This document shows, in pieces, positions 1 to 64,000 of a DNA stretch of 64,000 bases (positions are counted from its first letter, which is position 1; every line of letters begins with the position of its first letter). The position numbers and the translations under genes are program-made. A model generated the notes under the pieces. That model ran no database searches. It was not told the origin of the DNA and saw only the letters and a list, made by a program, of their open reading frames with translations. The stretch comes from Rheinheimera mangrovi (GTDB lineage: Bacteria > Pseudomonadota > Gammaproteobacteria > Enterobacterales > Alteromonadaceae). The DNA lies in assembly GCF_003990335.1 (NCBI RefSeq), contig NZ_CP034683.1, positions 4,509,501 through 4,573,500 of the forward strand. The letters are read 5' to 3'.

Positions 1-759
1 TTATTTTTTGGTATCAAACAGGCACGGGCCTGCCTATTTGTTGGCTTGTTTTTTCTGTCTGTTTTGCTGGTCCCACGTGAAGGGATAGCGGGTGTCAGTC
101 GTTACGACGTACTGTTGGTGCTGGCCTTGTTGATCCAAATCTGGATGGTCTGGGCCAAACTGGAAACATGGGATGAAGCCAAAGCCATCAGCTTGTTTCA
201 TGTTGTTGGTTTTGCGTTGGAAGTCTTTAAGACTTCCGGCACCATTCAGTCCTGGAGCTACCCTGATCCTGCCTTAAGCAAAGTTTTCGGAGTACCACTT
301 TTTGCCGGCTTTATGTATGCGGCAGTTGGCAGTTACATTATTCAGATCTGGCGTTTAATGGAGTTGCGGGTACGACACCATCCACCTTATTGGATGGCGG
401 TGCTGATTGCTTCACTGATTTATCTGAATTTTTTCAGCCACCACTATATTGGTGACTACCGCTGGTATCTGGCCGCTATAACCTTAGGTTTGTATGCCAG
501 AACCATAGTCTATTACCACCCTTTGGATAAAGAACGGCAAATGCCGCTGTTGCTGGGCTTTGTTTTAGTCGGATTTTTTATCTGGCTGGCAGAAAACATT
601 AGTACTTTTATGGGCTTGTGGAGTTACCCTAATCAGTTGGGAGCCTGGTCTGTGGTGCATGTTGGCAAATGGAGCTCCTGGTCATTGCTGGTGATTATGA
701 CCTTTACCATAGTGGCGCAGCTTAAGTACGTCAAAGAGCGAATTCATGTGCCTGAGTAA
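1..759 (+). CDS. DUF817 family integral membrane protein (5' end outside window)
   Basis: The reading frame is open from base 1 (in-frame residues LFFGIKQARACLF precede the first possible TTG start at 46), so the gene begins left of the window. The visible part has about seven hydrophobic segments and the polar stretch FEVFKTSG-like (FALEVFKTSGTIQSWSYPDP) and GVPLFAGFMYAAVGSYI that I recognise as DUF817 signatures. Members are multi-pass inner membrane proteins of unknown function. It ends two bases before the stop of the convergent LysR gene, with no terminator hairpin between them. The family assignment is from remembered motifs and I am fairly confident of it; no function is claimed. Confidence 0.8.
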   Translation, partial: LFFGIKQARACLFVGLFFLSVLLVPREGIAGVSRYDVLLVLALLIQIWMVWAKLETWDEAKAISLFHVVGFALEVFKTSGTIQSWSYPDPALSKVFGVPLFAGFMYAAVGSYIIQIWRLMELRVRHHPPYWMAVLIASLIYLNFFSHHYIGDYRWYLAAITLGLYARTIVYYHPLDKERQMPLLLGFVLVGFFIWLAENISTFMGLWSYPNQLGAWSVVHVGKWSSWSLLVIMTFTIVAQLKYVKERIHVPE

Positions 760-761
760 AG

Positions 762-1673
762 TTATGGCAATTCGGGGAATATCTCTCTGTCACTTAGCGC
801 TGTAATCAGTGCATCAAATACCAACCTGACCCGGTCAGGTACAGGGCCACGCTGGGGCCTGTAGACAGACAAAGGCCAGGGTTTGGGATCAAGTTCGGGG
901 AGTAGACGTACTAAAGCGCCAGAGCGCAGATGAGGAATAGCCATACAAGAAGCCAGTTGCGATACGCCCAGCCCAGCTAAAGTTGCATCGGCTTCTGTTT
1001 CAGAATCATCTGCGACAAAACTAATTTTTTTGGGCGACCATTGCTGGCCCTCATGAAAATACCAGTGCCAGGCCCGGCCTGTCGCTTTGTCCATCAAGGC
1101 TGTTGTCGGCAGTTCTGCCAGTTGCTCTAAGTCCTGCGGGCTATGGTGTTTTGCCAGCAACAACGGGCTGGCTGTCAAAAACAAGCCAACATTGGCGACT
1201 TTCCGGGCAATAAAACCATTATCCCGGATCAATCCAATCCGCACTCCTACATCAATTTGTTCGTCCACTACATCCGCAATCTGATCTGACAAACGCAGGT
1301 CGAGCTGTAACGCAGGATGCTGTTGCGCCAGAGCACTCAGTACAGGCATCAGCACAGGCCGAATCACTCTCGGAGCCGCCAGCCGCACTAATCCGGCAAT
1401 AGCATGATTTAAAACTGCCTGATGCTGCTGAAACAATGCATCCAATTGCTGCAGAGTGCTTTTCGCCTGCATTGCAAAACCTTCAGCAAAAACGGTCAGC
1501 CGGATATGGCGGGTACTGCGATGAAACAACACTTCACCCGTACTTTGCTCCAGTTGCTGCACTGCTCTGGTGACTGCCTGAGGTGAAATACCTAACCTTA
1601 CAGCTGCGGCTTTAAAACTGTCACTTTCTGCCGCAGTACAAAAAATCCGCAGCAATTCAACTTTGTTCAACAT
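762..1673 (-). CDS. LysR family transcriptional regulator
   Basis: 303 residues, the usual LTTR length. The N-terminal winged helix-turn-helix is clear (residues 1-60: [29 protein letters not shown], then [12 protein letters not shown]), followed by a type 2 periplasmic-binding-protein-like effector domain (about 90-290). The ATG at 1673 is preceded by a weak GGAA. It is transcribed away from the short-chain dehydrogenase at 1792, the classical arrangement in which a LysR protein controls its divergent neighbour. A dyad sits between them (see 1679-1695). The subfamily resembles the AaeR/DsdC-like regulators common beside dehydrogenases; the effector cannot be read from sequence. Confidence 0.9.
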
Positions 1674-1678
1674 TAATT

Positions 1679-1695
1679 ATTCCAAAATAAGGAAT
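1679..1695. promoter_or_regulatory. Candidate LysR binding dyad
   Basis: ATTCC-N7-GGAAT in the 118-bp divergent intergenic region, just upstream of the LysR start codon. LysR proteins bind interrupted dyads of about this size (T-N11-A type). Role in autoregulation and control of the dehydrogenase at 1792 is inferred. Confidence 0.35.
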
Positions 1696-1791
1696 TATAA
1701 AATCAAAATATTTCCATTTTTTGGATTTGTCTATCACTTCATACTGAACAGGTCGAAATTAATCAGATGCCACTCAACTGAGGATAAAACC

Positions 1792-2535
1792 ATGAGTCAG
1801 AATATTTCAGGAAAAACTGTAGTGATCACAGGTGCCAGCAGCGGTTTAGGGGAAGCCACGGCTTACCATCTGGCCAGTCTGGGTGCCAGGGTTGTATTAG
1901 GCGCACGTCGCGAAGACAAACTGCAGCAGATAGCAGCACACATCGAAGCCAAAGGCGGACAAGCCGCTTATCTGGTGACGGATGTCACTAAAGCCAGCGA
2001 AGTTCAGGCTCTGGTGCAACTGGCGGTCAGTCGTTTTGGCCAGTTGGATGTCATCATCAATAATGCCGGTCTGATGTCTATTGCCCCTATCAGTGAATTA
2101 AAAACAGATGAATGGGATCGGATGATCGATATCAATATCAAAGGCGTGTTGTATGGTATAGCTGCAGCCTTGCCGGTATTTGAGCAACAACAATCCGGCC
2201 ATTTTATTAATATCTCTTCAGTAGCGGGCATTAAAGTCTTCAGCCCGGGTGGCACAGTGTACAGTGGCACTAAATTCGCTGTTCGGGCCATCAGCGAAGG
2301 CTTGCGCCATGAAGTGGGTGGAGCTATCCGCACCACAACCATACTGCCTGGCGCAGTAGATTCTGAACTGAAGCACGGCAGCAGCCACCAGCAAAGTGCT
2401 GAATTTGTTAATAACTTCTATCAGATAGCTATTCCGGCAGATTCGGTGGCAAAAGCCGTTGCTTATGCAATAGCACAACCTAAAGAGGTAGATATTAACG
2501 AAATAGTGCTGCGCCCTACTGTGCAGGATTTCTAA
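1792..2535 (+). CDS. SDR family NAD(P)-dependent oxidoreductase
   Basis: 247 residues from the ATG at 1792, chosen because GAGGAT lies 7-12 bases upstream; the longer reading frame from 1663 has no ribosome site and only adds non-family residues. Classical short-chain dehydrogenase: cofactor motif TGASSGLG (about residue 12), NNAG (about 89), catalytic Ser in NISSVAG and YSGTK active-site pair (about 158-162). Arg-Arg after the second beta strand (GARRED) suggests NADP(H) preference. Divergent from, and probably controlled by, the LysR gene. Substrate unknown; this subclass includes YdfG-like serine/3-hydroxy acid dehydrogenases. Confidence 0.9.
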
Positions 2536-2551
2536 GCCTGCACCACCAGCG

Positions 2552-3244
2552 CTACCAGTCAATCTGAGTTTTATTGCGGAAAAACGCACCAGTCGGACCA
2601 TCGTCATCCAGCGTGGCGAGCCAGACTGGTGTTTCAGCACCTTGCTCCGGGCTTAAATCTGCAGCTTCGCCACCCATACGGGTACGTACCCAACCTGGAC
2701 AAGCTGCGTTTACTTTCACTTCAGGCATTAATTCACGGGCACAGCTCACCGTGACTGCATTCAACCCAGCTTTACTGATGGCGTAACAAGCCGGACCTTC
2801 CAGCCCCTCTGAAAAACTACCCCAACTGGATGAAACATTGACAATACGGCCATAACCCCGCTGCTTCATCAAATGACCAAAAACTTTGCAGAGCATAAAA
2901 GGCGCCACAGTATTAACCGATAAACTGTGGAGTAAATCCTCAGCCTGAGTATGTTGCACTTCAGTGGAATGCAGTATGGCTGCATTATTAATTAATATAT
3001 CAACAGGGCCATAGTGACGTTCAATCTGCAAGGCTTTTTGTTCCAGCAGCAAAGGGTCGGTCAAATCCAATCGAATTGCTATACCAGCGCCTAACAAGGC
3101 TACGGCTTCCTCTGCATCTTTTTGATGGCGAGCAGCCAGCAATAACTGAAAACCGCCTTGTTGCAGCAGAGTTTTAGCGATCGCAAAACCTATGCCCCGG
3201 TTTGCGCCCGTAATCAATACTGTTTTTTGTTGCGGCTGACTCAT
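2552..3244 (-). CDS. SDR family oxidoreductase, carbonyl-reductase-like
   Basis: 230 residues. TGANRGIG cofactor loop near the N terminus, NNAA (about 86), catalytic Ser in NVSSSWGS and YAISK (about 154). The TGANRGIGF start and the C-terminal PEQGAETPVWLATL segment resemble eukaryote-type carbonyl reductases and plant menthone-type SDRs. It converges on the SDR at 1792-2535 with only 16 bases between the stops, and no terminator is visible. Not closely similar to its neighbour, so this is not a tandem duplication. Substrate unknown. Confidence 0.88.
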   Translation of the reverse strand: MSQPQQKTVLITGANRGIGFAIAKTLLQQGGFQLLLAARHQKDAEEAVALLGAGIAIRLDLTDPLLLEQKALQIERHYGPVDILINNAAILHSTEVQHTQAEDLLHSLSVNTVAPFMLCKVFGHLMKQRGYGRIVNVSSSWGSFSEGLEGPACYAISKAGLNAVTVSCARELMPEVKVNAACPGWVRTRMGGEAADLSPEQGAETPVWLATLDDDGPTGAFFRNKTQIDW

Positions 3245-3390
3245 AAACCCACTCCCTTTTGATTGACTCTCAGTCCATTCACCTTAGTTTTTAACATTTT
3301 CAAATGAAATAGTAATGACTGCCGTGTAAATTTACCTACACTAAGCCACATGGCGAGTCAAAACCCCACGTAAAACGAGGAAAACTTCTG

Positions 3391-4056
3391 ATGTCCAACA
3401 TCAGCTTACTGCAAAAAACAGCACTGTCGTTCCTGTTTTGGTTGTTTTGTAGTGCTATTGCGACGACTGCAATGGCATGTGAGTTTGAAGTGGAACTGGA
3501 GCAATCCTGTGCGCAGGAACTGGAGGAGGATCTGTTACCCAAGGTCCCCTTTCAAGTGCAACGCAACAGTAATTTTTTACATCTACAAACCAAAGCCGGA
3601 GCTTTGTCTTTTCCAGTATTTAAAGAAAGAACGGATGAAGACACCCAGCCTTACTTAGTTTCGTACTTAAAGCCTGCGCAATTAGCTGTGGTTTGGGTAT
3701 TTGAATATCGTGGCCGTAGCGTGTATCTGATTAATACCCAAACCGGTTTGCAGACTCAGATCAACGGTTTTCCATTGCTGTCACCAGACAACAAACGTTT
3801 ACTGGTGTATTCCGAAGCTTATTCAGACAAAGAGAATGCCAATCTGGTGGTGATTTACCGCATTCGTAATCACAAGCTTTATGCTGAAATGGTGCTCAGT
3901 GGCGATGACAACAGAATACAACCCTGGAATCCGCTGAATGTGCGCTGGGTTAGCCCGGATAAAGTAGAGTTTATCCGGCTGCATTATCACAATGGTGAAG
4001 AGGAACAAAAACTTCAAAGCCTGCAATTACAACAAGGTAAATGGCAACTGCTCTAA
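3391..4056 (+). CDS. Exported protein of unknown function
   Basis: 221 residues from the ATG at 3391, with GAGG ten bases upstream. Residues 1-29 form a signal peptide (hydrophobic run LSFLFWLFCSAIATTAMA, probable cleavage before CEFEVELE). The mature part has repeated beta-strand-like segments (LAVVWVFEYRGRSVYLINTQTG, PLLSPDNKRLLVYSEAY, VRWVSPDKVEF) reminiscent of propeller-type WD40-like or TolB-like blades. Two early Cys residues could form a disulfide. I do not recognise a named family. Stands alone between divergent SDR and catalase genes. Confidence 0.65.
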   Translation: MSNISLLQKTALSFLFWLFCSAIATTAMACEFEVELEQSCAQELEEDLLPKVPFQVQRNSNFLHLQTKAGALSFPVFKERTDEDTQPYLVSYLKPAQLAVVWVFEYRGRSVYLINTQTGLQTQINGFPLLSPDNKRLLVYSEAYSDKENANLVVIYRIRNHKLYAEMVLSGDDNRIQPWNPLNVRWVSPDKVEFIRLHYHNGEEEQKLQSLQLQQGKWQLL

Positions 4057-4194
4057 AAACCCCTCTTGTGCGCCACAACTTTCGCCTGCTTTATAAAATC
4101 TGACTATAGTTTTACAGGTCTGCAGTCTGGCCAGTTCCAGAGACATTGCCGTTAACACCACTATGTATATGTTTTGCAGACACGGAGAATTGCG

Positions 4195-5631
4195 ATGAGT
4201 AAAGCCCTCCCTTTAACGAATGCCACAGGCGCCCCGGTTCCGGACAACACCAATACCATGACAGCAGGCCCCCGCGGTCCAGCCTTACTACAGGATATCT
4301 GGCTTTTAGAGAAGCTGGCCCATTTTGACCGCGAAGTGATACCAGAGCGGCGTATGCATGCCAAAGGCGCTGGTGCTTATGGCACCTTCACAGTTACTCA
4401 CGACATCAGCCGTTACACCAGAGCCAAATTGTTTTCTCAGGTTGGCAAAAAAACCGATGTATTTTTACGTTTCTCCACTGTAGCTGGTGAACGTGGAGCA
4501 GCCGATGCAGAGCGCGACATTCGTGGTTTTGCCGTAAAGTTTTATACCGAAGAAGGAAACTGGGATATTGTCGGCAATAATACGCCGGTGTTTTTCTTTC
4601 GGGATCCTATGCGCTTCCCTGACTTAAACCACGCAGTAAAACGTGATCCGCGCACAGGCTTACGCAGTGCCGAAAACAACTGGGATTTCTGGACTTTGTT
4701 ACCAGAAGCTCTGCACCAGATCACTATAGTAATGAGCGACAGAGGTATTCCGGCGACCTACCGCCATATGCATGGTTTTGGCAGCCACACCTTTAGCTTT
4801 ATTAACGCCGCCAATGAAAGGTATTGGGTAAAATTCCATTTTCACACTCACCAGGGCATTAAAAACCTGAGTGCTGAAGAGTCGGAGCTGGTGATAGGCA
4901 AAGACAGAGAAAGCCATTTACGTGATTTGTACGACTGCATAGAAGCCGGTGATTATCCGCGCTGGACTCTAAAAGTGCAGATCATGACTGAGCAGCAAGC
5001 CGCCACACATAAACATAATCCTTTTGATTTAACCAAAGTCTGGCCACACAAAGACTATCCACTGCATGAAGTGGGTGTGATGGAGCTGAATAAAAACCCG
5101 GAGAACCACTTTGCTGAAGTGGAGCAAGCGGCTTTCTCACCAGCCAATGTAGTACCAGGCGTCAGTTTTTCACCCGATCGTATGCTGCAGGCGCGGTTGT
5201 TTTCTTATGGAGATGCCCAGCGTTATCGATTAGGCGTCAATTTTAACCATATACCAGTCAATGCCCCACGTTGTCCTTTCCACAGTTACCACAGAGATGG
5301 TCAGATGCGTACCGATGGTAATTTAGGTGGCACTATCAGCTATCAGCCCAATTCAAAAGGGGTGTGGGATAACAGACCTGAATATGCCGAACCCGCTTTG
5401 GCCATGGCAGGCGCTGCAGACCGTTATGATCATTATGTCGATGACGACCACTACGAACAACCTGGCGATTTATTCCGGCTGATGACACCGGCACAGCAGC
5501 AGATCCTGTTTGCCAATACAGCCGCTAATCTGGCTGGCGTATCCAGAGATATTCAGGACAGGCATATCACCAACTGTACTAAAGCTGATCCGGCTTATGG
5601 CGCAGGAGTGGCTAAAGCTTTGGGCCGATAA
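4195..5631 (+). CDS. Monofunctional haem catalase, small-subunit type
   Basis: 478 residues from the ATG at 4195 (GGAGAA six bases upstream), the normal size of clade 3 small-subunit catalases. Converts hydrogen peroxide to water and oxygen. Visible landmarks: distal His55 in [12 protein letters not shown], distal Asn in [11 protein letters not shown] (128/129), NADPH-clade features, and the proximal haem ligand motif R334-L-F-S-Y338. No signal peptide, so probably cytoplasmic. Followed by a strong terminator at 5651. No OxyR site was identified by eye. Monocistronic. Confidence 0.96.
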
Positions 5632-5650
5632 CAGCATCAACAATACCAAG

Positions 5651-5676
5651 CCCGGCTTAACACCAGCCGGGTTTTT
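5651..5676 (+). terminator. Rho-independent terminator of the catalase gene
   Basis: CCCGGCT-TAACACC-AGCCGGG stem-loop followed by TTTTT, 19 bases after the catalase stop. Its T-run overlaps the last codon of the convergent gene at 5675-6109. Confidence 0.9.
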
Positions 5677-6109
5677 AATGCAAATACAGCCTGCTGGCGG
5701 GTAACCGTGACAACTGCCACATCTTGTATCTCTGACACACTGCGTTGTATTCAGCTCTGAGCTTGGCTGATTCCTGCAACACAGCCAGACTGGCCGGATG
5801 ATCACCATCCAGACGCTGCAACATTTGTTCAAACCAGTTTAAGCCATGCCTTAATGTGATCTGACAACGACGCCAGCGTTGCTGTTGTGCATAAGTTTCT
5901 GCCAGATTCTGAATAGAAATAGATAAACAAAAGGTCGGCAGCGACGCTTCTTCAGGGCTCAATTCAGGCGGACAACAAACAAAAGCGCAGTGATACCAGA
6001 CAGGCCAGACATCAGAAATAGCCTGACGGTAAAAACAGGCTGCAGCCGTTAAATGCCGTTCGGTAAAGGCCTGATTGCCTTGCGCAATGATCTGTTGCCA
6101 CTGATCCAT
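5675..6109 (-). CDS. Small TPR-like protein, possibly DUF2753
   Basis: 144 residues from the ATG at 6109 (GGGGAC upstream); the frame continues four codons further upstream but the internal ATG has the better ribosome site. Helical, with a TPR-like N terminus (QWQQIIAQGNQAFTERHLTAAACFYRQAIS) and a second helical pair (QNLAETYAQQQRWRRCQITLRHGL). The start and length resemble DUF2753 proteins of Vibrio and Shewanella, but I am not certain. Its end overlaps the catalase terminator. Function unknown. Confidence 0.6.
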   Translation of the reverse strand: MDQWQQIIAQGNQAFTERHLTAAACFYRQAISDVWPVWYHCAFVCCPPELSPEEASLPTFCLSISIQNLAETYAQQQRWRRCQITLRHGLNWFEQMLQRLDGDHPASLAVLQESAKLRAEYNAVCQRYKMWQLSRLPASRLYLH

Positions 6110-6152
6110 AAAAGTCCCCAATTGAGAATTGATGTCATCTAGACCATTTCAA

Positions 6153-6169
6153 TTGCGAATAGTTCGCAA
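6153..6169. promoter_or_regulatory. Perfect 7-3-7 palindrome, candidate operator
   Basis: TTGCGAA-TAG-TTCGCAA lies about 45 bases upstream of the start of the gene at 5675-6109, a plausible operator position. I cannot name the regulator. The 6110-6374 intergenic also holds GACCC-GAATCA-GGGTC near 6270 and a purine-rich stretch. Confidence 0.35.
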
Positions 6170-6340
6170 CAATGTCTGTAGATTTTGTCAAATCGACAAT
6201 CAAGCTCTAATTCCAGATGTGAAATAGCTGTCCCTAAAATGTTAGTCCACACTCTGCTGTACCGGTCAGGACCCGAATCAGGGTCGGTATTACAATTGGA
6301 GATAAGTGGGAGTGTATAAACAGGGGGTGGGGAGTGGAGA

Positions 6341-6364
6341 GTGGCCTGACAGAATTCAGGCCAC
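6341..6364. terminator. Hairpin at the 3' end of the dsbA pair
   Basis: GTGGCCTGA-CAGAAT-TCAGGCCAC, a perfect 9-bp stem 10 bases beyond the stop of the gene at 6375. There is no T-run on the minus-strand side, so it may stabilise the mRNA end rather than act as a strong intrinsic terminator. Confidence 0.5.
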
Positions 6365-6374
6365 AGCAGAGCAG

Positions 6375-7022
6375 TTAATCTTTCTTCGCGAGCAGATAAG
6401 CCACAACAGCGTCTAAATCTTGCTGGAAATTCTCCTGACTTAAACCGGAAAACTTCACCAGATATTTACCATTCACAAGCAGTGTCGGTACGCCTTGCAG
6501 TACTTTAGCTTCAGAGTAATGGTCCTGGCTTTTTTTCATCGTGGCTACTTCAGCCTTTACAGCAGGGTTCACCATACCTGAGTCAAATAACATGGCCGGA
6601 ATATCATTTACTACCAACAGGTTGCGGATATCCTGCTCAGAACTAAAGGTGGCGCGCTGGTTATGCAGATAATCAAAAATCACATCCGCAATACGATCGC
6701 CCTGACCGGCATTTTTCGCAACTACATAAGCTTTAGCCAGTGACTGCTGTAGTTCAGGTGAAGCTGCCCGTAAAAAATCGACGTGATATTTCGTCAGACT
6801 GACACCTTTTGGCAGATTTTTATTTAAGGTCTGCGCAAAGGGTTCAAAGGCTTTGCAGTGTCCGCAATAAAACGAAAAAAACTCCAGAACTTCTGGTTTT
6901 GTCGTCGCTTTTTCTGCGACTACGTCGTAATGCACGCCTTCCTGATACTGCACAGGAGCAGCTGCAGAAGCAAAGGCCATGACAGGAGCCAATACCAAAG
7001 CAAGCAGTAATTTTTTTAACAT
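6375..7022 (-). CDS. DsbA-type periplasmic thiol:disulfide oxidoreductase with CGHC active site
   Basis: 215 residues. Signal peptide (residues 1-21), then a thioredoxin fold with an inserted helical domain typical of DsbA. The active site is Cys53-Gly-His-Cys56, the motif of eukaryotic protein disulfide isomerase rather than the CPHC of E. coli DsbA. The cis-proline loop GVPTLLVNGKY (about 180) is DsbA-like. It follows the other DsbA gene by 16 bases and both probably derive from an old tandem duplication. The different dipeptide predicts a different redox potential, possibly shuffling or substrate-specific oxidation. Function beyond the fold is inferred. Confidence 0.88.
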   Translation of the reverse strand: MLKKLLLALVLAPVMAFASAAAPVQYQEGVHYDVVAEKATTKPEVLEFFSFYCGHCKAFEPFAQTLNKNLPKGVSLTKYHVDFLRAASPELQQSLAKAYVVAKNAGQGDRIADVIFDYLHNQRATFSSEQDIRNLLVVNDIPAMLFDSGMVNPAVKAEVATMKKSQDHYSEAKVLQGVPTLLVNGKYLVKFSGLSQENFQQDLDAVVAYLLAKKD

Positions 7023-7038
7023 AAGGAACGCCTTCTAA

Positions 7039-7674
7039 TTAAGATTGAGTCAGTAAAAAATTAACTAACTGCTTAAATTCTTCATCCTGATTTTCGCGGC
7101 TTAAACCCTGGTTGAGAATTTTGTATTTACCGTTAACGATAAAGGTTGGAACCCCGGTTAACACCCGACGGGCTGATAAAGCGTCCTGCTCTTTTTTCAT
7201 TTGTTTAGCACCGCCAGCTACAGTAAAGCTTTTCAACGCTTTATCGTAAGTGTCTGCATCTACCCCATTGGCAACCACAACAGCTTTGATATCGTCATCG
7301 CTGGCAAAGGCTTTACGGTCTACATGAATGTGGTTAAAAAAAGCACTGGCTACCTGATCGCCTTTGCCCAGATTTTTCGCCACTAAATACGCTTTGGCTA
7401 AAGTGACCTGAATTTCAGGCGCTGCGTGTTGTAAAAAATCAACATGCACCTTTTTCAGTTCAGCGCCAGCTGGCAACTGCTTTGCTAATGCCTGCACTTT
7501 AGGCTCATAACCAAAACAGGCCGGGCAATAAAAAGAAAAATACTCTTTCACTTCAGGCTTGGCTGTCGCCTGCTCTGAAATCACTTCGTAGTGCTTACCT
7601 TCCTCAAACTGAGCTGCAAAAACTGCCACAGGTAATAACAAAGCACCTACTAACAACGCTGTTAACTTTTTCAT
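7039..7674 (-). CDS. dsbA: Thiol:disulfide interchange protein DsbA
   Basis: 211 residues with signal peptide 1-21. Active site Cys50-Pro-Ala-Cys53 in YFSFYCPACFGYEP, and cis-proline segment GVPTFIVNGKY. Introduces disulfides into newly exported proteins and is reoxidised by DsbB in the inner membrane. Position immediately downstream of srkA matches E. coli yihE(srkA)-dsbA, which supports this copy, rather than the CGHC paralogue, as the orthologue. The central dipeptide PA instead of PH is a variant and would be expected to alter oxidising strength. Confidence 0.92.
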   Translation of the reverse strand: MKKLTALLVGALLLPVAVFAAQFEEGKHYEVISEQATAKPEVKEYFSFYCPACFGYEPKVQALAKQLPAGAELKKVHVDFLQHAAPEIQVTLAKAYLVAKNLGKGDQVASAFFNHIHVDRKAFASDDDIKAVVVANGVDADTYDKALKSFTVAGGAKQMKKEQDALSARRVLTGVPTFIVNGKYKILNQGLSRENQDEEFKQLVNFLLTQS

Positions 7675-7721
7675 TATTCGAATGTTCCTTGGAATAAAAC
7701 TGTCACTACTCTAACAAAATC

Positions 7722-8702
7722 TTACCATTGAGGCATCAGAGAAAGTGGGCTCTGGTCACAGAATTTCAGCTGTTCATCCAGCGCCCGCAATTGTTGCTGC
7801 CAGTATTGGTCTGTACTGAACCATGGAAAGTTCTTTGGAAAAGCGGGATCGCTCCACCTTTTTGCTATCCAGGCCATATAAGACAAAATCCGCATCGCCC
7901 TTAGCGGCTCGATTAAACGCAGCTCTTTATGATCAAAATCACAATACTGGTCATATTCTTCCAGCAATAACGACAGCTGGTAGTTTTGCTCCACTCTGTC
8001 GCCATTGAGTAATAACCACAAATCCTGCACTGCGGGGCCATTACGACTGTCGTCAAAGTCCAGCAACAAAGGCCTGTCGTCATGCCACAACAAATTGCCG
8101 ATATGACAGTCACCATGTACCCGGCGGATTTTTTCCGGCTTATACAAAGGACCGACCTTGTCGCACAATTGTTGCATCATCGCCTGATAATCTTTTTCCA
8201 ATGAAGGTGGGATCAGACCCGACTGCAACAAGCTTTGCTGACTATCCAGTAAAAAAGTCTGATGGTTGATGGTAGGTCTGTGCAGAAAAGGCCGGGCAGC
8301 GCCAACCTGATGCACCATGCCTAAAAAACGGCCCAGTTGCAGCATTTGATCATCATTATCCGGCTCTAATGTACGGCCACCTCGGCTTGGAAAAACCGAT
8401 AAATAAAAACCGCCGAAGGATAATACTTGCTGGCCATCTCGCTCAACGGCTTCGGCCACCGGCACTTCAATTTCAGCCAGTTCACGCACAAACTGATGTT
8501 CTTCGTTCAGCTGATCTAAGTTCCAGCGCTCTGGCCGGTAAAACTTAACCACCCAGCTTTTGCGATCGTCATCCCGAAACTGACAGACTCTGTTTTCGAA
8601 GCTGTTTAGTTGTAATAAACCAGAGCTGACATCAAAGCCATAATGAAACAGCGCGTCCAGCATTAAATCCGGACTTAAAGTAGAAAAATCAAAAGTGCTC
8701 AT
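7722..8702 (-). CDS. srkA: Stress response serine/threonine kinase SrkA (YihE/RdoA)
   Basis: 326 residues from the ATG at 8702, chosen over an upstream TTG at 8729 because it aligns with the family start (FxFxTLxPDxxxDAL) and has GGAA upstream. Aminoglycoside-phosphotransferase-like kinase fold: VVKFYRPERW near the N terminus, catalytic HGDCHIGN and metal-binding LLLDFDD, then PLRAMRILSYMAWI and FPKNFPWF typical of SrkA. In E. coli it phosphorylates proteins to protect cells from stress-induced death and is co-transcribed with dsbA, as here (47-base gap). Confidence 0.95.
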   Translation of the reverse strand: MSTFDFSTLSPDLMLDALFHYGFDVSSGLLQLNSFENRVCQFRDDDRKSWVVKFYRPERWNLDQLNEEHQFVRELAEIEVPVAEAVERDGQQVLSFGGFYLSVFPSRGGRTLEPDNDDQMLQLGRFLGMVHQVGAARPFLHRPTINHQTFLLDSQQSLLQSGLIPPSLEKDYQAMMQQLCDKVGPLYKPEKIRRVHGDCHIGNLLWHDDRPLLLDFDDSRNGPAVQDLWLLLNGDRVEQNYQLSLLLEEYDQYCDFDHKELRLIEPLRAMRILSYMAWIAKRWSDPAFPKNFPWFSTDQYWQQQLRALDEQLKFCDQSPLSLMPQW

Positions 8703-8736
8703 GGAATTCCGTTTGGTCAGTACAGCCAATTGCCAT

Positions 8737-8762
8737 AAAAAAATAGGGAGCCGAAGCTCCCT
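8737..8762 (-). terminator. Rho-independent terminator of ccoG
   Basis: On the minus strand AGGGAGC-TTCG-GCTCCCT followed by ATTTTTTT, twenty bases after the ccoG stop and before the srkA start. Separates ccoG from the srkA-dsbA operon. Confidence 0.92.
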
Positions 8763-8782
8763 AGTCTAACGCTTTTACAGAT

Positions 8783-10207
8783 TTAACGGGCGGAAAAGAA
8801 CTTACTGCCCTGGGTTAAACGGATATCCGGTTCGTCGCTGTCTTGCAGCACAAACTCAATTTCCAGCACTGGCCTCTTCGCGTCCACAGGGTCCAGCGAT
8901 AAGCTGATAGGCAGGTTGGCTGTTTCACCGCCTTTGATGGTCAGCTCTTTCTCGCCAATCCACTGCGCGTCATCCAGGCCTTGCACCGACAACTGATAGG
9001 TTTGTTCCAGCTGCGATTTATTAATGACTTTTAAAGTGTAAGTGTTTTCAATTAAACCTTCGTCGGTTTCACGGTATAAAGCGCCACGGTCACGCACTAT
9101 GTCCATCACCACAGGTTTACGCACCACTAAGGTCCAGCCAAAAGCCGCGCATACAGCAACTAACACCATAAAGTACCCAACTAACTTGCCACGTACTACT
9201 TTGGTGGTTTTGCCTTCCAGGCTATGTTCTGTGGTGTAGCTGATTAAGCCTTTGGCATAACCCATTTTATCCATCGTATCGTCACAAGCATCGATACAGG
9301 CGCCACAATTAATGCACTCGTACTGCAGACCGTTACGAATATCGATACCGGTAGGGCAAACATGTACACATAAATTACAGTCGATACAATCGCCCAGGCC
9401 TTTGGCTTTGTATTCAGTGTCTTTACGGGCACGTGGACCACGGTTTTCGCCACGTTTGGCATCGTAAGTCACGGTAAAAGTGTCTTTATCAAACATAGCC
9501 GATTGGAAACGAGCGTAAGGGCAAATGTGAGTACACATAATTTCGCGCATCCAGCCGGCATTACCATAAGTACAGAAGGCAAAAAACCAGACAGATACCG
9601 CAGCCCAAAAGCTGGCTTCCAGTGTAAAGAATTGAATAAACAGCTGATCCACAGGAGTAAAATAGCCAACAAAAATCAGCGCAGTGAGCACAGAGAACGC
9701 CAGCCAGCTAAAATGGGTCAGACCTTTTTTCACCACCTTGCTGAAGGTCCAGGGGTCCTGATCCAGTTTCATTCGCTGATTACGGGTGCCCTGAATTTTT
9801 TCTTCAAACCACATAAAAATAAAGGTCCAGACGGTTTGAGGGCATAAATAACCACACCAAACCCGACCATAAAAGGTGGTGACAAAAAACAAGGCAAAAG
9901 CGCCAATCACAAAAATCCAGGCCAGAATAGTGAAATCCTGCGGCCATAAGGTCATACCGAAGATATAAAACTTCTGCTCCATGATATCGAGCAAAATAGC
10001 CTGCTGACCATTAAATTGCAGCCATGGCAGCAACATAAAAGCAGCCATAAACACAAAGCCAATATTACGTCTTAAGCTTTGATGCAAGCCCTTCACCGCC
10101 CGAATATAGATGCGATCTCTTGGATTGTATTTGGCTTTTTTAGCCGGATCAGGTTGATGCACCTCTACCGGAATGTTTTTAATATCTATCTTGTTATCCA
10201 CGCCCAT
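8783..10207 (-). CDS. ccoG: Cytochrome c oxidase accessory protein CcoG (FixG/RdxA)
   Basis: 474 residues. Four to five membrane helices with the conserved WCGYLCPQTVW and MCTHICPYARFQ motifs, a 2x[4Fe-4S] ferredoxin region (CIDCNLCVHVCPTGIDI and CINCGACIDACD) and a C-terminal FixG Ig-like domain after the last helix. Family members reduce copper for assembly of cbb3-type cytochrome oxidase, implying growth at low oxygen. The ccoNOPQ genes it serves are not in this window. Start choice: ATG at 10207 touches the AGGA, while GTG at 10201 has GAGGA six bases upstream and may be the true start. Confidence 0.95.
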   Translation of the reverse strand: MGVDNKIDIKNIPVEVHQPDPAKKAKYNPRDRIYIRAVKGLHQSLRRNIGFVFMAAFMLLPWLQFNGQQAILLDIMEQKFYIFGMTLWPQDFTILAWIFVIGAFALFFVTTFYGRVWCGYLCPQTVWTFIFMWFEEKIQGTRNQRMKLDQDPWTFSKVVKKGLTHFSWLAFSVLTALIFVGYFTPVDQLFIQFFTLEASFWAAVSVWFFAFCTYGNAGWMREIMCTHICPYARFQSAMFDKDTFTVTYDAKRGENRGPRARKDTEYKAKGLGDCIDCNLCVHVCPTGIDIRNGLQYECINCGACIDACDDTMDKMGYAKGLISYTTEHSLEGKTTKVVRGKLVGYFMVLVAVCAAFGWTLVVRKPVVMDIVRDRGALYRETDEGLIENTYTLKVINKSQLEQTYQLSVQGLDDAQWIGEKELTIKGGETANLPISLSLDPVDAKRPVLEIEFVLQDSDEPDIRLTQGSKFFSAR

Positions 10208-10571
10208 TCCTCGTGCTGCTACCCAGTATCCAGTGTAGCAGGCTGTTTATTGCAGCTTGTTGATACAGGACAAAACCAAAGCTGCTCTGACGAACAACTG
10301 AACACAGCGCCTGTCTGCTTTAAGGCATTGTGATCATGTTGCTAACGTTTTGCCTGCACTGCTTTAGGTTATAACCAGATAAATCACTGCAATATTTGAA
10401 CCAAAGGCCTATAGTATATAACACTATGATCCATATTGAGTTTTAATATCAGACTGAGTTTTTTACTGTCAACTTTGTTGACAGTATTCAGGTCTTTGGT
10501 TGTCAGATTGACAGTGCCATGCTGCTACTGCTGTGTTATAACCAATACAGCTATAGATGGGGTAACAGGTT
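10208..10571. other. Intergenic region with nested TGTCA/TGACA palindromes
   Basis: 364 bases between divergent ccoG and the 10572 gene, with no ORF that has a ribosome site. It contains ACTGTCAAC-TTT-GTTGACAGT at 10465-10485 (perfect 9-bp arms) and a related TTGTCAG-A-TTGACAG at 10500-10514. Both lie 55-105 bases before the 10572 start, a promoter-proximal position. TTGACA at 10508 could also be a -35 box. No convincing FNR site (TTGAT-N4-ATCAA) was found for ccoG. Confidence 0.4.
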
Positions 10572-10940
10572 ATGCGCAATTTTTTGCTGTTGTGTTTGCT
10601 TATAGTCAGCGCCCTGACATTTTATGATCACCCACGAGTTCTGCCTTACTCAGAACCTGTACTGGATTGGCTGGCTGAACATATTTCATTGCCGGGCGTT
10701 CAGTCAGATTCAGTGGTCACCCGCAAAATTCAGAAAGCTTTTTATGCCATAGGCCAGGATTACGGCACAGGCCAACAAGAAGCCTTAGCTAAAGCCGCGC
10801 AAGACATCAACAGCCTGCTGCAATTTCGCCGCGACTACTGCCAAAACGGAGATTTTCATCCAGCCTTATTTGGCGACGCCATGCAAAGAGCCTGTGATGT
10901 GTTAAAGCAGTATCCCAAGCTGGAAGAGTTCAGTAAGTAA
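10572..10940 (+). CDS. Small exported or membrane-anchored protein of unknown function
   Basis: 122 residues from an ATG at 10572 with a GGGGTAACAGG leader. An N-terminal hydrophobic stretch (residues 3-17, NFLLLCLLIVSALTF) is a signal peptide or anchor. The rest is soluble and helical, with two Cys (DYCQNGDFHPAL and RACDVLKQYP) that could form a disulfide in the periplasm. Codon use resembles the neighbours. I recognise no family. It is downstream of two palindromes that may control it. Confidence 0.6.
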   Translation: MRNFLLLCLLIVSALTFYDHPRVLPYSEPVLDWLAEHISLPGVQSDSVVTRKIQKAFYAIGQDYGTGQQEALAKAAQDINSLLQFRRDYCQNGDFHPALFGDAMQRACDVLKQYPKLEEFSK

Positions 10941-11069
10941 AGAACTGATTGCTTTCAGTTTTTATGGCGCAAGTGTGCGCCCAATACAGTGGCAATATCC
11001 GTACCAGCAAGCACCCACATCAGGAACAACTCTGCATGCGCTCATTAGAAACAAAAGTTATGAACTAAG

Positions 11070-11139
11070 GACTAAAAGCCTGCCGATTTCGGATTGGCAA
11101 ATCATCCATCTATGCCTTGGCTTACAATGCCTTTTAGTC
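11070..11139. repeat. Inverted repeat GACTAAAAG / CTTTTAGTC with 52-base loop
   Basis: Perfect 9-bp arms at 11070-11078 and 11131-11139. The enclosed sequence has smaller self-complementary parts (TGCC..GGCA). It lies downstream of the microcin-like operon on its strand and could be a 3' structure or the relic of an element; no function is shown. Confidence 0.35.
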
Positions 11140-11223
11140 AAATAATTGGCTGGCATTCAAAGGTTCAGCTTCAAAGTCGATGAGCTCATGTTGCACTCAA
11201 AATCAACCAATAATAAAAAACAC

Positions 11224-11337
11224 TCAACCAAATAATTGTTGAATCATTATTTGCAAGCCTATGCCTATTGCAAGACCGAAACAGATACCTACCAGCATAC
11301 TGCGTTTACAGAGTCTAAATTTTGCTTGCCAGCTCAT
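11224..11337 (-). CDS. 37-residue single-span membrane peptide next to the microcin-like gene
   Basis: ATG at 11337 with GGGAG seven bases upstream (one of the best ribosome sites in the window); TGA at 11224-11226. The product has a basic N terminus (MSWQAKFRLCKRSM) followed by a hydrophobic glycine-rich helix (LVGICFGLAIGIGLQIMI) and ends QQLFG. The charge pattern predicts an N-in single membrane span. It lies 62 bases after the double-glycine peptide gene on the same strand. Position and size fit an immunity peptide or a partner peptide, but there is no homology evidence. The strong ribosome site is the main reason to call it real. Confidence 0.55.
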   Translation of the reverse strand: MSWQAKFRLCKRSMLVGICFGLAIGIGLQIMIQQLFG

Positions 11338-11399
11338 TTTATCACTCCCGATTGTTGCTCATGCGAGAGGGCGCATCCATGATGCGCCCGACGAAGCTA

Positions 11400-11600
11400 C
11401 TAATCTAAACGGCTCGATATATATGATACGGTCAACCCGATACTGACACCAATCATGGCAATAGGAAACCATGCAGGAGCAGAACCAGCCACCGCAATAC
11501 CAACACCTATTCCAACTATGCTCAAATTGCCGCCAATTGCCAGATCTTGAGATACTCCACCACTAACTTCTTCCACTTGCTCCAATGTTAACTCTTTCAT
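11400..11600 (-). CDS. Double-glycine-leader peptide, putative class II microcin/bacteriocin precursor
   Basis: 66 residues, ATG at 11600 with AAGGAT eight bases upstream. Residues 1-15 (MKELTLEQVEEVSGG) match the GG-leader consensus, M-x-E-L at the start, alternating acidic/hydrophobic residues and V-S-G-G at the cleavage site. The predicted 51-residue core begins VSQDL and is hydrophobic and rich in Gly, with two GxxxG motifs (GIGVG, GVSIG), a Pro-Trp-Phe-Pro turn and a polar tail (YISSRLD). Such peptides are cleaved and exported by C39-peptidase ABC transporters; none is encoded in this window. Antimicrobial activity is inferred only. Alternative: a GG-leader peptide with a signalling role. 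Confidence 0.72.
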   Translation of the reverse strand: MKELTLEQVEEVSGGVSQDLAIGGNLSIVGIGVGIAVAGSAPAWFPIAMIGVSIGLTVSYISSRLD

Positions 11601-11937
11601 GATTTATATCCTTGAGTTAATTAAAGCCTGACAAGCAGGCTTCTGACAAACCAAAACAACCTCGTTTTGGCTCCTTATCTGCGCTATTCAACTCATGTGC
11701 GACGACAATGGACTAAATGACCGCAAGCGCGGATTCATTAAACACTCAACAAATTAACATTGAAATAATCATAATTTAACAAAAGTGAATCACAAGGCCA
11801 AATCAGCCTTGATGCAAAAATGAGACTTAGTGAATTGATCAATAAAGAAATTTAGTTTTGCAGATTGAAAGCATCTGAATGCCAGTCGTAGACAACAAAC
11901 TGGGGCTCTGTGGCCCCTGTTTGTTCAATGATAAAAC
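11601..11937. other. AT-rich leader and intergenic region of the microcin-like gene
   Basis: 337 bases between purT and the GG-leader gene. On the leader side there are two hairpins: AAGCCTG-ACAAG-CAGGCTT (11624-11642), about 12-15 bases upstream of the ribosome site, and CCAAAAC-AACCTC-GTTTTGG (11651-11670). A third small dyad AAGGC-CAAATCA-GCCTT lies near 11800. The stretch 11735-11870 is clearly more AT-rich than flanking genes. No ORF with a ribosome site was found. Confidence 0.45.
11894..11925 (-). terminator. Probable terminator of purT
   Basis: Long imperfect stem AACAAACTGGGGC / GCCCCTGTTTGTT (one mismatch) with a TCTGT-size loop, 13 bases past the purT stop. It ends in GTTTGTTG rather than a full T-run, so termination may be moderate or bidirectional. 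Confidence 0.6.
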
Positions 11938-13122
11938 CTACAACACATCCACTTTAATTTTGGCGATCACATCCAGTGCTTTTTGTTTGGCGTGATCGAT
12001 GTTGTCGCCTAAAGCTAAAGCCACACCCATACGGCGTTCGCCTTGCACTTCGGGTTTGCCAAACAGCCGCAGGTCGGTGTCGGGTTGCATTAATGCCTGA
12101 GCTAAGTTGCCATAGCCAATTTGATCCGAGTTGCCCGGAACCAGCAATACAGCTGAAGCGGCCGGGCCGTATTGGCGAATAAGCGGAATAGGTAAACCTA
12201 AAATAGCGCGGGCATGCAACGCAAATTCGGAATAGTTTTGTGAAATTAAGGTCACCATGCCGGTGTCGTGTGGCCGGGGTGATACTTCGCTAAACCAGAC
12301 CTCGTCGCCCTTCACAAAAAGCTCGACGCCAAATAAACCAAAACCACCTAAAGCTTCTGTCACTTTAGCGGCGTAATGTTGGGCTTTTTCTAAAGCAACA
12401 GCAGACATGGCCTGAGGTTGCCATGATTCGCGGTAATCACCTTTTTCCTGACGATGGCCGACTGGTTCGCAGTACTGAGTGCCGGACACAGAGCGCACTG
12501 TCAGCAAAGTGATTTCGTAATCGAAGTCGATAAACCCCTCAACTATCACCCGGCCTTTACCGGCACGGCCGCCTTCTTGTGCATAAGCCCAGGCGCTTTC
12601 TAAATCGGCGTCGGATTTCAGTACAGACTGGCCCTTGCCCGAGGACGACATAATAGGTTTCACCACACAAGGGTAACCAATATGCGCCACTGCGGCTAAG
12701 TAGCTGGCTTTGTCATCGGCAAAACGGAAAGGCGAAGTTGGCAGTTGTAACTCTTCAGCTGCTAAACGGCGGATCCCCTCGCGATTCATAGTTAAATTGG
12801 CTGCTTTGGCGCTAGGGATCACAGTAAAACCCTGTTGCTCCAGCTCAACCAAAGTGCTGGTCGCTATAGCTTCCAGTTCAGGCACTATCAGCGCAGGTTT
12901 TTCTTTGATCACAATTTGGCGCAAGGTGGCACCATCCAGCATAGAAATCACGTAACGACGATCAGCCACCTGCATCGCAGGTGCATTGGCGTAACGGTCG
13001 ACTGCTATCACTTCGCAGCCTAAACGTTTGAGTTCAATACATACTTCTTTACCGAGTTCACCACTGCCTAATAACAGTACTTTGGTGGCGTTGGCCGCGC
13101 CCGGGGTTCCTATCTGGCTCAT
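11938..13122 (-). CDS. purT: Formate-dependent phosphoribosylglycinamide formyltransferase PurT
   Basis: 394 residues, normal length. ATP-grasp enzyme that makes formyl-GAR from GAR, formate and ATP, the folate-independent third step of purine synthesis. Seen: N-terminal pre-ATP-grasp domain ([29 protein letters not shown]), ATP-binding [35 protein letters not shown], and the metal-binding [14 protein letters not shown] segment. Transcribed alone; a hairpin follows it. No PUR box was identified. Confidence 0.97.
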
Positions 13123-13236
13123 CTGCAGCTCCTTGATTTAATGTGCAAGAGCATACCAAAATTCAGCTATGAACACTTAATGATTTCAGCCCGAACTTTG
13201 CCGTTGAGGTATAGTAAAAGGAAGTTCAAACAGAGA

Positions 13237-13449
13237 ATGATGATGTCAGAACAACTATGCCCTCTATGCCAGCAAGCCAATTTATGCAAGGCCGGCACTG
13301 CTGACCAAAGCCAATGTTGGTGTATGCAGCAAGAGTTTCCGGCTGAACTCTTGGCGCAAGTGCCTGACCAAAGCAGCTGCATTTGTGCAGACTGCTTAGC
13401 TCGTTTTCAAAAACAAGCAAAACCGGTGCAGCAGTTTAAGCCTGACTAA
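13237..13449 (+). CDS. Cysteine-rich CWC family protein
   Basis: About 70 residues. Three consecutive ATG codons (13237, 13240, 13243) could start it; the third has the best spacing to AGAG. Eight Cys are arranged as CPLCQQANLC, QCWCMQ and CICADCLARFQ, fitting the small zinc-ribbon-like CWC proteins (PF14375 as I recall it), whose function is unknown. The frame extends to 13141 but that part lacks a ribosome site. Lies between purT and the glycosyltransferase operon, convergent with the latter (10-base gap). Confidence 0.75.
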   Translation: MMMSEQLCPLCQQANLCKAGTADQSQCWCMQQEFPAELLAQVPDQSSCICADCLARFQKQAKPVQQFKPD

Positions 13450-13459
13450 TCACAGAGTG

Positions 13460-14926
13460 TTATTTGCTATTTTGCCATTTACCGGAACGTTTCATCGTGC
13501 CCCAGGAACTTTTGCTATTGCGCGCCCAGAGCCATAAACCTTTTAACCGCCACCATGAATTCAACTGGCGATAACCAAAGTTTTCCAATACCGCCATTAA
13601 AAACAACCTCATAATGCTGCGCCCGCCCGGATATACAGGATAAGACATTTCTTCCAGCACCAGCGCCACGACAGAAATCAGTATGCCAAAACCTATAGTC
13701 ACCACTAAAAAGGCTAATAAAGCAGCTGGGTCTAACCAACCGGCCAACCAGGTAAATAACATAAACAAGTAACCCAGCACTTCCAAGGCTGGGCCAAAAG
13801 CTTCAAATAACAAAGCAAAAGGAAAAGCTAACCAGCCCACAGCACCAGATTTTGGATGAAATAACAAAGACATGTTCGCGCCTAAGCTTTCCAGCAAACC
13901 ACGCTGCCAGCGCACTCGTTGTTGTGCCAAAGTGGCCAAATCTTCCGGCGCTTCAGTCCAGCACACAGGGTCAGGAATAAAATAAATCCGGTATTTGCGT
14001 TTATTCAGCCGCATATATTTATGCATCCGCACCACCAGTTCCATATCTTCGCCTATGGTTTTATGCCGGTAGCCACCCACTTCAATCACCAGATCTTTTT
14101 TAAACAAACCAAAAGCACCGCTGATGATTAATAACGCATTTAAGGACGACCAGCCGAGGCGGCCAAATAAGAAACCGCGCAGGTATTCGACTATTTGCAG
14201 TTGCGGCAATATTTTATTGGGTAAAGCGGCTTTTAATAACAAGCCATCTTTTACCTGACAACCATTGGCAATACGTACAGTGCCGCCAGCCGCTATAGCA
14301 TCCGGATCCTCCAGGAAAGGGCGGATAATGCGCAGCAAGCTGTCACGTTGCAAAATAGAGTCGGCGTCGACTCCACAAAACAACGGAAAACGCGACAAAT
14401 TCACGCCAGCATTTAACGCATCGGCCTTACCGCCATTGGCTTTATCTATCACTTTTAAATTCGGGTAACGGCTGGACTGATAGATACCGCGAATTTGCTG
14501 GCAAGGTAAATGTAATGGGCAAGTGGCTGAGGACAAGGTTAAAGCAAAACTATCTTTCAGCACCTGTAAGGTTTCATCTTTAGAGCCGTCGTTAATGACT
14601 ATTACTTCGTACTCAGGGTAAGTCAATTGCAATAAAGACAAGACTGAACTGGCAATAGTTTCCTGCTCGTTGTAGGCAGGTACCAGCACAGAAATAGGGG
14701 TTAAAAAACTGGCATAGCTGGCAGGTAATAACTCGGTGCGAGCCGACTGAATATGGCTGCGCATCACCAACAGGGCGACTAAATTCAGGATCAGGTAGCC
14801 GGCAGATAAACAAACAAAATAGCCTACTAACACCCATTGTAGGGGGACCAGCCAGGGTGCCAAATCCAACTGTTGTATCCATTGATGCGTCAGCTCTATC
14901 GTTTGCTGTAGCCAATCATTTGCCAT
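13460..14926 (-). CDS. Membrane family 2 glycosyltransferase (processive, PgaC/YaiP-like)
   Basis: 488 residues from the ATG at 14926, chosen for GGGAG six bases upstream; the frame runs 30 codons further without support. One N-terminal helix (30-55), a GT-A domain with VLVPAYNEQETI (82-91), INDGSKDET (111-119), DAD (187-189), GED (292-294) and QQRVRW (335-340), then three to four C-terminal helices. This D, DxD, D, QxxRW set marks processive synthases such as PgaC, HasA and cellulose synthases. Start overlaps the upstream stop as TGATG, implying translational coupling. Product polymer unknown. E. coli yaiP next to yaiO is the closest remembered parallel. Confidence 0.88.
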   Translation of the reverse strand: MANDWLQQTIELTHQWIQQLDLAPWLVPLQWVLVGYFVCLSAGYLILNLVALLVMRSHIQSARTELLPASYASFLTPISVLVPAYNEQETIASSVLSLLQLTYPEYEVIVINDGSKDETLQVLKDSFALTLSSATCPLHLPCQQIRGIYQSSRYPNLKVIDKANGGKADALNAGVNLSRFPLFCGVDADSILQRDSLLRIIRPFLEDPDAIAAGGTVRIANGCQVKDGLLLKAALPNKILPQLQIVEYLRGFLFGRLGWSSLNALLIISGAFGLFKKDLVIEVGGYRHKTIGEDMELVVRMHKYMRLNKRKYRIYFIPDPVCWTEAPEDLATLAQQRVRWQRGLLESLGANMSLLFHPKSGAVGWLAFPFALLFEAFGPALEVLGYLFMLFTWLAGWLDPAALLAFLVVTIGFGILISVVALVLEEMSYPVYPGGRSIMRLFLMAVLENFGYRQLNSWWRLKGLWLWARNSKSSWGTMKRSGKWQNSK

Positions 14927-16002
14927 CAGGTTCTCCCTTGTTGCTGACGCTGCTGCTCTTCCTTCACCTGCGACAAAATAGCGATAGCAAAAGGGTCTGT
15001 CAGTTGTTGCTGCCAAAGCTGCAACTCAGTCTCATCTATGCCTGGCAATGCAACCAGGCTTTGGGCTGAACGGTATCTCACCCACCAGTTGGGATCCGAC
15101 AACATCTTCACTAATAAAGGCGCGTCTGAACTGTCTCCCAAGCGGGCCAGTGCTTTGGCAAGCTGTACCCGAACTTCCCACTGCGAATTTGATACCTGCT
15201 GACGTAATAACGGCAATAAGTCAGGTGACACTGCGCAGGCAAAAGCTGTGGTCAAGAGTTCCATTTCTTCGGGGTAATGCACTAAAGCTTGCTGGATCAG
15301 TGGCTGACTGTCGATGGGAGATAAAATATGCATCAACTTAATCAAACGTCTTAACTCTTTGGCTGTAGCTTTTTCGGCGCATTCACTAATGGACCGCACC
15401 ATCAGATCATGAGGCAAGCGCACCAGCAAACCAGCTAAGCGACTGACAGACCAATCGTCCCGATGAATTTGACTCAAAATCACTGGCAAACCCAGCTTTG
15501 GATCTATGGCTAATAAAGCTCTGGCGGCAACTAAAGAAAAAATAGTTCGTTTGTCTAATACATGGGGGATCAGATCGGCAAAAGCAGATTTCTCCTGCAC
15601 TATGCCCAGTGCCATAATAGCGGTCAGTTTTTTATCTGTACTGTAGCCGTGCAGCCATTGTTTCATGACTGGAATTAACTTCAGCCGTTGTGCCAATTCC
15701 GCCAAACGGCTGGAAGCGCTGCCTCGTACCGTTTGTTCCAGCTGCAACCATAATTGCACTACAAAACCAAAACGTTCAGCATTCAGTTGTGGCAAGGGCC
15801 CTGCATTTTCTTCTGGTGAATAAATCCAGGAAAACAGGATTGGAGTCCACTGTTCAGTGGCCTGCTGGCGGCTTTTTTCCCGCTGCCGTCTTTCATAATG
15901 CATAAACAAGGTCAGCACTAACAGCAGGAGTGTCATCAGCAATAACACGGCGCTACTGTACCAAACCAGCTGCACTATCACATCAGAGTCTGTACCGGAC
16001 AC
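14926..16002 (-). CDS. Membrane-anchored HEAT-repeat protein
   Basis: 358 residues from a GTG at 16002 with GAGGTGGG upstream. One N-terminal membrane helix (about 11-34), a basic stretch (HYERRQREKSRQQ) and then repeated amphipathic helix pairs of HEAT/PBS-lyase type (for example SDPNWWVRYRSAQSLVAL, SQWEVRVQLAKALARLGD, DDWSVSRLAGLLVRL). Positive residues after the helix suggest that the repeats are cytoplasmic, so it may scaffold the synthase or receive a signal from the receiver protein encoded upstream. Starts 20 bases inside the YaiO gene and overlaps the glycosyltransferase gene by one base. Role inferred from context. Confidence 0.8.
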   Translation of the reverse strand: MSGTDSDVIVQLVWYSSAVLLLMTLLLLVLTLFMHYERRQREKSRQQATEQWTPILFSWIYSPEENAGPLPQLNAERFGFVVQLWLQLEQTVRGSASSRLAELAQRLKLIPVMKQWLHGYSTDKKLTAIMALGIVQEKSAFADLIPHVLDKRTIFSLVAARALLAIDPKLGLPVILSQIHRDDWSVSRLAGLLVRLPHDLMVRSISECAEKATAKELRRLIKLMHILSPIDSQPLIQQALVHYPEEMELLTTAFACAVSPDLLPLLRQQVSNSQWEVRVQLAKALARLGDSSDAPLLVKMLSDPNWWVRYRSAQSLVALPGIDETELQLWQQQLTDPFAIAILSQVKEEQQRQQQGRT

Positions 16003-16726
16003 CTAAACCCACCTCGGTTTTTTCGTATAACACATCTTGTTCAGACCAGCTCAGGTTGTACAACAGGCTCCAGTCGCTGGCAAAAGAGAATTGGCCAAAT
16101 AAGCCGATGCGGGTGACATCCATCACTAATACACGGTTAGGTAAACGTTCCAATTCTTTACCTTTCACCAGCAAGGCAGTGAGTGAATCCGTATCGTTAA
16201 AGTAATAACTGGCTTGCAGCACATGAGTATTGGCTGAGCCCGTATCTTCAGGTCTGGAGTGATACAAGGTATACGCATAACGCCATGAACCACTGTAATG
16301 TTCGTTCATCAGGCTATAGCTGCGGCTGTCCTGTTGATCATCATTGGAAACAGATACCCCAGGCGTTACAACCCAGCCCTTAGTCCATTGCCAGGCCAAC
16401 TGACTGCCTATCGAGAGTTCAGGCCGCACTCGGTTTTGAGGGCTATAAGCGGCTTGTCCCAACCAGGTCAGGTTGTCACTGATTTTATAATAACCATCCG
16501 TCAGCCATTCCTGGTCCTTTAAGTCAAAACGCTTGCTGCGCTGCCAGCGAGCTCCCCACCCATAATCTGTAGCTGCATGGCGTAATCCGGCATAATAAAA
16601 TGAGCCATCGGCAAAACTGTCCGACAGTTGCTCATAACCTGCCCCTGTTTCCAGTTGATAACTTTCCGCTGCCACACAAATCAGTGGCGCTAAAGCAGCC
16701 AGCCCTAAAACTAAGCTTTTGATCAT
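15983..16726 (-). CDS. YaiO family outer membrane beta-barrel protein
   Basis: 247 residues. Signal peptide 1-19 (LVLGLAALAPLICVAA), then about a dozen amphipathic beta strands ending in the outer-membrane signature VGLGVRYRL. Pattern matches YaiO barrels (YYKISDNLTWLGQAAYSPQNRVRPELSIGSQLAWQW). Probably the outer-membrane exit or a binding protein for the polymer made by the adjacent synthase. The ATG at 16726 overlaps the receiver gene stop by four bases (ATGA). Confidence 0.82.
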   Translation of the reverse strand: MIKSLVLGLAALAPLICVAAESYQLETGAGYEQLSDSFADGSFYYAGLRHAATDYGWGARWQRSKRFDLKDQEWLTDGYYKISDNLTWLGQAAYSPQNRVRPELSIGSQLAWQWTKGWVVTPGVSVSNDDQQDSRSYSLMNEHYSGSWRYAYTLYHSRPEDTGSANTHVLQASYYFNDTDSLTALLVKGKELERLPNRVLVMDVTRIGLFGQFSFASDWSLLYNLSWSEQDVLYEKTEVGLGVRYRL

Positions 16727-17103
16727 CCTTGCTTTCCTATAAGACGACGCAAACGAGCACTTAGCTCAGGTGGCTGAAATGGTTTAACCAAATAATCATC
16801 TGCACCTTTTTTCAGAGCAAGAGCTATATCTTCTTCACCCATTTTGGACGTCAGAATTAATACGGGTACTGTTGCCATAGCGGCTTGATTGCGGATCAAC
16901 TCCAGTAAAAACAAACCATCAAAAAAGGGCAGCATTAAATCCAGCACCACAGCATTAAAATCGCGACCAGACAACACAAGTTCCTGAGCCTGCTGGCCAT
17001 CTTTAAGCCACTCCACCTGATAACCATCACGTTGCAAAATAAAAACTAACAACTTGCCGATCAGCTCATCATCTTCAACCAGCAATACAGTTTTAGTGCC
17101 CAT
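16723..17103 (-). CDS. Single-domain response regulator (receiver only)
   Basis: 126 residues from the ATG at 17103 with GGAG six bases upstream. Complete receiver: acidic pair in LLVEDDEL, phosphoacceptor Asp55 in VVLDLMLP, Thr in LILTSK and Lys in YLVKPFQPPE; no output domain. First gene of the receiver-YaiO-HEAT-GT2 operon, so it probably acts by protein contact on export or synthesis. No histidine kinase gene is adjacent; the orphan kinase at 22109 is one candidate in the window, without direct evidence. Confidence 0.88.
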   Translation of the reverse strand: MGTKTVLLVEDDELIGKLLVFILQRDGYQVEWLKDGQQAQELVLSGRDFNAVVLDLMLPFFDGLFLLELIRNQAAMATVPVLILTSKMGEEDIALALKKGADDYLVKPFQPPELSARLRRLIGKQG

Positions 17104-17220
17104 CAATACTCCGCAGATCCAGCTGTCCTGACAAGCTTCTTAAGCTAATTCGCCCACTTGTTCAAGTTGTAGTGAAAAAAAACATAGCTGCAGACCATAA
17201 ATCAGGGATCTGCATTGCAT

Positions 17221-17232
17221 TTTGTATACAAA
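17221..17232. promoter_or_regulatory. Candidate GntR (FCD) operator TTTGTATACAAA
   Basis: Perfect 12-bp palindrome 42 bases before the benE start. FCD-type GntR regulators commonly bind sites of the TTGTATACAA form. The downstream gntR gene is the obvious candidate for autoregulation of the operon. A half-like ATGTATCC follows at 17241. Confidence 0.6.
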
Positions 17233-17274
17233 TTAATTTAATGTATCCAAAAACAACTATTCAGGTGACTCTCG

Positions 17275-18444
17275 ATGTGGCGCGACTTTAGCTTATCAGC
17301 CATAGCTGCTGGTTTTGTGGCTGTACTAGTGGGCTTTGCCAGTTCAGTGGCTATTGTGTTTCAGGCTGCAGCTGCGGCTGGCGCCGATCAAGCGGTAATG
17401 GCGTCCTGGATTTTGGCCTTGGGCCTGGGCATGGGCCTCACCTGCATTGGTTTATCTTTGTATTTTAAAGCGCCGGTCTTAACGGCCTGGTCTACCCCAG
17501 GCGCTGCACTTTTAGTCAGCAGCTTGCAAGGTCTGAGTTTAGCCGAAGCAGTAGGTGTGTTTATCTTCGCTGCCGCTTTAAGTTTGTTGCTGGGCCTGAC
17601 TGGCTGGTTTGAAAAACTCAGCAATAAAATTCCGCTGCAAATAGCCTCTGCCATGCTCGCTGGTATTTTGTTTAACTTTGGCTTATCGATTTTCACCTCC
17701 CTGCAGCAGGATTTATGGCTGGTTGGATTGATGTGTATCGTCTATTTGGTTAGTAAACAGTATCAACCTCGTTACGCCATTCCACTGGTATTAGTGGTAG
17801 CTGTGCTTTATGCCAGTCTGCAAGGTCAGCTCAGCATGACACAAGTGCATTTTGACTGGCCTGCTCCGGTTTGGATTTGGCCTGAATGGTCGGTCAGTGC
17901 TTTATTAGGTGTAGGTTTACCACTTTTTATTGTCACTTTAACCTCACAAAACATCCCGGGTTTAGCTGTGATTAAAAGCAGCGGTTACAACCTGCCGGTG
18001 TCGCCACTGATCAACGCCAGCGCTTTTACGACCTTAGTTCTGGCACCGCTTGGGGCTTTTTCTATCAATTTAGCTGCTATTACTGCTGCTATTTGTGCCA
18101 GCCCTGAAGCTCATGCAGACCCTGCAAAAAGATACAGCGCAGGTGTGGCTGCAGGTATTTTTTACTTGCTGACCGGCTTGGCAGGTGCAGCAGTTGTGGC
18201 TTTATTTGCTGCCTTTCCAACTACTTTGGTCACCGCTTTGGCAGGTTTAGCTTTGCTTGGCACTATAGGCACTAATTTAGCCCTGACCACACAAGCAGGG
18301 CCAGATAGAGAAGCGGCAGTAGTGACTTTATTAGTGACAGTATCTGGCGTCAGCTTTTTTGGTATAGCCTCGGCCTTTTGGGGGTTAGTGGCTGGCTTAG
18401 TCTGTGTATTGATAGTAAAGCTACCAAAGAACAAGGCGGCTTAA
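17275..18444 (+). CDS. benE: BenE family benzoate/H+ symporter
   Basis: 389 residues, about eleven to twelve hydrophobic segments. Recognised by the BenE order: N-terminal AGFVAVLVGFASSVAIVFQAA, central LTAWSTPGAALL, FIVTLTSQNIPGLAV and the NLAAITAAICASPEAHAD motif. Benzoate import is the function shown for a few members; the substrate here is not proven and no benzoate catabolic genes are nearby. AGGTGA precedes the ATG. Forms a two-gene operon with the GntR regulator (one base between). Confidence 0.9.
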   Translation: MWRDFSLSAIAAGFVAVLVGFASSVAIVFQAAAAAGADQAVMASWILALGLGMGLTCIGLSLYFKAPVLTAWSTPGAALLVSSLQGLSLAEAVGVFIFAAALSLLLGLTGWFEKLSNKIPLQIASAMLAGILFNFGLSIFTSLQQDLWLVGLMCIVYLVSKQYQPRYAIPLVLVVAVLYASLQGQLSMTQVHFDWPAPVWIWPEWSVSALLGVGLPLFIVTLTSQNIPGLAVIKSSGYNLPVSPLINASAFTTLVLAPLGAFSINLAAITAAICASPEAHADPAKRYSAGVAAGIFYLLTGLAGAAVVALFAAFPTTLVTALAGLALLGTIGTNLALTTQAGPDREAAVVTLLVTVSGVSFFGIASAFWGLVAGLVCVLIVKLPKNKAA

Positions 18445-18445
18445 T

Positions 18446-19081
18446 ATGACCAAAGCCAGTTTATATCAGCAGCTAAAACAGGATATCCGCCAAGGCGTTT
18501 GGCCAGCGGGTTCAGTGCTGAATCAGCAAAAGTTATCGGAGTATTATCAGGTCAGTCGCATTCCGGTGCGGGATGCGTTGCAGCAACTCAAAGCTGAAGC
18601 TTTGCTGGTGATGGCAGGTAAAGCCAGCTTAATGGTGCCTCCTTTAACGGCTGCAGAAGCTGAAGAGTTGTATCAAATCCGCTTACAGCTGGAGCCTATG
18701 GCGCTGCGCCGTGCTTTTCCCCAGCTCACCTTTAGTTTGCTTGGTCAGGCTGAAGATTTATTACATAAAATTGAGCAGGATCAGAATTTATCTGCCGCAG
18801 ACAGAGGCGCACTCAACTGGCAGTTTCACCTGATGTTGTATCAGGCCAGCCATTGCCCGCATTTGCTGCGTTTACTGCACAGCCTGCATCAGCAAGTGGA
18901 ACGTTATTTAGGTTTTCAGGAAATCAGTCTGAATTATGCAGGCACCAGCCATCAGGAGCACTGGCAGATGCTGGAGTTATTACGAGCTCAGCAATTGGAT
19001 GCTGCTGTAGATTTACTACAACAGCATATTCGGCAAGCAGGTGAGTTATTAACCAATCACTTACGACAACAGTCCGCCTAA
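18446..19081 (+). CDS. GntR family regulator, FCD domain
   Basis: 211 residues. Winged helix at 5-70 (IRQGVWPAGSVLNQQKLSEYYQVSRIPVRDALQQLKAE) followed by an all-helical FCD ligand domain with LYQIRLQLEPMALRRA and metal-site His residues in NWQFHLML and HQEHWQMLELL. Probably represses the benE operon from the palindrome at 17221 and responds to the transported carboxylate. Confidence 0.9.
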   Translation: MTKASLYQQLKQDIRQGVWPAGSVLNQQKLSEYYQVSRIPVRDALQQLKAEALLVMAGKASLMVPPLTAAEAEELYQIRLQLEPMALRRAFPQLTFSLLGQAEDLLHKIEQDQNLSAADRGALNWQFHLMLYQASHCPHLLRLLHSLHQQVERYLGFQEISLNYAGTSHQEHWQMLELLRAQQLDAAVDLLQQHIRQAGELLTNHLRQQSA

Positions 19082-19153
19082 TTCGACGGAAGTGTAGGGG
19101 CACGGTTTATCCGCGCCCGTCTTTAATCCAACAGAATTCCCAACCTATTTAGA

Positions 19154-19924
19154 TTAAACCTTACGACGACGCCAAAAAGCTAAACCAGCCAGAACCATTA
19201 ATAAAGTTGGGGCTGAAGAACCACTGCTAGCGCCTTCTGTTTCCCCCTGACCTGCCAAAGTGTTTGGCGCCGGATTCAGATTTGCCGCTGTAGTTGGGCT
19301 GTCGTTGATAATAGTGATACGTTCAATAGTCACTATATTTGCTGCTGTGACAGGAACTTTATTGGCCCAATCAGTAGCACTGTAATTACGCAGTGGCGTT
19401 TCATTAAATAATCCCGCGCCACCTGGTACATACAGATCATTAATACTGTCAACAATTGACATGCCCGTGCCGGTCACAACACCAAACACCGTAAAACCAC
19501 CGTTACTTTTGTCCAAGTGGCTGGAGTTATTTTCTACATTCACATACCAATGAGTAGTTGCACTGTTTGGGCTGGCTTTTTTTGCCATAGCCACAGTACC
19601 ACGCACATTCGACAGTTTCGGCTCATTATCTATCGGGCCTCGTGCCGGAACTTCAGTAAAAGGCGATGCGTTGTTGCCGCTGTATCGCATCCCGCCACCT
19701 TGAACTACAAAGTCTTTTATTGAACGGTGAAAGATAGAGTTGTTATACGAACCGTCTTTAACGTAAGTCAGAAAATTCGTCACTGTTTTTGGTGTGGTTT
19801 GGTCAAACAGGTTGATTTCAAAATCACCCATATTGGTTTCAACTAAAACAATAGTAGCGGCGGCGTTATGGCTGATAGCTAAAGTGGTGGCAAAAACTGC
19901 CGCAAGCACAGATTTTTTCAACAT
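19154..19924 (-). CDS. Exported cyclophilin-type peptidyl-prolyl isomerase with C-terminal sorting signal
   Basis: 256 residues. Signal peptide 1-23. Cyclophilin domain 24-205 with IFHRSIKDFVVQGGG, GTVAMAKKASPNSATTHWYVN and GGFTVFGVVTG. A low-complexity linker is followed by a C-terminal tail of Gly/Ser, one hydrophobic helix (APTLLMVLAGLAFW) and RRRK. This three-part tail is the GlyGly-CTERM/PEP-CTERM type, typically processed by rhombosortase in organisms with type II secretion. Catalyses proline isomerisation, here probably at the cell surface. Monocistronic. Confidence 0.88.
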   Translation of the reverse strand: MLKKSVLAAVFATTLAISHNAAATIVLVETNMGDFEINLFDQTTPKTVTNFLTYVKDGSYNNSIFHRSIKDFVVQGGGMRYSGNNASPFTEVPARGPIDNEPKLSNVRGTVAMAKKASPNSATTHWYVNVENNSSHLDKSNGGFTVFGVVTGTGMSIVDSINDLYVPGGAGLFNETPLRNYSATDWANKVPVTAANIVTIERITIINDSPTTAANLNPAPNTLAGQGETEGASSGSSAPTLLMVLAGLAFWRRRKV

Positions 19925-20006
19925 GGTATGGCTCTCTGATTTTAAAGTGCTCCGACTTTAATCCAGAGCCGAAATTCAATCCAGCGTCATTACAAATAGT
20001 AACGAA

Positions 20007-21962
20007 CTAAGTAATTTTGTTAACCCTTTTATTTACTGCTTTGGCCGTTGTTCCTGATGCAGAAAATCGTCTTTTCTTCTTATAGGCCGGCTTCTGTTGA
20101 GGAGCTGTTTTTGCAATATCAGCTGATACCTGTGCCTGTTGTACCAGCCGGATAATTTCCGGTTGCAGCTGCGCCATAAACTCTGGATAGTCCTGTTGCT
20201 GGTGGCAAATTTGTTCCAGTTGAGCTTCCCATAAGGCGGTTAAATCCGGTGCCGTAATGCGTTGTGGCAAACTTTGTATAAAAACCCGTCCCAATTGACT
20301 GGCTCGGATTTGTTTGCCCTGTCGCTGCAAATAACCACGTTTAAATAACAGCTCCAGAATACCGGCCCGGGTGGCTTCAGTGCCTAAGCCTGCGGTTTCT
20401 TTTAAGATCCGCTTTAATTCCGGGTCGGTGACAAAACGGCTGATCCCGGTCATAGCGGCCAATAAAGTAGCATCAGTAAAATAAGCCGGAGGCTGAGTTT
20501 GCTTCGACAGTAATTCCGATTGGCCCGACTGCAATTGCTGGCCTTTCGTTAAAGGCGGCAAACTTTGTTGTTCGTCAGAATCCTCATCTTGCTCCTCCTT
20601 CTGGCTGGTTTTATAAAAAGCTTTCCAGCCCAAAGACTGCTCCAGCCTGGCCTGAGCTTTAAACAAACCTCCGGCAATTTTAATCAGCGCTTGCTGCTCA
20701 AGATAGCAGTATGGCGGGAAAAACTGCCATAAAAACTGCCGCGCTATCAGCCAATACAATTTAGCTTCAGAGCTATTCAGGCTGGCTGATTTCAGCGCTT
20801 TATCGGTAGGAATAATAGCGTGGTGAGCGGTAATTTTGCTGTCATCCCATGCTTTGCTACGCAGGCTGATACTGGCTTGCTGTTGCATCTCTGCAAGCTC
20901 CGGACTATTGGCTACTATAGCGCGGCAGACAGCAGCTGACTGACCAAATTGCTGCTCTGGTAAATACCGGCAATCTGAACGTGGGTAAGTAATCAATTGA
21001 TGACGTTCATACAATTGCTGACAGGTATCCAGCACTTGCTGCGCTGTCATGCCATAAAGTTTTGCTGCATCAATTTGCAAAGCCGACAAGCTAAAAGGTA
21101 AAGGCGCGTACTGTTTTTTCGGTTGTTGCTGCACCTGCTCCACAACAGCGGGTTGATGGCTGGTTTTGCGTTGTACCAGCTCAGCCAGTTCCCTGTTAAG
21201 CACCCGGCCTTCCTCGTCCTGATAAGGAGCGCAGGCTTCACTGGGTTGCCAGATGGCGCTAAAAGGCCAGTCAGCTCCGGTTAAATGCGCTTTGACCTGA
21301 TAAAAATCGCGGCTGACGAAATTTTCGATCTGCAAGTCGCGTTGTACGACTAAACCCAACACCGGAGTTTGCACCCGCCCCACCGACAACACGCCCTGAT
21401 AACCCTGCCTCTGGCCATGCAAGGTATAAGCGCGGGTTAAGTTAATGCCATACAGCCAGTCAGCTCTGCTGCGGGCCAAGGCACTTTGCGACAATGGCGC
21501 AAACTCAGAATTCAGTTTTAACTGCTGCAAAGCCAAGCGAACAGCAGTGGGTGTTAAATCGTTGAGCAGCAGTCTTTTGGTTTGCTTAAGTTTGGTTTGA
21601 CTGATTTTGCTGTGCTGCAACACTTCATCCACCAGCAACTGACCTTCCCGATCCGGATCGCCTGCATGTACCAGCTCTGTTGCTTCTTTAATCAGTTGGG
21701 TCAATATTTTAAGTTGAGCTTTGCTTTGTGCTTTAGGTACCAGTTTCCATTGTTCAGGCAAAATAGGTAAATGCTCCAGCCGCCAGCTTTTAAATACCGG
21801 ATCATAAGCTTCTGGTTCGGCCTGCTCTAATAAATGCCCAAGACACCAGCTGACTTTATCGCCATTGCTAAGTTGCAGATAACCCTGCTGTTTTTGATGT
21901 GACCCAAAGGCGTCGGCAATAGCTCTGGCCATGCTGGGTTTTTCGGCTATATACAATTTCAT
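20007..21962 (-). CDS. topB: DNA topoisomerase III
   Basis: 651 residues from the ATG at 21962 (family start MKLYIAEKPSMARAIA); the upstream 22 codons are not family-like. Toprim domain with EKP and GDPDREGQLLVDEV (101-113), ALARSRADWLYGINLTRAYT (161-180), SVGRVQTPVLGLV, and catalytic Tyr326 in LITYPRSDCRYLP. Type IA enzyme that decatenates replication intermediates. A basic C-terminal tail replaces zinc fingers. Length is close to the 653 residues of E. coli TopB. Confidence 0.96.
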   Translation of the reverse strand: MKLYIAEKPSMARAIADAFGSHQKQQGYLQLSNGDKVSWCLGHLLEQAEPEAYDPVFKSWRLEHLPILPEQWKLVPKAQSKAQLKILTQLIKEATELVHAGDPDREGQLLVDEVLQHSKISQTKLKQTKRLLLNDLTPTAVRLALQQLKLNSEFAPLSQSALARSRADWLYGINLTRAYTLHGQRQGYQGVLSVGRVQTPVLGLVVQRDLQIENFVSRDFYQVKAHLTGADWPFSAIWQPSEACAPYQDEEGRVLNRELAELVQRKTSHQPAVVEQVQQQPKKQYAPLPFSLSALQIDAAKLYGMTAQQVLDTCQQLYERHQLITYPRSDCRYLPEQQFGQSAAVCRAIVANSPELAEMQQQASISLRSKAWDDSKITAHHAIIPTDKALKSASLNSSEAKLYWLIARQFLWQFFPPYCYLEQQALIKIAGGLFKAQARLEQSLGWKAFYKTSQKEEQDEDSDEQQSLPPLTKGQQLQSGQSELLSKQTQPPAYFTDATLLAAMTGISRFVTDPELKRILKETAGLGTEATRAGILELLFKRGYLQRQGKQIRASQLGRVFIQSLPQRITAPDLTALWEAQLEQICHQQQDYPEFMAQLQPEIIRLVQQAQVSADIAKTAPQQKPAYKKKRRFSASGTTAKAVNKRVNKIT

Positions 21963-22108
21963 AAACAAATCACTGTATGAAAAAACAGTTAATTTAACCG
22001 CAGTTTTCCCAAAAAAGCAAAGGCTCAAGCATTTGTTTTCTGTCGGGTACAGAGTAAGCTAAGGCTTTCCCGGGCGAAACCGGAAGCTGCTTTGGTGAAC
22101 TGTCAACA

Positions 22109-24766
22109 TTGATTAAATTTTCATCTGCCAGTCTGACCTTGTTGCGGATCCTTCTGCTGGCTCTGGCCTATTTTGTTTTCGGTCAATTGGCTATGGTGCT
22201 GGCGATATCGCCGGGCATGGCAACTTCTGTATTTCCTTCCATTGGTATAGCTATTGCGGCAGCGTTATTGTGGGGTTACCCCATGCTGGCCGGCGCTTTT
22301 TTAGGGTCGTTGCTGTTTAAGCTGGCCCAGCCCGACTGGCCATCAAGCCTGCTCTGGTCAGATAAAGTGATCTACGGCTTAAGCATGGCTACTGTTACGG
22401 CCCTGACTGTCGCTTTTGCGTTGTGGTCTGTACGTCGCTTCGCCAGTTTTCACAGCGCCCTGACTTACGAAAAAAGCATACTCTGGCTTTTTGTGCTGGC
22501 GGGCCCTTTTGCGTGTTTAATCAGCTCTGGTTTATCCACTCTGATCTTGCGCCAATTTGGCATAGTGACCAATGACAACGCCGGATTAAACGGCTTTACC
22601 TGGTGGATTGGCGACATGATTGGCGTGATGATCGCCATACCTCTGGTTTTTATGTTGTTTGCCAAACCCCGCCCTTTATGGCGCGCCCGCTGGCTGACGG
22701 TAGGTTTACCTTTGTTGGTCTGTACAGCTTTGGTGGTGGCGTTATTTGTGTTGGCGCGTTTTCAACATAGTCAGACCTTGCAGCAGAAGTTTTTTGATCA
22801 GGCAGCACAAATCAGCGCTACTTTTCAGTACAGAGTCAGCAAAGTGCTACAGCAAATGCAGATGCTTGAGCGGCTGTTTGTTACTCAGCCTGAAGTCACA
22901 GAGCTTATGTTTCAGCAATTTTTACAGGATTACCCCTGGCAAGAGGCTGGGGTATTGTTTTTTGACTGGATAGAGCGGGTGCCACATCAACAACGTGCTG
23001 CTGTGGAAGCGCAGCTGCTTACCGGTTTTAAAGAATATGCCAGTCCCGGAGTAACACCAGCTGCTGTGCGGCCAGACTACAGTGTGATTAAGTATATGGC
23101 TTCAGCCTCTGGCGATAAATCGCTGGCTGGGCTGGATTTAGCTGCAGAGCCAACACGAAAAGAAGCCATGGACTATGCAATGGATTCAGGCAGTATCAGT
23201 ATTACAGCGCCTGTGCGACTGGTTAGCGGAAATGCTGCTTTGATGTTTTTTATTCCTGTGTATAACAAAGGGATTATTCCAGAAAGTGTCGAAGATAAAC
23301 GCCAACAAATCCGTGGTTTTATTTGTGGTATCTTTGAAACAGAACAATTAGTCAGCACCAGTTTAAGCCAATACGATACATCAGAGTTTCACCTGCAAAT
23401 TAAAGATTTAGGCACAGGCATGCCTTATTACGGCTCGTTACCCGATTTATCCGATCAGGCGCATTATCTGACCTGGACCCGGCATTGGTCACACGCTGGC
23501 CGCTCGCTGGAACTGCAGCTGGTTCCCAGTAAAACCATGCTCAGTCGAAATTCAGGCCAACAAAGTTGGTATGTTTTAACAGGTGGTTTAGTACTCTGTA
23601 GTTTGCTTGGTATTTTCCTGTTGGTTCTGACAGGGCGCTCAGCACGCATTGAGCATTTAATCACTCAGCGCACCAAAGAGCTGAGTTCGATTCTGGATAA
23701 CGCTATTGAATCTATTGTGATAGTGGACCAACAAGGGCTTATCGAAAGAGTAAATAAAGAAACCTCCCTGCTATTTGGCTACGCCATGCCAACTTTGTTA
23801 CGCCAACCCGTCAGTAAGCTATTGGCGTGTTTGCCTGAACATAAAAATCATCAATTGTTGCAGCCCTTAACTATAGAGCAGCTGAATTTATGGGTGGGCC
23901 ATACAGTGGAAGTGACAGGGCTCGGCGAAGATGGCCAACAAATTCCACTGGAAATGGGCTTAAGCCGAGTGGATACCGCCGACAAGCATTTGTTTACTCT
24001 GATGCTGCATGACCTACGTGAACGTAAAAAAATAGACCGAATGAAAAGTGAGTTTATTTCAACCGTCAGCCATGAACTGCGCACTCCCCTAACATCCATT
24101 AACGGTTCTTTAGGTTTATTGGCTGGAGGTGTAGTGGGTGAATTACCTTCGGCAGCACAACAACTGGTACAGATTGCCAAAACCAATACCGATCGATTAG
24201 TGAGGCTGGTGAATGATATTCTGGATATTGAAAAACTGGAGTTTGGTCAATTAAAACTGCAGCCCGCAGAAGTAGAAGTACTGGCGTTATTACAGGAAGC
24301 TAAACTGCAGAATCAGGCTTATGCCGATAAATATTCAGTCCGGCTGGACTTGGTCGTAGCAGCAGATGCCACACCTGTCTTTTTGTATCAGGACAAATTC
24401 CGCTTGCTGCAAATTTTGTCGAATTTAATTTCCAATGCGATTAAATTTTCCCCCAGCCACTCAGTGGTGAAATTAAGTTATCAGTTAAAAGAAAGTCAGT
24501 TGGTGATCCAGGTAAAAGATCAGGGCTCTGGTATAGCGGAATCCTTTCGCAGCAAAATTTTCCAGAAATTTGCTCAGGCCGACAGCTCTGATAGCCGCAG
24601 CAACCAAGGCTCTGGCCTGGGCTTAAATATCAGTAAAACTCTGGTAGAAATGATGCAGGGCACTATCGACTTTGAATCAGAGCTAGGCAAAGGCACCTGC
24701 TTTAGCCTGACCTTTGCGTATTACCAACAACTGAATCGACACGAAAAAACCTCGGAACCCGGGTAA
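22109..24766 (+). CDS. Orphan sensor histidine kinase (MASE1-CHASE-PAS-HisKA-HATPase)
   Basis: 885 residues from a TTG at 22109; no good ribosome site precedes it, so the start is uncertain. Residues 10-215: eight hydrophobic segments of MASE1 type. About 235-430: extracytoplasmic CHASE-like domain (QYRVSKVLQQMQMLERLFV, GVLFFDWIERVP). Helix near 485-505, PAS about 520-640, HisKA with phospho-His655 in TVSHELRTPL, HATPase with NLISNAIKF and GSGLGLNISKTLVEMM. No receiver domain and no neighbouring response regulator gene on the same strand, hence orphan. Signal unknown. Confidence 0.88.
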   Translation: MIKFSSASLTLLRILLLALAYFVFGQLAMVLAISPGMATSVFPSIGIAIAAALLWGYPMLAGAFLGSLLFKLAQPDWPSSLLWSDKVIYGLSMATVTALTVAFALWSVRRFASFHSALTYEKSILWLFVLAGPFACLISSGLSTLILRQFGIVTNDNAGLNGFTWWIGDMIGVMIAIPLVFMLFAKPRPLWRARWLTVGLPLLVCTALVVALFVLARFQHSQTLQQKFFDQAAQISATFQYRVSKVLQQMQMLERLFVTQPEVTELMFQQFLQDYPWQEAGVLFFDWIERVPHQQRAAVEAQLLTGFKEYASPGVTPAAVRPDYSVIKYMASASGDKSLAGLDLAAEPTRKEAMDYAMDSGSISITAPVRLVSGNAALMFFIPVYNKGIIPESVEDKRQQIRGFICGIFETEQLVSTSLSQYDTSEFHLQIKDLGTGMPYYGSLPDLSDQAHYLTWTRHWSHAGRSLELQLVPSKTMLSRNSGQQSWYVLTGGLVLCSLLGIFLLVLTGRSARIEHLITQRTKELSSILDNAIESIVIVDQQGLIERVNKETSLLFGYAMPTLLRQPVSKLLACLPEHKNHQLLQPLTIEQLNLWVGHTVEVTGLGEDGQQIPLEMGLSRVDTADKHLFTLMLHDLRERKKIDRMKSEFISTVSHELRTPLTSINGSLGLLAGGVVGELPSAAQQLVQIAKTNTDRLVRLVNDILDIEKLEFGQLKLQPAEVEVLALLQEAKLQNQAYADKYSVRLDLVVAADATPVFLYQDKFRLLQILSNLISNAIKFSPSHSVVKLSYQLKESQLVIQVKDQGSGIAESFRSKIFQKFAQADSSDSRSNQGSGLGLNISKTLVEMMQGTIDFESELGKGTCFSLTFAYYQQLNRHEKTSEPG

Positions 24767-24882
24767 AAAAGGGGGCTGAAATTAAAAAAGTCGGCATCTC
24801 TTGTCGATTGTGTCAAAGCTGAACCGACTAAGGTGTGAAAGACAGTGAAACCGCTGCTCAGTTCATATCAACAGGAGGGCCC

Positions 24883-25287
24883 ATGGCCAAAATGCTTTTT
24901 GTTAATTTCCCCTGCAGTAACTTAAGCGCTTCAATCGAATTTTATCAGGCGCTGGGCTTTAGCCAAAATATGCAGTTCAGCGACGACACTGCCGCTTGTA
25001 TGGTCTGGAGTGAGCATATTTTTGTCATGCTATTAACCCACGCCAAATGGCAAAGTTTTACTCAAAGACCAATACCAGACTCAGGCAGCAGTGAAGTAAT
25101 GCTGGCGTTAAGTTGTGAAGACAAAGCAGCAGTGGATCAAGTCTGTGATGCAGCTGCCAAAGCAGGTGGTACAGCTGATATCAACGCAAAGCAGGATTTG
25201 GGCTTTATGTATGGCCGCTCTGTGCTGGATTTAGATGGTCATATCTGGGAGTTTTTCTGGATGGACCCGGCCGCAGTGGCAGGTTGA
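24883..25287 (+). CDS. VOC family protein (glyoxalase/bleomycin-resistance fold)
   Basis: 134 residues from the ATG at 24883, which has AGGAGG seven bases upstream; the frame open from 24835 is not translated. Single VOC module pair: MLFVNFPCSNLSASIEFYQALGF at the N terminus and SVLDLDGHIWEFFWMD at the end, with a candidate metal-binding Glu in WEFFW. This subclass (lactoylglutathione-lyase-like) has no defined substrate. Confidence 0.85.
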   Translation: MAKMLFVNFPCSNLSASIEFYQALGFSQNMQFSDDTAACMVWSEHIFVMLLTHAKWQSFTQRPIPDSGSSEVMLALSCEDKAAVDQVCDAAAKAGGTADINAKQDLGFMYGRSVLDLDGHIWEFFWMDPAAVAG

Positions 25288-25320
25288 TTGCCAATATCAC
25301 TACACCAAATCAAAACCCAA

Positions 25321-25372
25321 AGTAATTGCAGTTGCAGCGAGGCGACAAAGCTGCGGCTGCAAGAACGAAGGG
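25321..25372. repeat. Intergenic repeat, copy A (internally deleted)
   Basis: Carries both ends of the repeat (AGTAATTGCAGTTGCAGC.. and ..AGCTGCGGCTGCAAG) joined directly after GGCGACAA, so the central hairpin of about 60 bases is missing. It ends two bases before the kdpE stop. Compare the full copies at 28745, 29644 and 46478. Confidence 0.75.
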
Positions 25373-25374
25373 TT

Positions 25375-26052
25375 TTATAGCATCAGGCGATAACCTATCC
25401 CCGCCTCAGTTTTCAAGTACTTAGGTTCAGTGGGGTCGTCGCCTATCTTCTGCCTGATATGGCTAATCACAATACGCAAATAATGAGTGTCCTGACCATG
25501 GCTTGGGCCCCAGATTTGTTCCAGCAGCTGTTTTTGTGTGATCACACATTGCCGATGCTGAGCCAAAGTCGCCAGCACCGCATATTCTTTTGGGGTGAGT
25601 TCCACTTCCACCGCTTTGCAGGTCACCAGACGGCGGGCGAGGTCTATATGCAGATAACCATCGTCCAGTACAGCCGGGGTTTTATCTGGTAAACGGTCGC
25701 GTAATTGCGCCCGCACCCGCGCCAGCAACTCTTCGACACTAAAAGGTTTAGTCACATAATCCTGAGCACCTATATCCAGCGCTTTGATTTTGTCGGAGTC
25801 GCCGTTACGCACTGACAATACGATGACCGGAACTTTGGAAAAACTGCGCAGCTCAGTTAATAACTCCAGGCCATCACCATCGGGCAAACCTAAATCCAGC
25901 ACCAATAAATCCGGCTGCTGGCGCACCAAAGCCGCCAGACCAGACTCGACGGAATCAGCTTCAGTCACCTCATAACCGACACTTTTTAACGCAATCCGCA
26001 GCATTTTGCGGATTTGCATTTCGTCATCAACAACCAGAATTCGGGCGGACAA
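25375..26052 (-). CDS. kdpE: Response regulator KdpE
   Basis: 225 residues from a TTG at 26052 with AGGAG upstream. Receiver with phosphoacceptor Asp53 (LLVLDLGLPDGDG) and OmpR-type winged helix (ELTPKEYAVLATLAQH, DTHYLRIVISHIRQKI, GIGYRLML). Activates kdpFABC at low potassium or high osmolarity when phosphorylated by KdpD. Five bases after kdpD. Confidence 0.95.
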   Translation of the reverse strand: MSARILVVDDEMQIRKMLRIALKSVGYEVTEADSVESGLAALVRQQPDLLVLDLGLPDGDGLELLTELRSFSKVPVIVLSVRNGDSDKIKALDIGAQDYVTKPFSVEELLARVRAQLRDRLPDKTPAVLDDGYLHIDLARRLVTCKAVEVELTPKEYAVLATLAQHRQCVITQKQLLEQIWGPSHGQDTHYLRIVISHIRQKIGDDPTEPKYLKTEAGIGYRLML

Positions 26053-26057
26053 TAGAC

Positions 26058-28718
26058 TTAGTCTCCTGCTTGGGTTTCAGGCAAAGGCAATTCGACAATA
26101 AAACGTGAACCACTACCAACACGGGCTGAGCTGGCTTTCACGGAGCCGCCGTGCGCACCAATCATGCCCCGACAAATTGCCAGCCCCATGCCGGTATTGT
26201 GCCTTTTACTGTCGCCATCGGCCACCACATAAAACATATCAAAGACTTTTTCCCGCAGAGCCTCCGGAATACCAGGGCCACTGTCTTCAATTTCAATGCG
26301 GCAGAGCTTGCCTTGCTGACTGACCCACACCCGCACCGGCTCGCCATCCGGGCTGTATTTAGCCGCATTTTCCAGAATATTAAACAGCCCCTGTTCCAGC
26401 AAAGCGGCATGGGCATAAAGTAAAGGTAAATCCGGTGCAGCTTCGTAGTCCACGTCCACTTGCGGGAAAAAGCGCTTTAAGCGTTGTTTGGCACTGCCAA
26501 TAATATCGGCGACAGACACCCAATCACGTTCCAGCTTTAAGGTGCCATGACCTAAACGCGTCATATCCAGCAGGTTCTGGATATATCGGTCCAGCCGCTG
26601 ACTTTCCAGCAGAATAGTGCTTAACAGCTCATTCCGATCCTCTTTGGATAACTGCTGGTCCAGTACCTGTAAACTCTCGGCAGAACCCATCATGGCCGCC
26701 AGCGGTGAACGTAAATCGTGCGACACAGAGGATAATAAAGCCGAACGCAATTGCTCCATTTCGGCTTTGAGTTTTGAGCTCTCCAGTTCTGTATTCAGGC
26801 TAATGCGCTGCCAGACACTGACGGCCTGCTGGCTTAACGTAGTGATTAAGTCGCGGTCGTCCGGTCTTAACACCTGCTGACTGGCTGGAAATTGCAGCAA
26901 AAGTACAGCCACAGTTTTGTCCTGAGCCAACAAAGGCAAAGCAGTCCACTGGCTGGCATTAAGGGTATCGCTGAAACGCCCTGCCATTTGCTGATGCCGT
27001 CTGGACCAATCAATCATCGCCTGATCCAAGGCCAGCAATGGCTGATTCAGTGCAGGCAGTATCTGTTGTTCTTGTTGATCCAGAGTGACCAGATGTACAG
27101 GGCAGCGCAGCGCCTGGGTCAGCTGGGCCGCCAAAATGGTCCAGAGTTCATCGGTTTGATGGATTACGGTCAGTTGCTGGGCAAAATCCCGTTGTAATTC
27201 TGAGTATCGGTTGGCTTCTTTTAGTAGCAATAATTGCTGCCTGATACGCGAAGCGGCCGGGCCACAAGTGATACCTATCACCAGCATAAAAATCAGCGTG
27301 GCGACGTCATCGTTTTTATTCACATTAAAGGTGAAATAAGGTTCGGTCAGGAAAAAGTTAAAGCTGAAAAACGACAACAAAGCGGTAAAAATAGCGGGGC
27401 GGGCGCCGTATTTCAGACCACAAAGCACTACAGCCAACACAAAAATCAGCACCAGATTGCCACTTTGCAGCCATTGGTCCAAAGCCAATGCCAAAGCACT
27501 GGCGGCTGCGGTAAAAACTGCACCAAAAGCATAACCGGCTTTTTGGCCAAAGGTGCCTGAAGCTGGTGCTGACACTCTGGCTTGTTGGGCCGATTCACCA
27601 GAGCGATACACCGACACTTCTAACGGCAAACCGCTATTAATCAGTTGTTGGTACAAGGGTTTACGCCAGGGCTGCAGCACACGCTTAGTGCCAGCCCCCA
27701 CTAATACAGCGTTAATCCTATGCTCTGTGATATAAGGCAAAATAGTCTGTAACGTAGAGGGGCCACGCAAAATATCGGTCTGAGCGCCCAGTTCACGCGC
27801 CAGAGCAAAGGCCGACTGCAAGCGTTGTTGTGTCGACTGATACTGCATCTGCCCTGTGTCAACCCAAACCACAACCCAGGGCATCTGACGTTTTTCGGCA
27901 ACCCGGCGGCCAATGCGGATCAGGTATTCGTGATCACGGCGATTGGAGATCAGCACCAGCAATTTATCCTGGATCAGATAATCACTGCCACGGGCTTTGG
28001 CGTCCTGCTCGGTTTTTAACTGCGCATCGACATGGCTCATCACCAGCTTCATCGCCATTTCACGCAGCGCTGTTAAAGTTTCCAGCTGGAAAAATTGCTT
28101 CACCGCCAAAGCGGCATAGTCGGCGACATAAACTTTGCCTTGCTGTAAACGCTCCAGCAGATGGTTAGGCGCTAAATCGACAAACACCAATTGCTGAGCG
28201 CTGTCGATAAACTGATCAGGCACTGTTTCCTTTACGCGTATGCCACTGATTTGCAGCACTAAATCGTTCAGACTGGCGATATGCTGCACATTAATAGTGG
28301 TGTACACGTCTATGCCAGCGGCCAATAACTCGGCAATATCCTGATAACGCCTTTTATGCCGGCTGCCCGGAATATTACTGTGCGCCAGCTCGTCCACCAG
28401 CAAAAGTGCAGGTTTGGCGGCTATGGCTGCGTCTAAATCAAATTCGGTCAGTTGCTGGCCCTGATAATCCAGCTGACGCCGTGGTAACAGCTCAAAACCC
28501 TGCAACAACGCTTCTGTGTCGGCGCGGCCATGAGTTTCCACCAGCCCCACCATCACTGCTGTGCCTTGTTGCATACGCTCGCGGGCGGCATTGAGCATGG
28601 CGCAGGTTTTACCTACACCAGGCGCAGCACCTAAAAAGATCTTTAGCTGGCCACCCTGCTGCTGTTGCAGGTTTTTTAAAAGCGCATCAGCTTGTTGTCT
28701 GCGGGAGTCTGTTACCAC
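26058..28718 (-). CDS. kdpD: Potassium sensor histidine kinase KdpD
   Basis: 886 residues from the GTG at 28718, selected because AGGAG lies six bases upstream; the frame extends 18 codons into the repeat. N-terminal KdpD domain with Walker A GAAPGVGKT (30-38) and VDELAHSNIPGSRHKRRYQDI, a Usp-like domain, four closely spaced membrane helices (about 400-500), GAF region, HisKA with His667 in SVSHDLRSPLAAMMGS, and HATPase (NILENAAKYSP, GMGLAICRGMIGAHGG). Separated from kdpC by a porin gene and two repeats. Confidence 0.96.
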   Translation of the reverse strand: MVTDSRRQQADALLKNLQQQQGGQLKIFLGAAPGVGKTCAMLNAARERMQQGTAVMVGLVETHGRADTEALLQGFELLPRRQLDYQGQQLTEFDLDAAIAAKPALLLVDELAHSNIPGSRHKRRYQDIAELLAAGIDVYTTINVQHIASLNDLVLQISGIRVKETVPDQFIDSAQQLVFVDLAPNHLLERLQQGKVYVADYAALAVKQFFQLETLTALREMAMKLVMSHVDAQLKTEQDAKARGSDYLIQDKLLVLISNRRDHEYLIRIGRRVAEKRQMPWVVVWVDTGQMQYQSTQQRLQSAFALARELGAQTDILRGPSTLQTILPYITEHRINAVLVGAGTKRVLQPWRKPLYQQLINSGLPLEVSVYRSGESAQQARVSAPASGTFGQKAGYAFGAVFTAAASALALALDQWLQSGNLVLIFVLAVVLCGLKYGARPAIFTALLSFFSFNFFLTEPYFTFNVNKNDDVATLIFMLVIGITCGPAASRIRQQLLLLKEANRYSELQRDFAQQLTVIHQTDELWTILAAQLTQALRCPVHLVTLDQQEQQILPALNQPLLALDQAMIDWSRRHQQMAGRFSDTLNASQWTALPLLAQDKTVAVLLLQFPASQQVLRPDDRDLITTLSQQAVSVWQRISLNTELESSKLKAEMEQLRSALLSSVSHDLRSPLAAMMGSAESLQVLDQQLSKEDRNELLSTILLESQRLDRYIQNLLDMTRLGHGTLKLERDWVSVADIIGSAKQRLKRFFPQVDVDYEAAPDLPLLYAHAALLEQGLFNILENAAKYSPDGEPVRVWVSQQGKLCRIEIEDSGPGIPEALREKVFDMFYVVADGDSKRHNTGMGLAICRGMIGAHGGSVKASSARVGSGSRFIVELPLPETQAGD

Positions 28719-28744
28719 GGATATCTCCTGAAAAAATTGCGCTA

Positions 28745-28859
28745 AGTCATTGCAGTTGCAGCAAGGCGACAAGCGAACGAGTCCCCAGGAACATAGACCA
28801 CTATGTGATTGGGGCGAGTGAACGCAGGTAACACAGCTGCGGCTGCAAGGACGACGGGC
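28745..28859. repeat. Intergenic repeat, copy B
   Basis: About 115 bases. Ends are near-inverted (TTGCAGTTGCAGC at the left, GCTGCGGCTGCAA at the right) and the centre folds as CCCCAGGAACATAG-ACCA-CTATGTGATTGGGG. Fills the whole gap between the kdpD ribosome site and the porin stop codon. Same orientation as copies A and C. Confidence 0.85.
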
Positions 28860-28861
28860 AA

Positions 28862-29581
28862 TTAGAAACTTTTGCCGACGCTGATAAGCAAGCGATTGTC
28901 ACAAAGTTCGCTGCAGGCTGAGCTGCTGACAGAAGTTCCGGCATAACCCACAGACCAATTCAGACCCAGCTGGGTGCTGTTTAGCTTAACGCCCCAGTCG
29001 GTGTAGCCAGAACCATCTTCGCTGGCTGAAGCTAAAAAGCTGTTAAATTCCAATGCATTAGCAAACTTATTGTAGCCCAGATGCCATTGCAGCTGCAGCT
29101 GCTCTGTCAGTTGCTGATTCCAATCCGCGCTTAAATACCAGAATTTACCCACACCGGTGCCAAAATAATCGTCGGTCAGTGCCAGACCAAAAGTCCAGTC
29201 TTTGTAGAGTAACTTGCCGTACCCTTCGACAAAGTTAAATTGGTCTGTGCTGTTATCGCCTTTAGGGTAAAGGTATTGCATCAGGCCCAGATCCACTGTC
29301 CAGTCCGGGGCAACAGCAAAGCTGCGGCCAGCAGAAAGATCCAGCTCCATGCTGCCCTGACCAAACTTTATATTCGAACCCCAGGCACTGGCATACCAAC
29401 CCGATTCGGTGGTCAACGTGAGGCTACCCTGCAACGCTGGACCTTCATCGGTTTGTGAAATACCACGGTATAAATAATCTGAAATCAACAGCACAGAGCC
29501 CGTACTATTAGCGGTTTCAGCCGCAACAAGCTGACTTAATAGCAACACAACAGAACTCAGAGCAGAAACAAAAATACGCAT
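28862..29581 (-). CDS. TorF family putative porin within the kdp operon
   Basis: 239 residues from the ATG at 29581 (AGGA six bases upstream); the longer frame upstream runs through repeat DNA. Signal peptide 1-21, then SDYLYRGISQTDEGPALQGSLTL, typical of the TIGR02001/TorF group, and an amphipathic barrel ending in LLISVGKSF with a terminal Phe. Two Cys near the end (SACSELCDN) may pair. Probably an outer-membrane channel whose expression follows potassium demand. Lies between direct repeat copies B and C. Confidence 0.85.
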   Translation of the reverse strand: MRIFVSALSSVVLLLSQLVAAETANSTGSVLLISDYLYRGISQTDEGPALQGSLTLTTESGWYASAWGSNIKFGQGSMELDLSAGRSFAVAPDWTVDLGLMQYLYPKGDNSTDQFNFVEGYGKLLYKDWTFGLALTDDYFGTGVGKFWYLSADWNQQLTEQLQLQWHLGYNKFANALEFNSFLASASEDGSGYTDWGVKLNSTQLGLNWSVGYAGTSVSSSACSELCDNRLLISVGKSF

Positions 29582-29600
29582 ATAGATTCCTGAAATAAGA

Positions 29601-29778
29601 CGGGACACCAAACCACTGCATAGTGCTGCATGTATATCCCCTAAGTAATTGATGTTGCAGGGCGGCGACAAGTGCCCGAGACCCCAGGAGCATAGTTAAC
29701 CTATGTGACTGGGGCGAGAGCACGCAGTCAACAAAGCTGCAGCTTCAAGTACGACGGGGACAGCGGTTTGGTGTCCCG
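29601..29778. repeat. 18-bp inverted repeat enclosing repeat copy C
   Basis: Arms CGGGACACCAAACCACTG (29601-29618) and CAGCGGTTTGGTGTCCCG (29761-29778) match at 17 of 18 positions. The whole kdpC-porin spacer can thus fold as one long hairpin. May limit read-through from kdpFABC into the porin gene or protect the mRNA end. Confidence 0.7.
29644..29760. repeat. Intergenic repeat, copy C
   Basis: About 117 bases, full-length member with central hairpin CCCCAGGAGCATAG-TTAAC-CTATGTGACTGGGG and the same 3' end (CAAGTACGACGGGG) as copy B. Sits inside the long inverted repeat in front of the porin gene. Confidence 0.85.
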
Positions 29779-29801
29779 TTAATCACCCAACCTAAAACGG
29801 A

Positions 29802-30440
29802 TTAACGCAGCGGAAAATGTTTATCCAACGCCAGATTTAACAACAACACATTGACCCGTGGCTGGCCAAAAATTCCCCACTGTGGCGCTTCTGTGTGTTG
29901 TTCTACTAATTTACCCAGCATCTCTGTTGGGATGCTGCGTGCAGCGGCCACCCGCTTTAACTGCAAAGCTGCAGCTGCAGGCGAAATATGCGGGTCGACA
30001 CCAGAGCCAGAGCTTGCCAGTAAGTCCACTGGCAGTTGTGTGGCAGGGACCTGATAACGTTCTGTCAGTACAAGGCTTTCTGCCGCGACTCTGTCACGCA
30101 AAGCAGGATTGGAAGGAGCTAAGTTACTGCCTGCTGTTGCCATGGGGTCGGTATTGGCGCTGCTTGGACGACCATGGAAATACTTAGCGCCGCTAAAAGG
30201 CTGAGCTATTAAGGCAGAGCCAACGGCTTTGCCATCAACCATTACTAAAGAGCCTGTAGCTTGCTGTGGAAATAACATTCCGCCTAAAGCTGTGACAGTG
30301 GCGCTATAGACCAGACCACAAGTCACCAGCATCACAGCGGCTAAACCCAAAGCCGGACGCCAGATGGCGTGCTGTGACGAAAGGGCGGCATCAGAACCAG
30401 CACGGACAGCTCCAGAACGAGAAATTGAAGTAGTGTTCAT
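29802..30440 (-). CDS. kdpC: Potassium-transporting ATPase subunit C
   Basis: 212 residues. One membrane helix (about 29-50) after a longer than usual polar N terminus (about 28 residues). Periplasmic KdpC domain: GSALIAQPFSGAKYFHGRPSS, SNLAPSNPALRDRV, VPVDLL-like QLPVDLLASSGSGVDPHISP and NVLLLNLALD. Helps couple KdpB to KdpA. Two bases after kdpB. Confidence 0.97.
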   Translation of the reverse strand: MNTTSISRSGAVRAGSDAALSSQHAIWRPALGLAAVMLVTCGLVYSATVTALGGMLFPQQATGSLVMVDGKAVGSALIAQPFSGAKYFHGRPSSANTDPMATAGSNLAPSNPALRDRVAAESLVLTERYQVPATQLPVDLLASSGSGVDPHISPAAAALQLKRVAAARSIPTEMLGKLVEQHTEAPQWGIFGQPRVNVLLLNLALDKHFPLR

Positions 30441-30442
30441 AG

Positions 30443-32440
30443 TTAAAACATCCAGTTCAGTAAAACATCAATCAGTTTGATCGCGGCGAAAGGCAATAAC
30501 ACCCCACCTAAACCGAAGATCAACATATTGTTGCGTAACAGTTTTTCAGCACTGATGGCACGGATTTTTACGCCTTTGAGTGCCAGCGGAATTAAAGCCG
30601 GAATAATCAGCGCATTAAAAATCAGCGCAGATAACACCGCCATTTTTGGGTCCGGCAGCTGCATAAAATTCAAAGCAGCAATACCAGGCATAGCGGCCGC
30701 AAAAACGGCTGGCACTATGACAAAGTACTTAGCGACATCATTGGCTAAAGAGAAGGTGGTTAAAGCGCCACGGGTGATCAGCAACTGTTTGCCCACTTCC
30801 ACCACGGCCAGCAGCTTGGTTGGGTCTGAATCCAGATCCACCATATTGCCCGCTTCTTTGGCGGCCTGAGTACCTGAGTTCATGGCTAAGCCAACGTCTG
30901 CCTGAGCTAAAGCGGGCGCGTCGTTGGTACCATCACCGACCATGGCGACTAAACGACCTAAAGCCTGCTCGCGGCGAATAAGCGCCAGCTTGTCTTCAGG
31001 GCGGGCTTCAGCCACAAAGTCATCCACACCAGCAGCAGCGGCAATAGCGCCAGCCGTAATAGGGTTGTCACCTGTGACCATAATGGTGCGCACACCTAAA
31101 GCACGCAGCTCGGCAAAACGTTCAGCTACACCAGGTTTAATCACATCAGATAACTGGATCACACCCAAAATACGTTGTTGATTGGCCACCACTAAAGGCG
31201 TCGCACCTTGTTGCGCCACCTTGGTGACTATAGGGTCCAGATTGTTGGGTACAGCCAGACCACGGCTTTGCGCCCATTTTTTTACCGCATCGGCAGCGCC
31301 TTTGACCCAATGTTCACCGCTATCCAGTTGTACACCTGATAACCGGGTTTGAGCGCTGAATGGAATAAACTGAGCATTGTCTGGCAGAGTTTCAGCCGCA
31401 ACACCTTGCTCCTGCGCCAGACGTACCACAGACTTACCTTCAGGCGTTGGATCCTGTACTGAGCACAGCACAGCACCACGCACCAGTTCAGACTGAGCCA
31501 CACCAGGCAGCGCAAAAAACGCAGTGGCCTGACGGTCACCAAAAGTGATGGTGCCGGTTTTATCCAGTAATAACGTATCTATATCACCCGCTACTTCAAC
31601 AGCTTTACCCGACTTGGCAATCACATTGGCAGCCAAAGCACGGTTCATACCGGCAATACCTATGGCAGGTAATAAACCGGCAATAGTAGTTGGAATTAAA
31701 CAGACCACCAGAGCTATTAACATCAACAGATCAAGTTCGATCCCAACAAAAGCGGCCATTGCAGGCAAAGTTGCTACAGCTATTAAGAACACTAAGGTCA
31801 ACGCGGCTAACAGCACGGTCAGCGCCAGCTCGTTTGGTGTTTTTTGTCTGTTGGTGCCTTCCACCAGGCTGATCATTTTATCGAGGAAACTATGACCAGT
31901 TTCTGCCGTCACCATCACAGTAATAGTACCGTTCAATACCTTGGTACCGGCAATCACACTTGAGTGGTCGGTACCAGCTTCACGCAGCACCGGAGCTGAT
32001 TCGCCCGTTAAGGCCGATTCATTGATAGTGGCGACCCCCAGGATAATTTCACCGTCTGCTGGTACAAACTGGCCAGCTTCAACCTGCACTTTGTCACCGG
32101 CTTTCAGCTGACTGGCGGAAACCGCTATAGGTTCTTCGGATTCACGCAGCAACTGGGCTGTTAAATCACGACGGGTGGCTTTTAAGCTGGCAGCCTGACC
32201 ACGGCCACGGGCTTCGGCTATAGCTTCGGCAAAGTTAGCAAACCATAAAGTGAAAAACAGGATCAGACTGCTGGCCAGTTCAAAGCCGTAGTCCTGGCCT
32301 TTGATGACACTATTGGCTGTCATACCAAGCGCCAGCACTGTACCCACCCATACCACCAGCATCATAGGGCTTTTTATCGCCAGTTGTGGCTGTAGTTTTA
32401 CAAAAGCCTGTACGCTGGCCTGAGCTAAGGCATTACTCAT
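30443..32440 (-). CDS. kdpB: Potassium-transporting ATPase ATP-binding subunit B
   Basis: 665 residues. P-type ATPase subunit: regulatory TGES (145-148), phosphorylated Asp293 in DKTGTITFG, GDN and MVGDGTNDAPAL hinge motifs, and seven membrane helices. Energises K+ uptake through KdpA. Overlaps the kdpA stop by four bases (ATGA). Confidence 0.98.
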   Translation of the reverse strand: MSNALAQASVQAFVKLQPQLAIKSPMMLVVWVGTVLALGMTANSVIKGQDYGFELASSLILFFTLWFANFAEAIAEARGRGQAASLKATRRDLTAQLLRESEEPIAVSASQLKAGDKVQVEAGQFVPADGEIILGVATINESALTGESAPVLREAGTDHSSVIAGTKVLNGTITVMVTAETGHSFLDKMISLVEGTNRQKTPNELALTVLLAALTLVFLIAVATLPAMAAFVGIELDLLMLIALVVCLIPTTIAGLLPAIGIAGMNRALAANVIAKSGKAVEVAGDIDTLLLDKTGTITFGDRQATAFFALPGVAQSELVRGAVLCSVQDPTPEGKSVVRLAQEQGVAAETLPDNAQFIPFSAQTRLSGVQLDSGEHWVKGAADAVKKWAQSRGLAVPNNLDPIVTKVAQQGATPLVVANQQRILGVIQLSDVIKPGVAERFAELRALGVRTIMVTGDNPITAGAIAAAAGVDDFVAEARPEDKLALIRREQALGRLVAMVGDGTNDAPALAQADVGLAMNSGTQAAKEAGNMVDLDSDPTKLLAVVEVGKQLLITRGALTTFSLANDVAKYFVIVPAVFAAAMPGIAALNFMQLPDPKMAVLSALIFNALIIPALIPLALKGVKIRAISAEKLLRNNMLIFGLGGVLLPFAAIKLIDVLLNWMF

Positions 32441-34173
32441 TTTAAATCACCTGCAATAGAAGTTAATTCCAGTGCTTCGCCGATTGGGCCCAGCACCATA
32501 GAAGGTAAAAAGGACAGGAAATTCAGGATTAAAATCACTGTGACCAAAGTGACAGCAAAGGTCAGGTTATGCAGAGGTAAGGTACCGTTGCTGACCGGGA
32601 TCTGACGTTTTTTCGCCAATAAACCTGCAATCAACAATGGGATCAGCAGCGGTAAATAACGGCCCAGTAATAGCACTATCACACAGCTGATATTCCACCA
32701 CGGCGTGTTATCGCCTAAGCCTTCAAAACCAGAACCATTGTTGGCAAAAGCTGAAGTGTATTCATAAAACACCTGGGCAATACCGTGCAAACCAGGGTTG
32801 CTGTTGCCGGTTATGGCTGGGATAGCCACGGTAATAGCGGTAAAAGTTAAAATCACAGCACTAGGTAATACCAGCAATACACCCAACCAGCTGATTTCAG
32901 TTTTTTCCAGCTTACGGCCAAAGATTTCCGGTGTGCGGCCTATCATCAGACCGGCAATAAACACCGCTATCCAGACATAGACAATAAAGTTCACAAAACC
33001 ACAACCAATACCGCCCCAGATGGCATTGATCAGCATGCCAGAACGGGTCACCAAAGCTGCCACAGGATTTAGCGAGTCGTGCATGGCATTGACTGAACCA
33101 TTGGACGTTTGAGTGGTAAGGGTTGCCCAGAGCGCGGACAGGTCTGTGCCAAAACGCACTTCCTTGCCTTCCATATTGCCTGCTTGCTCTGCTAAGCCAC
33201 TAAAGGCAGCATTTGGCTGCTGTTCGCTGTAAATGGCTGCAGCTACACACAACAAACTTAAAAAGCCCATCACAGCCAAAGACATTTTGGCAAAACCACG
33301 TTGACGCAACAGACCACCGGCCATAAAGACAATAGCCATAGGGATCAACACCAGCGCTATGGTTTCAATGGCATTGGCAACAGGAGTTGGGTTTTCCAGC
33401 GGGTTTGAACTGTTAGGGCCATACCAGCCACCACCATTGGTACCCAGTTGTTTAATAGCGACCATAGCGGCAACAGGGCCTAAGGGGATTTTTTGTTCAG
33501 TCAGTTGATCGATAGAAGATTGGCCTTGCTCCAGTACAGGCACTGTAGGACTGGCCTGATAACTGGAAGGCACACCCTGACTGGCTAATAACAGAGCCAC
33601 CACAGCGGCTAAAGGCAGCATCAACCTCAGCACAGCACGCACTGTGTCCTGGTAGTAGTTGCCTAAATCACGTTCTTCGCCTTCTGCTGCGTCCTTAGCG
33701 TTACGACCGCCCATCAAACCACGTAATACGGCCAGACAAATCGCCAAACCCATAGCTGGAGTGACAAACTGCAAAGTGACAATAACAAAACTTTGGCTTA
33801 AATAACTCAGTTGAGCCTGACCAGAATAGTGTTGCTGGTTGGTATTGGTTAAAAAAGACACAGCCGTATGCAGCGCCAAATCCCAACTCAGTGGACCAAT
33901 GCCATCCGGGTTCATCGGCAAGACTTGCTGGAACATCAGCAGTAAAAAGGCGATCACACCCAGCACCAGGTTACTGATTAAAAAAGCTATACCATAACTT
34001 TTCCAGTTCATGCCCTCGCTGGCCTTTACGCCCAAAATTTTAAAGATCCCGTTTTCAACAGGACCAAACACCTTGTCACTCCAATGCTTCTGACCGGAGA
34101 AAATCCCGGTCATATAAGCGCCCAAAAGCCATGCCAACAGCAAAGCCAAAGCTAAAATCAACATAACGTCCAT
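32437..34173 (-). CDS. kdpA: Potassium-transporting ATPase potassium-binding subunit A
   Basis: 578 residues from the ATG at 34173 with GAGGAG six bases upstream. Ten or so helices and the pore-loop segments FLTNTNQQHYSGQ, GTNGGGWYGPNSSNPLENPTP, VTRSGMLINAIWGG and SAFANNGSGFEG, the selectivity-filter regions of this superfamily of K+ transporters. Inner membrane. kdpF precedes by ten bases. Confidence 0.98.
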   Translation of the reverse strand: MDVMLILALALLLAWLLGAYMTGIFSGQKHWSDKVFGPVENGIFKILGVKASEGMNWKSYGIAFLISNLVLGVIAFLLLMFQQVLPMNPDGIGPLSWDLALHTAVSFLTNTNQQHYSGQAQLSYLSQSFVIVTLQFVTPAMGLAICLAVLRGLMGGRNAKDAAEGEERDLGNYYQDTVRAVLRLMLPLAAVVALLLASQGVPSSYQASPTVPVLEQGQSSIDQLTEQKIPLGPVAAMVAIKQLGTNGGGWYGPNSSNPLENPTPVANAIETIALVLIPMAIVFMAGGLLRQRGFAKMSLAVMGFLSLLCVAAAIYSEQQPNAAFSGLAEQAGNMEGKEVRFGTDLSALWATLTTQTSNGSVNAMHDSLNPVAALVTRSGMLINAIWGGIGCGFVNFIVYVWIAVFIAGLMIGRTPEIFGRKLEKTEISWLGVLLVLPSAVILTFTAITVAIPAITGNSNPGLHGIAQVFYEYTSAFANNGSGFEGLGDNTPWWNISCVIVLLLGRYLPLLIPLLIAGLLAKKRQIPVSNGTLPLHNLTFAVTLVTVILILNFLSFLPSMVLGPIGEALELTSIAGDLK

Positions 34174-34183
34174 CAATGGCTCC

Positions 34184-34264
34184 TCAGAACTTTTCCGGTG
34201 CCAACATGGCGTAAATCAACAAAGCGCTTAAGGCGCCAATCAACAACAATAACAACCAGCTCAT
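34184..34264 (-). CDS. kdpF: KdpF, small subunit of the Kdp complex
   Basis: 26 residues: MSWLLLLLIGALSALLIYAM followed by LAPEKF, a single membrane helix with the family ending. ATG at 34264, preceded by GAGGAT. First gene of kdpFABC; stabilises the complex. Too short for ordinary gene callers. Confidence 0.93.
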   Translation of the reverse strand: MSWLLLLLIGALSALLIYAMLAPEKF

Positions 34265-34402
34265 TCCGCTTATCCTCAGAGGTATCAATCCGGGGCAAAG
34301 CTTAGGGGCCAGAGGCGTAAAGTCTCCAGATGGATAAAAAGGAAGGGCGTAAAGAGATCGTAAAGATTGGGGGATTAGAAAATAACTAAGGGGCAGACAG
34401 AT

Positions 34403-34427
34403 AAAAAAAGGGTAAGTGCGCTCACCC
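34403..34427 (-). terminator. Rho-independent terminator of the DUF1840 genes
   Basis: On the minus strand GGGTGAGCGCACTTACCC followed by TTTTTTTAT, with the stem beginning inside the last codons of the gene at 34422. Isolates the DUF1840 pair from kdpF. Confidence 0.88.
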
Positions 34428-34727
34428 TTTATCCCAACTTACATTATTGCCCCCAGCCACGGCGCTGCTAAGCAGTGCTATTAATGGCAAAGCGCGGTGG
34501 TGCAAGCTGACGGAGGAATCCGGGGAATGGCCGGTTTTGGCCATAATGCTTTCTTCGGGCCAGTACTGCATTTTTTCCTGCAGGCTAGCCAAATGTTTAG
34601 CTACATCTTCAGCGTATAAAGCGCCTGGCACTTTACCGCTGTGCCCCATCATATGCAGCAGTTGCACTGCGACCTGACCAAATAAGGTAACAGGGGCTGA
34701 ATCTTTGGAATGGAAAGTTACTAACAT
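34422..34727 (-). CDS. DUF1840 domain protein (second copy)
   Basis: 101 residues. MLVTFHSKDSAPVTLFGQVAVQLLHMMGHSG start and PGALYAEDVAKHLASLQEKM, then LPLIALLSSA near the end: DUF1840, a small family of unknown function. Paralogue of the gene at 34769 (same length, same motif order). The middle is more diverged and His-rich. Confidence 0.85.
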   Translation of the reverse strand: MLVTFHSKDSAPVTLFGQVAVQLLHMMGHSGKVPGALYAEDVAKHLASLQEKMQYWPEESIMAKTGHSPDSSVSLHHRALPLIALLSSAVAGGNNVSWDKG

Positions 34728-34768
34728 AAGCTAACTCCTGACAACGGCAAGTTAACTTGAGTATAGCC

Positions 34769-35074
34769 TTACTCCCAACTGACGCCTTTTTGCGCCCTCA
34801 CTGCCGCTTCCATTAATTCAATAAGTGGCAAGGCTCTGTTACGCAGCGGAATGGCTGCCGGATTGTCTCCCTGCAGATCGGCAGAGGCCGGTATTTGTTC
34901 TGTGGCTTGCAACGCCAACCCCTGTTGCAGTTGGGCCAAAGCCGCTGCGACATCTTCAGCATACAAGGCGCCCGGAGCTTTAGGCTGGCGGCCCATCAGC
35001 TCTAACAACTGCAAAGCGATATGACCAAACATCTGAACTGGCGCGCTGGCGGTGGATTTAAATGTAATTAACAT
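34769..35074 (-). CDS. DUF1840 domain protein (first copy)
   Basis: 101 residues. MLITFKSTASAPVQMFGHIALQLLELMGR, PGALYAEDVAAALAQLQQ, RALPLIELMEAAV and terminal VSWE. Closest to the usual DUF1840 sequence, so probably the parent of the downstream duplicate. Function unknown. Confidence 0.87.
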   Translation of the reverse strand: MLITFKSTASAPVQMFGHIALQLLELMGRQPKAPGALYAEDVAAALAQLQQGLALQATEQIPASADLQGDNPAAIPLRNRALPLIELMEAAVRAQKGVSWE

Positions 35075-35259
35075 AACAATCTGATCTTCCGGAGAAATGA
35101 AGTGTCAGCATGCGCTGTTCTGGCACAAACCACAAGCAAACGACAAGTTGATGCTTCAAAACTAAACAGGCGTCTATACAAAAGACCCTTACCTCTTTAG
35201 AATTCAGTAAAATCTGCAATTTTTTACATAAGCTAACGATCTGGTTACAAGGATGATGT

Positions 35260-37134
35260 ATGACAGTGTTGTCACGAGTTTTCTCCGCTCTGCTTTTATT
35301 ACTGCCTGCGCTGCTTTTATCTGCCTGTGGTGGTTCCAATAAAACTGAAGACGCCACTACTATTACAGTAGGTGCCAGTACAACCAGTCTGGATATTGGT
35401 TTCCCCGAGCGTTTCACTACGATTTCCGCCACTGTAAGGGACGCTGACGGCGAGCTTTTGCGAAACGCCACAGTGCAATTCAGTACTAACTTAGGCAGCT
35501 TTAGTGCTACAGAAGTAGTAACCCGCACAACAGCTGAAACTGGCCGAGGTGGTTCGAATGATGCAGGAAACGGTGTAGCTGCTGTTCGTTTATATCCGGG
35601 CCAAAGCGCTGGATCAGCGACGGTGACCGCTTATGTCAATGGTGTGCAGACCACTACGACTGTGACTATCGCTGGTACTGCTGCAGAACCAGAGCGGCCA
35701 GTACCTGCCAGTATTAGCATTACGGCCAGCGAACGCGCTATTTTTGTAGCTGGCGTAGGCCAAATGGAAAGCAGCACTATTACTGTGCGTTTACTTACAT
35801 CTACTGGTGGTGCAGCACAGGACGCACCAGCAGGAGTAAATAATGTACGGGTTAGCTTTGTCACTCAGCCAAATGGTGGTGAACAGCTGTTTGGCACTCA
35901 GGCTTCAGGTCAATTGACACAACACAATAAAAGCGTGGAGGTGGCAACCAATAATGGTGTAGCAACCTTAACCTTAAGTTCAGGCCAGTTACCTGGTGTT
36001 ATCGAACTGAAAGCAGAAGCGCTAGACAACAGCGGTAAAGACTACAATCCAACTATTCAGGCAACCAGTTCAACGCTGAGCATCGCCTCCGGTCCAGCTC
36101 ATTCAATTGTATTTAGCTACCCTGTTGAAGCTGCTATTCAGAATATGGGAAACGGTACATACAGAAGACAAGGCGGGTTATTGGTGACCGATCGTTATGG
36201 CAACCCGGTAGCTGATGGTACTGTGATCAATTTAGGCGTCATTGATAGCGTGCTGCTATCAAATCGGGCACCACAGATTAATTATGGTTTTGGTAGTACA
36301 GTGGTTGATGGTAATGCTTCAACAACTGTAGGGTCTGCCTTACTGACTGATTTAAGCAATGCATTGTTTCAAAGTGCAAATATTACCCGGAACAATGCTT
36401 CTCGTTTTATTGAAGCTCAGGATCGGGTACTGATATTTAATGCTCAGGCTGCCGATAAAAGTCGCTTTGTTGCCACGTCACCCACTCAAAGCTCAGTGCT
36501 GCCAGTGAATAAAGCCTTTCAAAACTCAGCCACCGGACTTGAATATATCGTTGGTGCATCGTTATTAGGTGCTCAGGTTTCAGGCATAGACCCTGATAAA
36601 GCAGAACCTGTCAGCGGCCAGACTGTGGTCAGGGATGGAGCCGCAAGCTTTTATCTGACTTACCCTGCAAATGTGGACAGTATAAATGCTGGTTGCGTAG
36701 ATACTTCACTTGAACGCCGTTTCGCGCCTGTCGGCTCTGCACAGGTTTGGGTTGTTGCAGAAACCAGCGGCAACAGTGCAACCACTATAGATAATCAAAT
36801 GTGCTTCAGTTCTATCAGGCCTGCCAGCATAATCAGTGACTCAGGTAGCAGCAGCATTAGCGGCAGCACAACATTAAACCTGCGGCTGCAAGATGCAGGC
36901 TCAGTGCCTCTGCCTTATACAAGCTTTGATTCAACTACGACTATCACTCAAAATTTGGGCGCAATGACTGTAGTCGTAGGCAACTGTAATAGCAGTACGG
37001 AGAAGAGGACAAACAGATTTGGCCAGTGCAGCTTGCCCATTACCGTAACAGGGGGAGCTTCAAACGATTCAGCGACCATAACGCTGCAAGTTCCAAATGG
37101 AGAAACTTTCACTATTACTGTGAGAATTCCCTGA
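35260..37134 (+). CDS. Ig-like-domain lipoprotein
   Basis: 624 residues. Lipoprotein signal with lipobox LLSAC (Cys at about 22) followed by GGS. At least one bacterial Ig-like (Big_1, invasin-type) domain at 35-140 (LDIGFPERFTTISATVRDADGELLRNATVQFSTNLGSF) and another possible one at 150-270. The remainder is Thr/Ser-rich beta structure with four Cys and ends in a final Ig-like repeat. Surface or periplasmic adhesin-like protein, partner unknown. The ATG at 35260 has a weak AAGGAT upstream. Confidence 0.75.
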   Translation: MTVLSRVFSALLLLLPALLLSACGGSNKTEDATTITVGASTTSLDIGFPERFTTISATVRDADGELLRNATVQFSTNLGSFSATEVVTRTTAETGRGGSNDAGNGVAAVRLYPGQSAGSATVTAYVNGVQTTTTVTIAGTAAEPERPVPASISITASERAIFVAGVGQMESSTITVRLLTSTGGAAQDAPAGVNNVRVSFVTQPNGGEQLFGTQASGQLTQHNKSVEVATNNGVATLTLSSGQLPGVIELKAEALDNSGKDYNPTIQATSSTLSIASGPAHSIVFSYPVEAAIQNMGNGTYRRQGGLLVTDRYGNPVADGTVINLGVIDSVLLSNRAPQINYGFGSTVVDGNASTTVGSALLTDLSNALFQSANITRNNASRFIEAQDRVLIFNAQAADKSRFVATSPTQSSVLPVNKAFQNSATGLEYIVGASLLGAQVSGIDPDKAEPVSGQTVVRDGAASFYLTYPANVDSINAGCVDTSLERRFAPVGSAQVWVVAETSGNSATTIDNQMCFSSIRPASIISDSGSSSISGSTTLNLRLQDAGSVPLPYTSFDSTTTITQNLGAMTVVVGNCNSSTEKRTNRFGQCSLPITVTGGASNDSATITLQVPNGETFTITVRIP

Positions 37135-37174
37135 TAATCCTTAGACTTTACCAAGCCAGAACCAAGCGAGGTTT

Positions 37175-38683
37175 TTAGCTCAGTGGCAGTGAAATCACCG
37201 CCTGAAAACCACAGACTATACCTGACGCTGCATAGCAATTTTGCAGCGTCAGCTTGCCACCACAACTTTCCACTGCCCTTTTGGCAATACTTAATCCCAA
37301 GCCAACCCCTTCTTTTTTGCTATGGCCACGAAAAAATGGCTTAGCCAGCATGGCTAAATCCTGCTGAGCCACTCCGCTGCCCTGATCAGAAATAATGATG
37401 TGAACTTGCTGCTCCTGTTGTTGCAGCTCAACAGTAACCATTGAATCTGCAGGGGTAAATTTAATCGCATTGCGGATCAGGTTCTCCAGCGCCCGGTAAA
37501 GTAGGTCCGGGTCAGCCTGTACCAACACAGCAGCACCGGCCTGAACCAAGAGTTGTTTCTGCTGCGCCAGTGCTTCCAGCCGACCATCTTCAGCCACGGA
37601 TTCCAGTAGTTCCAGCAAGTCTACTTGCTGTAACTTTACAGCGGCTGCGCCACTTTCCAGTCTGGATAATGTAAGGATCTCTTCAACCAGAGCATTGAGC
37701 TTTTGAGTTTCAGCTTCGACTTTATCCAGCACCATAGCGCTTTCAGTAGGCGTTTGTCGCGCCAGACCAACCAGTATTTGTAAGCGGGCTAAGGGCGAGC
37801 GGAATTCGTGGGAGACATCATGCAACAACCGACGCTGGCCACTGATCGCTTGCTCGACACTTTTAGCCATGTCGTTAAAACTGCGGGCTACAGCGCCAAA
37901 TTCATCACGCCGCCCTGTGACTTTGGGTCCCAGTTGAGTTAGCCAGTGATCAGACGCCAGCGATTGTAAAGCTTGCTTTAATTGTCGTACCGGCGATGCA
38001 AAGTACCAGGCCAGCCAGAAACTGACCAATAAACTGGTTCCCAGAATAGCAGCCAGTAAAAATACAGGGTGAAACCAGACTGGTGGCATAGGCATGGAAC
38101 CTCTGGCAGCCATACCACGCGGCTCTGCGGGTGGACCTTGATCCGCAAGAGGTGCATCAGTGGCTGTTTTGCCTGCAAACCTCTCGCCATCAGGAGGAGG
38201 ACCATGCGGCCTATTATGCTCGCCAAACCTTTGTGCTGGTTGAGAATTAGTTGCCATCATGCCCCGGCCACTACGCAACCATTCCAGTAAAAACTCGTGA
38301 CGTGGCACAGCCAGCAAAAACCAGCTTTGACCAGATTTATCCTGCACTTGGTATTCAGGTTGTTCTTTCAGTAATTCAGCCCAGTTGTCTGGTACATCGC
38401 GCTGCAGATAATCTTCGCCTTTGCTATTGAGCAGCAAAATTTTATCGCGCGACATTGGGTCTTCTTCCCAGCGCTGCAATACGTCGCCGAGCAGTTTGAT
38501 ACCGCCAGAGTCCATCATCAGCTGCGCTGAGCCCAAGACCAAACGCAGCTGCGGCCCTATCCAGACATGTTTAGGTTCTTCTGCTGTAGAGCGGCTGACC
38601 TCGTTCACAGCCCAGACCAAAGTGCCCGCCAGAATTAACGCGCCCCAAAAAGCTAATAAAAACTTCCAGAACACCTGGCCCAT
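37175..38683 (-). CDS. Sensor histidine kinase, CpxA-like
   Basis: 502 residues. Helix 5-27, periplasmic sensor 30-200, helix 203-228, HAMP (229-285), HisKA with His292 in LLHDVSHEFRSPLARLQ, HATPase with NLIRNAIKFTP and GVGLGLSIAKRAVES. The second half of the sensor region is Pro/Gly/Met-rich (HNRPHGPPPDG, PPAEPRGMAARGSMPMPPVWFHP), unlike classical CpxA. One base separates it from the response regulator gene. The Met/His-rich part might bind metal; this is speculative. Confidence 0.92.
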   Translation of the reverse strand: MGQVFWKFLLAFWGALILAGTLVWAVNEVSRSTAEEPKHVWIGPQLRLVLGSAQLMMDSGGIKLLGDVLQRWEEDPMSRDKILLLNSKGEDYLQRDVPDNWAELLKEQPEYQVQDKSGQSWFLLAVPRHEFLLEWLRSGRGMMATNSQPAQRFGEHNRPHGPPPDGERFAGKTATDAPLADQGPPAEPRGMAARGSMPMPPVWFHPVFLLAAILGTSLLVSFWLAWYFASPVRQLKQALQSLASDHWLTQLGPKVTGRRDEFGAVARSFNDMAKSVEQAISGQRRLLHDVSHEFRSPLARLQILVGLARQTPTESAMVLDKVEAETQKLNALVEEILTLSRLESGAAAVKLQQVDLLELLESVAEDGRLEALAQQKQLLVQAGAAVLVQADPDLLYRALENLIRNAIKFTPADSMVTVELQQQEQQVHIIISDQGSGVAQQDLAMLAKPFFRGHSKKEGVGLGLSIAKRAVESCGGKLTLQNCYAASGIVCGFQAVISLPLS

Positions 38684-38684
38684 A

Positions 38685-39368
38685 TTAATAGCGCTGCATC
38701 AACTGATAGCCTTTGCCACGCACAGCTTCAATCCAGGCTTGTTGATCAGCTCTTTTGCCCAGTTTTTGGCGGATATTGCTGATATGCACATCCAGACTGC
38801 GGTCGTATTGAGTGAGTGTTTTCCCCAAAGCCTGCAAGGATAATTCGGCTTTACTGACCAGGCGGCCAGCCTGACAAGCCAGCACCCAAAGCACGCTGAA
38901 CTCAGCACCAGTCAGTTGAATTTGCTGGTCGTCAACCCAGGCTTTACGCGAGCCGGGTTCGAGTGTTAAAGGCCCAACTCTGACTTCGGTTGGTTCGTCC
39001 TGCTGTTGCTGCACACGGCGCAAAATAGCCCGGATACGGGCTACTAACTCGCGGGGTAGGCAAGGTTTAGCGACATAGTCATCAGCACCAAGTTCCAGGC
39101 CTAGTACTTTGTCTATGTCGTCACCTTTGGCTGTTAACATAATGACCGGCACTTTGGAATGTTGCCGTATTTGCCGCAGCAGCGATATGCCGTCTAAGCC
39201 TGGCATCATCACATCCAACACCAAGAGTTCATACTGCCCGGAAATGGCCTGCCGTAAACCGAGCTGACTGTCATTCGCTACCTGCACCACAAAGCCCTCG
39301 CGTTGTAAGTAAGTACTTAACATTGAGGTCAATTCGTGGTCATCATCAATCAGCAATAATGGGTTCAA
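38685..39368 (-). CDS. Response regulator, OmpR/CpxR-like
   Basis: 227 residues from a TTG at 39368 with GGAG eight bases upstream. Receiver with Asp52 (LLVLDVMMPGLDG) and winged helix (LTGAEFSVLWVLACQAGRLVSK, YDRSLDVHISNIRQKLG, VRGKGYQLM). First gene of a two-component operon. SLQALGKTLTQYDRSLDVHISNIR is close to CpxR/RstA sequences, suggesting an envelope stress role. Confidence 0.93.
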   Translation of the reverse strand: MNPLLLIDDDHELTSMLSTYLQREGFVVQVANDSQLGLRQAISGQYELLVLDVMMPGLDGISLLRQIRQHSKVPVIMLTAKGDDIDKVLGLELGADDYVAKPCLPRELVARIRAILRRVQQQQDEPTEVRVGPLTLEPGSRKAWVDDQQIQLTGAEFSVLWVLACQAGRLVSKAELSLQALGKTLTQYDRSLDVHISNIRQKLGKRADQQAWIEAVRGKGYQLMQRY

Positions 39369-39408
39369 GGGTTGGTACTCCGGTTTTAATTGGCCGCAGT
39401 TTAACCTT

Positions 39409-39433
39409 AAGCTGCTCCATTTATGAGCAGCTT
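39409..39433. terminator. Hairpin between the lactonase and two-component genes
   Basis: AAGCTGCTC-CATTTAT-GAGCAGCTT, perfect 9-bp stem, 29 bases past the stop of the gene at 39462 and 41 bases upstream of the response regulator start. No T-run, so terminator function is likely but not certain. Confidence 0.55.
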
Positions 39434-39461
39434 TACATTTCTATACACTTCGTACTTATAC

Positions 39462-40460
39462 TCAGGCTGCGGTTTTTAGCTTAATCCGCAATAAATAGCT
39501 GGAAGCTGTGATGTACAAGTATTCTTTATCCAGACTTAGCGCAACGTTAGCCGCTGCAACACCGGTTTGAATAGTGCCCAAATGCTCACCTTTGGCATTG
39601 AATACCAGCACACCACCAGGGCCTGTCGCCAGTAAATGGCCTGAAGGCAATACTTTTAAACCGTCCGGTAAACCTGGTTTACTGCCAACCCAGACTGTCG
39701 CATCAAAAAATAGCTGGCCTTCACCTACAGTGCCATCTGCAGCCAGAGCATACTTCCACCACTGCGCCGCTTGTGGGTCTGAGTTAGCCACATACAACCA
39801 CTGTTCATCCGGTGATAAAGCCAGACCATTTGGGCGGGTCAGTTGATCGGTAACCAGTGAGACATCGCTACCTTTAAGCCAATACACACCGTTAAAAGCC
39901 AGCTGCTTTTGTTTGGAGTTGTCCGCGTCTTTTAAACCATAAGGCGGGTCGGTAAACAAGTAACTGCCATTGCTGTGCTGCACCAGATCATTTGGACTAT
40001 TAAACAACTTGCCATGATAACTGGTTGTCAGGCTTTGATACTGTGGGCCTTTTGCGCTGACTGACTTCAGCACAGCTAAACGTCTGTCGCCATGTTGTGC
40101 CAGCACCAACTGGTTATTCTGATTAAAAATCAAGCCATTGGAACCTTCTTTGATTGAAGGCTCGTCAACAAAACCTGTGTGGCCTGAAGGGCTTAAATAC
40201 AAAGTTAAACCGTCTTTTGCATTCCAGCGCCAGACTTTATTTTCCGGCACATCGGAGAACAAAATATCGCCGGTTTTGGGTTCAGCCACAGGACCTTCAG
40301 CCCAGCGAAAACCTTCAGCCAGTATTTCCAGCTGAGCGTCGGCAGCAATCACCTGACTAAGCTCAGGTTTTAATTGCTGTACCGGATTAGCCGGAATAGG
40401 GGATGGATTGGCAAAAGCCAGAGAAGAAACCAAAAAAAGCAGCGCTGTACTATGTCGCAT
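39462..40460 (-). CDS. Exported SMP-30/gluconolactonase family protein
   Basis: 332 residues from the ATG at 40460 (AAGGTGACAAGG upstream); upstream codons are not supported. Signal peptide 1-17. Six-bladed propeller of SMP-30 type: LAEGFRWAEGPVAEPKTGDILFSDVPENKVWRW, FNSPNDLVQHSNGSYLFTDPPYG, TRPNGLALSPDEQWLYVANSD, LPDGLKVLPSGHLLATGPGGV. Metal-binding Glu, Asn and Asp positions are present. Hydrolyses sugar lactones in known members; substrate here unknown. Confidence 0.9.
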   Translation of the reverse strand: MRHSTALLFLVSSLAFANPSPIPANPVQQLKPELSQVIAADAQLEILAEGFRWAEGPVAEPKTGDILFSDVPENKVWRWNAKDGLTLYLSPSGHTGFVDEPSIKEGSNGLIFNQNNQLVLAQHGDRRLAVLKSVSAKGPQYQSLTTSYHGKLFNSPNDLVQHSNGSYLFTDPPYGLKDADNSKQKQLAFNGVYWLKGSDVSLVTDQLTRPNGLALSPDEQWLYVANSDPQAAQWWKYALAADGTVGEGQLFFDATVWVGSKPGLPDGLKVLPSGHLLATGPGGVLVFNAKGEHLGTIQTGVAAANVALSLDKEYLYITASSYLLRIKLKTAA

Positions 40461-40633
40461 CCTTGTCACCTTTGTTGTGTTGGATTCACCACAATGTAGC
40501 ATTGTTAGCGCAACCAAAGCACTGTCTGCGCCTGATAAACTTAAGTTTCAGCTTTATTTTTTTCAGACATGCTGTTGGCATTTCGAAAGACCGCCATCAC
40601 CCTGCATTTTCGACATACCGTCCTTCCATGGAC

Positions 40634-40664
40634 ATAAAAAAACCGCAGAATCACTCTGCGGTTT
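40634..40664 (-). terminator. Rho-independent terminator of the TonB receptor gene
   Basis: On the minus strand AAACCGCAGA-GTGAT-TCTGCGGTTT followed by TTTT; 26 bases past the receptor stop. Strong intrinsic terminator. Confidence 0.93.
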
Positions 40665-40690
40665 GTTCAAAGGATCGACTTACAACACAC

Positions 40691-43129
40691 TTAGAAGCTG
40701 ACGTTCACACTCACCCATAAGTTACGGGCTTTGTCTTTGTTATTGAAATGGTCGACATAACTGGCCTGATAACCGTTTGCGCCATTTGCATCCAGAATAC
40801 AGCTGGTGCCGCTGTCACACTCTACAAACTCTAAATCGTAGGTTGTGAAGTCCTGATCAAATAAATTGTTGATCCGCGCGGTAAAAGTCACTGATTCGCT
40901 GGCCGCATAACTGGCACCTAAGTGATATACATCATAGGATTTGTAATGCAGCGGGGCATTTTTAACTATATCCCAAGACCGGAAACGCTTAGTGCGGATT
41001 TCTGACGTCAGGAACACTTTTAATTCATCAGTCGCATTCCAGTCTATGGTCAGGTTTGCCATATGTTTGGCGGTATTCGTCAAAGGCTGACCTTTATTGG
41101 CACCACTTTTCTGCTCACTGTCTGTGTAAGTGTAATTAGCACGGAACGCGATGTTGTCGATAATCTGCCAGCGGCCAGCCAATTCAGCGCCCTGAATAGT
41201 GACTTTATCAATATTGACGGTTTTGGTGCTGGTCGCATAACCCAGGTCGGCGTACTCACCTGTGCTGCTGCAGACCAAAGCAGTGGAAGCACCACAAGGC
41301 TGGGATGCGATTTTATCTTCAAATTCGTTATTGAAAATGGTGATATTGAAACTGTGGTGATCCGGGTGTTCCCAGTAAGCCGCAATTTCAGTGGAGGTAC
41401 TGGTTTCTGGTTCCAGATCCGGGTTACCAAACATTGGGGATGTACCCTGACCACCAAAGCCTACGACACCATCATACAGCTGAGTTGTTTTTGGTGTTTT
41501 ATAACCTGTGCTGACACCACCTTTGACAGTCCATTGTTCTGTCAGTGTGTATACACCATACAAGCGCGGACTTAACTCGCTGCCAAATACTTCGTGGTCA
41601 TCACGACGTAAACCAGCCGTGATAGCAAAGGCTTGAGTTGCATCCCAGGTATCTTCAGCAAACACAGACCACATATTGTGTTCCTGCACACCGCCTGGCG
41701 TACCGCTTTCCATACCAAAGACACCGTCTTCCAGCTCACCACGGATCACTTGCGTACCAAATACTGCTTTGTGCTGGCCGGCCATTTCAAATGGCATATC
41801 CATTTTGGCATCAAAGGTATACTGATTACTGGCCATTTTACGTTTATCACGCGGTAGGAAAGTCTCTTTTGCTATGGCTTTGCGCTGATCAACAGTCATG
41901 CCTGCATAAGCACCAGTGCCATCGATCATGGTTAATAACTGTGCGCGTTCAGCCAGAGTAAAAGGTAAAGTACGACCGTGGTTTTGTGTATCGACATAAG
42001 ATAAAGACACAAAACTATTACCTAAATTCCACTTGCCTTCATGGCTTAATGACCAGGTGTCACGGCTAAATTCCTGAGTTGGGCTATAGCCTACTTGCGG
42101 ATTAGCACGACGAGCCCAGGTACCACCGCCCGCAGCACATTTTTGTTGTTGGTTACCGCCAGTGGTTGGCACAAAGCCTTTACAGAAGTTGCCAGCGGCC
42201 CAGATACTGTCGATGTTGTCTACTGTACCTACAGGGTATACACGGCTGCCGTCATCGTTGATCACAGGGCTGTTATCGTATTCCTGAGTAGAAGTGTCGA
42301 TATCAAACCAGATCGTTTGATTGTCAGCCGGAGTCCAGCTCAGACGGGCACCCAATACAGTACTGTCGTTGTCTACAGTTTTACCACCTGCACCAAAACC
42401 CAACGAACGGTTCCGAACTTCGCCATTTGGATACACCACATCGGCATAAGCTGGTGTAGATGCCATACGATTGTATTCACTACCACGGATGGACATACCA
42501 AGCACGCCAGGGATTAAAGGCCCCATGACGTTGAAGTCAGTGGTGATCTCTTCACCAAAACTGTCATCCGTTTGTGCAGTACGGCTATGGCTGACTGAAC
42601 CAACCCATTCAGTAGACACTTTTTTGGTAATAATATTGATCACACCACCTAATGCATCGGCACCGTACAAGGTAGAAGCCGGGCCACGGATCACTTCAAT
42701 ACGATCGACTGTATTCAGTGGTGGCATATGGCCAAACTGATTACCACCGAAGTTATTTGGATAAATATCGCCATGGTTATTCTGACGCTTACCATCCACC
42801 AGGATCAGGGTGTAGTCCGAGCCCATACCACGCATACTAATAGTACCCTGACCTGTTTTGTCACGGGTTTCACCAATATCTACGCCTTCCAGATCACGCA
42901 CTGCATCCAGTAATGTAGTGTATGGGCGGCTGCTTAATTCTTCAGAGGTCACAATAGAAATACTGGCAGGAGCGTCCACCAGCTTTTGTTCAAAACCAGA
43001 CGCCGTGACGACGATGCGTTCTATAGGCTCGTCCTTGCTAGCAACGGCATCTTCTGCCTGAACTGTAGCAATCAGTCCTAAAGCGAGCTGAGTGGCTAAC
43101 ACCAGTTTGGCCGGGCGGGACTTGAACAT
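40691..43129 (-). CDS. TonB-dependent receptor, iron-siderophore type
   Basis: 812 residues from the ATG at 43129 (AGGAG five bases upstream). Signal peptide 1-26, TonB box region RIVVTASG, plug domain with RGMGSDYTLILVDGKRQN and VIRGPASTLYGADALGGVINIITK, and 22-strand barrel ending in VSVNVSF. The plug is close to FepA/CirA/IrgA-type receptors. A good Fur box lies 89-107 bases upstream, and divergent PepSY genes match iron loci. Carries Cys pairs in loops (FCKGF..QKCAA and CDSGTSC). Ligand not known. Confidence 0.92.
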   Translation of the reverse strand: MFKSRPAKLVLATQLALGLIATVQAEDAVASKDEPIERIVVTASGFEQKLVDAPASISIVTSEELSSRPYTTLLDAVRDLEGVDIGETRDKTGQGTISMRGMGSDYTLILVDGKRQNNHGDIYPNNFGGNQFGHMPPLNTVDRIEVIRGPASTLYGADALGGVINIITKKVSTEWVGSVSHSRTAQTDDSFGEEITTDFNVMGPLIPGVLGMSIRGSEYNRMASTPAYADVVYPNGEVRNRSLGFGAGGKTVDNDSTVLGARLSWTPADNQTIWFDIDTSTQEYDNSPVINDDGSRVYPVGTVDNIDSIWAAGNFCKGFVPTTGGNQQQKCAAGGGTWARRANPQVGYSPTQEFSRDTWSLSHEGKWNLGNSFVSLSYVDTQNHGRTLPFTLAERAQLLTMIDGTGAYAGMTVDQRKAIAKETFLPRDKRKMASNQYTFDAKMDMPFEMAGQHKAVFGTQVIRGELEDGVFGMESGTPGGVQEHNMWSVFAEDTWDATQAFAITAGLRRDDHEVFGSELSPRLYGVYTLTEQWTVKGGVSTGYKTPKTTQLYDGVVGFGGQGTSPMFGNPDLEPETSTSTEIAAYWEHPDHHSFNITIFNNEFEDKIASQPCGASTALVCSSTGEYADLGYATSTKTVNIDKVTIQGAELAGRWQIIDNIAFRANYTYTDSEQKSGANKGQPLTNTAKHMANLTIDWNATDELKVFLTSEIRTKRFRSWDIVKNAPLHYKSYDVYHLGASYAASESVTFTARINNLFDQDFTTYDLEFVECDSGTSCILDANGANGYQASYVDHFNNKDKARNLWVSVNVSF

Positions 43130-43217
43130 AAACACTCCTGTTGTTCGAACAGACTATCGCAAAGCGGATAAAATCTGGCCTCGATATGTAAAGATAAGTT
43201 AATGAATTCCAATGGGC

Positions 43218-43236
43218 GACAATGATAGTGATTCTC
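43218..43236. promoter_or_regulatory. Fur box
   Basis: GACAATGATAGTGATTCTC agrees at 15 of 19 positions with GATAATGATAATCATTATC. Located in the divergent region between the TonB receptor and the PepSY operon, so iron may repress both. Confidence 0.75.
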
Positions 43237-43247
43237 ATTAGAAGATC

Positions 43248-43267
43248 AATAGTTATTGCGAACTATT
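43248..43267. promoter_or_regulatory. Palindrome AATAGTT-ATTGCG-AACTATT next to the Fur box
   Basis: Perfect 7-6-7 inverted repeat eleven bases past the Fur box. It may be a second operator or a promoter element; no regulator is assigned. A weaker Fur-like AATAAGAACAATTCTC lies near 43354-43369, close to the PepSY gene. Confidence 0.4.
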
Positions 43268-43398
43268 TGCACTATCAATTGTCGCGCTGGGAGTAAGCAG
43301 GCCACAACGCTTAATACACCTCTAAATCAGCTGCTTGTGAAAACCTTGCAAATAAGAACAATTCTCAGTAGCATGGCAGCTGATTTTTAGGGGGTACT

Positions 43399-44007
43399 GT
43401 GAAGAGTTCAGCTTTAGCTCGTTGGATGCGTTGGTTACATACCTACAGCGCTATGTTGGTATTGTTGCTGTTGTTATTTTTTGCCGTCACGGGCATCACC
43501 TTAAATAACCCTGAATTGAGCAGTAGCCTGGGTAAAACCAGCCAGCAACTGCAGTTGGAATTGCCGGAGCAATTGCCGGATCTATTGGCTTTGCCAGACG
43601 ATCAACAACAAGCCGCTATGGCGTTGTATGTCGACTGGTTAAAGCAAGATCAACAGTTACAGGGTGGTTATAACCTGAATTTTTCGCCTGAAGACGAACT
43701 GCTGGAAATCGATTTTAAACGCCCGGCAGGTTACGCCGCTGTGGTGATTGATTTAGCAGAGCGCACCGCAGAATTAGATACAGAATTTGGTGGTTATCTG
43801 GCCTTGGCCAACGACTTACATAAAGGCCGTTACGCCGGTAGCAGCTGGAAATGGCTGATTGATATTACCGCTGTATTTTGTGTGTTATTTGCCTTGTCGG
43901 GCTTTTATTTGTTGTGGCGCCAGCCGAACAGAAGAGATTTTGGCAATGCCACAGCAGTAGCTGGTGTGGTATTGGCTTTATTAGCTTATATAGCGTCGTT
44001 TCATTAA
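43399..44007 (+). CDS. PepSY-associated TM protein
   Basis: 202 residues from a GTG at 43399 (AGGGGG upstream). N-terminal helix (RWMRWLHTYSAMLVLLLLLFFAVTGITLNNP) typical of PepSY_TM proteins, periplasmic PepSY-like region with DLHKGRYAGSSWKWLID, helix 155-172 and a third at 185-200. Related proteins (PiuB-type, ferric reductase-like) accompany ferric siderophore receptors and are thought to release iron in the periplasm. First gene of a three-gene operon divergent from the receptor. Confidence 0.88.
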   Translation: MKSSALARWMRWLHTYSAMLVLLLLLFFAVTGITLNNPELSSSLGKTSQQLQLELPEQLPDLLALPDDQQQAAMALYVDWLKQDQQLQGGYNLNFSPEDELLEIDFKRPAGYAAVVIDLAERTAELDTEFGGYLALANDLHKGRYAGSSWKWLIDITAVFCVLFALSGFYLLWRQPNRRDFGNATAVAGVVLALLAYIASFH

Positions 44008-44037
44008 TTTAGAGTCGTTCCACTTGGAGGGAATTGT

Positions 44038-44532
44038 ATGTACAAGTATTTAGTCGCTGCGTTGCTGTTTTGTTGCGGCTCTGCCATGGCGCAACAGGAA
44101 CTGGAAATCCAGGTCGAACTGCCAAAAATTGATACTGGCACTTATCACAGACCTTATGTGGCGGTATGGATTGAAAACGAACAACAGCAACCTGTGCGTT
44201 TAGTCGAAGCCTGGTTGGAAAAACCGGATTGGATTAAAGACTTACGCCGCTTCTGGCGCAAACTCGGCCGCAGTGAGCCGCAATTAGTGGACGCAAAAAC
44301 AGGCGCTACTAAAGGACCAGGCAGCTATAAAGTGCGCTGGGACGGTAAAGACGAACAAGGCAAAGCAGTGGCTGCAGGTAACTATGTGCTTTTTGTTGAA
44401 GCGGCCCGCGAACAAGGCGGTCGTAACCTGGCCAAACAGGAATTTACTTGGGATGGCAGCGCCGTTCAAATCGAAATAAAAGCCAGCAAAGAGCTGGGTA
44501 AAATTCAACTTACTTCAGTACAGGGAAAATAG
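44038..44532 (+). CDS. DUF2271 domain periplasmic protein
   Basis: 164 residues. Signal peptide 1-18. DUF2271 features: YHRPYVAVWIENEQQQPVRLVEAWLEKPDWIKDLRRFWRK and GPGSYKVRWDGKDEQGKAV (FlgD-like Ig part). Usually found between PepSY and DUF4198 genes in iron or metal loci; function unknown. GGAGGG precedes the ATG by six bases. Confidence 0.9.
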   Translation: MYKYLVAALLFCCGSAMAQQELEIQVELPKIDTGTYHRPYVAVWIENEQQQPVRLVEAWLEKPDWIKDLRRFWRKLGRSEPQLVDAKTGATKGPGSYKVRWDGKDEQGKAVAAGNYVLFVEAAREQGGRNLAKQEFTWDGSAVQIEIKASKELGKIQLTSVQGK

Positions 44533-44536
44533 TCCG

Positions 44537-45340
44537 ATGAAAAAATCTATTCTGGCTTCATTATTGGTTGCAGCGGCAGTGAGTGCTCCGGCTTTTGCTC
44601 ATACCCTATGGGTAGTACCAAGTCACTTTGTGTTATCTAAAACAGGCAGCTGGGTGTCGGCTGATGTCAGCGCCGCGAACATGACTTTTGTTGCCGATAA
44701 AGGCATTCCGGTTGATAACGTAGCTTTGTATACACCAGACGGTAAAAAACAAGCCATTGAGCATAAATACCAGGGTAAACGTAAATCTCAGGTCGATGCA
44801 CAACTGAATGCGGAAGGCACTTACAAGCTGGAACTGGGTGGCCCTGCACGTTTTGGAACCATGTACAAAGTGGGTGATGAACGTAAACGCATCATGGCGG
44901 ACAAAAAGACCCGCGCAAAAGAATTACCAGCTAATGCAACAGATGTAGTCACCAGCCAAAACCGCAGCCGCTCTATGGCATTTATCACAGTGAATAAACC
45001 AAGTTCAGAAGTACTGGCACTGAAAAACGAAGGTTTAGAATTTAAAAGCTCTGTGCATCCAGCTGACATAGTGGCAGGCGAGCCTGTTACTTTTACTTTT
45101 TTAGTCAATGGCAAGGCACAAGCCGGTGTTGAACTGGAAGTGTCGTACGAAGGCGAGCGTTACCGTGATGAAGCAGGCCGTATTCAGCACAAAACTGATG
45201 CAACGGGCCAGTTTACTTATACGCCTGTTGAAGCTGGTGTGTTTCTGATTGAAGCCTCCTATTCAGCCAAAGCTGAATCAGAGCTGGCAGATCAGATCCG
45301 TGAAGGTTTAACCTTAACCTTAGAAGCGGCTTTACCTTAA
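44537..45340 (+). CDS. DUF4198 domain periplasmic protein
   Basis: 267 residues. Signal peptide 1-21 (cleavage before HTLWVVPS). AHTLWVVPSHFVL start and a C-terminal Ig-like domain (AGVELEVSYEGERYRDEAGRIQHKTDATGQFTYTPVEAGVFLIEASY), as in DUF4198/NikM-like proteins that handle metals. Mature His at the N terminus could bind copper or iron. Four bases after the previous stop. Terminated by the hairpin at 45348. Confidence 0.9.
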   Translation: MKKSILASLLVAAAVSAPAFAHTLWVVPSHFVLSKTGSWVSADVSAANMTFVADKGIPVDNVALYTPDGKKQAIEHKYQGKRKSQVDAQLNAEGTYKLELGGPARFGTMYKVGDERKRIMADKKTRAKELPANATDVVTSQNRSRSMAFITVNKPSSEVLALKNEGLEFKSSVHPADIVAGEPVTFTFLVNGKAQAGVELEVSYEGERYRDEAGRIQHKTDATGQFTYTPVEAGVFLIEASYSAKAESELADQIREGLTLTLEAALP

Positions 45341-45347
45341 GCTAATC

Positions 45348-45377
45348 ACAGCCTCCGCCTGATACGGAGGCTGTTTT
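45348..45377 (+). terminator. Rho-independent terminator, shared by convergent genes
   Basis: ACAGCCTCCG-CCTGATA-CGGAGGCTGT then TTT. Serves the DUF4198 operon; its right edge overlaps the stop codon of the lacI-type gene. The opposite strand lacks a good T-run. Confidence 0.92.
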
Positions 45378-46374
45378 ACCCTATACGAATAGCAGAATTA
45401 CGTACCACCAGTTCAGGTTCAAATACGTTTTCCACTTCAATATCATGCTTATATAAATTCTTCAGCAACCACAAGGCGGCCATTTTTCCCATTTCATGAA
45501 TAGGGTTATTCACCGTAGTCAGCTTAGGTGAAACATAACGGGCAAAAGGAATATTGTCGTAACCAACAAAAGACAAGTCCTGTGGAATTTTCATACCACG
45601 CTCCAGACAGACTGAAATAGCGCCGGACACCATCTGATCGTTAGCACAAACCACAGCAGTAAATTTATTATTTTGGCTAAACAGGTAGTTCATACCCTCT
45701 ACGCCACTGTCTTCTTTATAGTCACCCTCAAAGCATAAAGCCGGATCAAAAGAGACGCCGACCTCTGCCAAAGCGCGCTTGTGGCCTTCAAGACGTTCGA
45801 TTGCATCGTGTTTTTTCGAAGGTCCGGAAATATAGGCTATATCGCGATGGCCTAGCTCAATCAGATGCCGGGTGGCCATATAACCACCCAGTTCATTATT
45901 CAGGTAAATACAACAGTCGCTGATTTCAGCTATGTATCTGTTGATCAGCACTATAGGCGTTGAACTTTGACTCAGTTTAATCAGGTAATCATCTGAGATA
46001 GCTTCGACATCCAGGATCAGCGCATCACAGCCTTTGCTCAGCAAAAACTCAACACTGTCTATTTCCTGAGCTGCATCGCTGTGACCCACGGCAATAATCA
46101 CATGACGATTATCGGCACGCAGTGCGGCTTCAATTTCAGCCATCATAGGACCGTAATACGGGCCATCCAGCTGAGAAACTAATACCCCAACACTATTCGA
46201 GCAATTCGACGCCAAAGACTGAGCAAAAGTGTTAGGCCTGTAGCCTAACTCAGCCATAGCGGCTAATACCTTTTGTTTGGTCTTTTCGCTGACATTGGTG
46301 TTTTTATTCATCACTCTGGATACAGTGGCCAGAGATACACCTGCAAGCAGTGAAACGTCGTAAATGGTCGCCAT
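45376..46374 (-). CDS. LacI family transcriptional regulator of the glucoside locus
   Basis: 332 residues. Helix-turn-helix TIYDVSLLAGVSLATVSRVMNKN with hinge helix YRPNTFAQSLAS, followed by a sugar-binding core (VGVLVSQLDGPYYGPMMAEIE, VLINRYI, FVGYDNIPFARYVSPKLTTV). Closest in type to GalR/AscG/CelR regulators. Three TGNAANCGNTTNCA sites in this window lie before the GH1, TonB receptor and GH3 genes, so it most likely controls them in response to a beta-glucoside. Separated from the symporter gene by repeat copy D. Confidence 0.93.
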   Translation of the reverse strand: MATIYDVSLLAGVSLATVSRVMNKNTNVSEKTKQKVLAAMAELGYRPNTFAQSLASNCSNSVGVLVSQLDGPYYGPMMAEIEAALRADNRHVIIAVGHSDAAQEIDSVEFLLSKGCDALILDVEAISDDYLIKLSQSSTPIVLINRYIAEISDCCIYLNNELGGYMATRHLIELGHRDIAYISGPSKKHDAIERLEGHKRALAEVGVSFDPALCFEGDYKEDSGVEGMNYLFSQNNKFTAVVCANDQMVSGAISVCLERGMKIPQDLSFVGYDNIPFARYVSPKLTTVNNPIHEMGKMAALWLLKNLYKHDIEVENVFEPELVVRNSAIRIG

Positions 46375-46477
46375 ATAGTGCTGTCACTTATTGTTAAGTC
46401 TAAGAAGATCGGAAACTGCAGAGTAATTCAGCAAAGTCTGAATTGCTCTACAGCCGCCATATTATCAGCTTTTACAT

Positions 46478-46591
46478 CCTTCATCCTTGAAAATGCAGCA
46501 TTGTTGACTGCGCTCGATCGCCCCAGTTACATAGTGTGTCTATGCTCCTGGGGTCTCCCTTGCTTGTCGCGGCCCTGCACCTTTCAATACT
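46478..46591. repeat. Intergenic repeat, copy D (reverse orientation)
   Basis: Reverse complement relative to copies A-C. Central hairpin CCCCAGTTACATAG-TGTGT-CTATGCTCCTGGGG and GACAAGC / TGCTTGTC ends retained. Terminal parts are more diverged. Lies between the symporter stop and the LacI start. Confidence 0.82.
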
Positions 46592-46598
46592 GTTGGAT

Positions 46599-47930
46599 CT
46601 AACTTGCGGCTTTCTTCAATTCCAGTGTGATTTCATCAACTTTTTGTGTGTTGAGTTTATAAGCACTCATCACAAAAGCCACAATCAAAGACCCTATGGC
46701 AGGATACAAACTAAAAGCCAGCAATAAACCTGCTTTGGTTTCTTCAGTTTGAGTGACATCAGCCTGATAACCCATACCAGCCAATAACCAGCCACCTAAA
46801 GCGCCACCTACAGCTATGCCCATTTTGATAAAGAAAATAATAGAGGAATACACCATACCCGTAGTGCGCACACCAGTACGCCACTGGCCATAATCCACAG
46901 CATCAGCCATTTTGGCCCACAGTAGCGGAGTACCAGTGTTAAACACCAGATTCCATAGCACATACAAAGCAATGGCAAGAGTGACATTATCAGCAGCCAC
47001 AAAATAGCTGCTGGCACATAGAACGGCGGCTAAAATTTGAATGCCGATATAGAGTTTTACTTTGCAGTAACGTTTTGCCAGCGGCTGAGCAATTACACAC
47101 CCCACCATGCTGCCGAGCATACCCAAAGTGATAAATAAGGTGATACTGTCCGGCATTTCCAGATAATACTTCACGTAGTAAATAGCCAGAGTTGTACGTA
47201 AAACGTAGCCACTCATCAGGCATAAAGCTACTAGCGCTAATACACGCCACTGATCGTTTTTCCACAGCTGACGGAAGTTATCCATATAGCTGCGGCTAAC
47301 CGCTTCTTTTGGTGGGTTGATCCGCTCTTTGGTGCCATAAAAACAGGCTAAAAACATCAGCACACCTAATACGCTCATCGCCATAATAGTCAGCTGATAA
47401 CCTTTGGCTCTGTCACCCTGACCAAAAAATTCGACCAGAGGCAAAGTTAAAGCAGTCACCATCAGGCCACCAAGCATGGCAAAGACAAAACGGTACGACT
47501 GCACCGACACCCGCTCTTTTGGATCGGCCGTCAGTACAGCGCCTAAAGCACAATACGGAATATTAATGGCGGTATAAACCAGCATCAGCAGGGTATAAGT
47601 GACGAAAGCGTAGATCATTTTGCCTTCTTCACCAAAGTCTGGCGTAGTAAAAGCCAGCACGCTGATCAGGCCAAATGGCAAAGCAAACCACAGCAAATAA
47701 GGACGGAATTTACCGTATTTGCTTTGAGTACGGTCAGCAAGAGCTCCCATCAGCGGATCGGTGACAGCGTCAATAATACGCACCACCAGAAACATAGTGC
47801 CGACAAAAGCCGGCGAAATGCCGTAGATGTCGGTATAAAAAAACGTCAGAAACAACATGACGGTTTGGAACACTATATTGCTTGCCGTATCCCCGAGGCC
47901 GTAAGCAATTTTCTCCTTTACACTAACCAT
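46599..47930 (-). CDS. GPH family glycoside:cation symporter
   Basis: 443 residues, twelve helices. Family marks: MVSVKEKIAYGLGDTASNIVFQTVMLFLTFFYTDIYGI, RIIDAVTDPLMGALADRTQSKYGKFRPYLLW and INIPYCALGAVLTADPKERVSVQSYRF. Relatives (MelB, LacS, XylP/UidB) import glycosides with Na+ or H+. Located 50 bases after the GH1 gene on the same strand, so it probably imports the disaccharide that GH1 cleaves. Confidence 0.93.
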   Translation of the reverse strand: MVSVKEKIAYGLGDTASNIVFQTVMLFLTFFYTDIYGISPAFVGTMFLVVRIIDAVTDPLMGALADRTQSKYGKFRPYLLWFALPFGLISVLAFTTPDFGEEGKMIYAFVTYTLLMLVYTAINIPYCALGAVLTADPKERVSVQSYRFVFAMLGGLMVTALTLPLVEFFGQGDRAKGYQLTIMAMSVLGVLMFLACFYGTKERINPPKEAVSRSYMDNFRQLWKNDQWRVLALVALCLMSGYVLRTTLAIYYVKYYLEMPDSITLFITLGMLGSMVGCVIAQPLAKRYCKVKLYIGIQILAAVLCASSYFVAADNVTLAIALYVLWNLVFNTGTPLLWAKMADAVDYGQWRTGVRTTGMVYSSIIFFIKMGIAVGGALGGWLLAGMGYQADVTQTEETKAGLLLAFSLYPAIGSLIVAFVMSAYKLNTQKVDEITLELKKAAS

Positions 47931-47980
47931 GTCAGGCGCATCCTATAAACTGTTGATTTAAAATTATTATTTTTTATAAA

Positions 47981-49309
47981 TTAACGATTACTGATTAAAT
48001 TTCTATAGGCCAGACCGCTGCTTTTCACAGTTCTTTGCTGGCTGTTGTAGTCGACATAGACTATACCAAAACGCTTTAAGTAGCCTTCAGCCCACTCAAA
48101 GTTGTCCATTAAACTCCAGGCGAAATAACCCTGAATATCTACACCTTGCTCAACCGCCTGGTGCACTGCATTTAAATGCAACTGGTAATAGGACAAACGC
48201 AGTTGATCATCCACTTCACCATTGTGCAGTTGATCGGCCGCCGCTGCACCATTTTCGGTAATATAAACAGGCGGCAGTGTGTATTTTTGATGCAAAGACA
48301 CTAACAGATCGGTAAAGGCCTGTGGATAAATTTCCCAGCCAATATCTGTTTTCGGTGCATCAGCCATATCCACTTCGATAAAGTCGCGGCCTTCAGCGGC
48401 TTTGTACACAGTGCGGGTGTAAAAATTCACACCTAAAAAGTCGAGTGGCGCTTTGATAATGTCAAAGTCTCCTTCTTCAATCTTTGGCTTGTCTTCCTCT
48501 GCCAGCAAAGCGAATGAATCCGGGTAAGCACCATCAAACACGGGCTTAATGTACCACTGGTTAAAGTACTCGTCGGCCAGCTGTGCAGCTCTTTGATCGG
48601 CTGCGCTGTCGGTCAAAGGGTAAGCAGGCGTGAAGTTCAGTACTATGCCGTTCATGCTATTTGGGCTGTTCTTTTGCAGTACCTGCATCGCCAGACCGTG
48701 CGCCAGCAATAAATGGTGTGCTGACTGACGACCATAAGCTTTTTTAGTTAAGCCAGGCGCATGAATACCTGCTTCGTAACCTAAATACGAACTGCAAAAC
48801 GGCTCATTTAAGGTGGCATACGAATAAACTCTGTCGCCAAAGGCTTTACTTAACTTGTCGGCATAATCCTGAAACAAATAGGCCGTATTGCGATTTAGCC
48901 AGCCGCCCTGATCTTCAATATGCTGCGGTAAATCCCAGTGATACAAAGTGACAAAAGACTTAATATTTTTCGCTTTTAGCTCATCCAGAATATTGATGTA
49001 GAAATCCACACCTTGCTGATTCAGGCTGCCGTCTTGATTCATCACCCGGCCCCAGGCAATAGATAAACGATAAGCATCGACCCCTAAAGAGCTTATCAGC
49101 GCAATATCCTCACGCCATAAGTGATAGTGATCACAAGCTATATCGCCGTTAGAACCATCTTTTACTTTGCCCGGAGTGGCGCAAAAGGTATCCCAGATAC
49201 AAGGCAGGCGATCTTCAACTCCACCTTCAATCTGGAAGGACGAAGTGGCCACACCATAAGTAAATTCTTTCTTCAGCAGTCTTGAGCCTTTTGGCAATTC
49301 ATAGTTCAT
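47981..49309 (-). CDS. GH1 beta-glucosidase, cytoplasmic
   Basis: 442 residues, full length. No signal peptide. GH1 signature at the N terminus (FTYGVATSSFQIEGG), acid/base Glu169 in TLNEP and nucleophile Glu352 in YITENG; aglycone Trp in FAWSLMDNFEWAEGYLKRFGIVYVD. Hydrolyses cellobiose-type or other beta-glucosides. A LacI-type site lies 66 bases upstream of its start. Confidence 0.97.
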   Translation of the reverse strand: MNYELPKGSRLLKKEFTYGVATSSFQIEGGVEDRLPCIWDTFCATPGKVKDGSNGDIACDHYHLWREDIALISSLGVDAYRLSIAWGRVMNQDGSLNQQGVDFYINILDELKAKNIKSFVTLYHWDLPQHIEDQGGWLNRNTAYLFQDYADKLSKAFGDRVYSYATLNEPFCSSYLGYEAGIHAPGLTKKAYGRQSAHHLLLAHGLAMQVLQKNSPNSMNGIVLNFTPAYPLTDSAADQRAAQLADEYFNQWYIKPVFDGAYPDSFALLAEEDKPKIEEGDFDIIKAPLDFLGVNFYTRTVYKAAEGRDFIEVDMADAPKTDIGWEIYPQAFTDLLVSLHQKYTLPPVYITENGAAAADQLHNGEVDDQLRLSYYQLHLNAVHQAVEQGVDIQGYFAWSLMDNFEWAEGYLKRFGIVYVDYNSQQRTVKSSGLAYRNLISNR

Positions 49310-49374
49310 CGTTATCTTCTTTTCATCTTTAAAAATTAGGGGTAAAAGTGGCTTGTTTAAAACTGACCCAAAGT

Positions 49375-49388
49375 TGTAATCGCTTTCA
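49375..49388. promoter_or_regulatory. LacI-type operator before the GH1 gene
   Basis: TGTAATCGCTTTCA fits TGNAANCGNTTNCA at every fixed position. Lies in the 141-bp gap between the DUF6445 gene and GH1, suggesting a separate promoter for the GH1-symporter unit. Confidence 0.7.
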
Positions 49389-49450
49389 TTTTTAGTGTTG
49401 TTATGACCATACTCAAATCCTTGTTTACTGTTGTTCAGCGCTGTTTGGGG

Positions 49451-50161
49451 TTATACAAAATCGATAAATATATTGGCAGTTAAACGGCCAGTTACAGGTG
49501 AAGCGTCGATATCTGTGGTGACATCAACCAAAGAAGAATGCAGCAAATGACCAGGGTAAATAACCAACCTGTTGGCCTTATATGGGATCTGATAGTACAG
49601 CTCGTAATGCTCATCGCTTTGTATCTGATAACGCTGTGGCGGCGCACCATGAGTATCAATAAAGTTTTGTGCTGACTGGAAATAGTCTTGCCGCCTTTGA
49701 TCCGTCACTCGCTCAAAACCTGTAGGTTTATGCCGGAAAAAACCCGTGCTGCCATGAGGGCCGTCATTCAGATAATGCAAAAGCGCAAAGTAATAAGGCG
49801 CACTGGTATCAAAATGCGGCATGCATTGCAGCGGATGCAGGCTATTTTCCGCTTGTGTGATCAGTGCATAAAACAGCATTTGTGGTTTTAATCTGAGCTT
49901 TTCCGGCACCTGATAGACTTTATAAATCAGCTGATACAAGGCATTTAAGCTGGAGGCCACATAGTCTTTTGGCAACACAGCACGCTGACCAGGGTAATAG
50001 GTTTGATTCTCGCGCATAAAATCGCTCTGCTGCGCCTGTTGGCGTAACGCAGACAAGTCCAGCGAAAAGTTATCAATCAGTATCAATGGCGTTTTTTCCT
50101 GCCCAAGATAAATAATTTCGGGCCGGATGGCAGAATTGACCTGATAATTCAGCGCGTCCAT
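49451..50161 (-). CDS. DUF6445 family protein, possible Fe(II)/2OG-type enzyme
   Basis: 236 residues from the ATG at 50161. Contains CMPHFDTSAPYYFALLHYLND with an H-x-D pair and a distal LVIYPGHLLHSSLVD with His and a following basic region (GRLTANIF), the layout of an Fe(II)/2-oxoglutarate dioxygenase double-stranded helix. I recall this family as DUF6445, found beside SapC/halogenase genes. Ten bases after the halogenase stop, so co-transcribed. Activity unproven. Confidence 0.72.
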   Translation of the reverse strand: MDALNYQVNSAIRPEIIYLGQEKTPLILIDNFSLDLSALRQQAQQSDFMRENQTYYPGQRAVLPKDYVASSLNALYQLIYKVYQVPEKLRLKPQMLFYALITQAENSLHPLQCMPHFDTSAPYYFALLHYLNDGPHGSTGFFRHKPTGFERVTDQRRQDYFQSAQNFIDTHGAPPQRYQIQSDEHYELYYQIPYKANRLVIYPGHLLHSSLVDVTTDIDASPVTGRLTANIFIDFV

Positions 50162-50171
50162 CACTGCCTGC

Positions 50172-51665
50172 TCAGACCAAAGATGACTTGCAATAATGCT
50201 GGATAAACTCGTGATGAGTCGGGAACTGACTCACAGTGCGTTTCACATTGTGTTTAATGCTCATCAGGAAATCATTCAGCTCTGAGTCCGGCATTAAATC
50301 GACAATGGGATGATACTGATCTGGCATTAAACCCTGACCAATCATCACCTGTAACCAGGAGCTTTCGCCAAATAATTCCTGAGCAAACTTATACACCTTG
50401 CCAGATTGTTTAAACAATTCCATACGATGGGTCAGTGAATCCGGCACATCCATATCTTTGCAGTAACGCCAGAACTTAGTGTCAGTGCGTTCGGTGGCTT
50501 TGTAGTGCAGGATAATAAAGTCGCGGATATTATCCATTTCGATTTTAGTCTGGCGGTTAAACTCAGCCACGTCCGCAGAGACTATGCCGTTGGACGGAAA
50601 CATCTGCAGCAGACGAATAATACTGCGATGGATCAAATGAATACTGGTTGATTCTAATGGCTCAAGAAAACCACTGGATAAACCAATGGCGACGCAGTTT
50701 TTATTCCAGTGCTGACGGCGGGTGCCGGTTTTAAACTTAATTAAGCGTGGCTCAAACAGCATTTCACCTTCGACATTGTCGATCAGTGTTTGTTTGGCTT
50801 CGGCTTCTGTCATAAATTTGCTGCAGAACACCAGACCATTTCCGACCCGACTTTGCAGTGGGATTTTCCATTGCCAGCCTGCATCACGGGCTATAGCGCG
50901 AGTGTAAGCAACAGGTTCTTGCGTGGTTTTAGTTTGCACTGCATAAGCACTGTCGCAAGGTAACCAGTGACTCCAGTCTTCAAAACCAGTATTGAGAGTT
51001 TGTTCAATCAACAAAGCCCGGAAACCGGTGCAATCGATAAATAAATCGCCTTCAATCAGTTCGCCGGATTCCAGCAATAAAGCACTGATATTGCCGTCCA
51101 TATGCTGCTGAACTTCACGAATTTTACCTTCAATACGATTAATACCATGCTGCTCCGACATGCGACGCAGAAACTTGGCATACAAGGACGCATCCATATG
51201 GTAGGCGTGGTTCAAATCCTGATTTGGCAGCACAGCAAAACGGCCCTGGCGGGCGCCTAAATGCTCGACACAGTAGTCACCTATTTCAGTGGCAATGCCT
51301 TTTTGTCTGCCTTTTACCCAAAAGTGCTGAAAGCCACAGGCCCAGCAGTCTTTGCCTAAAAATCCAAAGGAGTGAATATAGTCTTCGCCTGGTGTTTTCC
51401 AGTTTTCAAACTGAATACCCAGCTTAAAAGTGGCATTAGTGGCCGCCATCACTTCAGATTCTTTGATGTTTAATAAGCGGTGGAAAATATGCAGAGTGGG
51501 GATAGTTGCTTCGCCAACACCGACAGAGCCAATATCGTCAGACTCCACTAAAACCACTTCCAGGTTTTTGCCCAGCAATTTGGTCAAGCCTGCCGCTGTC
51601 ATCCAACCTGCTGTACCACCACCTGCGATCACTACTTTTTTTATTCTGTTTTGTTCGCTGTTCAT
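50172..51665 (-). CDS. Flavin-dependent tryptophan halogenase family protein
   Basis: 497 residues. FAD-binding VVIAGGGTAGWMTA (GxGxxG, 11-24), catalytic-type Lys81 in ATFKLGIQF and the halogenase WxWxIP motif as W264-Q-W266-K-I-P269. Both residues needed for chlorination chemistry in PrnA/RebH are therefore present. No partner flavin reductase or natural-product genes are nearby; instead it lies with TonB receptor, SapC and cupin genes, a setting where substrate is unknown. Strong GGGGAA ribosome site. Confidence 0.9.
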   Translation of the reverse strand: MNSEQNRIKKVVIAGGGTAGWMTAAGLTKLLGKNLEVVLVESDDIGSVGVGEATIPTLHIFHRLLNIKESEVMAATNATFKLGIQFENWKTPGEDYIHSFGFLGKDCWACGFQHFWVKGRQKGIATEIGDYCVEHLGARQGRFAVLPNQDLNHAYHMDASLYAKFLRRMSEQHGINRIEGKIREVQQHMDGNISALLLESGELIEGDLFIDCTGFRALLIEQTLNTGFEDWSHWLPCDSAYAVQTKTTQEPVAYTRAIARDAGWQWKIPLQSRVGNGLVFCSKFMTEAEAKQTLIDNVEGEMLFEPRLIKFKTGTRRQHWNKNCVAIGLSSGFLEPLESTSIHLIHRSIIRLLQMFPSNGIVSADVAEFNRQTKIEMDNIRDFIILHYKATERTDTKFWRYCKDMDVPDSLTHRMELFKQSGKVYKFAQELFGESSWLQVMIGQGLMPDQYHPIVDLMPDSELNDFLMSIKHNVKRTVSQFPTHHEFIQHYCKSSLV

Positions 51666-51709
51666 AGACTTCCCCTGTTGCCTGACACTGTTTTTGTTTT
51701 TACTTATCG

Positions 51710-52732
51710 TCAGCGTTTTAATTTATTCAGTAAGTCAGCTCTGATCTGACGCGCATTCAATTCATCCAGCGGCTTGGTTAACATTTTTAAAGCTTCAGGC
51801 TGAATATGGTCTTGCGATACATCGTCATGGTCAAAAATGTAGTAATCAAAAATAGCTTTCCAGGCCTGACGCTGCGCTTTAGGCAAACTGCGCAAACTCA
51901 GCACCGCCATAGACAAGGCATTGTTGGGTCGACCCAAATAGGCTGGCGTATCGCGCCACCAGTGGCTGATCAGCACATTAAACCCGTCAAGAGCTTCAAC
52001 ATGGTGCCACCACATGCTTGGAATAAATAACACATCGCCAGGTTCCAGCTGCGCTACTTGAGCATGCTGCAGAGCTTCGGCAAATTTAGGAAAACGCTCA
52101 AAGTCAGGCGCTGCAAAATCCACCATGCTGACATCCTGCCCACCTGGCGCAAATTCCATAGGGCCCGGATATAAATTGCTGATTTGATCTGGTGGAAATA
52201 AAGTAAAAGTGCGATGTCCGACTGCATTACAGGCCAGGTTCTGCGGAAAATCATAATGAGCTGCAATGCGGGACTGATTACCAAGCCAGACACTGGTCAG
52301 AGGGCTAATGCCTTCCATTGCTATAGTATTGTGCTCAGCCAACCCCGGAAACCAATGGTTGATTTCAGTCGAGCCCATGTAATAGGTGGGCACTTCAGCC
52401 TGAGTGTTTAACGCAAAAAGACGGTCCAGCAACTGATTAAAATCAATTTTACCGCCCTGATAATTAAAGCCATTTTGCTCTGCGTTATAAAACACTCTGC
52501 CTTGCTGAGCAGGTTCAAGGTAACAGGCACTGACCGGAACGCCCTGATAAAACTGCCGAATATAATCTGCGGCGGACGCAGCTGAAACAAGACCCGCCTT
52601 CACCAAAGGCCACTCTTTACACAAGGCTTTGAATATCAATGGTTGGTTGGCATTCGCTATTAAACTTAACGCATCAGCTAAGTCGCATCCTTCCAGAGTT
52701 TTTACTTGTGCTAATGGCGTTATGTTCATCAT
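51710..52732 (-). CDS. Cupin-like (JmjC-type) domain protein
   Basis: 340 residues (two adjacent ATG codons at 52732 and 52729). Cupin_8/JmjC fold: LIFKALCKEWPLVKAG start, iron ligands in SRIAAHYDFPQNLACNAVGHRTFTLFPP (H-x-D) and MWWHHVEALDGFNVLISHWW. The family includes peptidyl hydroxylases using Fe(II) and 2-oxoglutarate. Part of the receptor-SapC-cupin-halogenase group; may modify an exported or ribosomal protein. Target unknown. Confidence 0.85.
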   Translation of the reverse strand: MMNITPLAQVKTLEGCDLADALSLIANANQPLIFKALCKEWPLVKAGLVSAASAADYIRQFYQGVPVSACYLEPAQQGRVFYNAEQNGFNYQGGKIDFNQLLDRLFALNTQAEVPTYYMGSTEINHWFPGLAEHNTIAMEGISPLTSVWLGNQSRIAAHYDFPQNLACNAVGHRTFTLFPPDQISNLYPGPMEFAPGGQDVSMVDFAAPDFERFPKFAEALQHAQVAQLEPGDVLFIPSMWWHHVEALDGFNVLISHWWRDTPAYLGRPNNALSMAVLSLRSLPKAQRQAWKAIFDYYIFDHDDVSQDHIQPEALKMLTKPLDELNARQIRADLLNKLKR

Positions 52733-52745
52733 GGTTAGTCAGACC

Positions 52746-53471
52746 TTACTCAAACTGCTTATTTTTTAATTGCAGCAAATGGCGAATATTGGACTGGGAA
52801 GCTATGGCCATATAAATCGCCTGCAGATAACCTTTGTGATGCAGTTGAGCTAAAAGCTCTGGCTCTAAAGCGGCGAGGTTTTCTTCATGAATAGTGTAAA
52901 AACCTGCCAGTTGCTGCTTCTGGCCGTTGCTGAAGGTTAAATCCAGGGTAAAGGATTCCAGCAGTTGATGCTCAAGCAACACATCGATAAAAGTTTTGCT
53001 GTCGAGCATGCCGTGATGAATAGTTTCCAGCATAGAAGCCACTTCATCCAGATAAGGGCTGCTGCCACCAAAAGGTAAAAACAGAGCTTCGCCTTCAGTG
53101 CTGCTGACTCGCGGATTATTTAAGTCGATATGAATAACCCGCTGCGGCGTTTCAATACCGTCTTCACGCACCAGTTGCTGGCCAATCAAAAACGGCTGAC
53201 GTCTGAGCATCAGCGGCACGTAACAACCACGCCAGTTATCCTGTTGTAAAAACAAGTTTTCCTGATCCTGAAAACCAAACAGGGTGACAGCAAAAAATTG
53301 ATTACTTTTGTTGTCTTTATGAAAAAAAATCGGGTAGTGGGCCTGAACTGTGCGGAATTCTTTAGGAAAAGTAACAGCAAACCAGACCGCATCACCGTAT
53401 TGCGCGCCTCTGGCCGTAATGACTTTCAGGTCTCTATGTTCAACGCTGTTTAATAAAACATTTTTACTCAT
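52746..53471 (-). CDS. SapC family protein
   Basis: 241 residues. SapC features: NVLLNSVEHRDLKVI near the start, FPKEFRTVQAHYPIFFHKD, QENLFLQQDNWRGCYVPLMLRRQPFLIG, GEALFLPFGGSSPYLDEV. The family is named after a Campylobacter surface-array locus but is mostly found near TonB receptors in gammaproteobacteria and alphaproteobacteria, function unknown. No signal peptide. Thirteen bases before the cupin gene. Confidence 0.9.
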   Translation of the reverse strand: MSKNVLLNSVEHRDLKVITARGAQYGDAVWFAVTFPKEFRTVQAHYPIFFHKDNKSNQFFAVTLFGFQDQENLFLQQDNWRGCYVPLMLRRQPFLIGQQLVREDGIETPQRVIHIDLNNPRVSSTEGEALFLPFGGSSPYLDEVASMLETIHHGMLDSKTFIDVLLEHQLLESFTLDLTFSNGQKQQLAGFYTIHEENLAALEPELLAQLHHKGYLQAIYMAIASQSNIRHLLQLKNKQFE

Positions 53472-53588
53472 GCTATATCCCGACCGTTACAGTGTATTTT
53501 TTAGTTATAGTTTGATTAAACCTGTCGCCGGATACGAAAGCTACTGGTTTTTTGTTTAAGTGCGAAGCTATAGAAAACATCAAGATAT

Positions 53589-53616
53589 AGCATCTTCAGC
53601 CAGGGCTGAAGATGCT
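53589..53616. terminator. Perfect 13-bp hairpin in the receptor-SapC spacer
   Basis: AGCATCTTCAGCC-AG-GGCTGAAGATGCT. Followed on the plus side by GCTTTT and on the minus side by a mixed AT tail. Acts probably as a partial terminator or an mRNA-processing barrier that leaves the receptor mRNA more abundant than downstream genes. Confidence 0.6.
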
Positions 53617-53639
53617 GCTTTTAAAAATTGAAACAGAAT

Positions 53640-53659
53640 GGGCCATATCCTTATGGCCC
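53640..53659 (-). terminator. Second hairpin after the TonB receptor gene
   Basis: GGGCCATA-TCCT-TATGGCCC, 10 bases past the receptor stop. The minus-strand tail ATTCTGTTTCAATTTTT is T-rich. With the hairpin at 53589 it forms a tandem attenuation region. Confidence 0.65.
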
Positions 53660-53668
53660 TGTATCAGC

Positions 53669-56632
53669 TTAGAAGCTGTAACGAGCACCCAGACTATAAC
53701 GGGCACCAGATTCAACCAGACTTAACACTTGCTCTTTGGCACGACCGTGGACACGGATATGCTCATCAGTCACGTTTAAGGCTTCAACAAAAATAGTTAA
53801 ACCTTCCACTTGTGGTAAGTCATAACTGACTGACATATCAATTTGATGATAAGCCTCAGTGTATTTAGGATGAGCGCCGGTATCCTGACCTTTAGAGTTC
53901 AGGAACTCATCACGCCAGTTGTAAGCGATACGAGCCTGGAAACCATCCATTTCATAGAACAGAATGGCGTTGGCCGTGTCACTTAAACCAATCAGAGCAG
54001 CCTGGTCCTGCAACAGGAAATTGTTGTAGGACGTTTCGCTGTCTACCATGGTGTAGTTGGCAATAGCGCCAAAACCAGTTTCACCAAAGGCGTGCTGTAC
54101 GGCAAATTCCCAGCCATCAATCACTTCTGAGTTTGCACCATTAGATGGAGTGTTGATATCAAAGACTAACGCTTCATCTTCGCCAGCAACACCATCAATA
54201 GTTTTGTTCGCCACATTTACGCCGGCAGCATTTGGGTAGTTAGCAAAAATCCAGTTACGGATAGCGCTGGCGTCATTACCTACGGCAGCAACTGCTTCAT
54301 CATACTTTTTACCATCAACAGGGTTAGGAATATTGTAAATGGTCGATTTAACAACAGAGTTGCTAATAAAGTTACTGGTGTCTTTACGGAAGTAACCTAA
54401 AGAAACGTAACTTGCTGGTGAGTAGTACCATTCAGCCGATAAATCGATGTTTTTAGACTCTAAAGGCAACAGACTTGGGTTACCAGCATTACCACCACCA
54501 CCAGCGCGGTTAGCTATAGTGTTCACTACTGTGCCACCCTGAATAGAAACATAGTCAGGACGACCTATAGTTTCACTATAAGCAGCACGTAACATCACAT
54601 CGTCAACCACTTCGATATTGAAGTTCAGGTTAGGTAATACGTAGTCGTAATCACCTGTTTTCGTCTGGAACTCACGCTCACCGCTGGCTTGTAATACGAT
54701 TTCAGTATCAGCCACCCAACGTGCGCCATTGTATGCAGCAACAGCTGAAGTTGAAGTCACATCTGTAGTTTCATAACGTACACCTACATGAAGATCGTAC
54801 GGCATGCCGGAGATTTCATTTTCGTAGTTGTACTGTACATAAGCAGATTGTGATTCTTCTTTCGTATAGCGGTTAACGTCACTGTCGTAATCGGTAGAAG
54901 GACAGAAGTTGGTACCACAATCACCGGCGCCAACAAAACCTTCCGGAGTATATAACTCTTCAGCACGAGCACGCACCGTATTGAAATCCCAGAAGAAAAT
55001 GGTATCCAGGATTTCAAAATCACGATCTGGCATTAAAGAGAAATTACCTTTGCCAGCGTTGAATTTGTCATGGATAGTGCCGGCAGGGAAATAGGAATCG
55101 TCAAAATCGCCAGCCTTGCCTACTCCACCCCAGTCATTACGTTGCACGTTGACTGATTTTGAGTGGTTGTCCACGTCGGTCAGAGCAATACCAAAATCGA
55201 TACTGCTGCCGTTTTCGAACACATATTCGCCATCAAACTGGTACTGATCAATTTCAGACTTGTTGGTCGAATTACCAAATACACTACCAGTTACAATCAT
55301 GTCTGAAGGTTTAACCGAGTTACCGCCACCCACTGACAATAATGGCATTTCACCGGTGAAGTCAGTTGCTGCACTGTTACGGATAAAAGCAGCTGTACTT
55401 AAGGTGTTACTTGAACCTAACACATGATTTGGTTTGTATTCAGCTTCAGACTGGTGAGCATCGAAACGCAGTTTTAAATTATCACTGGCTTGCCATTCCA
55501 GATTCAGACCTAAAGAACCACTTTCGTTACGCACGCCAGAATCACCAGCGCCCATAGATAAGTCAGCTGGAGTAGCGTATTGCTCAGAGTAAATTAATGG
55601 CGAAGAAACAGGACCATTAGTCCAGATACTTTGTGAAGGCACATAGGTATACCAGGCCGACACGTCGTTGTATTGAGTGTCGATATCATTGCGCATATAG
55701 GTATAGTCAACGCTGGCCGTCAGGTTATCAGTCGGCGCATATTGCAGCACTAACTGGCCATTGGTACGGGCACGTTGTTGTTCTTCAAATTTATAAATCG
55801 TCGTTTGTGGTACTGAGTACACATCATCAGCGCCAGGACGGTTCTCTTGATTATCTAATGGAACACTACCCCACTGGCCAGAAGTAATATCTACAGAACC
55901 AGGGAAGCTACGCCAGCCTGTACCTACGTTGGCTTGTTGACTTCCGCTTTCACGTTCCTGATAGCTGGCTGAGACTAAAACACCAAACTTATCATCGTTA
56001 AAGGTAGTGGAATACAAACCTGCTAACTCAGGTGTAGCACCGCCTTCTTCAGTTGATCTGTCGTCGACCATAGCAGCACTGAATACAGCTTTTTGGCCGC
56101 CAGCACTTAAAGGTTTTAAGGTTTGCACATCAATAACCGAACCTATACCACCGGTAGGATTTTTAGCAAAACTGGTTTTATTGACTTCAACACCGCTGAT
56201 GGTATCAGCAGAAATATTGGCAAAGTCAAAAGAACGCGAGCCTGTAGTTACAGGCATTTGACGACCATTCAATGTAACTAAGTTAAAGTCCGGACCAAAA
56301 CCACGGACAGATACTTTACTACCTTCACCATTGACACGGTCAATAGACACACCGCTGATACGCTGCAGAGATTCTGCCAGGTTGGTATCCGGGAATTTAC
56401 CTATGTCTTCAGCTGAGATTGCATCCACAATACCTGTAGATGAACGTTTGGTATCCATAGATTTAATCAGACTACCGCGAATACCGGTCACGCTGATCAC
56501 TTCAATTTTTTCTTCGGCTTTACTTGTTTGCTCCTGCGCGTCATCCGCGAAAGCAGGCATAACAACACCCACGCCCAGCACTAATGACAGACTGGTGGCG
56601 AGTCTGGTCTTTTTAAAGGTTTTGGATTTCAT
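53669..56632 (-). CDS. Large TonB-dependent receptor for a carbohydrate (TonB-Xanth-Caul type)
   Basis: 987 residues. Signal peptide 1-29, an N-terminal IEVISVTGIRGSLIKSMDTKR and plug (VDAISAEDIGKFPDTNLAESLQRISGVSID, RGFGPDFNLVTLNGRQMP) characteristic of the TIGR01782 group used for oligosaccharides, and a long barrel ending in YSLGARYSF. Lies in a locus with GH1, GH3 and sugar transporters, so it probably imports a beta-glucan oligomer. Operator-like sites lie upstream. AGGGAA precedes the ATG. Confidence 0.93.
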   Translation of the reverse strand: MKSKTFKKTRLATSLSLVLGVGVVMPAFADDAQEQTSKAEEKIEVISVTGIRGSLIKSMDTKRSSTGIVDAISAEDIGKFPDTNLAESLQRISGVSIDRVNGEGSKVSVRGFGPDFNLVTLNGRQMPVTTGSRSFDFANISADTISGVEVNKTSFAKNPTGGIGSVIDVQTLKPLSAGGQKAVFSAAMVDDRSTEEGGATPELAGLYSTTFNDDKFGVLVSASYQERESGSQQANVGTGWRSFPGSVDITSGQWGSVPLDNQENRPGADDVYSVPQTTIYKFEEQQRARTNGQLVLQYAPTDNLTASVDYTYMRNDIDTQYNDVSAWYTYVPSQSIWTNGPVSSPLIYSEQYATPADLSMGAGDSGVRNESGSLGLNLEWQASDNLKLRFDAHQSEAEYKPNHVLGSSNTLSTAAFIRNSAATDFTGEMPLLSVGGGNSVKPSDMIVTGSVFGNSTNKSEIDQYQFDGEYVFENGSSIDFGIALTDVDNHSKSVNVQRNDWGGVGKAGDFDDSYFPAGTIHDKFNAGKGNFSLMPDRDFEILDTIFFWDFNTVRARAEELYTPEGFVGAGDCGTNFCPSTDYDSDVNRYTKEESQSAYVQYNYENEISGMPYDLHVGVRYETTDVTSTSAVAAYNGARWVADTEIVLQASGEREFQTKTGDYDYVLPNLNFNIEVVDDVMLRAAYSETIGRPDYVSIQGGTVVNTIANRAGGGGNAGNPSLLPLESKNIDLSAEWYYSPASYVSLGYFRKDTSNFISNSVVKSTIYNIPNPVDGKKYDEAVAAVGNDASAIRNWIFANYPNAAGVNVANKTIDGVAGEDEALVFDINTPSNGANSEVIDGWEFAVQHAFGETGFGAIANYTMVDSETSYNNFLLQDQAALIGLSDTANAILFYEMDGFQARIAYNWRDEFLNSKGQDTGAHPKYTEAYHQIDMSVSYDLPQVEGLTIFVEALNVTDEHIRVHGRAKEQVLSLVESGARYSLGARYSF

Positions 56633-56726
56633 GTGTAGTTCCCTGTCGACTGTTTTTTGGTTTTTTACTTTTTAAAAACGTTGTGTTAACGCGGGCCAGC
56701 TAGCTTAATTACTCCCCAAAACTAAC

Positions 56727-56740
56727 TGTAAGCGCTTTCA
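56727..56740. promoter_or_regulatory. LacI-type operator 1
   Basis: TGTAAGCGCTTTCA fits TGNAANCGNTTNCA exactly. About 95 bases upstream of the TonB receptor start. Confidence 0.75.
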
Positions 56741-56839
56741 CAAACTTAGGTGATTTTTTTTAACTCGTCAATACAGAAAAACTAATTCTTACATTTTGCT
56801 TAAAAAACAGTTGGCAAGAATGACTTTATCAGCTAAAAA

Positions 56840-56853
56840 TGAAACCGCTTACA
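56840..56853. promoter_or_regulatory. LacI-type operator 2
   Basis: TGAAACCGCTTACA fits TGNAANCGNTTNCA exactly. Spaced 113 bases from operator 1 (start to start), so looping is possible; about 300 bases upstream of GH3. Confidence 0.72.
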
Positions 56854-57153
56854 ATTGCATCTTGGCTGCGAAAATCACAGTACTGTGGTTGCAATAGCGA
56901 ACAATATGCGATGTGAATAAAAAACAATAATAAGCAAATCAAAGATTTGCATGCCGGAGCTTTATAATAAGCCCGGAGGACACGGGGACAGAATACCAAG
57001 CATCCGTCAGCACTTTTGTATGATTTTCAGCATACAAACCGCTGATTTGCCTGCCAGCCCCCGCCGATAAAAACTCTGCTGACATCTTTTAAAGACCCGA
57101 CTCTTAAACAGAAGCAGACACAAAAGCAGACAGAGTTCAACAGGATACCCATT

Positions 57154-59700
57154 ATGTTTCGATACACCCCATTGGCGTTGTTGTGCAGTGCTGCCCTTGT
57201 CACCACTTTGTCTGGTTGCAGTCAACAAAACACCACAACTGAAAAAGTGTCAGAAGTCAAAGCGGTTCCTGCTGAAAATCTGACGTTGTGGCCCGAATTA
57301 AAAAGCCCTTTAGCCAACAGCGGCACAGAACAAAAAGTGCAACAGCTATTGTCCACTATGACCATAGAGCAAAAAGTGGCTCAGCTGATCCAGCCTGATA
57401 TCCGCTGGATGACAGTGGAAGATATGCGTCAATATGGCTTTGGTTCTTATTTAAATGGCGGTGGCGCATATCCTAATGACAATAAAAACTCCACGGCAGC
57501 AGACTGGGTGGCTTTAGCTCAGTCCTATTACGATGCGGGCGTGGATGCAACGAAAGATGGCAGCAGTATTCCTCCGCTTTGGGGCACTGATGCAGTGCAC
57601 GGTCATAACAATGTGATTGGTGCTACTGTTTTTCCGCACAATATAGGTTTGGGCGCAGCCAACAATGCAGTGTTAGTGCAAGCCATAGGTAAAGCCACAG
57701 CAGTGGAAGTGGCCGCTACTGGTATTAACTGGATATTTGCACCAACAGTTGCCGTGGCCCGCGATGATCGCTGGGGTCGCAGCTACGAAAGTTATTCAGA
57801 AGACCCAGCCATTGTAAAAGACTTAGGCGCAGCCTTGGTGAAAGGTATTCAGGGCAACGTTGGTTCTGACTTTATGCAAAGCGGCCGTTTAATTGCCACA
57901 GCCAAACATTATCTGGGTGATGGCGGCACGGAAAACGGCAAAGATCAGGGTAATACACTGACCAAGGAAGCAGATTTAGTGCACCTGCATGCTCAGGGTT
58001 ATATCAGTAGCCTGGATGCTGGTGTGCAAACTGTGATGGCCTCTTTTAACAGCTGGCACGGCGAAAAAATGCATGGCAATCATTACCTGCTCACTACTGT
58101 TTTAAAAGAACGTATGGGGTTTGACGGTTTAGTGGTCGGTGACTGGAACGGCCATGGCCAACTTCCGGGTTGCACGAACAATAGCTGCGCTGCTGCTATC
58201 AACGCCGGTGTTGATATTTTAATGGCACCAGAAGATGCTAAAGCTCTGTATAAAAATACTCTGGTTCAGGCCAAAGCTGGTGAAATATCAGCTGCGCGTT
58301 TAGACGATGCGGTCAGCCGTATTCTAAGAGTTAAAATCCGTGCTGGTTTATTTGAAAAAGGTAACCCAGCTCAGTCTGAACTGGCGGGTAAAGCAGAGCT
58401 GATTGGTCATGCAGATCATCAGGCCATTGCCGCTCAAGCCGTGCGTGAGTCTTTAGTATTGCTGAAAAACAATGCTCAATTATTGCCATTAGCGCCAAAA
58501 CAAAAAGTACTGGTGACAGGCGACGGTGCTGACAATATTGGCAAACAAAGTGGTGGCTGGACTTTAACCTGGCAAGGCACGGGCAACGTCAATGCCGACT
58601 TCCCGAATGGCCGATCCATTTATTCAGGCATACAACAGCAAGTCGAAGCGGCGCAAGGCACTGTCGAGCTGAGTGCTGATGGCTCTTATCAGCAAAAACC
58701 AGATGTGGCTATTGTGGTCATAGGTGAAAACCCATACGCCGAATTTGATGGCGACATTCGCACTCTGGATTATCAGGCAGGTAAAAATACCGATCTGGAA
58801 TTACTGAAGAAACTTAAAGCCGATGGTATTCCGGTGGTAACAGTGTTTTTAACGGGCCGGCCTTTATGGGTAAACCCGGAGCTGAATCAGTCCGATGCTT
58901 TTGTAGCGGCTTGGTTACCAGGTACTGCTGGCCAGGCTGTGGCAGAGGTGTTATTCAAAACTGCTGCTGGTGAAATACAACATGACTTTAAAGGCAAACT
59001 GCCATTCTCCTGGCCAAAAACAGCAGATCAAACACCATTAAATCAAGCTGACAGCAACTACGATCCACTGTTCGCTTTGGGTTATGGCCTGACCTATCAG
59101 GATAAAACCACTGTTGCCAATGACTTATCCGAGCAAATCAACAGTGCGCAAAGCACCAGCAACGACAGCTTAAATTTATTTGAGCGCCGCCCTGCTTCAG
59201 GTTACAGCCTGATTTTGCAAGATGAACAAGCTGTAGTCACAGTTACAGGCAATAAAGCCAAAAGTGCCGACCACAGCCTGAATTTAGCCGCAGTGAACTG
59301 GCAAAAACAGGAAGACGCTTTACTGCTAGACTGGGCTGCCAATTCTAAAGCCAAACTGGTACTGCAAGCCGCTGTGCCACTGGATGCCAGCGGTTATGGT
59401 CAATTGGTGGTGGATATGAAATGGAATGCCGCACCTACAGCAGCAGTCACTTTAGCTCAGTCTTGTGGTTCTGGTTGTGGTGGTACTTTGAATTTGGCTG
59501 AACTCATCGGTAGCAAAGCTGCAGGCCAATGGCATAAAGTGGTGATTGATTTAAGTTGTTTTGCCGCAAAAGGCGCAGCACTGAATCACTTACAGCAACC
59601 TTTTGTGTTGCATAGCGAAGCCGCTTACCAGTTAAGTATTTCGAATATCCGTTTAACACCAGCTACAGCAACAGCCGATCTGAGTTGTCCTGCAGCCTAA
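57154..59700 (+). CDS. GH3 beta-glucosidase / exo-glucanase lipoprotein
   Basis: 848 residues. Lipobox LSGC (Cys22), so anchored in a membrane facing the periplasm or surface. GH3 N domain with PLWGTDAVHGHNNV (Asp145), AKHYLGDGGT (Lys251-His252) and nucleophile Asp330 in GLVVGDWNGHGQ; GH3 C domain with LVLLKNNAQLLPL, GGWTLTWQG and GENPYAEFDGD; a C-terminal carbohydrate-binding-like beta domain from about 690. Resembles ExoP of Pseudoalteromonas, an exo-1,3/1,4-beta-glucanase. GGAT upstream of the ATG. Confidence 0.95.
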   Translation: MFRYTPLALLCSAALVTTLSGCSQQNTTTEKVSEVKAVPAENLTLWPELKSPLANSGTEQKVQQLLSTMTIEQKVAQLIQPDIRWMTVEDMRQYGFGSYLNGGGAYPNDNKNSTAADWVALAQSYYDAGVDATKDGSSIPPLWGTDAVHGHNNVIGATVFPHNIGLGAANNAVLVQAIGKATAVEVAATGINWIFAPTVAVARDDRWGRSYESYSEDPAIVKDLGAALVKGIQGNVGSDFMQSGRLIATAKHYLGDGGTENGKDQGNTLTKEADLVHLHAQGYISSLDAGVQTVMASFNSWHGEKMHGNHYLLTTVLKERMGFDGLVVGDWNGHGQLPGCTNNSCAAAINAGVDILMAPEDAKALYKNTLVQAKAGEISAARLDDAVSRILRVKIRAGLFEKGNPAQSELAGKAELIGHADHQAIAAQAVRESLVLLKNNAQLLPLAPKQKVLVTGDGADNIGKQSGGWTLTWQGTGNVNADFPNGRSIYSGIQQQVEAAQGTVELSADGSYQQKPDVAIVVIGENPYAEFDGDIRTLDYQAGKNTDLELLKKLKADGIPVVTVFLTGRPLWVNPELNQSDAFVAAWLPGTAGQAVAEVLFKTAAGEIQHDFKGKLPFSWPKTADQTPLNQADSNYDPLFALGYGLTYQDKTTVANDLSEQINSAQSTSNDSLNLFERRPASGYSLILQDEQAVVTVTGNKAKSADHSLNLAAVNWQKQEDALLLDWAANSKAKLVLQAAVPLDASGYGQLVVDMKWNAAPTAAVTLAQSCGSGCGGTLNLAELIGSKAAGQWHKVVIDLSCFAAKGAALNHLQQPFVLHSEAAYQLSISNIRLTPATATADLSCPAA

Positions 59701-59728
59701 TAATTTTTTAACCTAATCTGATAACAAC

Positions 59729-59752
59729 TAAGGCCGTCAACAGGCGGCCTTA
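59729..59752 (+). promoter_or_regulatory. Intercistronic hairpin before the sugar transporter
   Basis: TAAGGCCG-TCAACAGG-CGGCCTTA, 8-bp stem ending directly before the GGGGA ribosome site of the transporter. Could stabilise the end of the GH3 message or tune translation of the next gene. Confidence 0.55.
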
Positions 59753-59763
59753 TGGGGAATAGA

Positions 59764-60984
59764 ATGCAAAGTGTTCAAAGCGCCGAAGTGCAAAGCTCCG
59801 GCACACCAATCAGCAGCTGGGCTTTACCTGCTCTTACATTTTTATTTTTTATCTGGGGTTTTATTACCTGTCTGAATGACATTTTAATCCCACATTTAAA
59901 AGCCGTGTTCGACCTGACTTACACTCAGGCTATGTTGATCCAATTCTGCTTTTTTGGCGCTTATTTTGTGGTGTCTTTACCTGCAGGTGCGCTGATCAAT
60001 AAGCTGGGTTATCAAAAAGGTATAGTGATAGGTTTAGCTATTGCAGGCTTTGGCACGCTGAACTTTATTCCAGCGGCCAGCTTTCATAGTTATGGCTGGT
60101 TTTTAGCCGCATTATTTGTGCTGGCCTCCGGAATTACCATTTTGCAGGTTGCAGCCAACCCTTATGTCACTGTGCTGGGTAATCCAAAAACAGCCTCCAG
60201 TCGCCTGACTATGACCCAGGCTTTTAACTCTTTGGGTACCACAGTAGCTCCGCTGATTGGTGCAGCATTAATCCTGAGTCAGCTCGACAGCACCGAAGGT
60301 GCAGATGCAGTGCAGCTGCCTTATCTGGTTCTGACCATTGCCTTATTCGCTGTAGCTTTTATCTTTTCACGTCTGAACTTACCTGTTGTTGAAAACACCA
60401 CAGCAGCGGAAAAAATTTCTTTTAAAGCTTTAATGCCATATACCCACTTATGGTTAGGTGCTTTAGGTATTTTTATGTATGTGGGTGCAGAAGTGGCGAT
60501 AGGTTCAGTGATGGTCAACTTTATTGCATTACCTGAAATCACAGGTTTGGCAGAAGCCGAAGCGGCACACTATGTCGCCTGGTATTGGGGTGGAGCTATG
60601 GTCGGCCGTTTTGTTGGGGCTTTGCTGATGCAACGTATCAACGCTGGTTTATTGCTGGCCATTCACGCTGCAGCGGCCATGTTATTGCTGGTACTGGTCA
60701 TCACAGGTCAGGGTCAACTGGCGTTATTTGCACTACTGCTCGTTGGTATCGCTAACTCCATTATGTTCCCGACTATTTTTAGTCTCGCTTTACATGGCTT
60801 AGGCAAATACACCAGTCAAGGCGCAGGTTTATTGTGTTTGGCCATAGTAGGCGGAGCTTTAGTGCCTGTAGCTCAGGGCATGCTGGCCGACTCTTTTGGC
60901 CTGGCTTTATCTTTTGTGTTGCCGGTATTTTGTTATATCTACATCTGCTACTTCGGTTTACGTAGTCGCAAAGTGACGAGTTAA
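59764..60984 (+). CDS. Sugar MFS transporter, FucP/GluP (glucose/galactose) family
   Basis: 406 residues from the ATG at 59764, chosen because GGGGA lies 5 bases upstream; an ATG at 59752 adds four residues. Twelve helices with [26 protein letters not shown] and [42 protein letters not shown], the standard FHS-family signatures. Imports glucose or galactose, presumably released by GH3. Same operon as GH3 (63-base gap). Confidence 0.94.
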
Positions 60985-61038
60985 GGCGAAAGCCGGGGCA
61001 AGGTTTAGTTTTCCCGGTTGGCCTTGCTCATTTTATTC

Positions 61039-61116
61039 GCGCCATCCGTGGCGCTCGACCGGCCAGTGGACAGAGCCACCGGCGCTCATCCGGACATTGC
61101 CAAACTGTTGGCAATG
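61039..61116. repeat. Structured intergenic stretch with two hairpins
   Basis: GCGCCA-TCCG-TGGCGC at 61039-61054 and CATTGCCAA-ACTG-TTGGCAATG at 61095-61116, with CATCCGG direct repeats on both sides of the second. Lies in the 219-bp gap between convergent transporter and RND genes. Higher GC than neighbouring spacers; may be a dispersed repeat, no second copy in this window. Confidence 0.5.
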
Positions 61117-61194
61117 TTTCATCCGGCTTCGCCCTGACGGGCCAGCTAAAGCTGTTCAAAAACATTCCTGGTACTGGATGAGTATTCATCCCTT

Positions 61195-61223
61195 AAGGCT
61201 GAGTTAAACCTCAGCCTTTTTTT
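61195..61223 (+). terminator. Rho-independent terminator of the GH3-transporter operon
   Basis: AAGGCTGAG-TTAAAC-CTCAGCCTT then TTTTT. Overlaps the last codons and stop of the convergent RND gene. Confidence 0.9.
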
Positions 61224-64000
61224 CAGCGGCAGCGCCCGATACCAACAGCTCTACAGATCTGGAGCTGCGGAATTTACTTAACGCCAGGTACACAGCCGGA
61301 GTACTGTAGAGGGTCAACAACTGACTGACCAGCAAACCACCTACTATGGTAATACCCAAAGGCTGGCGCAGCTCTGAACCTTCACCCATACCAAACAGCA
61401 ATGGCACTGCACCTAATAAAGCCGCGAAGTTGGTCATTAAAATAGGACGCAACCGTTGTGCTGCCGCCAAAGCCACTGCGTCTTTTGGCGATAAGCCCAG
61501 CTCCCGCTCGGCATGCAAGGCAAAGTCGACCAGCAGGATAGCGTTTTTCATCACTATACCTATCAGCAAAAACAGCCCCAGCAAAGCTATCAGGTTAAAG
61601 TCGGTATTGCTGACATAAAGCGCCAGCAAAGCCCCTAAACCAGCACAAGGTAAAGTCGATAAAATAGTAATGGGCTGAATAGTGCTTTCATACAACACTC
61701 CCAGCAGCAGGTAGACAGTGAAAATCACACCAATAATCAGCCAGAGCTGATCGCCGCTTTTAAACATGGCATTACGCTGATCTTCACCATTGATGGTATG
61801 AATGCCAGTCGGCACCATCAAACGAGCCAGCACGTTTTCTATGGCCGCAGAGGCTTGCTGTAAAGTCACACCAGGCGCTAAACCATAACCTATACCAACG
61901 GAAGCAAACTGGTTGTCGTGGCGGATACGGTCATTGGCCAGACTGTATTGATAACTGGCAACACTGGATAAAGGCACCCTATTGCCATCAGCTGTCACCA
62001 GTTGCAGTTGTTTTAATACTTCAGGCTGAGCTGTATAACCTGGAGTCAGTTCCATCACCACCCGATATTGGTTCATCTCATCGTATAAAGTTGCCACCTG
62101 ACGCTGTGAGAAAGAGTTATTCAGCAAAGTAGCAATGGTGCGCATATCCACACCCAAACGCTGCGCCGCTTCCCTGTCTATGGTTAAAGAAATTTGCTGT
62201 GCATCTTCGCCACTAGGCGTGTCTACATCCACCAGCTCCGGCAATTCCTGCATTTTTTCCGCGACTTGTTTGCTCCATTTACGCAGCAGCTGCAAATCAC
62301 CGGATAACATCAGCAGCTCGTAGTCACTGCGACCAAAAGGCGAAGATAAACGGATGTCCTGATCCACATTCATAAACACCATGCCACCTGGCACTTTAGG
62401 TGCTGTAGCACGAATTCGGTCGACGACTTGCTGGGCTGATATTTTACGTTCTGCCAGAGGTTTTAACCGCACACGCATCCAGCTGTTGCTGATGCCCATA
62501 TCACCGCCGCTGGAACCTGTCACATCAGCAATGGCCGGGTCTTTTAACAAATGCTGACGAAAAGCTTCAATTTTTGGCTGCATGATCTGAAAGGAAAACC
62601 CATCGTCACCACGAACAAAACCATTCAATTGACCAGTGTCCTGATCCGGCAACAAACCTGTGGGGACTTTGGTATACAGCCAGGCGTTGGCTGCAAACAG
62701 CAGCACTAATCCGGCTAACAACCAGCGATAATGGCTTAAGCTCCAGGCCACGCTCTGATGATACTTGTGCTGAAACTTCTGAAAAGCTCCGGCTTCAGTT
62801 TCACCCGGATTTTTGGCTTTCAGCAGTAACGCCGATAAGCTTGGCGTTAAGGTCAGCGAAATCACCAGACTAATCATCATGGCAGCTGCCAAAGTGATAG
62901 AAAATTCGCGGAATAAACGCTCGACCAAACCGCCCATAAATAAAATCGACAGGAAAATAACCACTAAAGCCAGGTTCATCGCCAACAAGGTAAAACCTAC
63001 TTCAGATGCCCCTTGCCGCGCCGCTTGCAAAGGAGTTAAACCACGTTCTATATGGCGTTTAATATTTTCAACCACTACTATGGCGTCGTCTACCACTAAA
63101 CCTGTAGCAACAATCAGCGCCATCACCGACAAATTATTTAGTGAAAAATCACAAAGATACATCACAGTAAAAGAGCCAACCAAAGACACTGGAATAGCCA
63201 GACTTGGGATTAACGCACTGCGCAGGCTGCCTAAAAAGGCCCAGACCACCACCACCACTAACACCACAGCAATCAATAAGCTAATTTGAGCTTCGGTTAA
63301 GGTAGCGCGGATCACCGGGCTACGATCCATCACCACGGCTAAGTCAGCATCCGCTGGTACCAGAGCCTGCAGTATTGGCATTTGCTTATAGATAGCGTCT
63401 ATGGTCTCGACAATATTGGCGCCGGTACGACGGCTGATCAGCAAAATCACTGCATTTTTATCATTATGAAAACCAGCGCTGTAACGGTTTTCGGTCGAGT
63501 CTGTCACTAAAGCTACATCAGATAACCGGATAGGTGCGCCGTTGACATATTTCACCACTAAAGACTGATAATCTGAGGCCTGACGCAGCGTTTGACTGGT
63601 TGCCAGTTGCCAGCGCTGATCGCTGCTTTCCAGCACGCCCAAAGGCACTGAGGCATTAGCGCCACTAATGGCACTGCGCACTTCATCCAAAGCCACACCG
63701 TATTGCGTCAACATGCCAGGGTTTAATTGAACCCGTACAGCGGGCAACGAAGCACCAGTCACTGACACCTCACCAACACCAGTAATAGCAGCCAGTTTCT
63801 GTGCCAACACAGTAGAAGCAGCATCGTACAAAGCACTGGAAGCTAAGTGTTCAGAACTTAACGCCAGCGCCATCACCGGAGCTTGTGACGGGTTAAATTT
63901 GCGGTAACTTGGATTGCCCGGCATACCGGATGGCAACTGACTGCGGGCGGCATTAATAGCGGCCTGTACCTCACGCGCCGCTTCATCCACATTGCGGTCT
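61204..64000 (-). CDS. RND multidrug efflux permease, MdtC-like (5' end outside window)
   Basis: Open to the window edge: codons DRN precede the GTG at 63990, so the N terminus lies to the right. The visible 930 or so residues contain NLPS-type features of HAE1 pumps: QAAINAARSQLPSGMPGNPSYRK, GVGEVSVTGASLPAVRVQLNP, FSLNNLSVMALIVATGLVVDDAIVVVENIKRH (proton-relay Asp pair), DVDTPSGEDAQQISLTIDREAAQRLG, and GIVMKNAILLVDFALHAE. The wording is closest to MdtB/MdtC. The adaptor is probably encoded further right. Exports drugs or bile-salt-like compounds. Confidence 0.95.
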   Translation of the reverse strand, partial: DRNVDEAAREVQAAINAARSQLPSGMPGNPSYRKFNPSQAPVMALALSSEHLASSALYDAASTVLAQKLAAITGVGEVSVTGASLPAVRVQLNPGMLTQYGVALDEVRSAISGANASVPLGVLESSDQRWQLATSQTLRQASDYQSLVVKYVNGAPIRLSDVALVTDSTENRYSAGFHNDKNAVILLISRRTGANIVETIDAIYKQMPILQALVPADADLAVVMDRSPVIRATLTEAQISLLIAVVLVVVVVWAFLGSLRSALIPSLAIPVSLVGSFTVMYLCDFSLNNLSVMALIVATGLVVDDAIVVVENIKRHIERGLTPLQAARQGASEVGFTLLAMNLALVVIFLSILFMGGLVERLFREFSITLAAAMMISLVISLTLTPSLSALLLKAKNPGETEAGAFQKFQHKYHQSVAWSLSHYRWLLAGLVLLFAANAWLYTKVPTGLLPDQDTGQLNGFVRGDDGFSFQIMQPKIEAFRQHLLKDPAIADVTGSSGGDMGISNSWMRVRLKPLAERKISAQQVVDRIRATAPKVPGGMVFMNVDQDIRLSSPFGRSDYELLMLSGDLQLLRKWSKQVAEKMQELPELVDVDTPSGEDAQQISLTIDREAAQRLGVDMRTIATLLNNSFSQRQVATLYDEMNQYRVVMELTPGYTAQPEVLKQLQLVTADGNRVPLSSVASYQYSLANDRIRHDNQFASVGIGYGLAPGVTLQQASAAIENVLARLMVPTGIHTINGEDQRNAMFKSGDQLWLIIGVIFTVYLLLGVLYESTIQPITILSTLPCAGLGALLALYVSNTDFNLIALLGLFLLIGIVMKNAILLVDFALHAERELGLSPKDAVALAAAQRLRPILMTNFAALLGAVPLLFGMGEGSELRQPLGITIVGGLLVSQLLTLYSTPAVYLALSKFRSSRSVELLVSGAAAEKKAEV

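Follow-up and report, generated by a model that had tools for sequence, protein, structure and literature searches.

A probable class II bacteriocin cassette with a 37-residue putative immunity protein at an exchange site downstream of purT in Rheinheimera mangrovi

What is the function of two very small genes located between purT and a conserved gene for a 122-aa protein in Rheinheimera mangrovi, and how is their presence at this site to be understood? The window, i.e., the whole stretch of DNA that was analysed, comprises 64,000 nucleotides of a 4.63 Mb genome available as one contig (G000); the named close relatives are R. soli (G001) and R. faecalis (G016). An earlier note, made from the letters of the window, had read the locus as a class II microcin precursor with a tiny membrane-peptide neighbour, and its description of the two genes proved accurate: a 66-aa product with a GG leader, a 51-residue hydrophobic core and two GxxxG motifs is encoded, as is a 37-codon frame with a GGGAG site and one membrane stretch (Table 1). 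The precursor begins with MKELTLEQVEEVSGG, and its core (5.0 kDa, average mass about 5014.8 Da if unmodified, GRAVY 1.15) is strongly hydrophobic, with exactly two GxxxG motifs in the precursor, at residues 30 and 51. The 37-aa ORF, which is separated from the precursor ORF by 62 bases, contains one hydrophobic stretch (best 17-mer Kyte-Doolittle value 2.25). Class II microcins of the microcin V type combine a GG leader, a small membrane immunity protein encoded next to the precursor, and an HlyD protein with a C39 ABC exporter. From the sequence comparisons described below we consider it quite probable that the pair represents a cassette of the class II bacteriocin/microcin type (unmodified, GG-leader), lying at an exchange site, the core of which would be exported by a C39 exporter and kill close relatives, with the 37-aa protein protecting the producer.

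Table 1. Positions within the window of the genes and sites at the purT locus
Feature	Position	Strand	Basis or remark
66-aa GG-leader precursor ORF, bacteriocin-type	11400..11600	-	sequence, family matches, PF10439 below cut-off
Precursor parts: leader; core; stop	11600-11556; 11555-11403; 11402-11400	-	
37-aa single-helix membrane protein, putative immunity protein	11224..11337	-	partner recurrence, dN/dS, orphan homologue in G009
GGGAG ribosome-binding site of the 37-aa ORF	11345..11349	-	sequence
AAGGA ribosome-binding site of the precursor	11609..11613	-	inside AACTCAAGGA, common to five aligned purT-site cassettes
Promoter-like site TTGTGA-16-TATGAT	11768..11795	-	stretch partly conserved in five purT-site cassettes
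Intercistronic hairpin, perfect 9-bp stem, GGGCGCATC-ATG-GATGCGCCC	11369..11389	-	sequence, folds
Whole cassette, about 1,005 bases	10928..11932	.	DNA comparison; G021 has 72 unaligned bases instead
purT, conserved left flank of the docking site	11938..13122	-	sequence search, domains
122-aa conserved gene, right flank of the docking site	10572..10940	+	without Pfam match

A protein search with the precursor returned 11 clusters, one of which (P0001) is near-identical and possibly the window's own; the E values of the other ten ranged from 1.5e-27 to 4.2e-10. Where a cluster has a genus name, it is Pseudoalteromonas, Psychrosphaera or Paraglaciecola. At E<=0.001, matches were found in 10 of 196 genomes (the window's own and relatives; six at E<1e-18, the window's included), in 20 of 395 from the taxonomic family (13 with E<1e-7) and in 3 of the 394 genomes sampled from the order, and in the class sample, at E<=1e-6, one genome of 369 matched, namely G000 itself. 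Plasmid matches were confined to one record, from the alphaproteobacterium Phyllobacterium zundukense, where a precursor 59% identical to that of the window is followed by HlyD and C39 ABC genes about 3 kb and 4 kb downstream, respectively. The alignment, read by eye, gave a conserved core of approximately AIGxNxxIVxIGxGIxxAG(S/AT)AP(A/V)WFPxxMIxVS. The argument of the earlier note from a GG leader combined with GxxxG motifs holds in its first half: the leader is of GG type in all 15 aligned rows (P0008 has GA), so that its loss in relatives, named there as a sign against the proposal, is not observed. The second half carries little weight, since the family does not keep the strict GxxxG motifs.

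Known bacteriocin models recognise the precursor faintly. It scores 17.6 of 27.1 bits with PF10439 and 18.5 of 21.5 bits with TIGR03949, in both cases under the curated cut-off; among 17 family members, PF10439 matched 10 at E<=0.1 (best 3.7e-6) and MccV gave a weak match in six (best E 0.042). The search of solved structures returned two chance-level matches, one of them a bacteriocin leader; the leader region of the carnobacteriocin B2 precursor (PDB 1ry3) was matched at E 0.64, with the core unmatched. The predicted structure, of middling confidence (mean pLDDT 71), has a short leader helix followed by helices at residues 18-38 and 44-65. The precursor ORF and its leader are under purifying selection; comparison of the peptide with that of R. 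soli gave dN 0.08 and dS 0.78.

The earlier note had proposed that the 66-aa and 37-aa genes be sought together in related genomes, and a small hydrophobic ORF (28-60 aa, start within 200 bases) was found downstream of the precursor in 12 of 14 homologue loci, vs. 11 of 208 control stops (5.3%; stops of ORFs of at least 150 codons in stretches of at least 10 kb, some overlapping). The 14 loci come from 12 of the 13 genomes that reached E<1e-7 in the family search, from G132 and from the Phyllobacterium plasmid; eleven weaker matches of that search (E 1.3e-5 to 8.4e-4) lie outside the set, as does G016, because its contig stops inside the gene, the 37-aa homologue of this genome being found at the end of another contig. 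The 12 partner-bearing loci represent 8 genera, with four of the 12 from one genus, and include L113, in which the precursor frame is misread and the ORF is nonetheless the partner known from L015. A partner is missing at L118, whose core is the weakest in the set; beside the Phyllobacterium homologue (L109:4980-5436), near two-component genes, stands a membrane ORF of another kind, 49 aa long.

Seven aligned partners have in common a Trp residue, a basic N-terminus with a net charge of +4 to +6 and a hydrophobic helix at the C-terminal end; the alignment omits L079 and L115-L117 (one genus), whose partners look alike in design. Outside the genus the partners are 14-36% identical to that of the window, a diversity that leaves common descent likely and no more than that, and no NCBIfam family matched any of the seven at E<=0.1. 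Among four Rheinheimera copies of the 37-aa gene, the variable columns, out of 37, number 14 at the first codon position, 4 at the second and 25 at the third, and comparison with R. soli gave dN 0.13 and dS 1.08. The recurrence, the codon-position pattern and the excess of dS over dN together led us to reject a chance frame and indicate that the ORF is very probably a translated and selected protein. The conservation of the 37-codon frame, on which the earlier proposal depended, is thereby borne out.

A hairpin lies between precursor and partner genes in 11 of 12 loci, the window included (folds read by eye), and the same proportion of loci gave a negative z-score for the region against single-base shuffles (-1.5 to -5.4); the exception, L112, has a z-score of +1.0 and a gap of just 33 bases. 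The stem in R. soli is identical to that of the window, and the remaining loci use other sequences; the loci are not all independent, because several come from one genus. A possible role of the hairpin is to fix the proportion of precursor to partner. Taken as a consensus match alone, the promoter-like site of Table 1 is not above chance (4 in the region vs. 2.8 expected). Rfam at E<=1 gave no RNA family at the locus. An origin as a phage or anti-phage defence element was also considered and was dropped, since PHROGs and PADLOC at E<=1 and phage records at E<=0.01 returned no match.

The earlier note had found no C39 exporter in the window and had suggested that one, with an HlyD gene, be looked for elsewhere in the genome. 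Both points hold: the only C39 domain detected in G000 sits outside the window and belongs to an ABC exporter of 704 aa, intact and with C39, membrane and ATPase domains, whose gene is preceded by one for a HlyD protein of 434 aa. On a circular chromosome, these genes would be about 175 kb away from the cassette. With a profile of varied precursors, the window precursor was the sole credible GG match in G000; two further matches (E 0.4 and 0.7), with internal stops, were set aside as chance. With one C39 exporter and one credible precursor, G000 thus has one exporter and one recognisable cargo, which are unlinked. The same separation of precursor and exporter occurs in G016, G009, G004 and G006. 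In R. soli, G077 and Paraglaciecola sp. HlyD and C39 genes adjoin the pair, an arrangement that is probably the older one; no HlyD or C39 ABC match was found within 12-20 kb around the pair in Psychrosphaera (L014), G132 (L045) and G064 (L046). The three exporter-linked loci (R. soli, G077 and Paraglaciecola sp.), together with an orphan homologue of the 37-aa gene in G009 described below, strengthen the bacteriocin interpretation of the earlier note, which the analysis largely bears out. Across the genus a C39 domain is present in 19 of 22 genomes, and the three without it (G007, G017, G019) all belong to the group in which no purT-site cassette was seen.

Between HlyD and the C39 ABC gene of G000 there is a 105-aa membrane ORF (L038:9942-10259, contig G000:C1) that is 31-37% identical to the 101- and 102-aa neighbours of precursors in G013 and G015. 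No precursor was seen between the two exporter genes of G000, where G015 and G013 have a GG precursor, and the 105-aa ORF is likely an orphan immunity gene.

The pair of the window is one among several alternative cassettes downstream of purT. This gene is present in all 22 genomes of the genus that were searched and is at least 95% identical to that of the window in 12 of them; in 9 of these 12 close genomes GG-type precursors are found downstream of purT, mostly with other cores. Precursors of the window family occupy the site in G000, G016 and G001, the last of which additionally has another precursor and an exporter there. Other cores are present in G004, G006, G002, G009 and G011, and G015 has other precursors about 3 kb past purT, with the right flank outside what was checked; each other core has its own neighbour ORF. 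No GG precursor precedes the 122-aa gene in G021 (about 64 bases), G013 and G008. In the remaining 10 genomes, whose purT is 78-82% identical, there is no GG leader within 1.5 kb, and purT is followed by a ParA-like gene (named by eye). A second docking site (L153-L174) follows what by eye is a GMC-oxidoreductase gene. It is filled in 6 of the 12 close genomes (G011, G013, G015, G016, G021 and G009), and no precursor was seen there in G000, G001, G002, G004 and G006; the frame escaped the scripted search for this site in G005, G007, G008, G009, G014 and G020, six genomes out of 22.

Where the cassettes can be aligned, their similarity ends at a characteristic point. In four other cassettes the DNA similarity to the window stops within 17 bases of the leader/core junction: counted on the reversed strand, in which the border is base 1567, it ends at 1550 (G009), 1563 (G004), 1571 (G006) and 1566 (the first precursor of R. 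soli). The alignment of five cassettes (G000, G016, G009, G004 and G006) has conserved upstream blocks and the ribosome-binding site in common. In G002, G011 and G015 the similarity search showed nothing past the end of purT; common upstream and leader DNA is therefore not general to all cassettes.

The precursor proteins, too, are mosaic. Seven other-core precursors (six from Rheinheimera and one, with 10 of 15, from another genus, G088) keep 10-13 of the 15 leader residues of the window precursor and, in the core, just 5-13 of 29-45. Twelve distant members of the window family, six of them from other genera (P0007-P0009, G132, G064 and G077) and six of unknown source, keep 26-37 of 44-45 core residues and just 4-9 of 15 in the leader. 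Thus in Rheinheimera precursors the leader is common and the core varies; in distant homologues the core is common and the leader varies. The account we favour from this mosaic is that core and immunity gene move and the resident leader stays, and homologous recombination in the common upstream/leader stretch would be the mechanism. A less favoured account, which could also produce the pattern, is that leaders drift with the exporter of each genus and the core is held by its target. A wider proposal, to which we give an even chance, is of an exchange system with the leader/core junction as a module border. Core and tiny immunity protein would cross genera, perhaps classes, and on arrival would use the promoter, ribosome-binding site and leader of the recipient at fixed docking sites (after purT and after the GMC-oxidoreductase gene), so that any cargo would suit the resident exporter in trans. 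Immunity genes would pile up from past exchanges, and the 37-aa helix may pair with the helix of the peptide.

The function of the 37-aa protein is best approached through genomes in which it lacks its usual companion. A profile of the partner alone, run on 147 genomes, matched 36 at E<=0.1 and just 7 at E<1e-5; the precursor occurs in six of these as well. In the remaining one, G009, the purT site carries an intact homologue of the 37-aa gene, adjoining a different precursor (DRGDAVAGG...) and its 91-aa neighbour. No precursor of the window family was found in G009 by the searches of the relatives, with the genus profile and of the family. A mirror image is present in the named relatives: R. 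soli encodes a relative, 85 aa long, of the 91-aa proteins that adjoin DRGAV-type precursors (identity of 72% with that of G002 and 52% with that of G009), and R. faecalis has the start of a similar protein, in both cases placed after the 37-aa gene of the genome itself, and the profile of varied precursors found no DRGAV-type precursor in either. At the second site of G021, the genome's own 91-aa neighbour is followed by a protein of 97 aa with 96% identity to the neighbour of the precursor located there in G016. Stacked spare immunity genes would explain both the orphan partners and these mirror-image neighbours, for which the alternatives seem to account less easily. Because the homologue of G009 stands without its cognate peptide, beside a different precursor, an immunity protein appears to be the best reading of the 37-aa product.

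In the mechanism that we propose, the 66-aa precursor would be synthesised in the cytoplasm, cleaved after GG by the sole C39-peptidase ABC exporter, and its 51-aa hydrophobic core exported by this protein with the HlyD adaptor. The core, probably a helical hairpin, would enter the inner membrane of close relatives and damage it. In the producer the 37-aa protein, with its basic N-terminus inside and one helix spanning the inner membrane, would block the peptide there. At the exchange site between purT and the 122-aa gene, other strains would bear other pairs of core and immunity gene, with a similar leader and upstream region in front of several of these.

The same genes could serve other ends. 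C39 exporters export signals as well, and an exported core acting as a pheromone, with the 37-aa protein aiding its secretion or sensing, would agree with the hybrid sensor kinase and response regulator that adjoin the Phyllobacterium homologue and with the unusual conservation of the core in distant homologues. However, no kinase was seen by eye beside the pair in the Rheinheimera loci that were read, the nearest response-regulator-like ORF lies about 5 kb off, past purT (16723-17106), and the core is long and strongly hydrophobic. Moreover, one site takes alternative cassettes that differ in core and in neighbour ORF, which fits toxin-immunity pairs and not one signal, and the partner persists without its peptide in G009, so that a signalling role seems unlikely to us. 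The absence of the peptide from that genome also speaks against the idea, which we hold to be very improbable, that the 37-aa protein is itself the second peptide of a two-peptide class IIb bacteriocin or a small toxin. The 37-aa protein shares its short length, hydrophobicity and abundance of small residues with many small toxic peptides, and the precursor resembles the class IIb model TIGR03949, although below its cut-off. Yet none of the seven aligned partners has a GG leader, therefore the C39 exporter is not expected to take the protein, and its basic N-terminus and C-terminal membrane helix are kept.

A further possibility is that the pair is a silent relic which is not exported, the exporter having lost its own precursor. 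The gene order of the exporter operon would agree with such a loss: HlyD is followed directly by the immunity-like 105-aa ORF and then by the ABC gene, at the place where G015 and G013 retain a precursor. Against it stand the purifying selection on both ORFs and on the leader, the intact exporter ORFs with matches to the C39, membrane and ATPase domains and to HlyD, and the recurrence of the same separation in four other genomes; we find this reading hard to credit.

If the pair is a bacteriocin cassette, how does it compare with systems already described? It resembles the microcin V type in the GG leader, the short hydrophobic Gly/Ala-rich core, the adjacent small membrane protein and the HlyD and C39 ABC exporter, and differs in that it has no strong family match, a one-helix putative immunity protein of 37 aa, an exporter that is unlinked in the window genome, and cassettes that alternate at a chromosomal site. 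The leader and the overall design recall PF10439 (Bacteriocin_IIc) and TIGR03949 (class IIb, lactobin A/cerein 7B), but the scores of the window precursor stay under both cut-offs and its conserved AP(A/V)WFP core is its own. As to class, there is a small precursor with a GG-type leader, and a C39-peptidase ABC exporter with HlyD in the genome, as in class II; a second GG-leader peptide next to the first, as in two-peptide class IIb, is not found, the 37-aa neighbour having no leader. Streptococcal blp pneumocin loci carry alternative bacteriocin and immunity genes at one locus, with one exporter and spare immunity genes. In all these respects the Rheinheimera arrangement appears similar; unlike in that system, the host is Gram-negative, small cassettes are placed at two separate sites, and the similarity among several of them stops at the leader/core junction.

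The locus would add a precursor family to the GG-leader bacteriocins with C39 exporters, for which we know of no studied example in these gammaproteobacteria. The strains form a natural series, alike in exporter type and leader, unlike in core and immunity gene, in which the relatives with an empty site are candidate targets, and immunity specificity and the killing of kin are directly testable. To our knowledge the 37-aa protein, if it is an immunity protein, would rank among the smallest of bacteriocin immunity proteins, and a single helix of this length would offer a very simple system for the question of how immunity blocks a membrane-active peptide.

Some minor observations concern the surroundings of the cassettes and exporters. 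In the R. soli island a second copy of the 3' end of purT, 93 bases long (L043:9611-9703), is followed by a remnant of the 3' end of HlyD, as though by insertion or duplication of the exporter island at this place. A small Cys-rich membrane protein of about 100 aa (zinc-ribbon-like, by eye) is encoded near purT-site cassettes, at L043:11106-11414, in L022 (G006) and in L019 (G004). Finally, on contig G015:C8 (L106, L107, L050) at least five short GG-leader ORFs lie in a row directly upstream of a C39 exporter gene.
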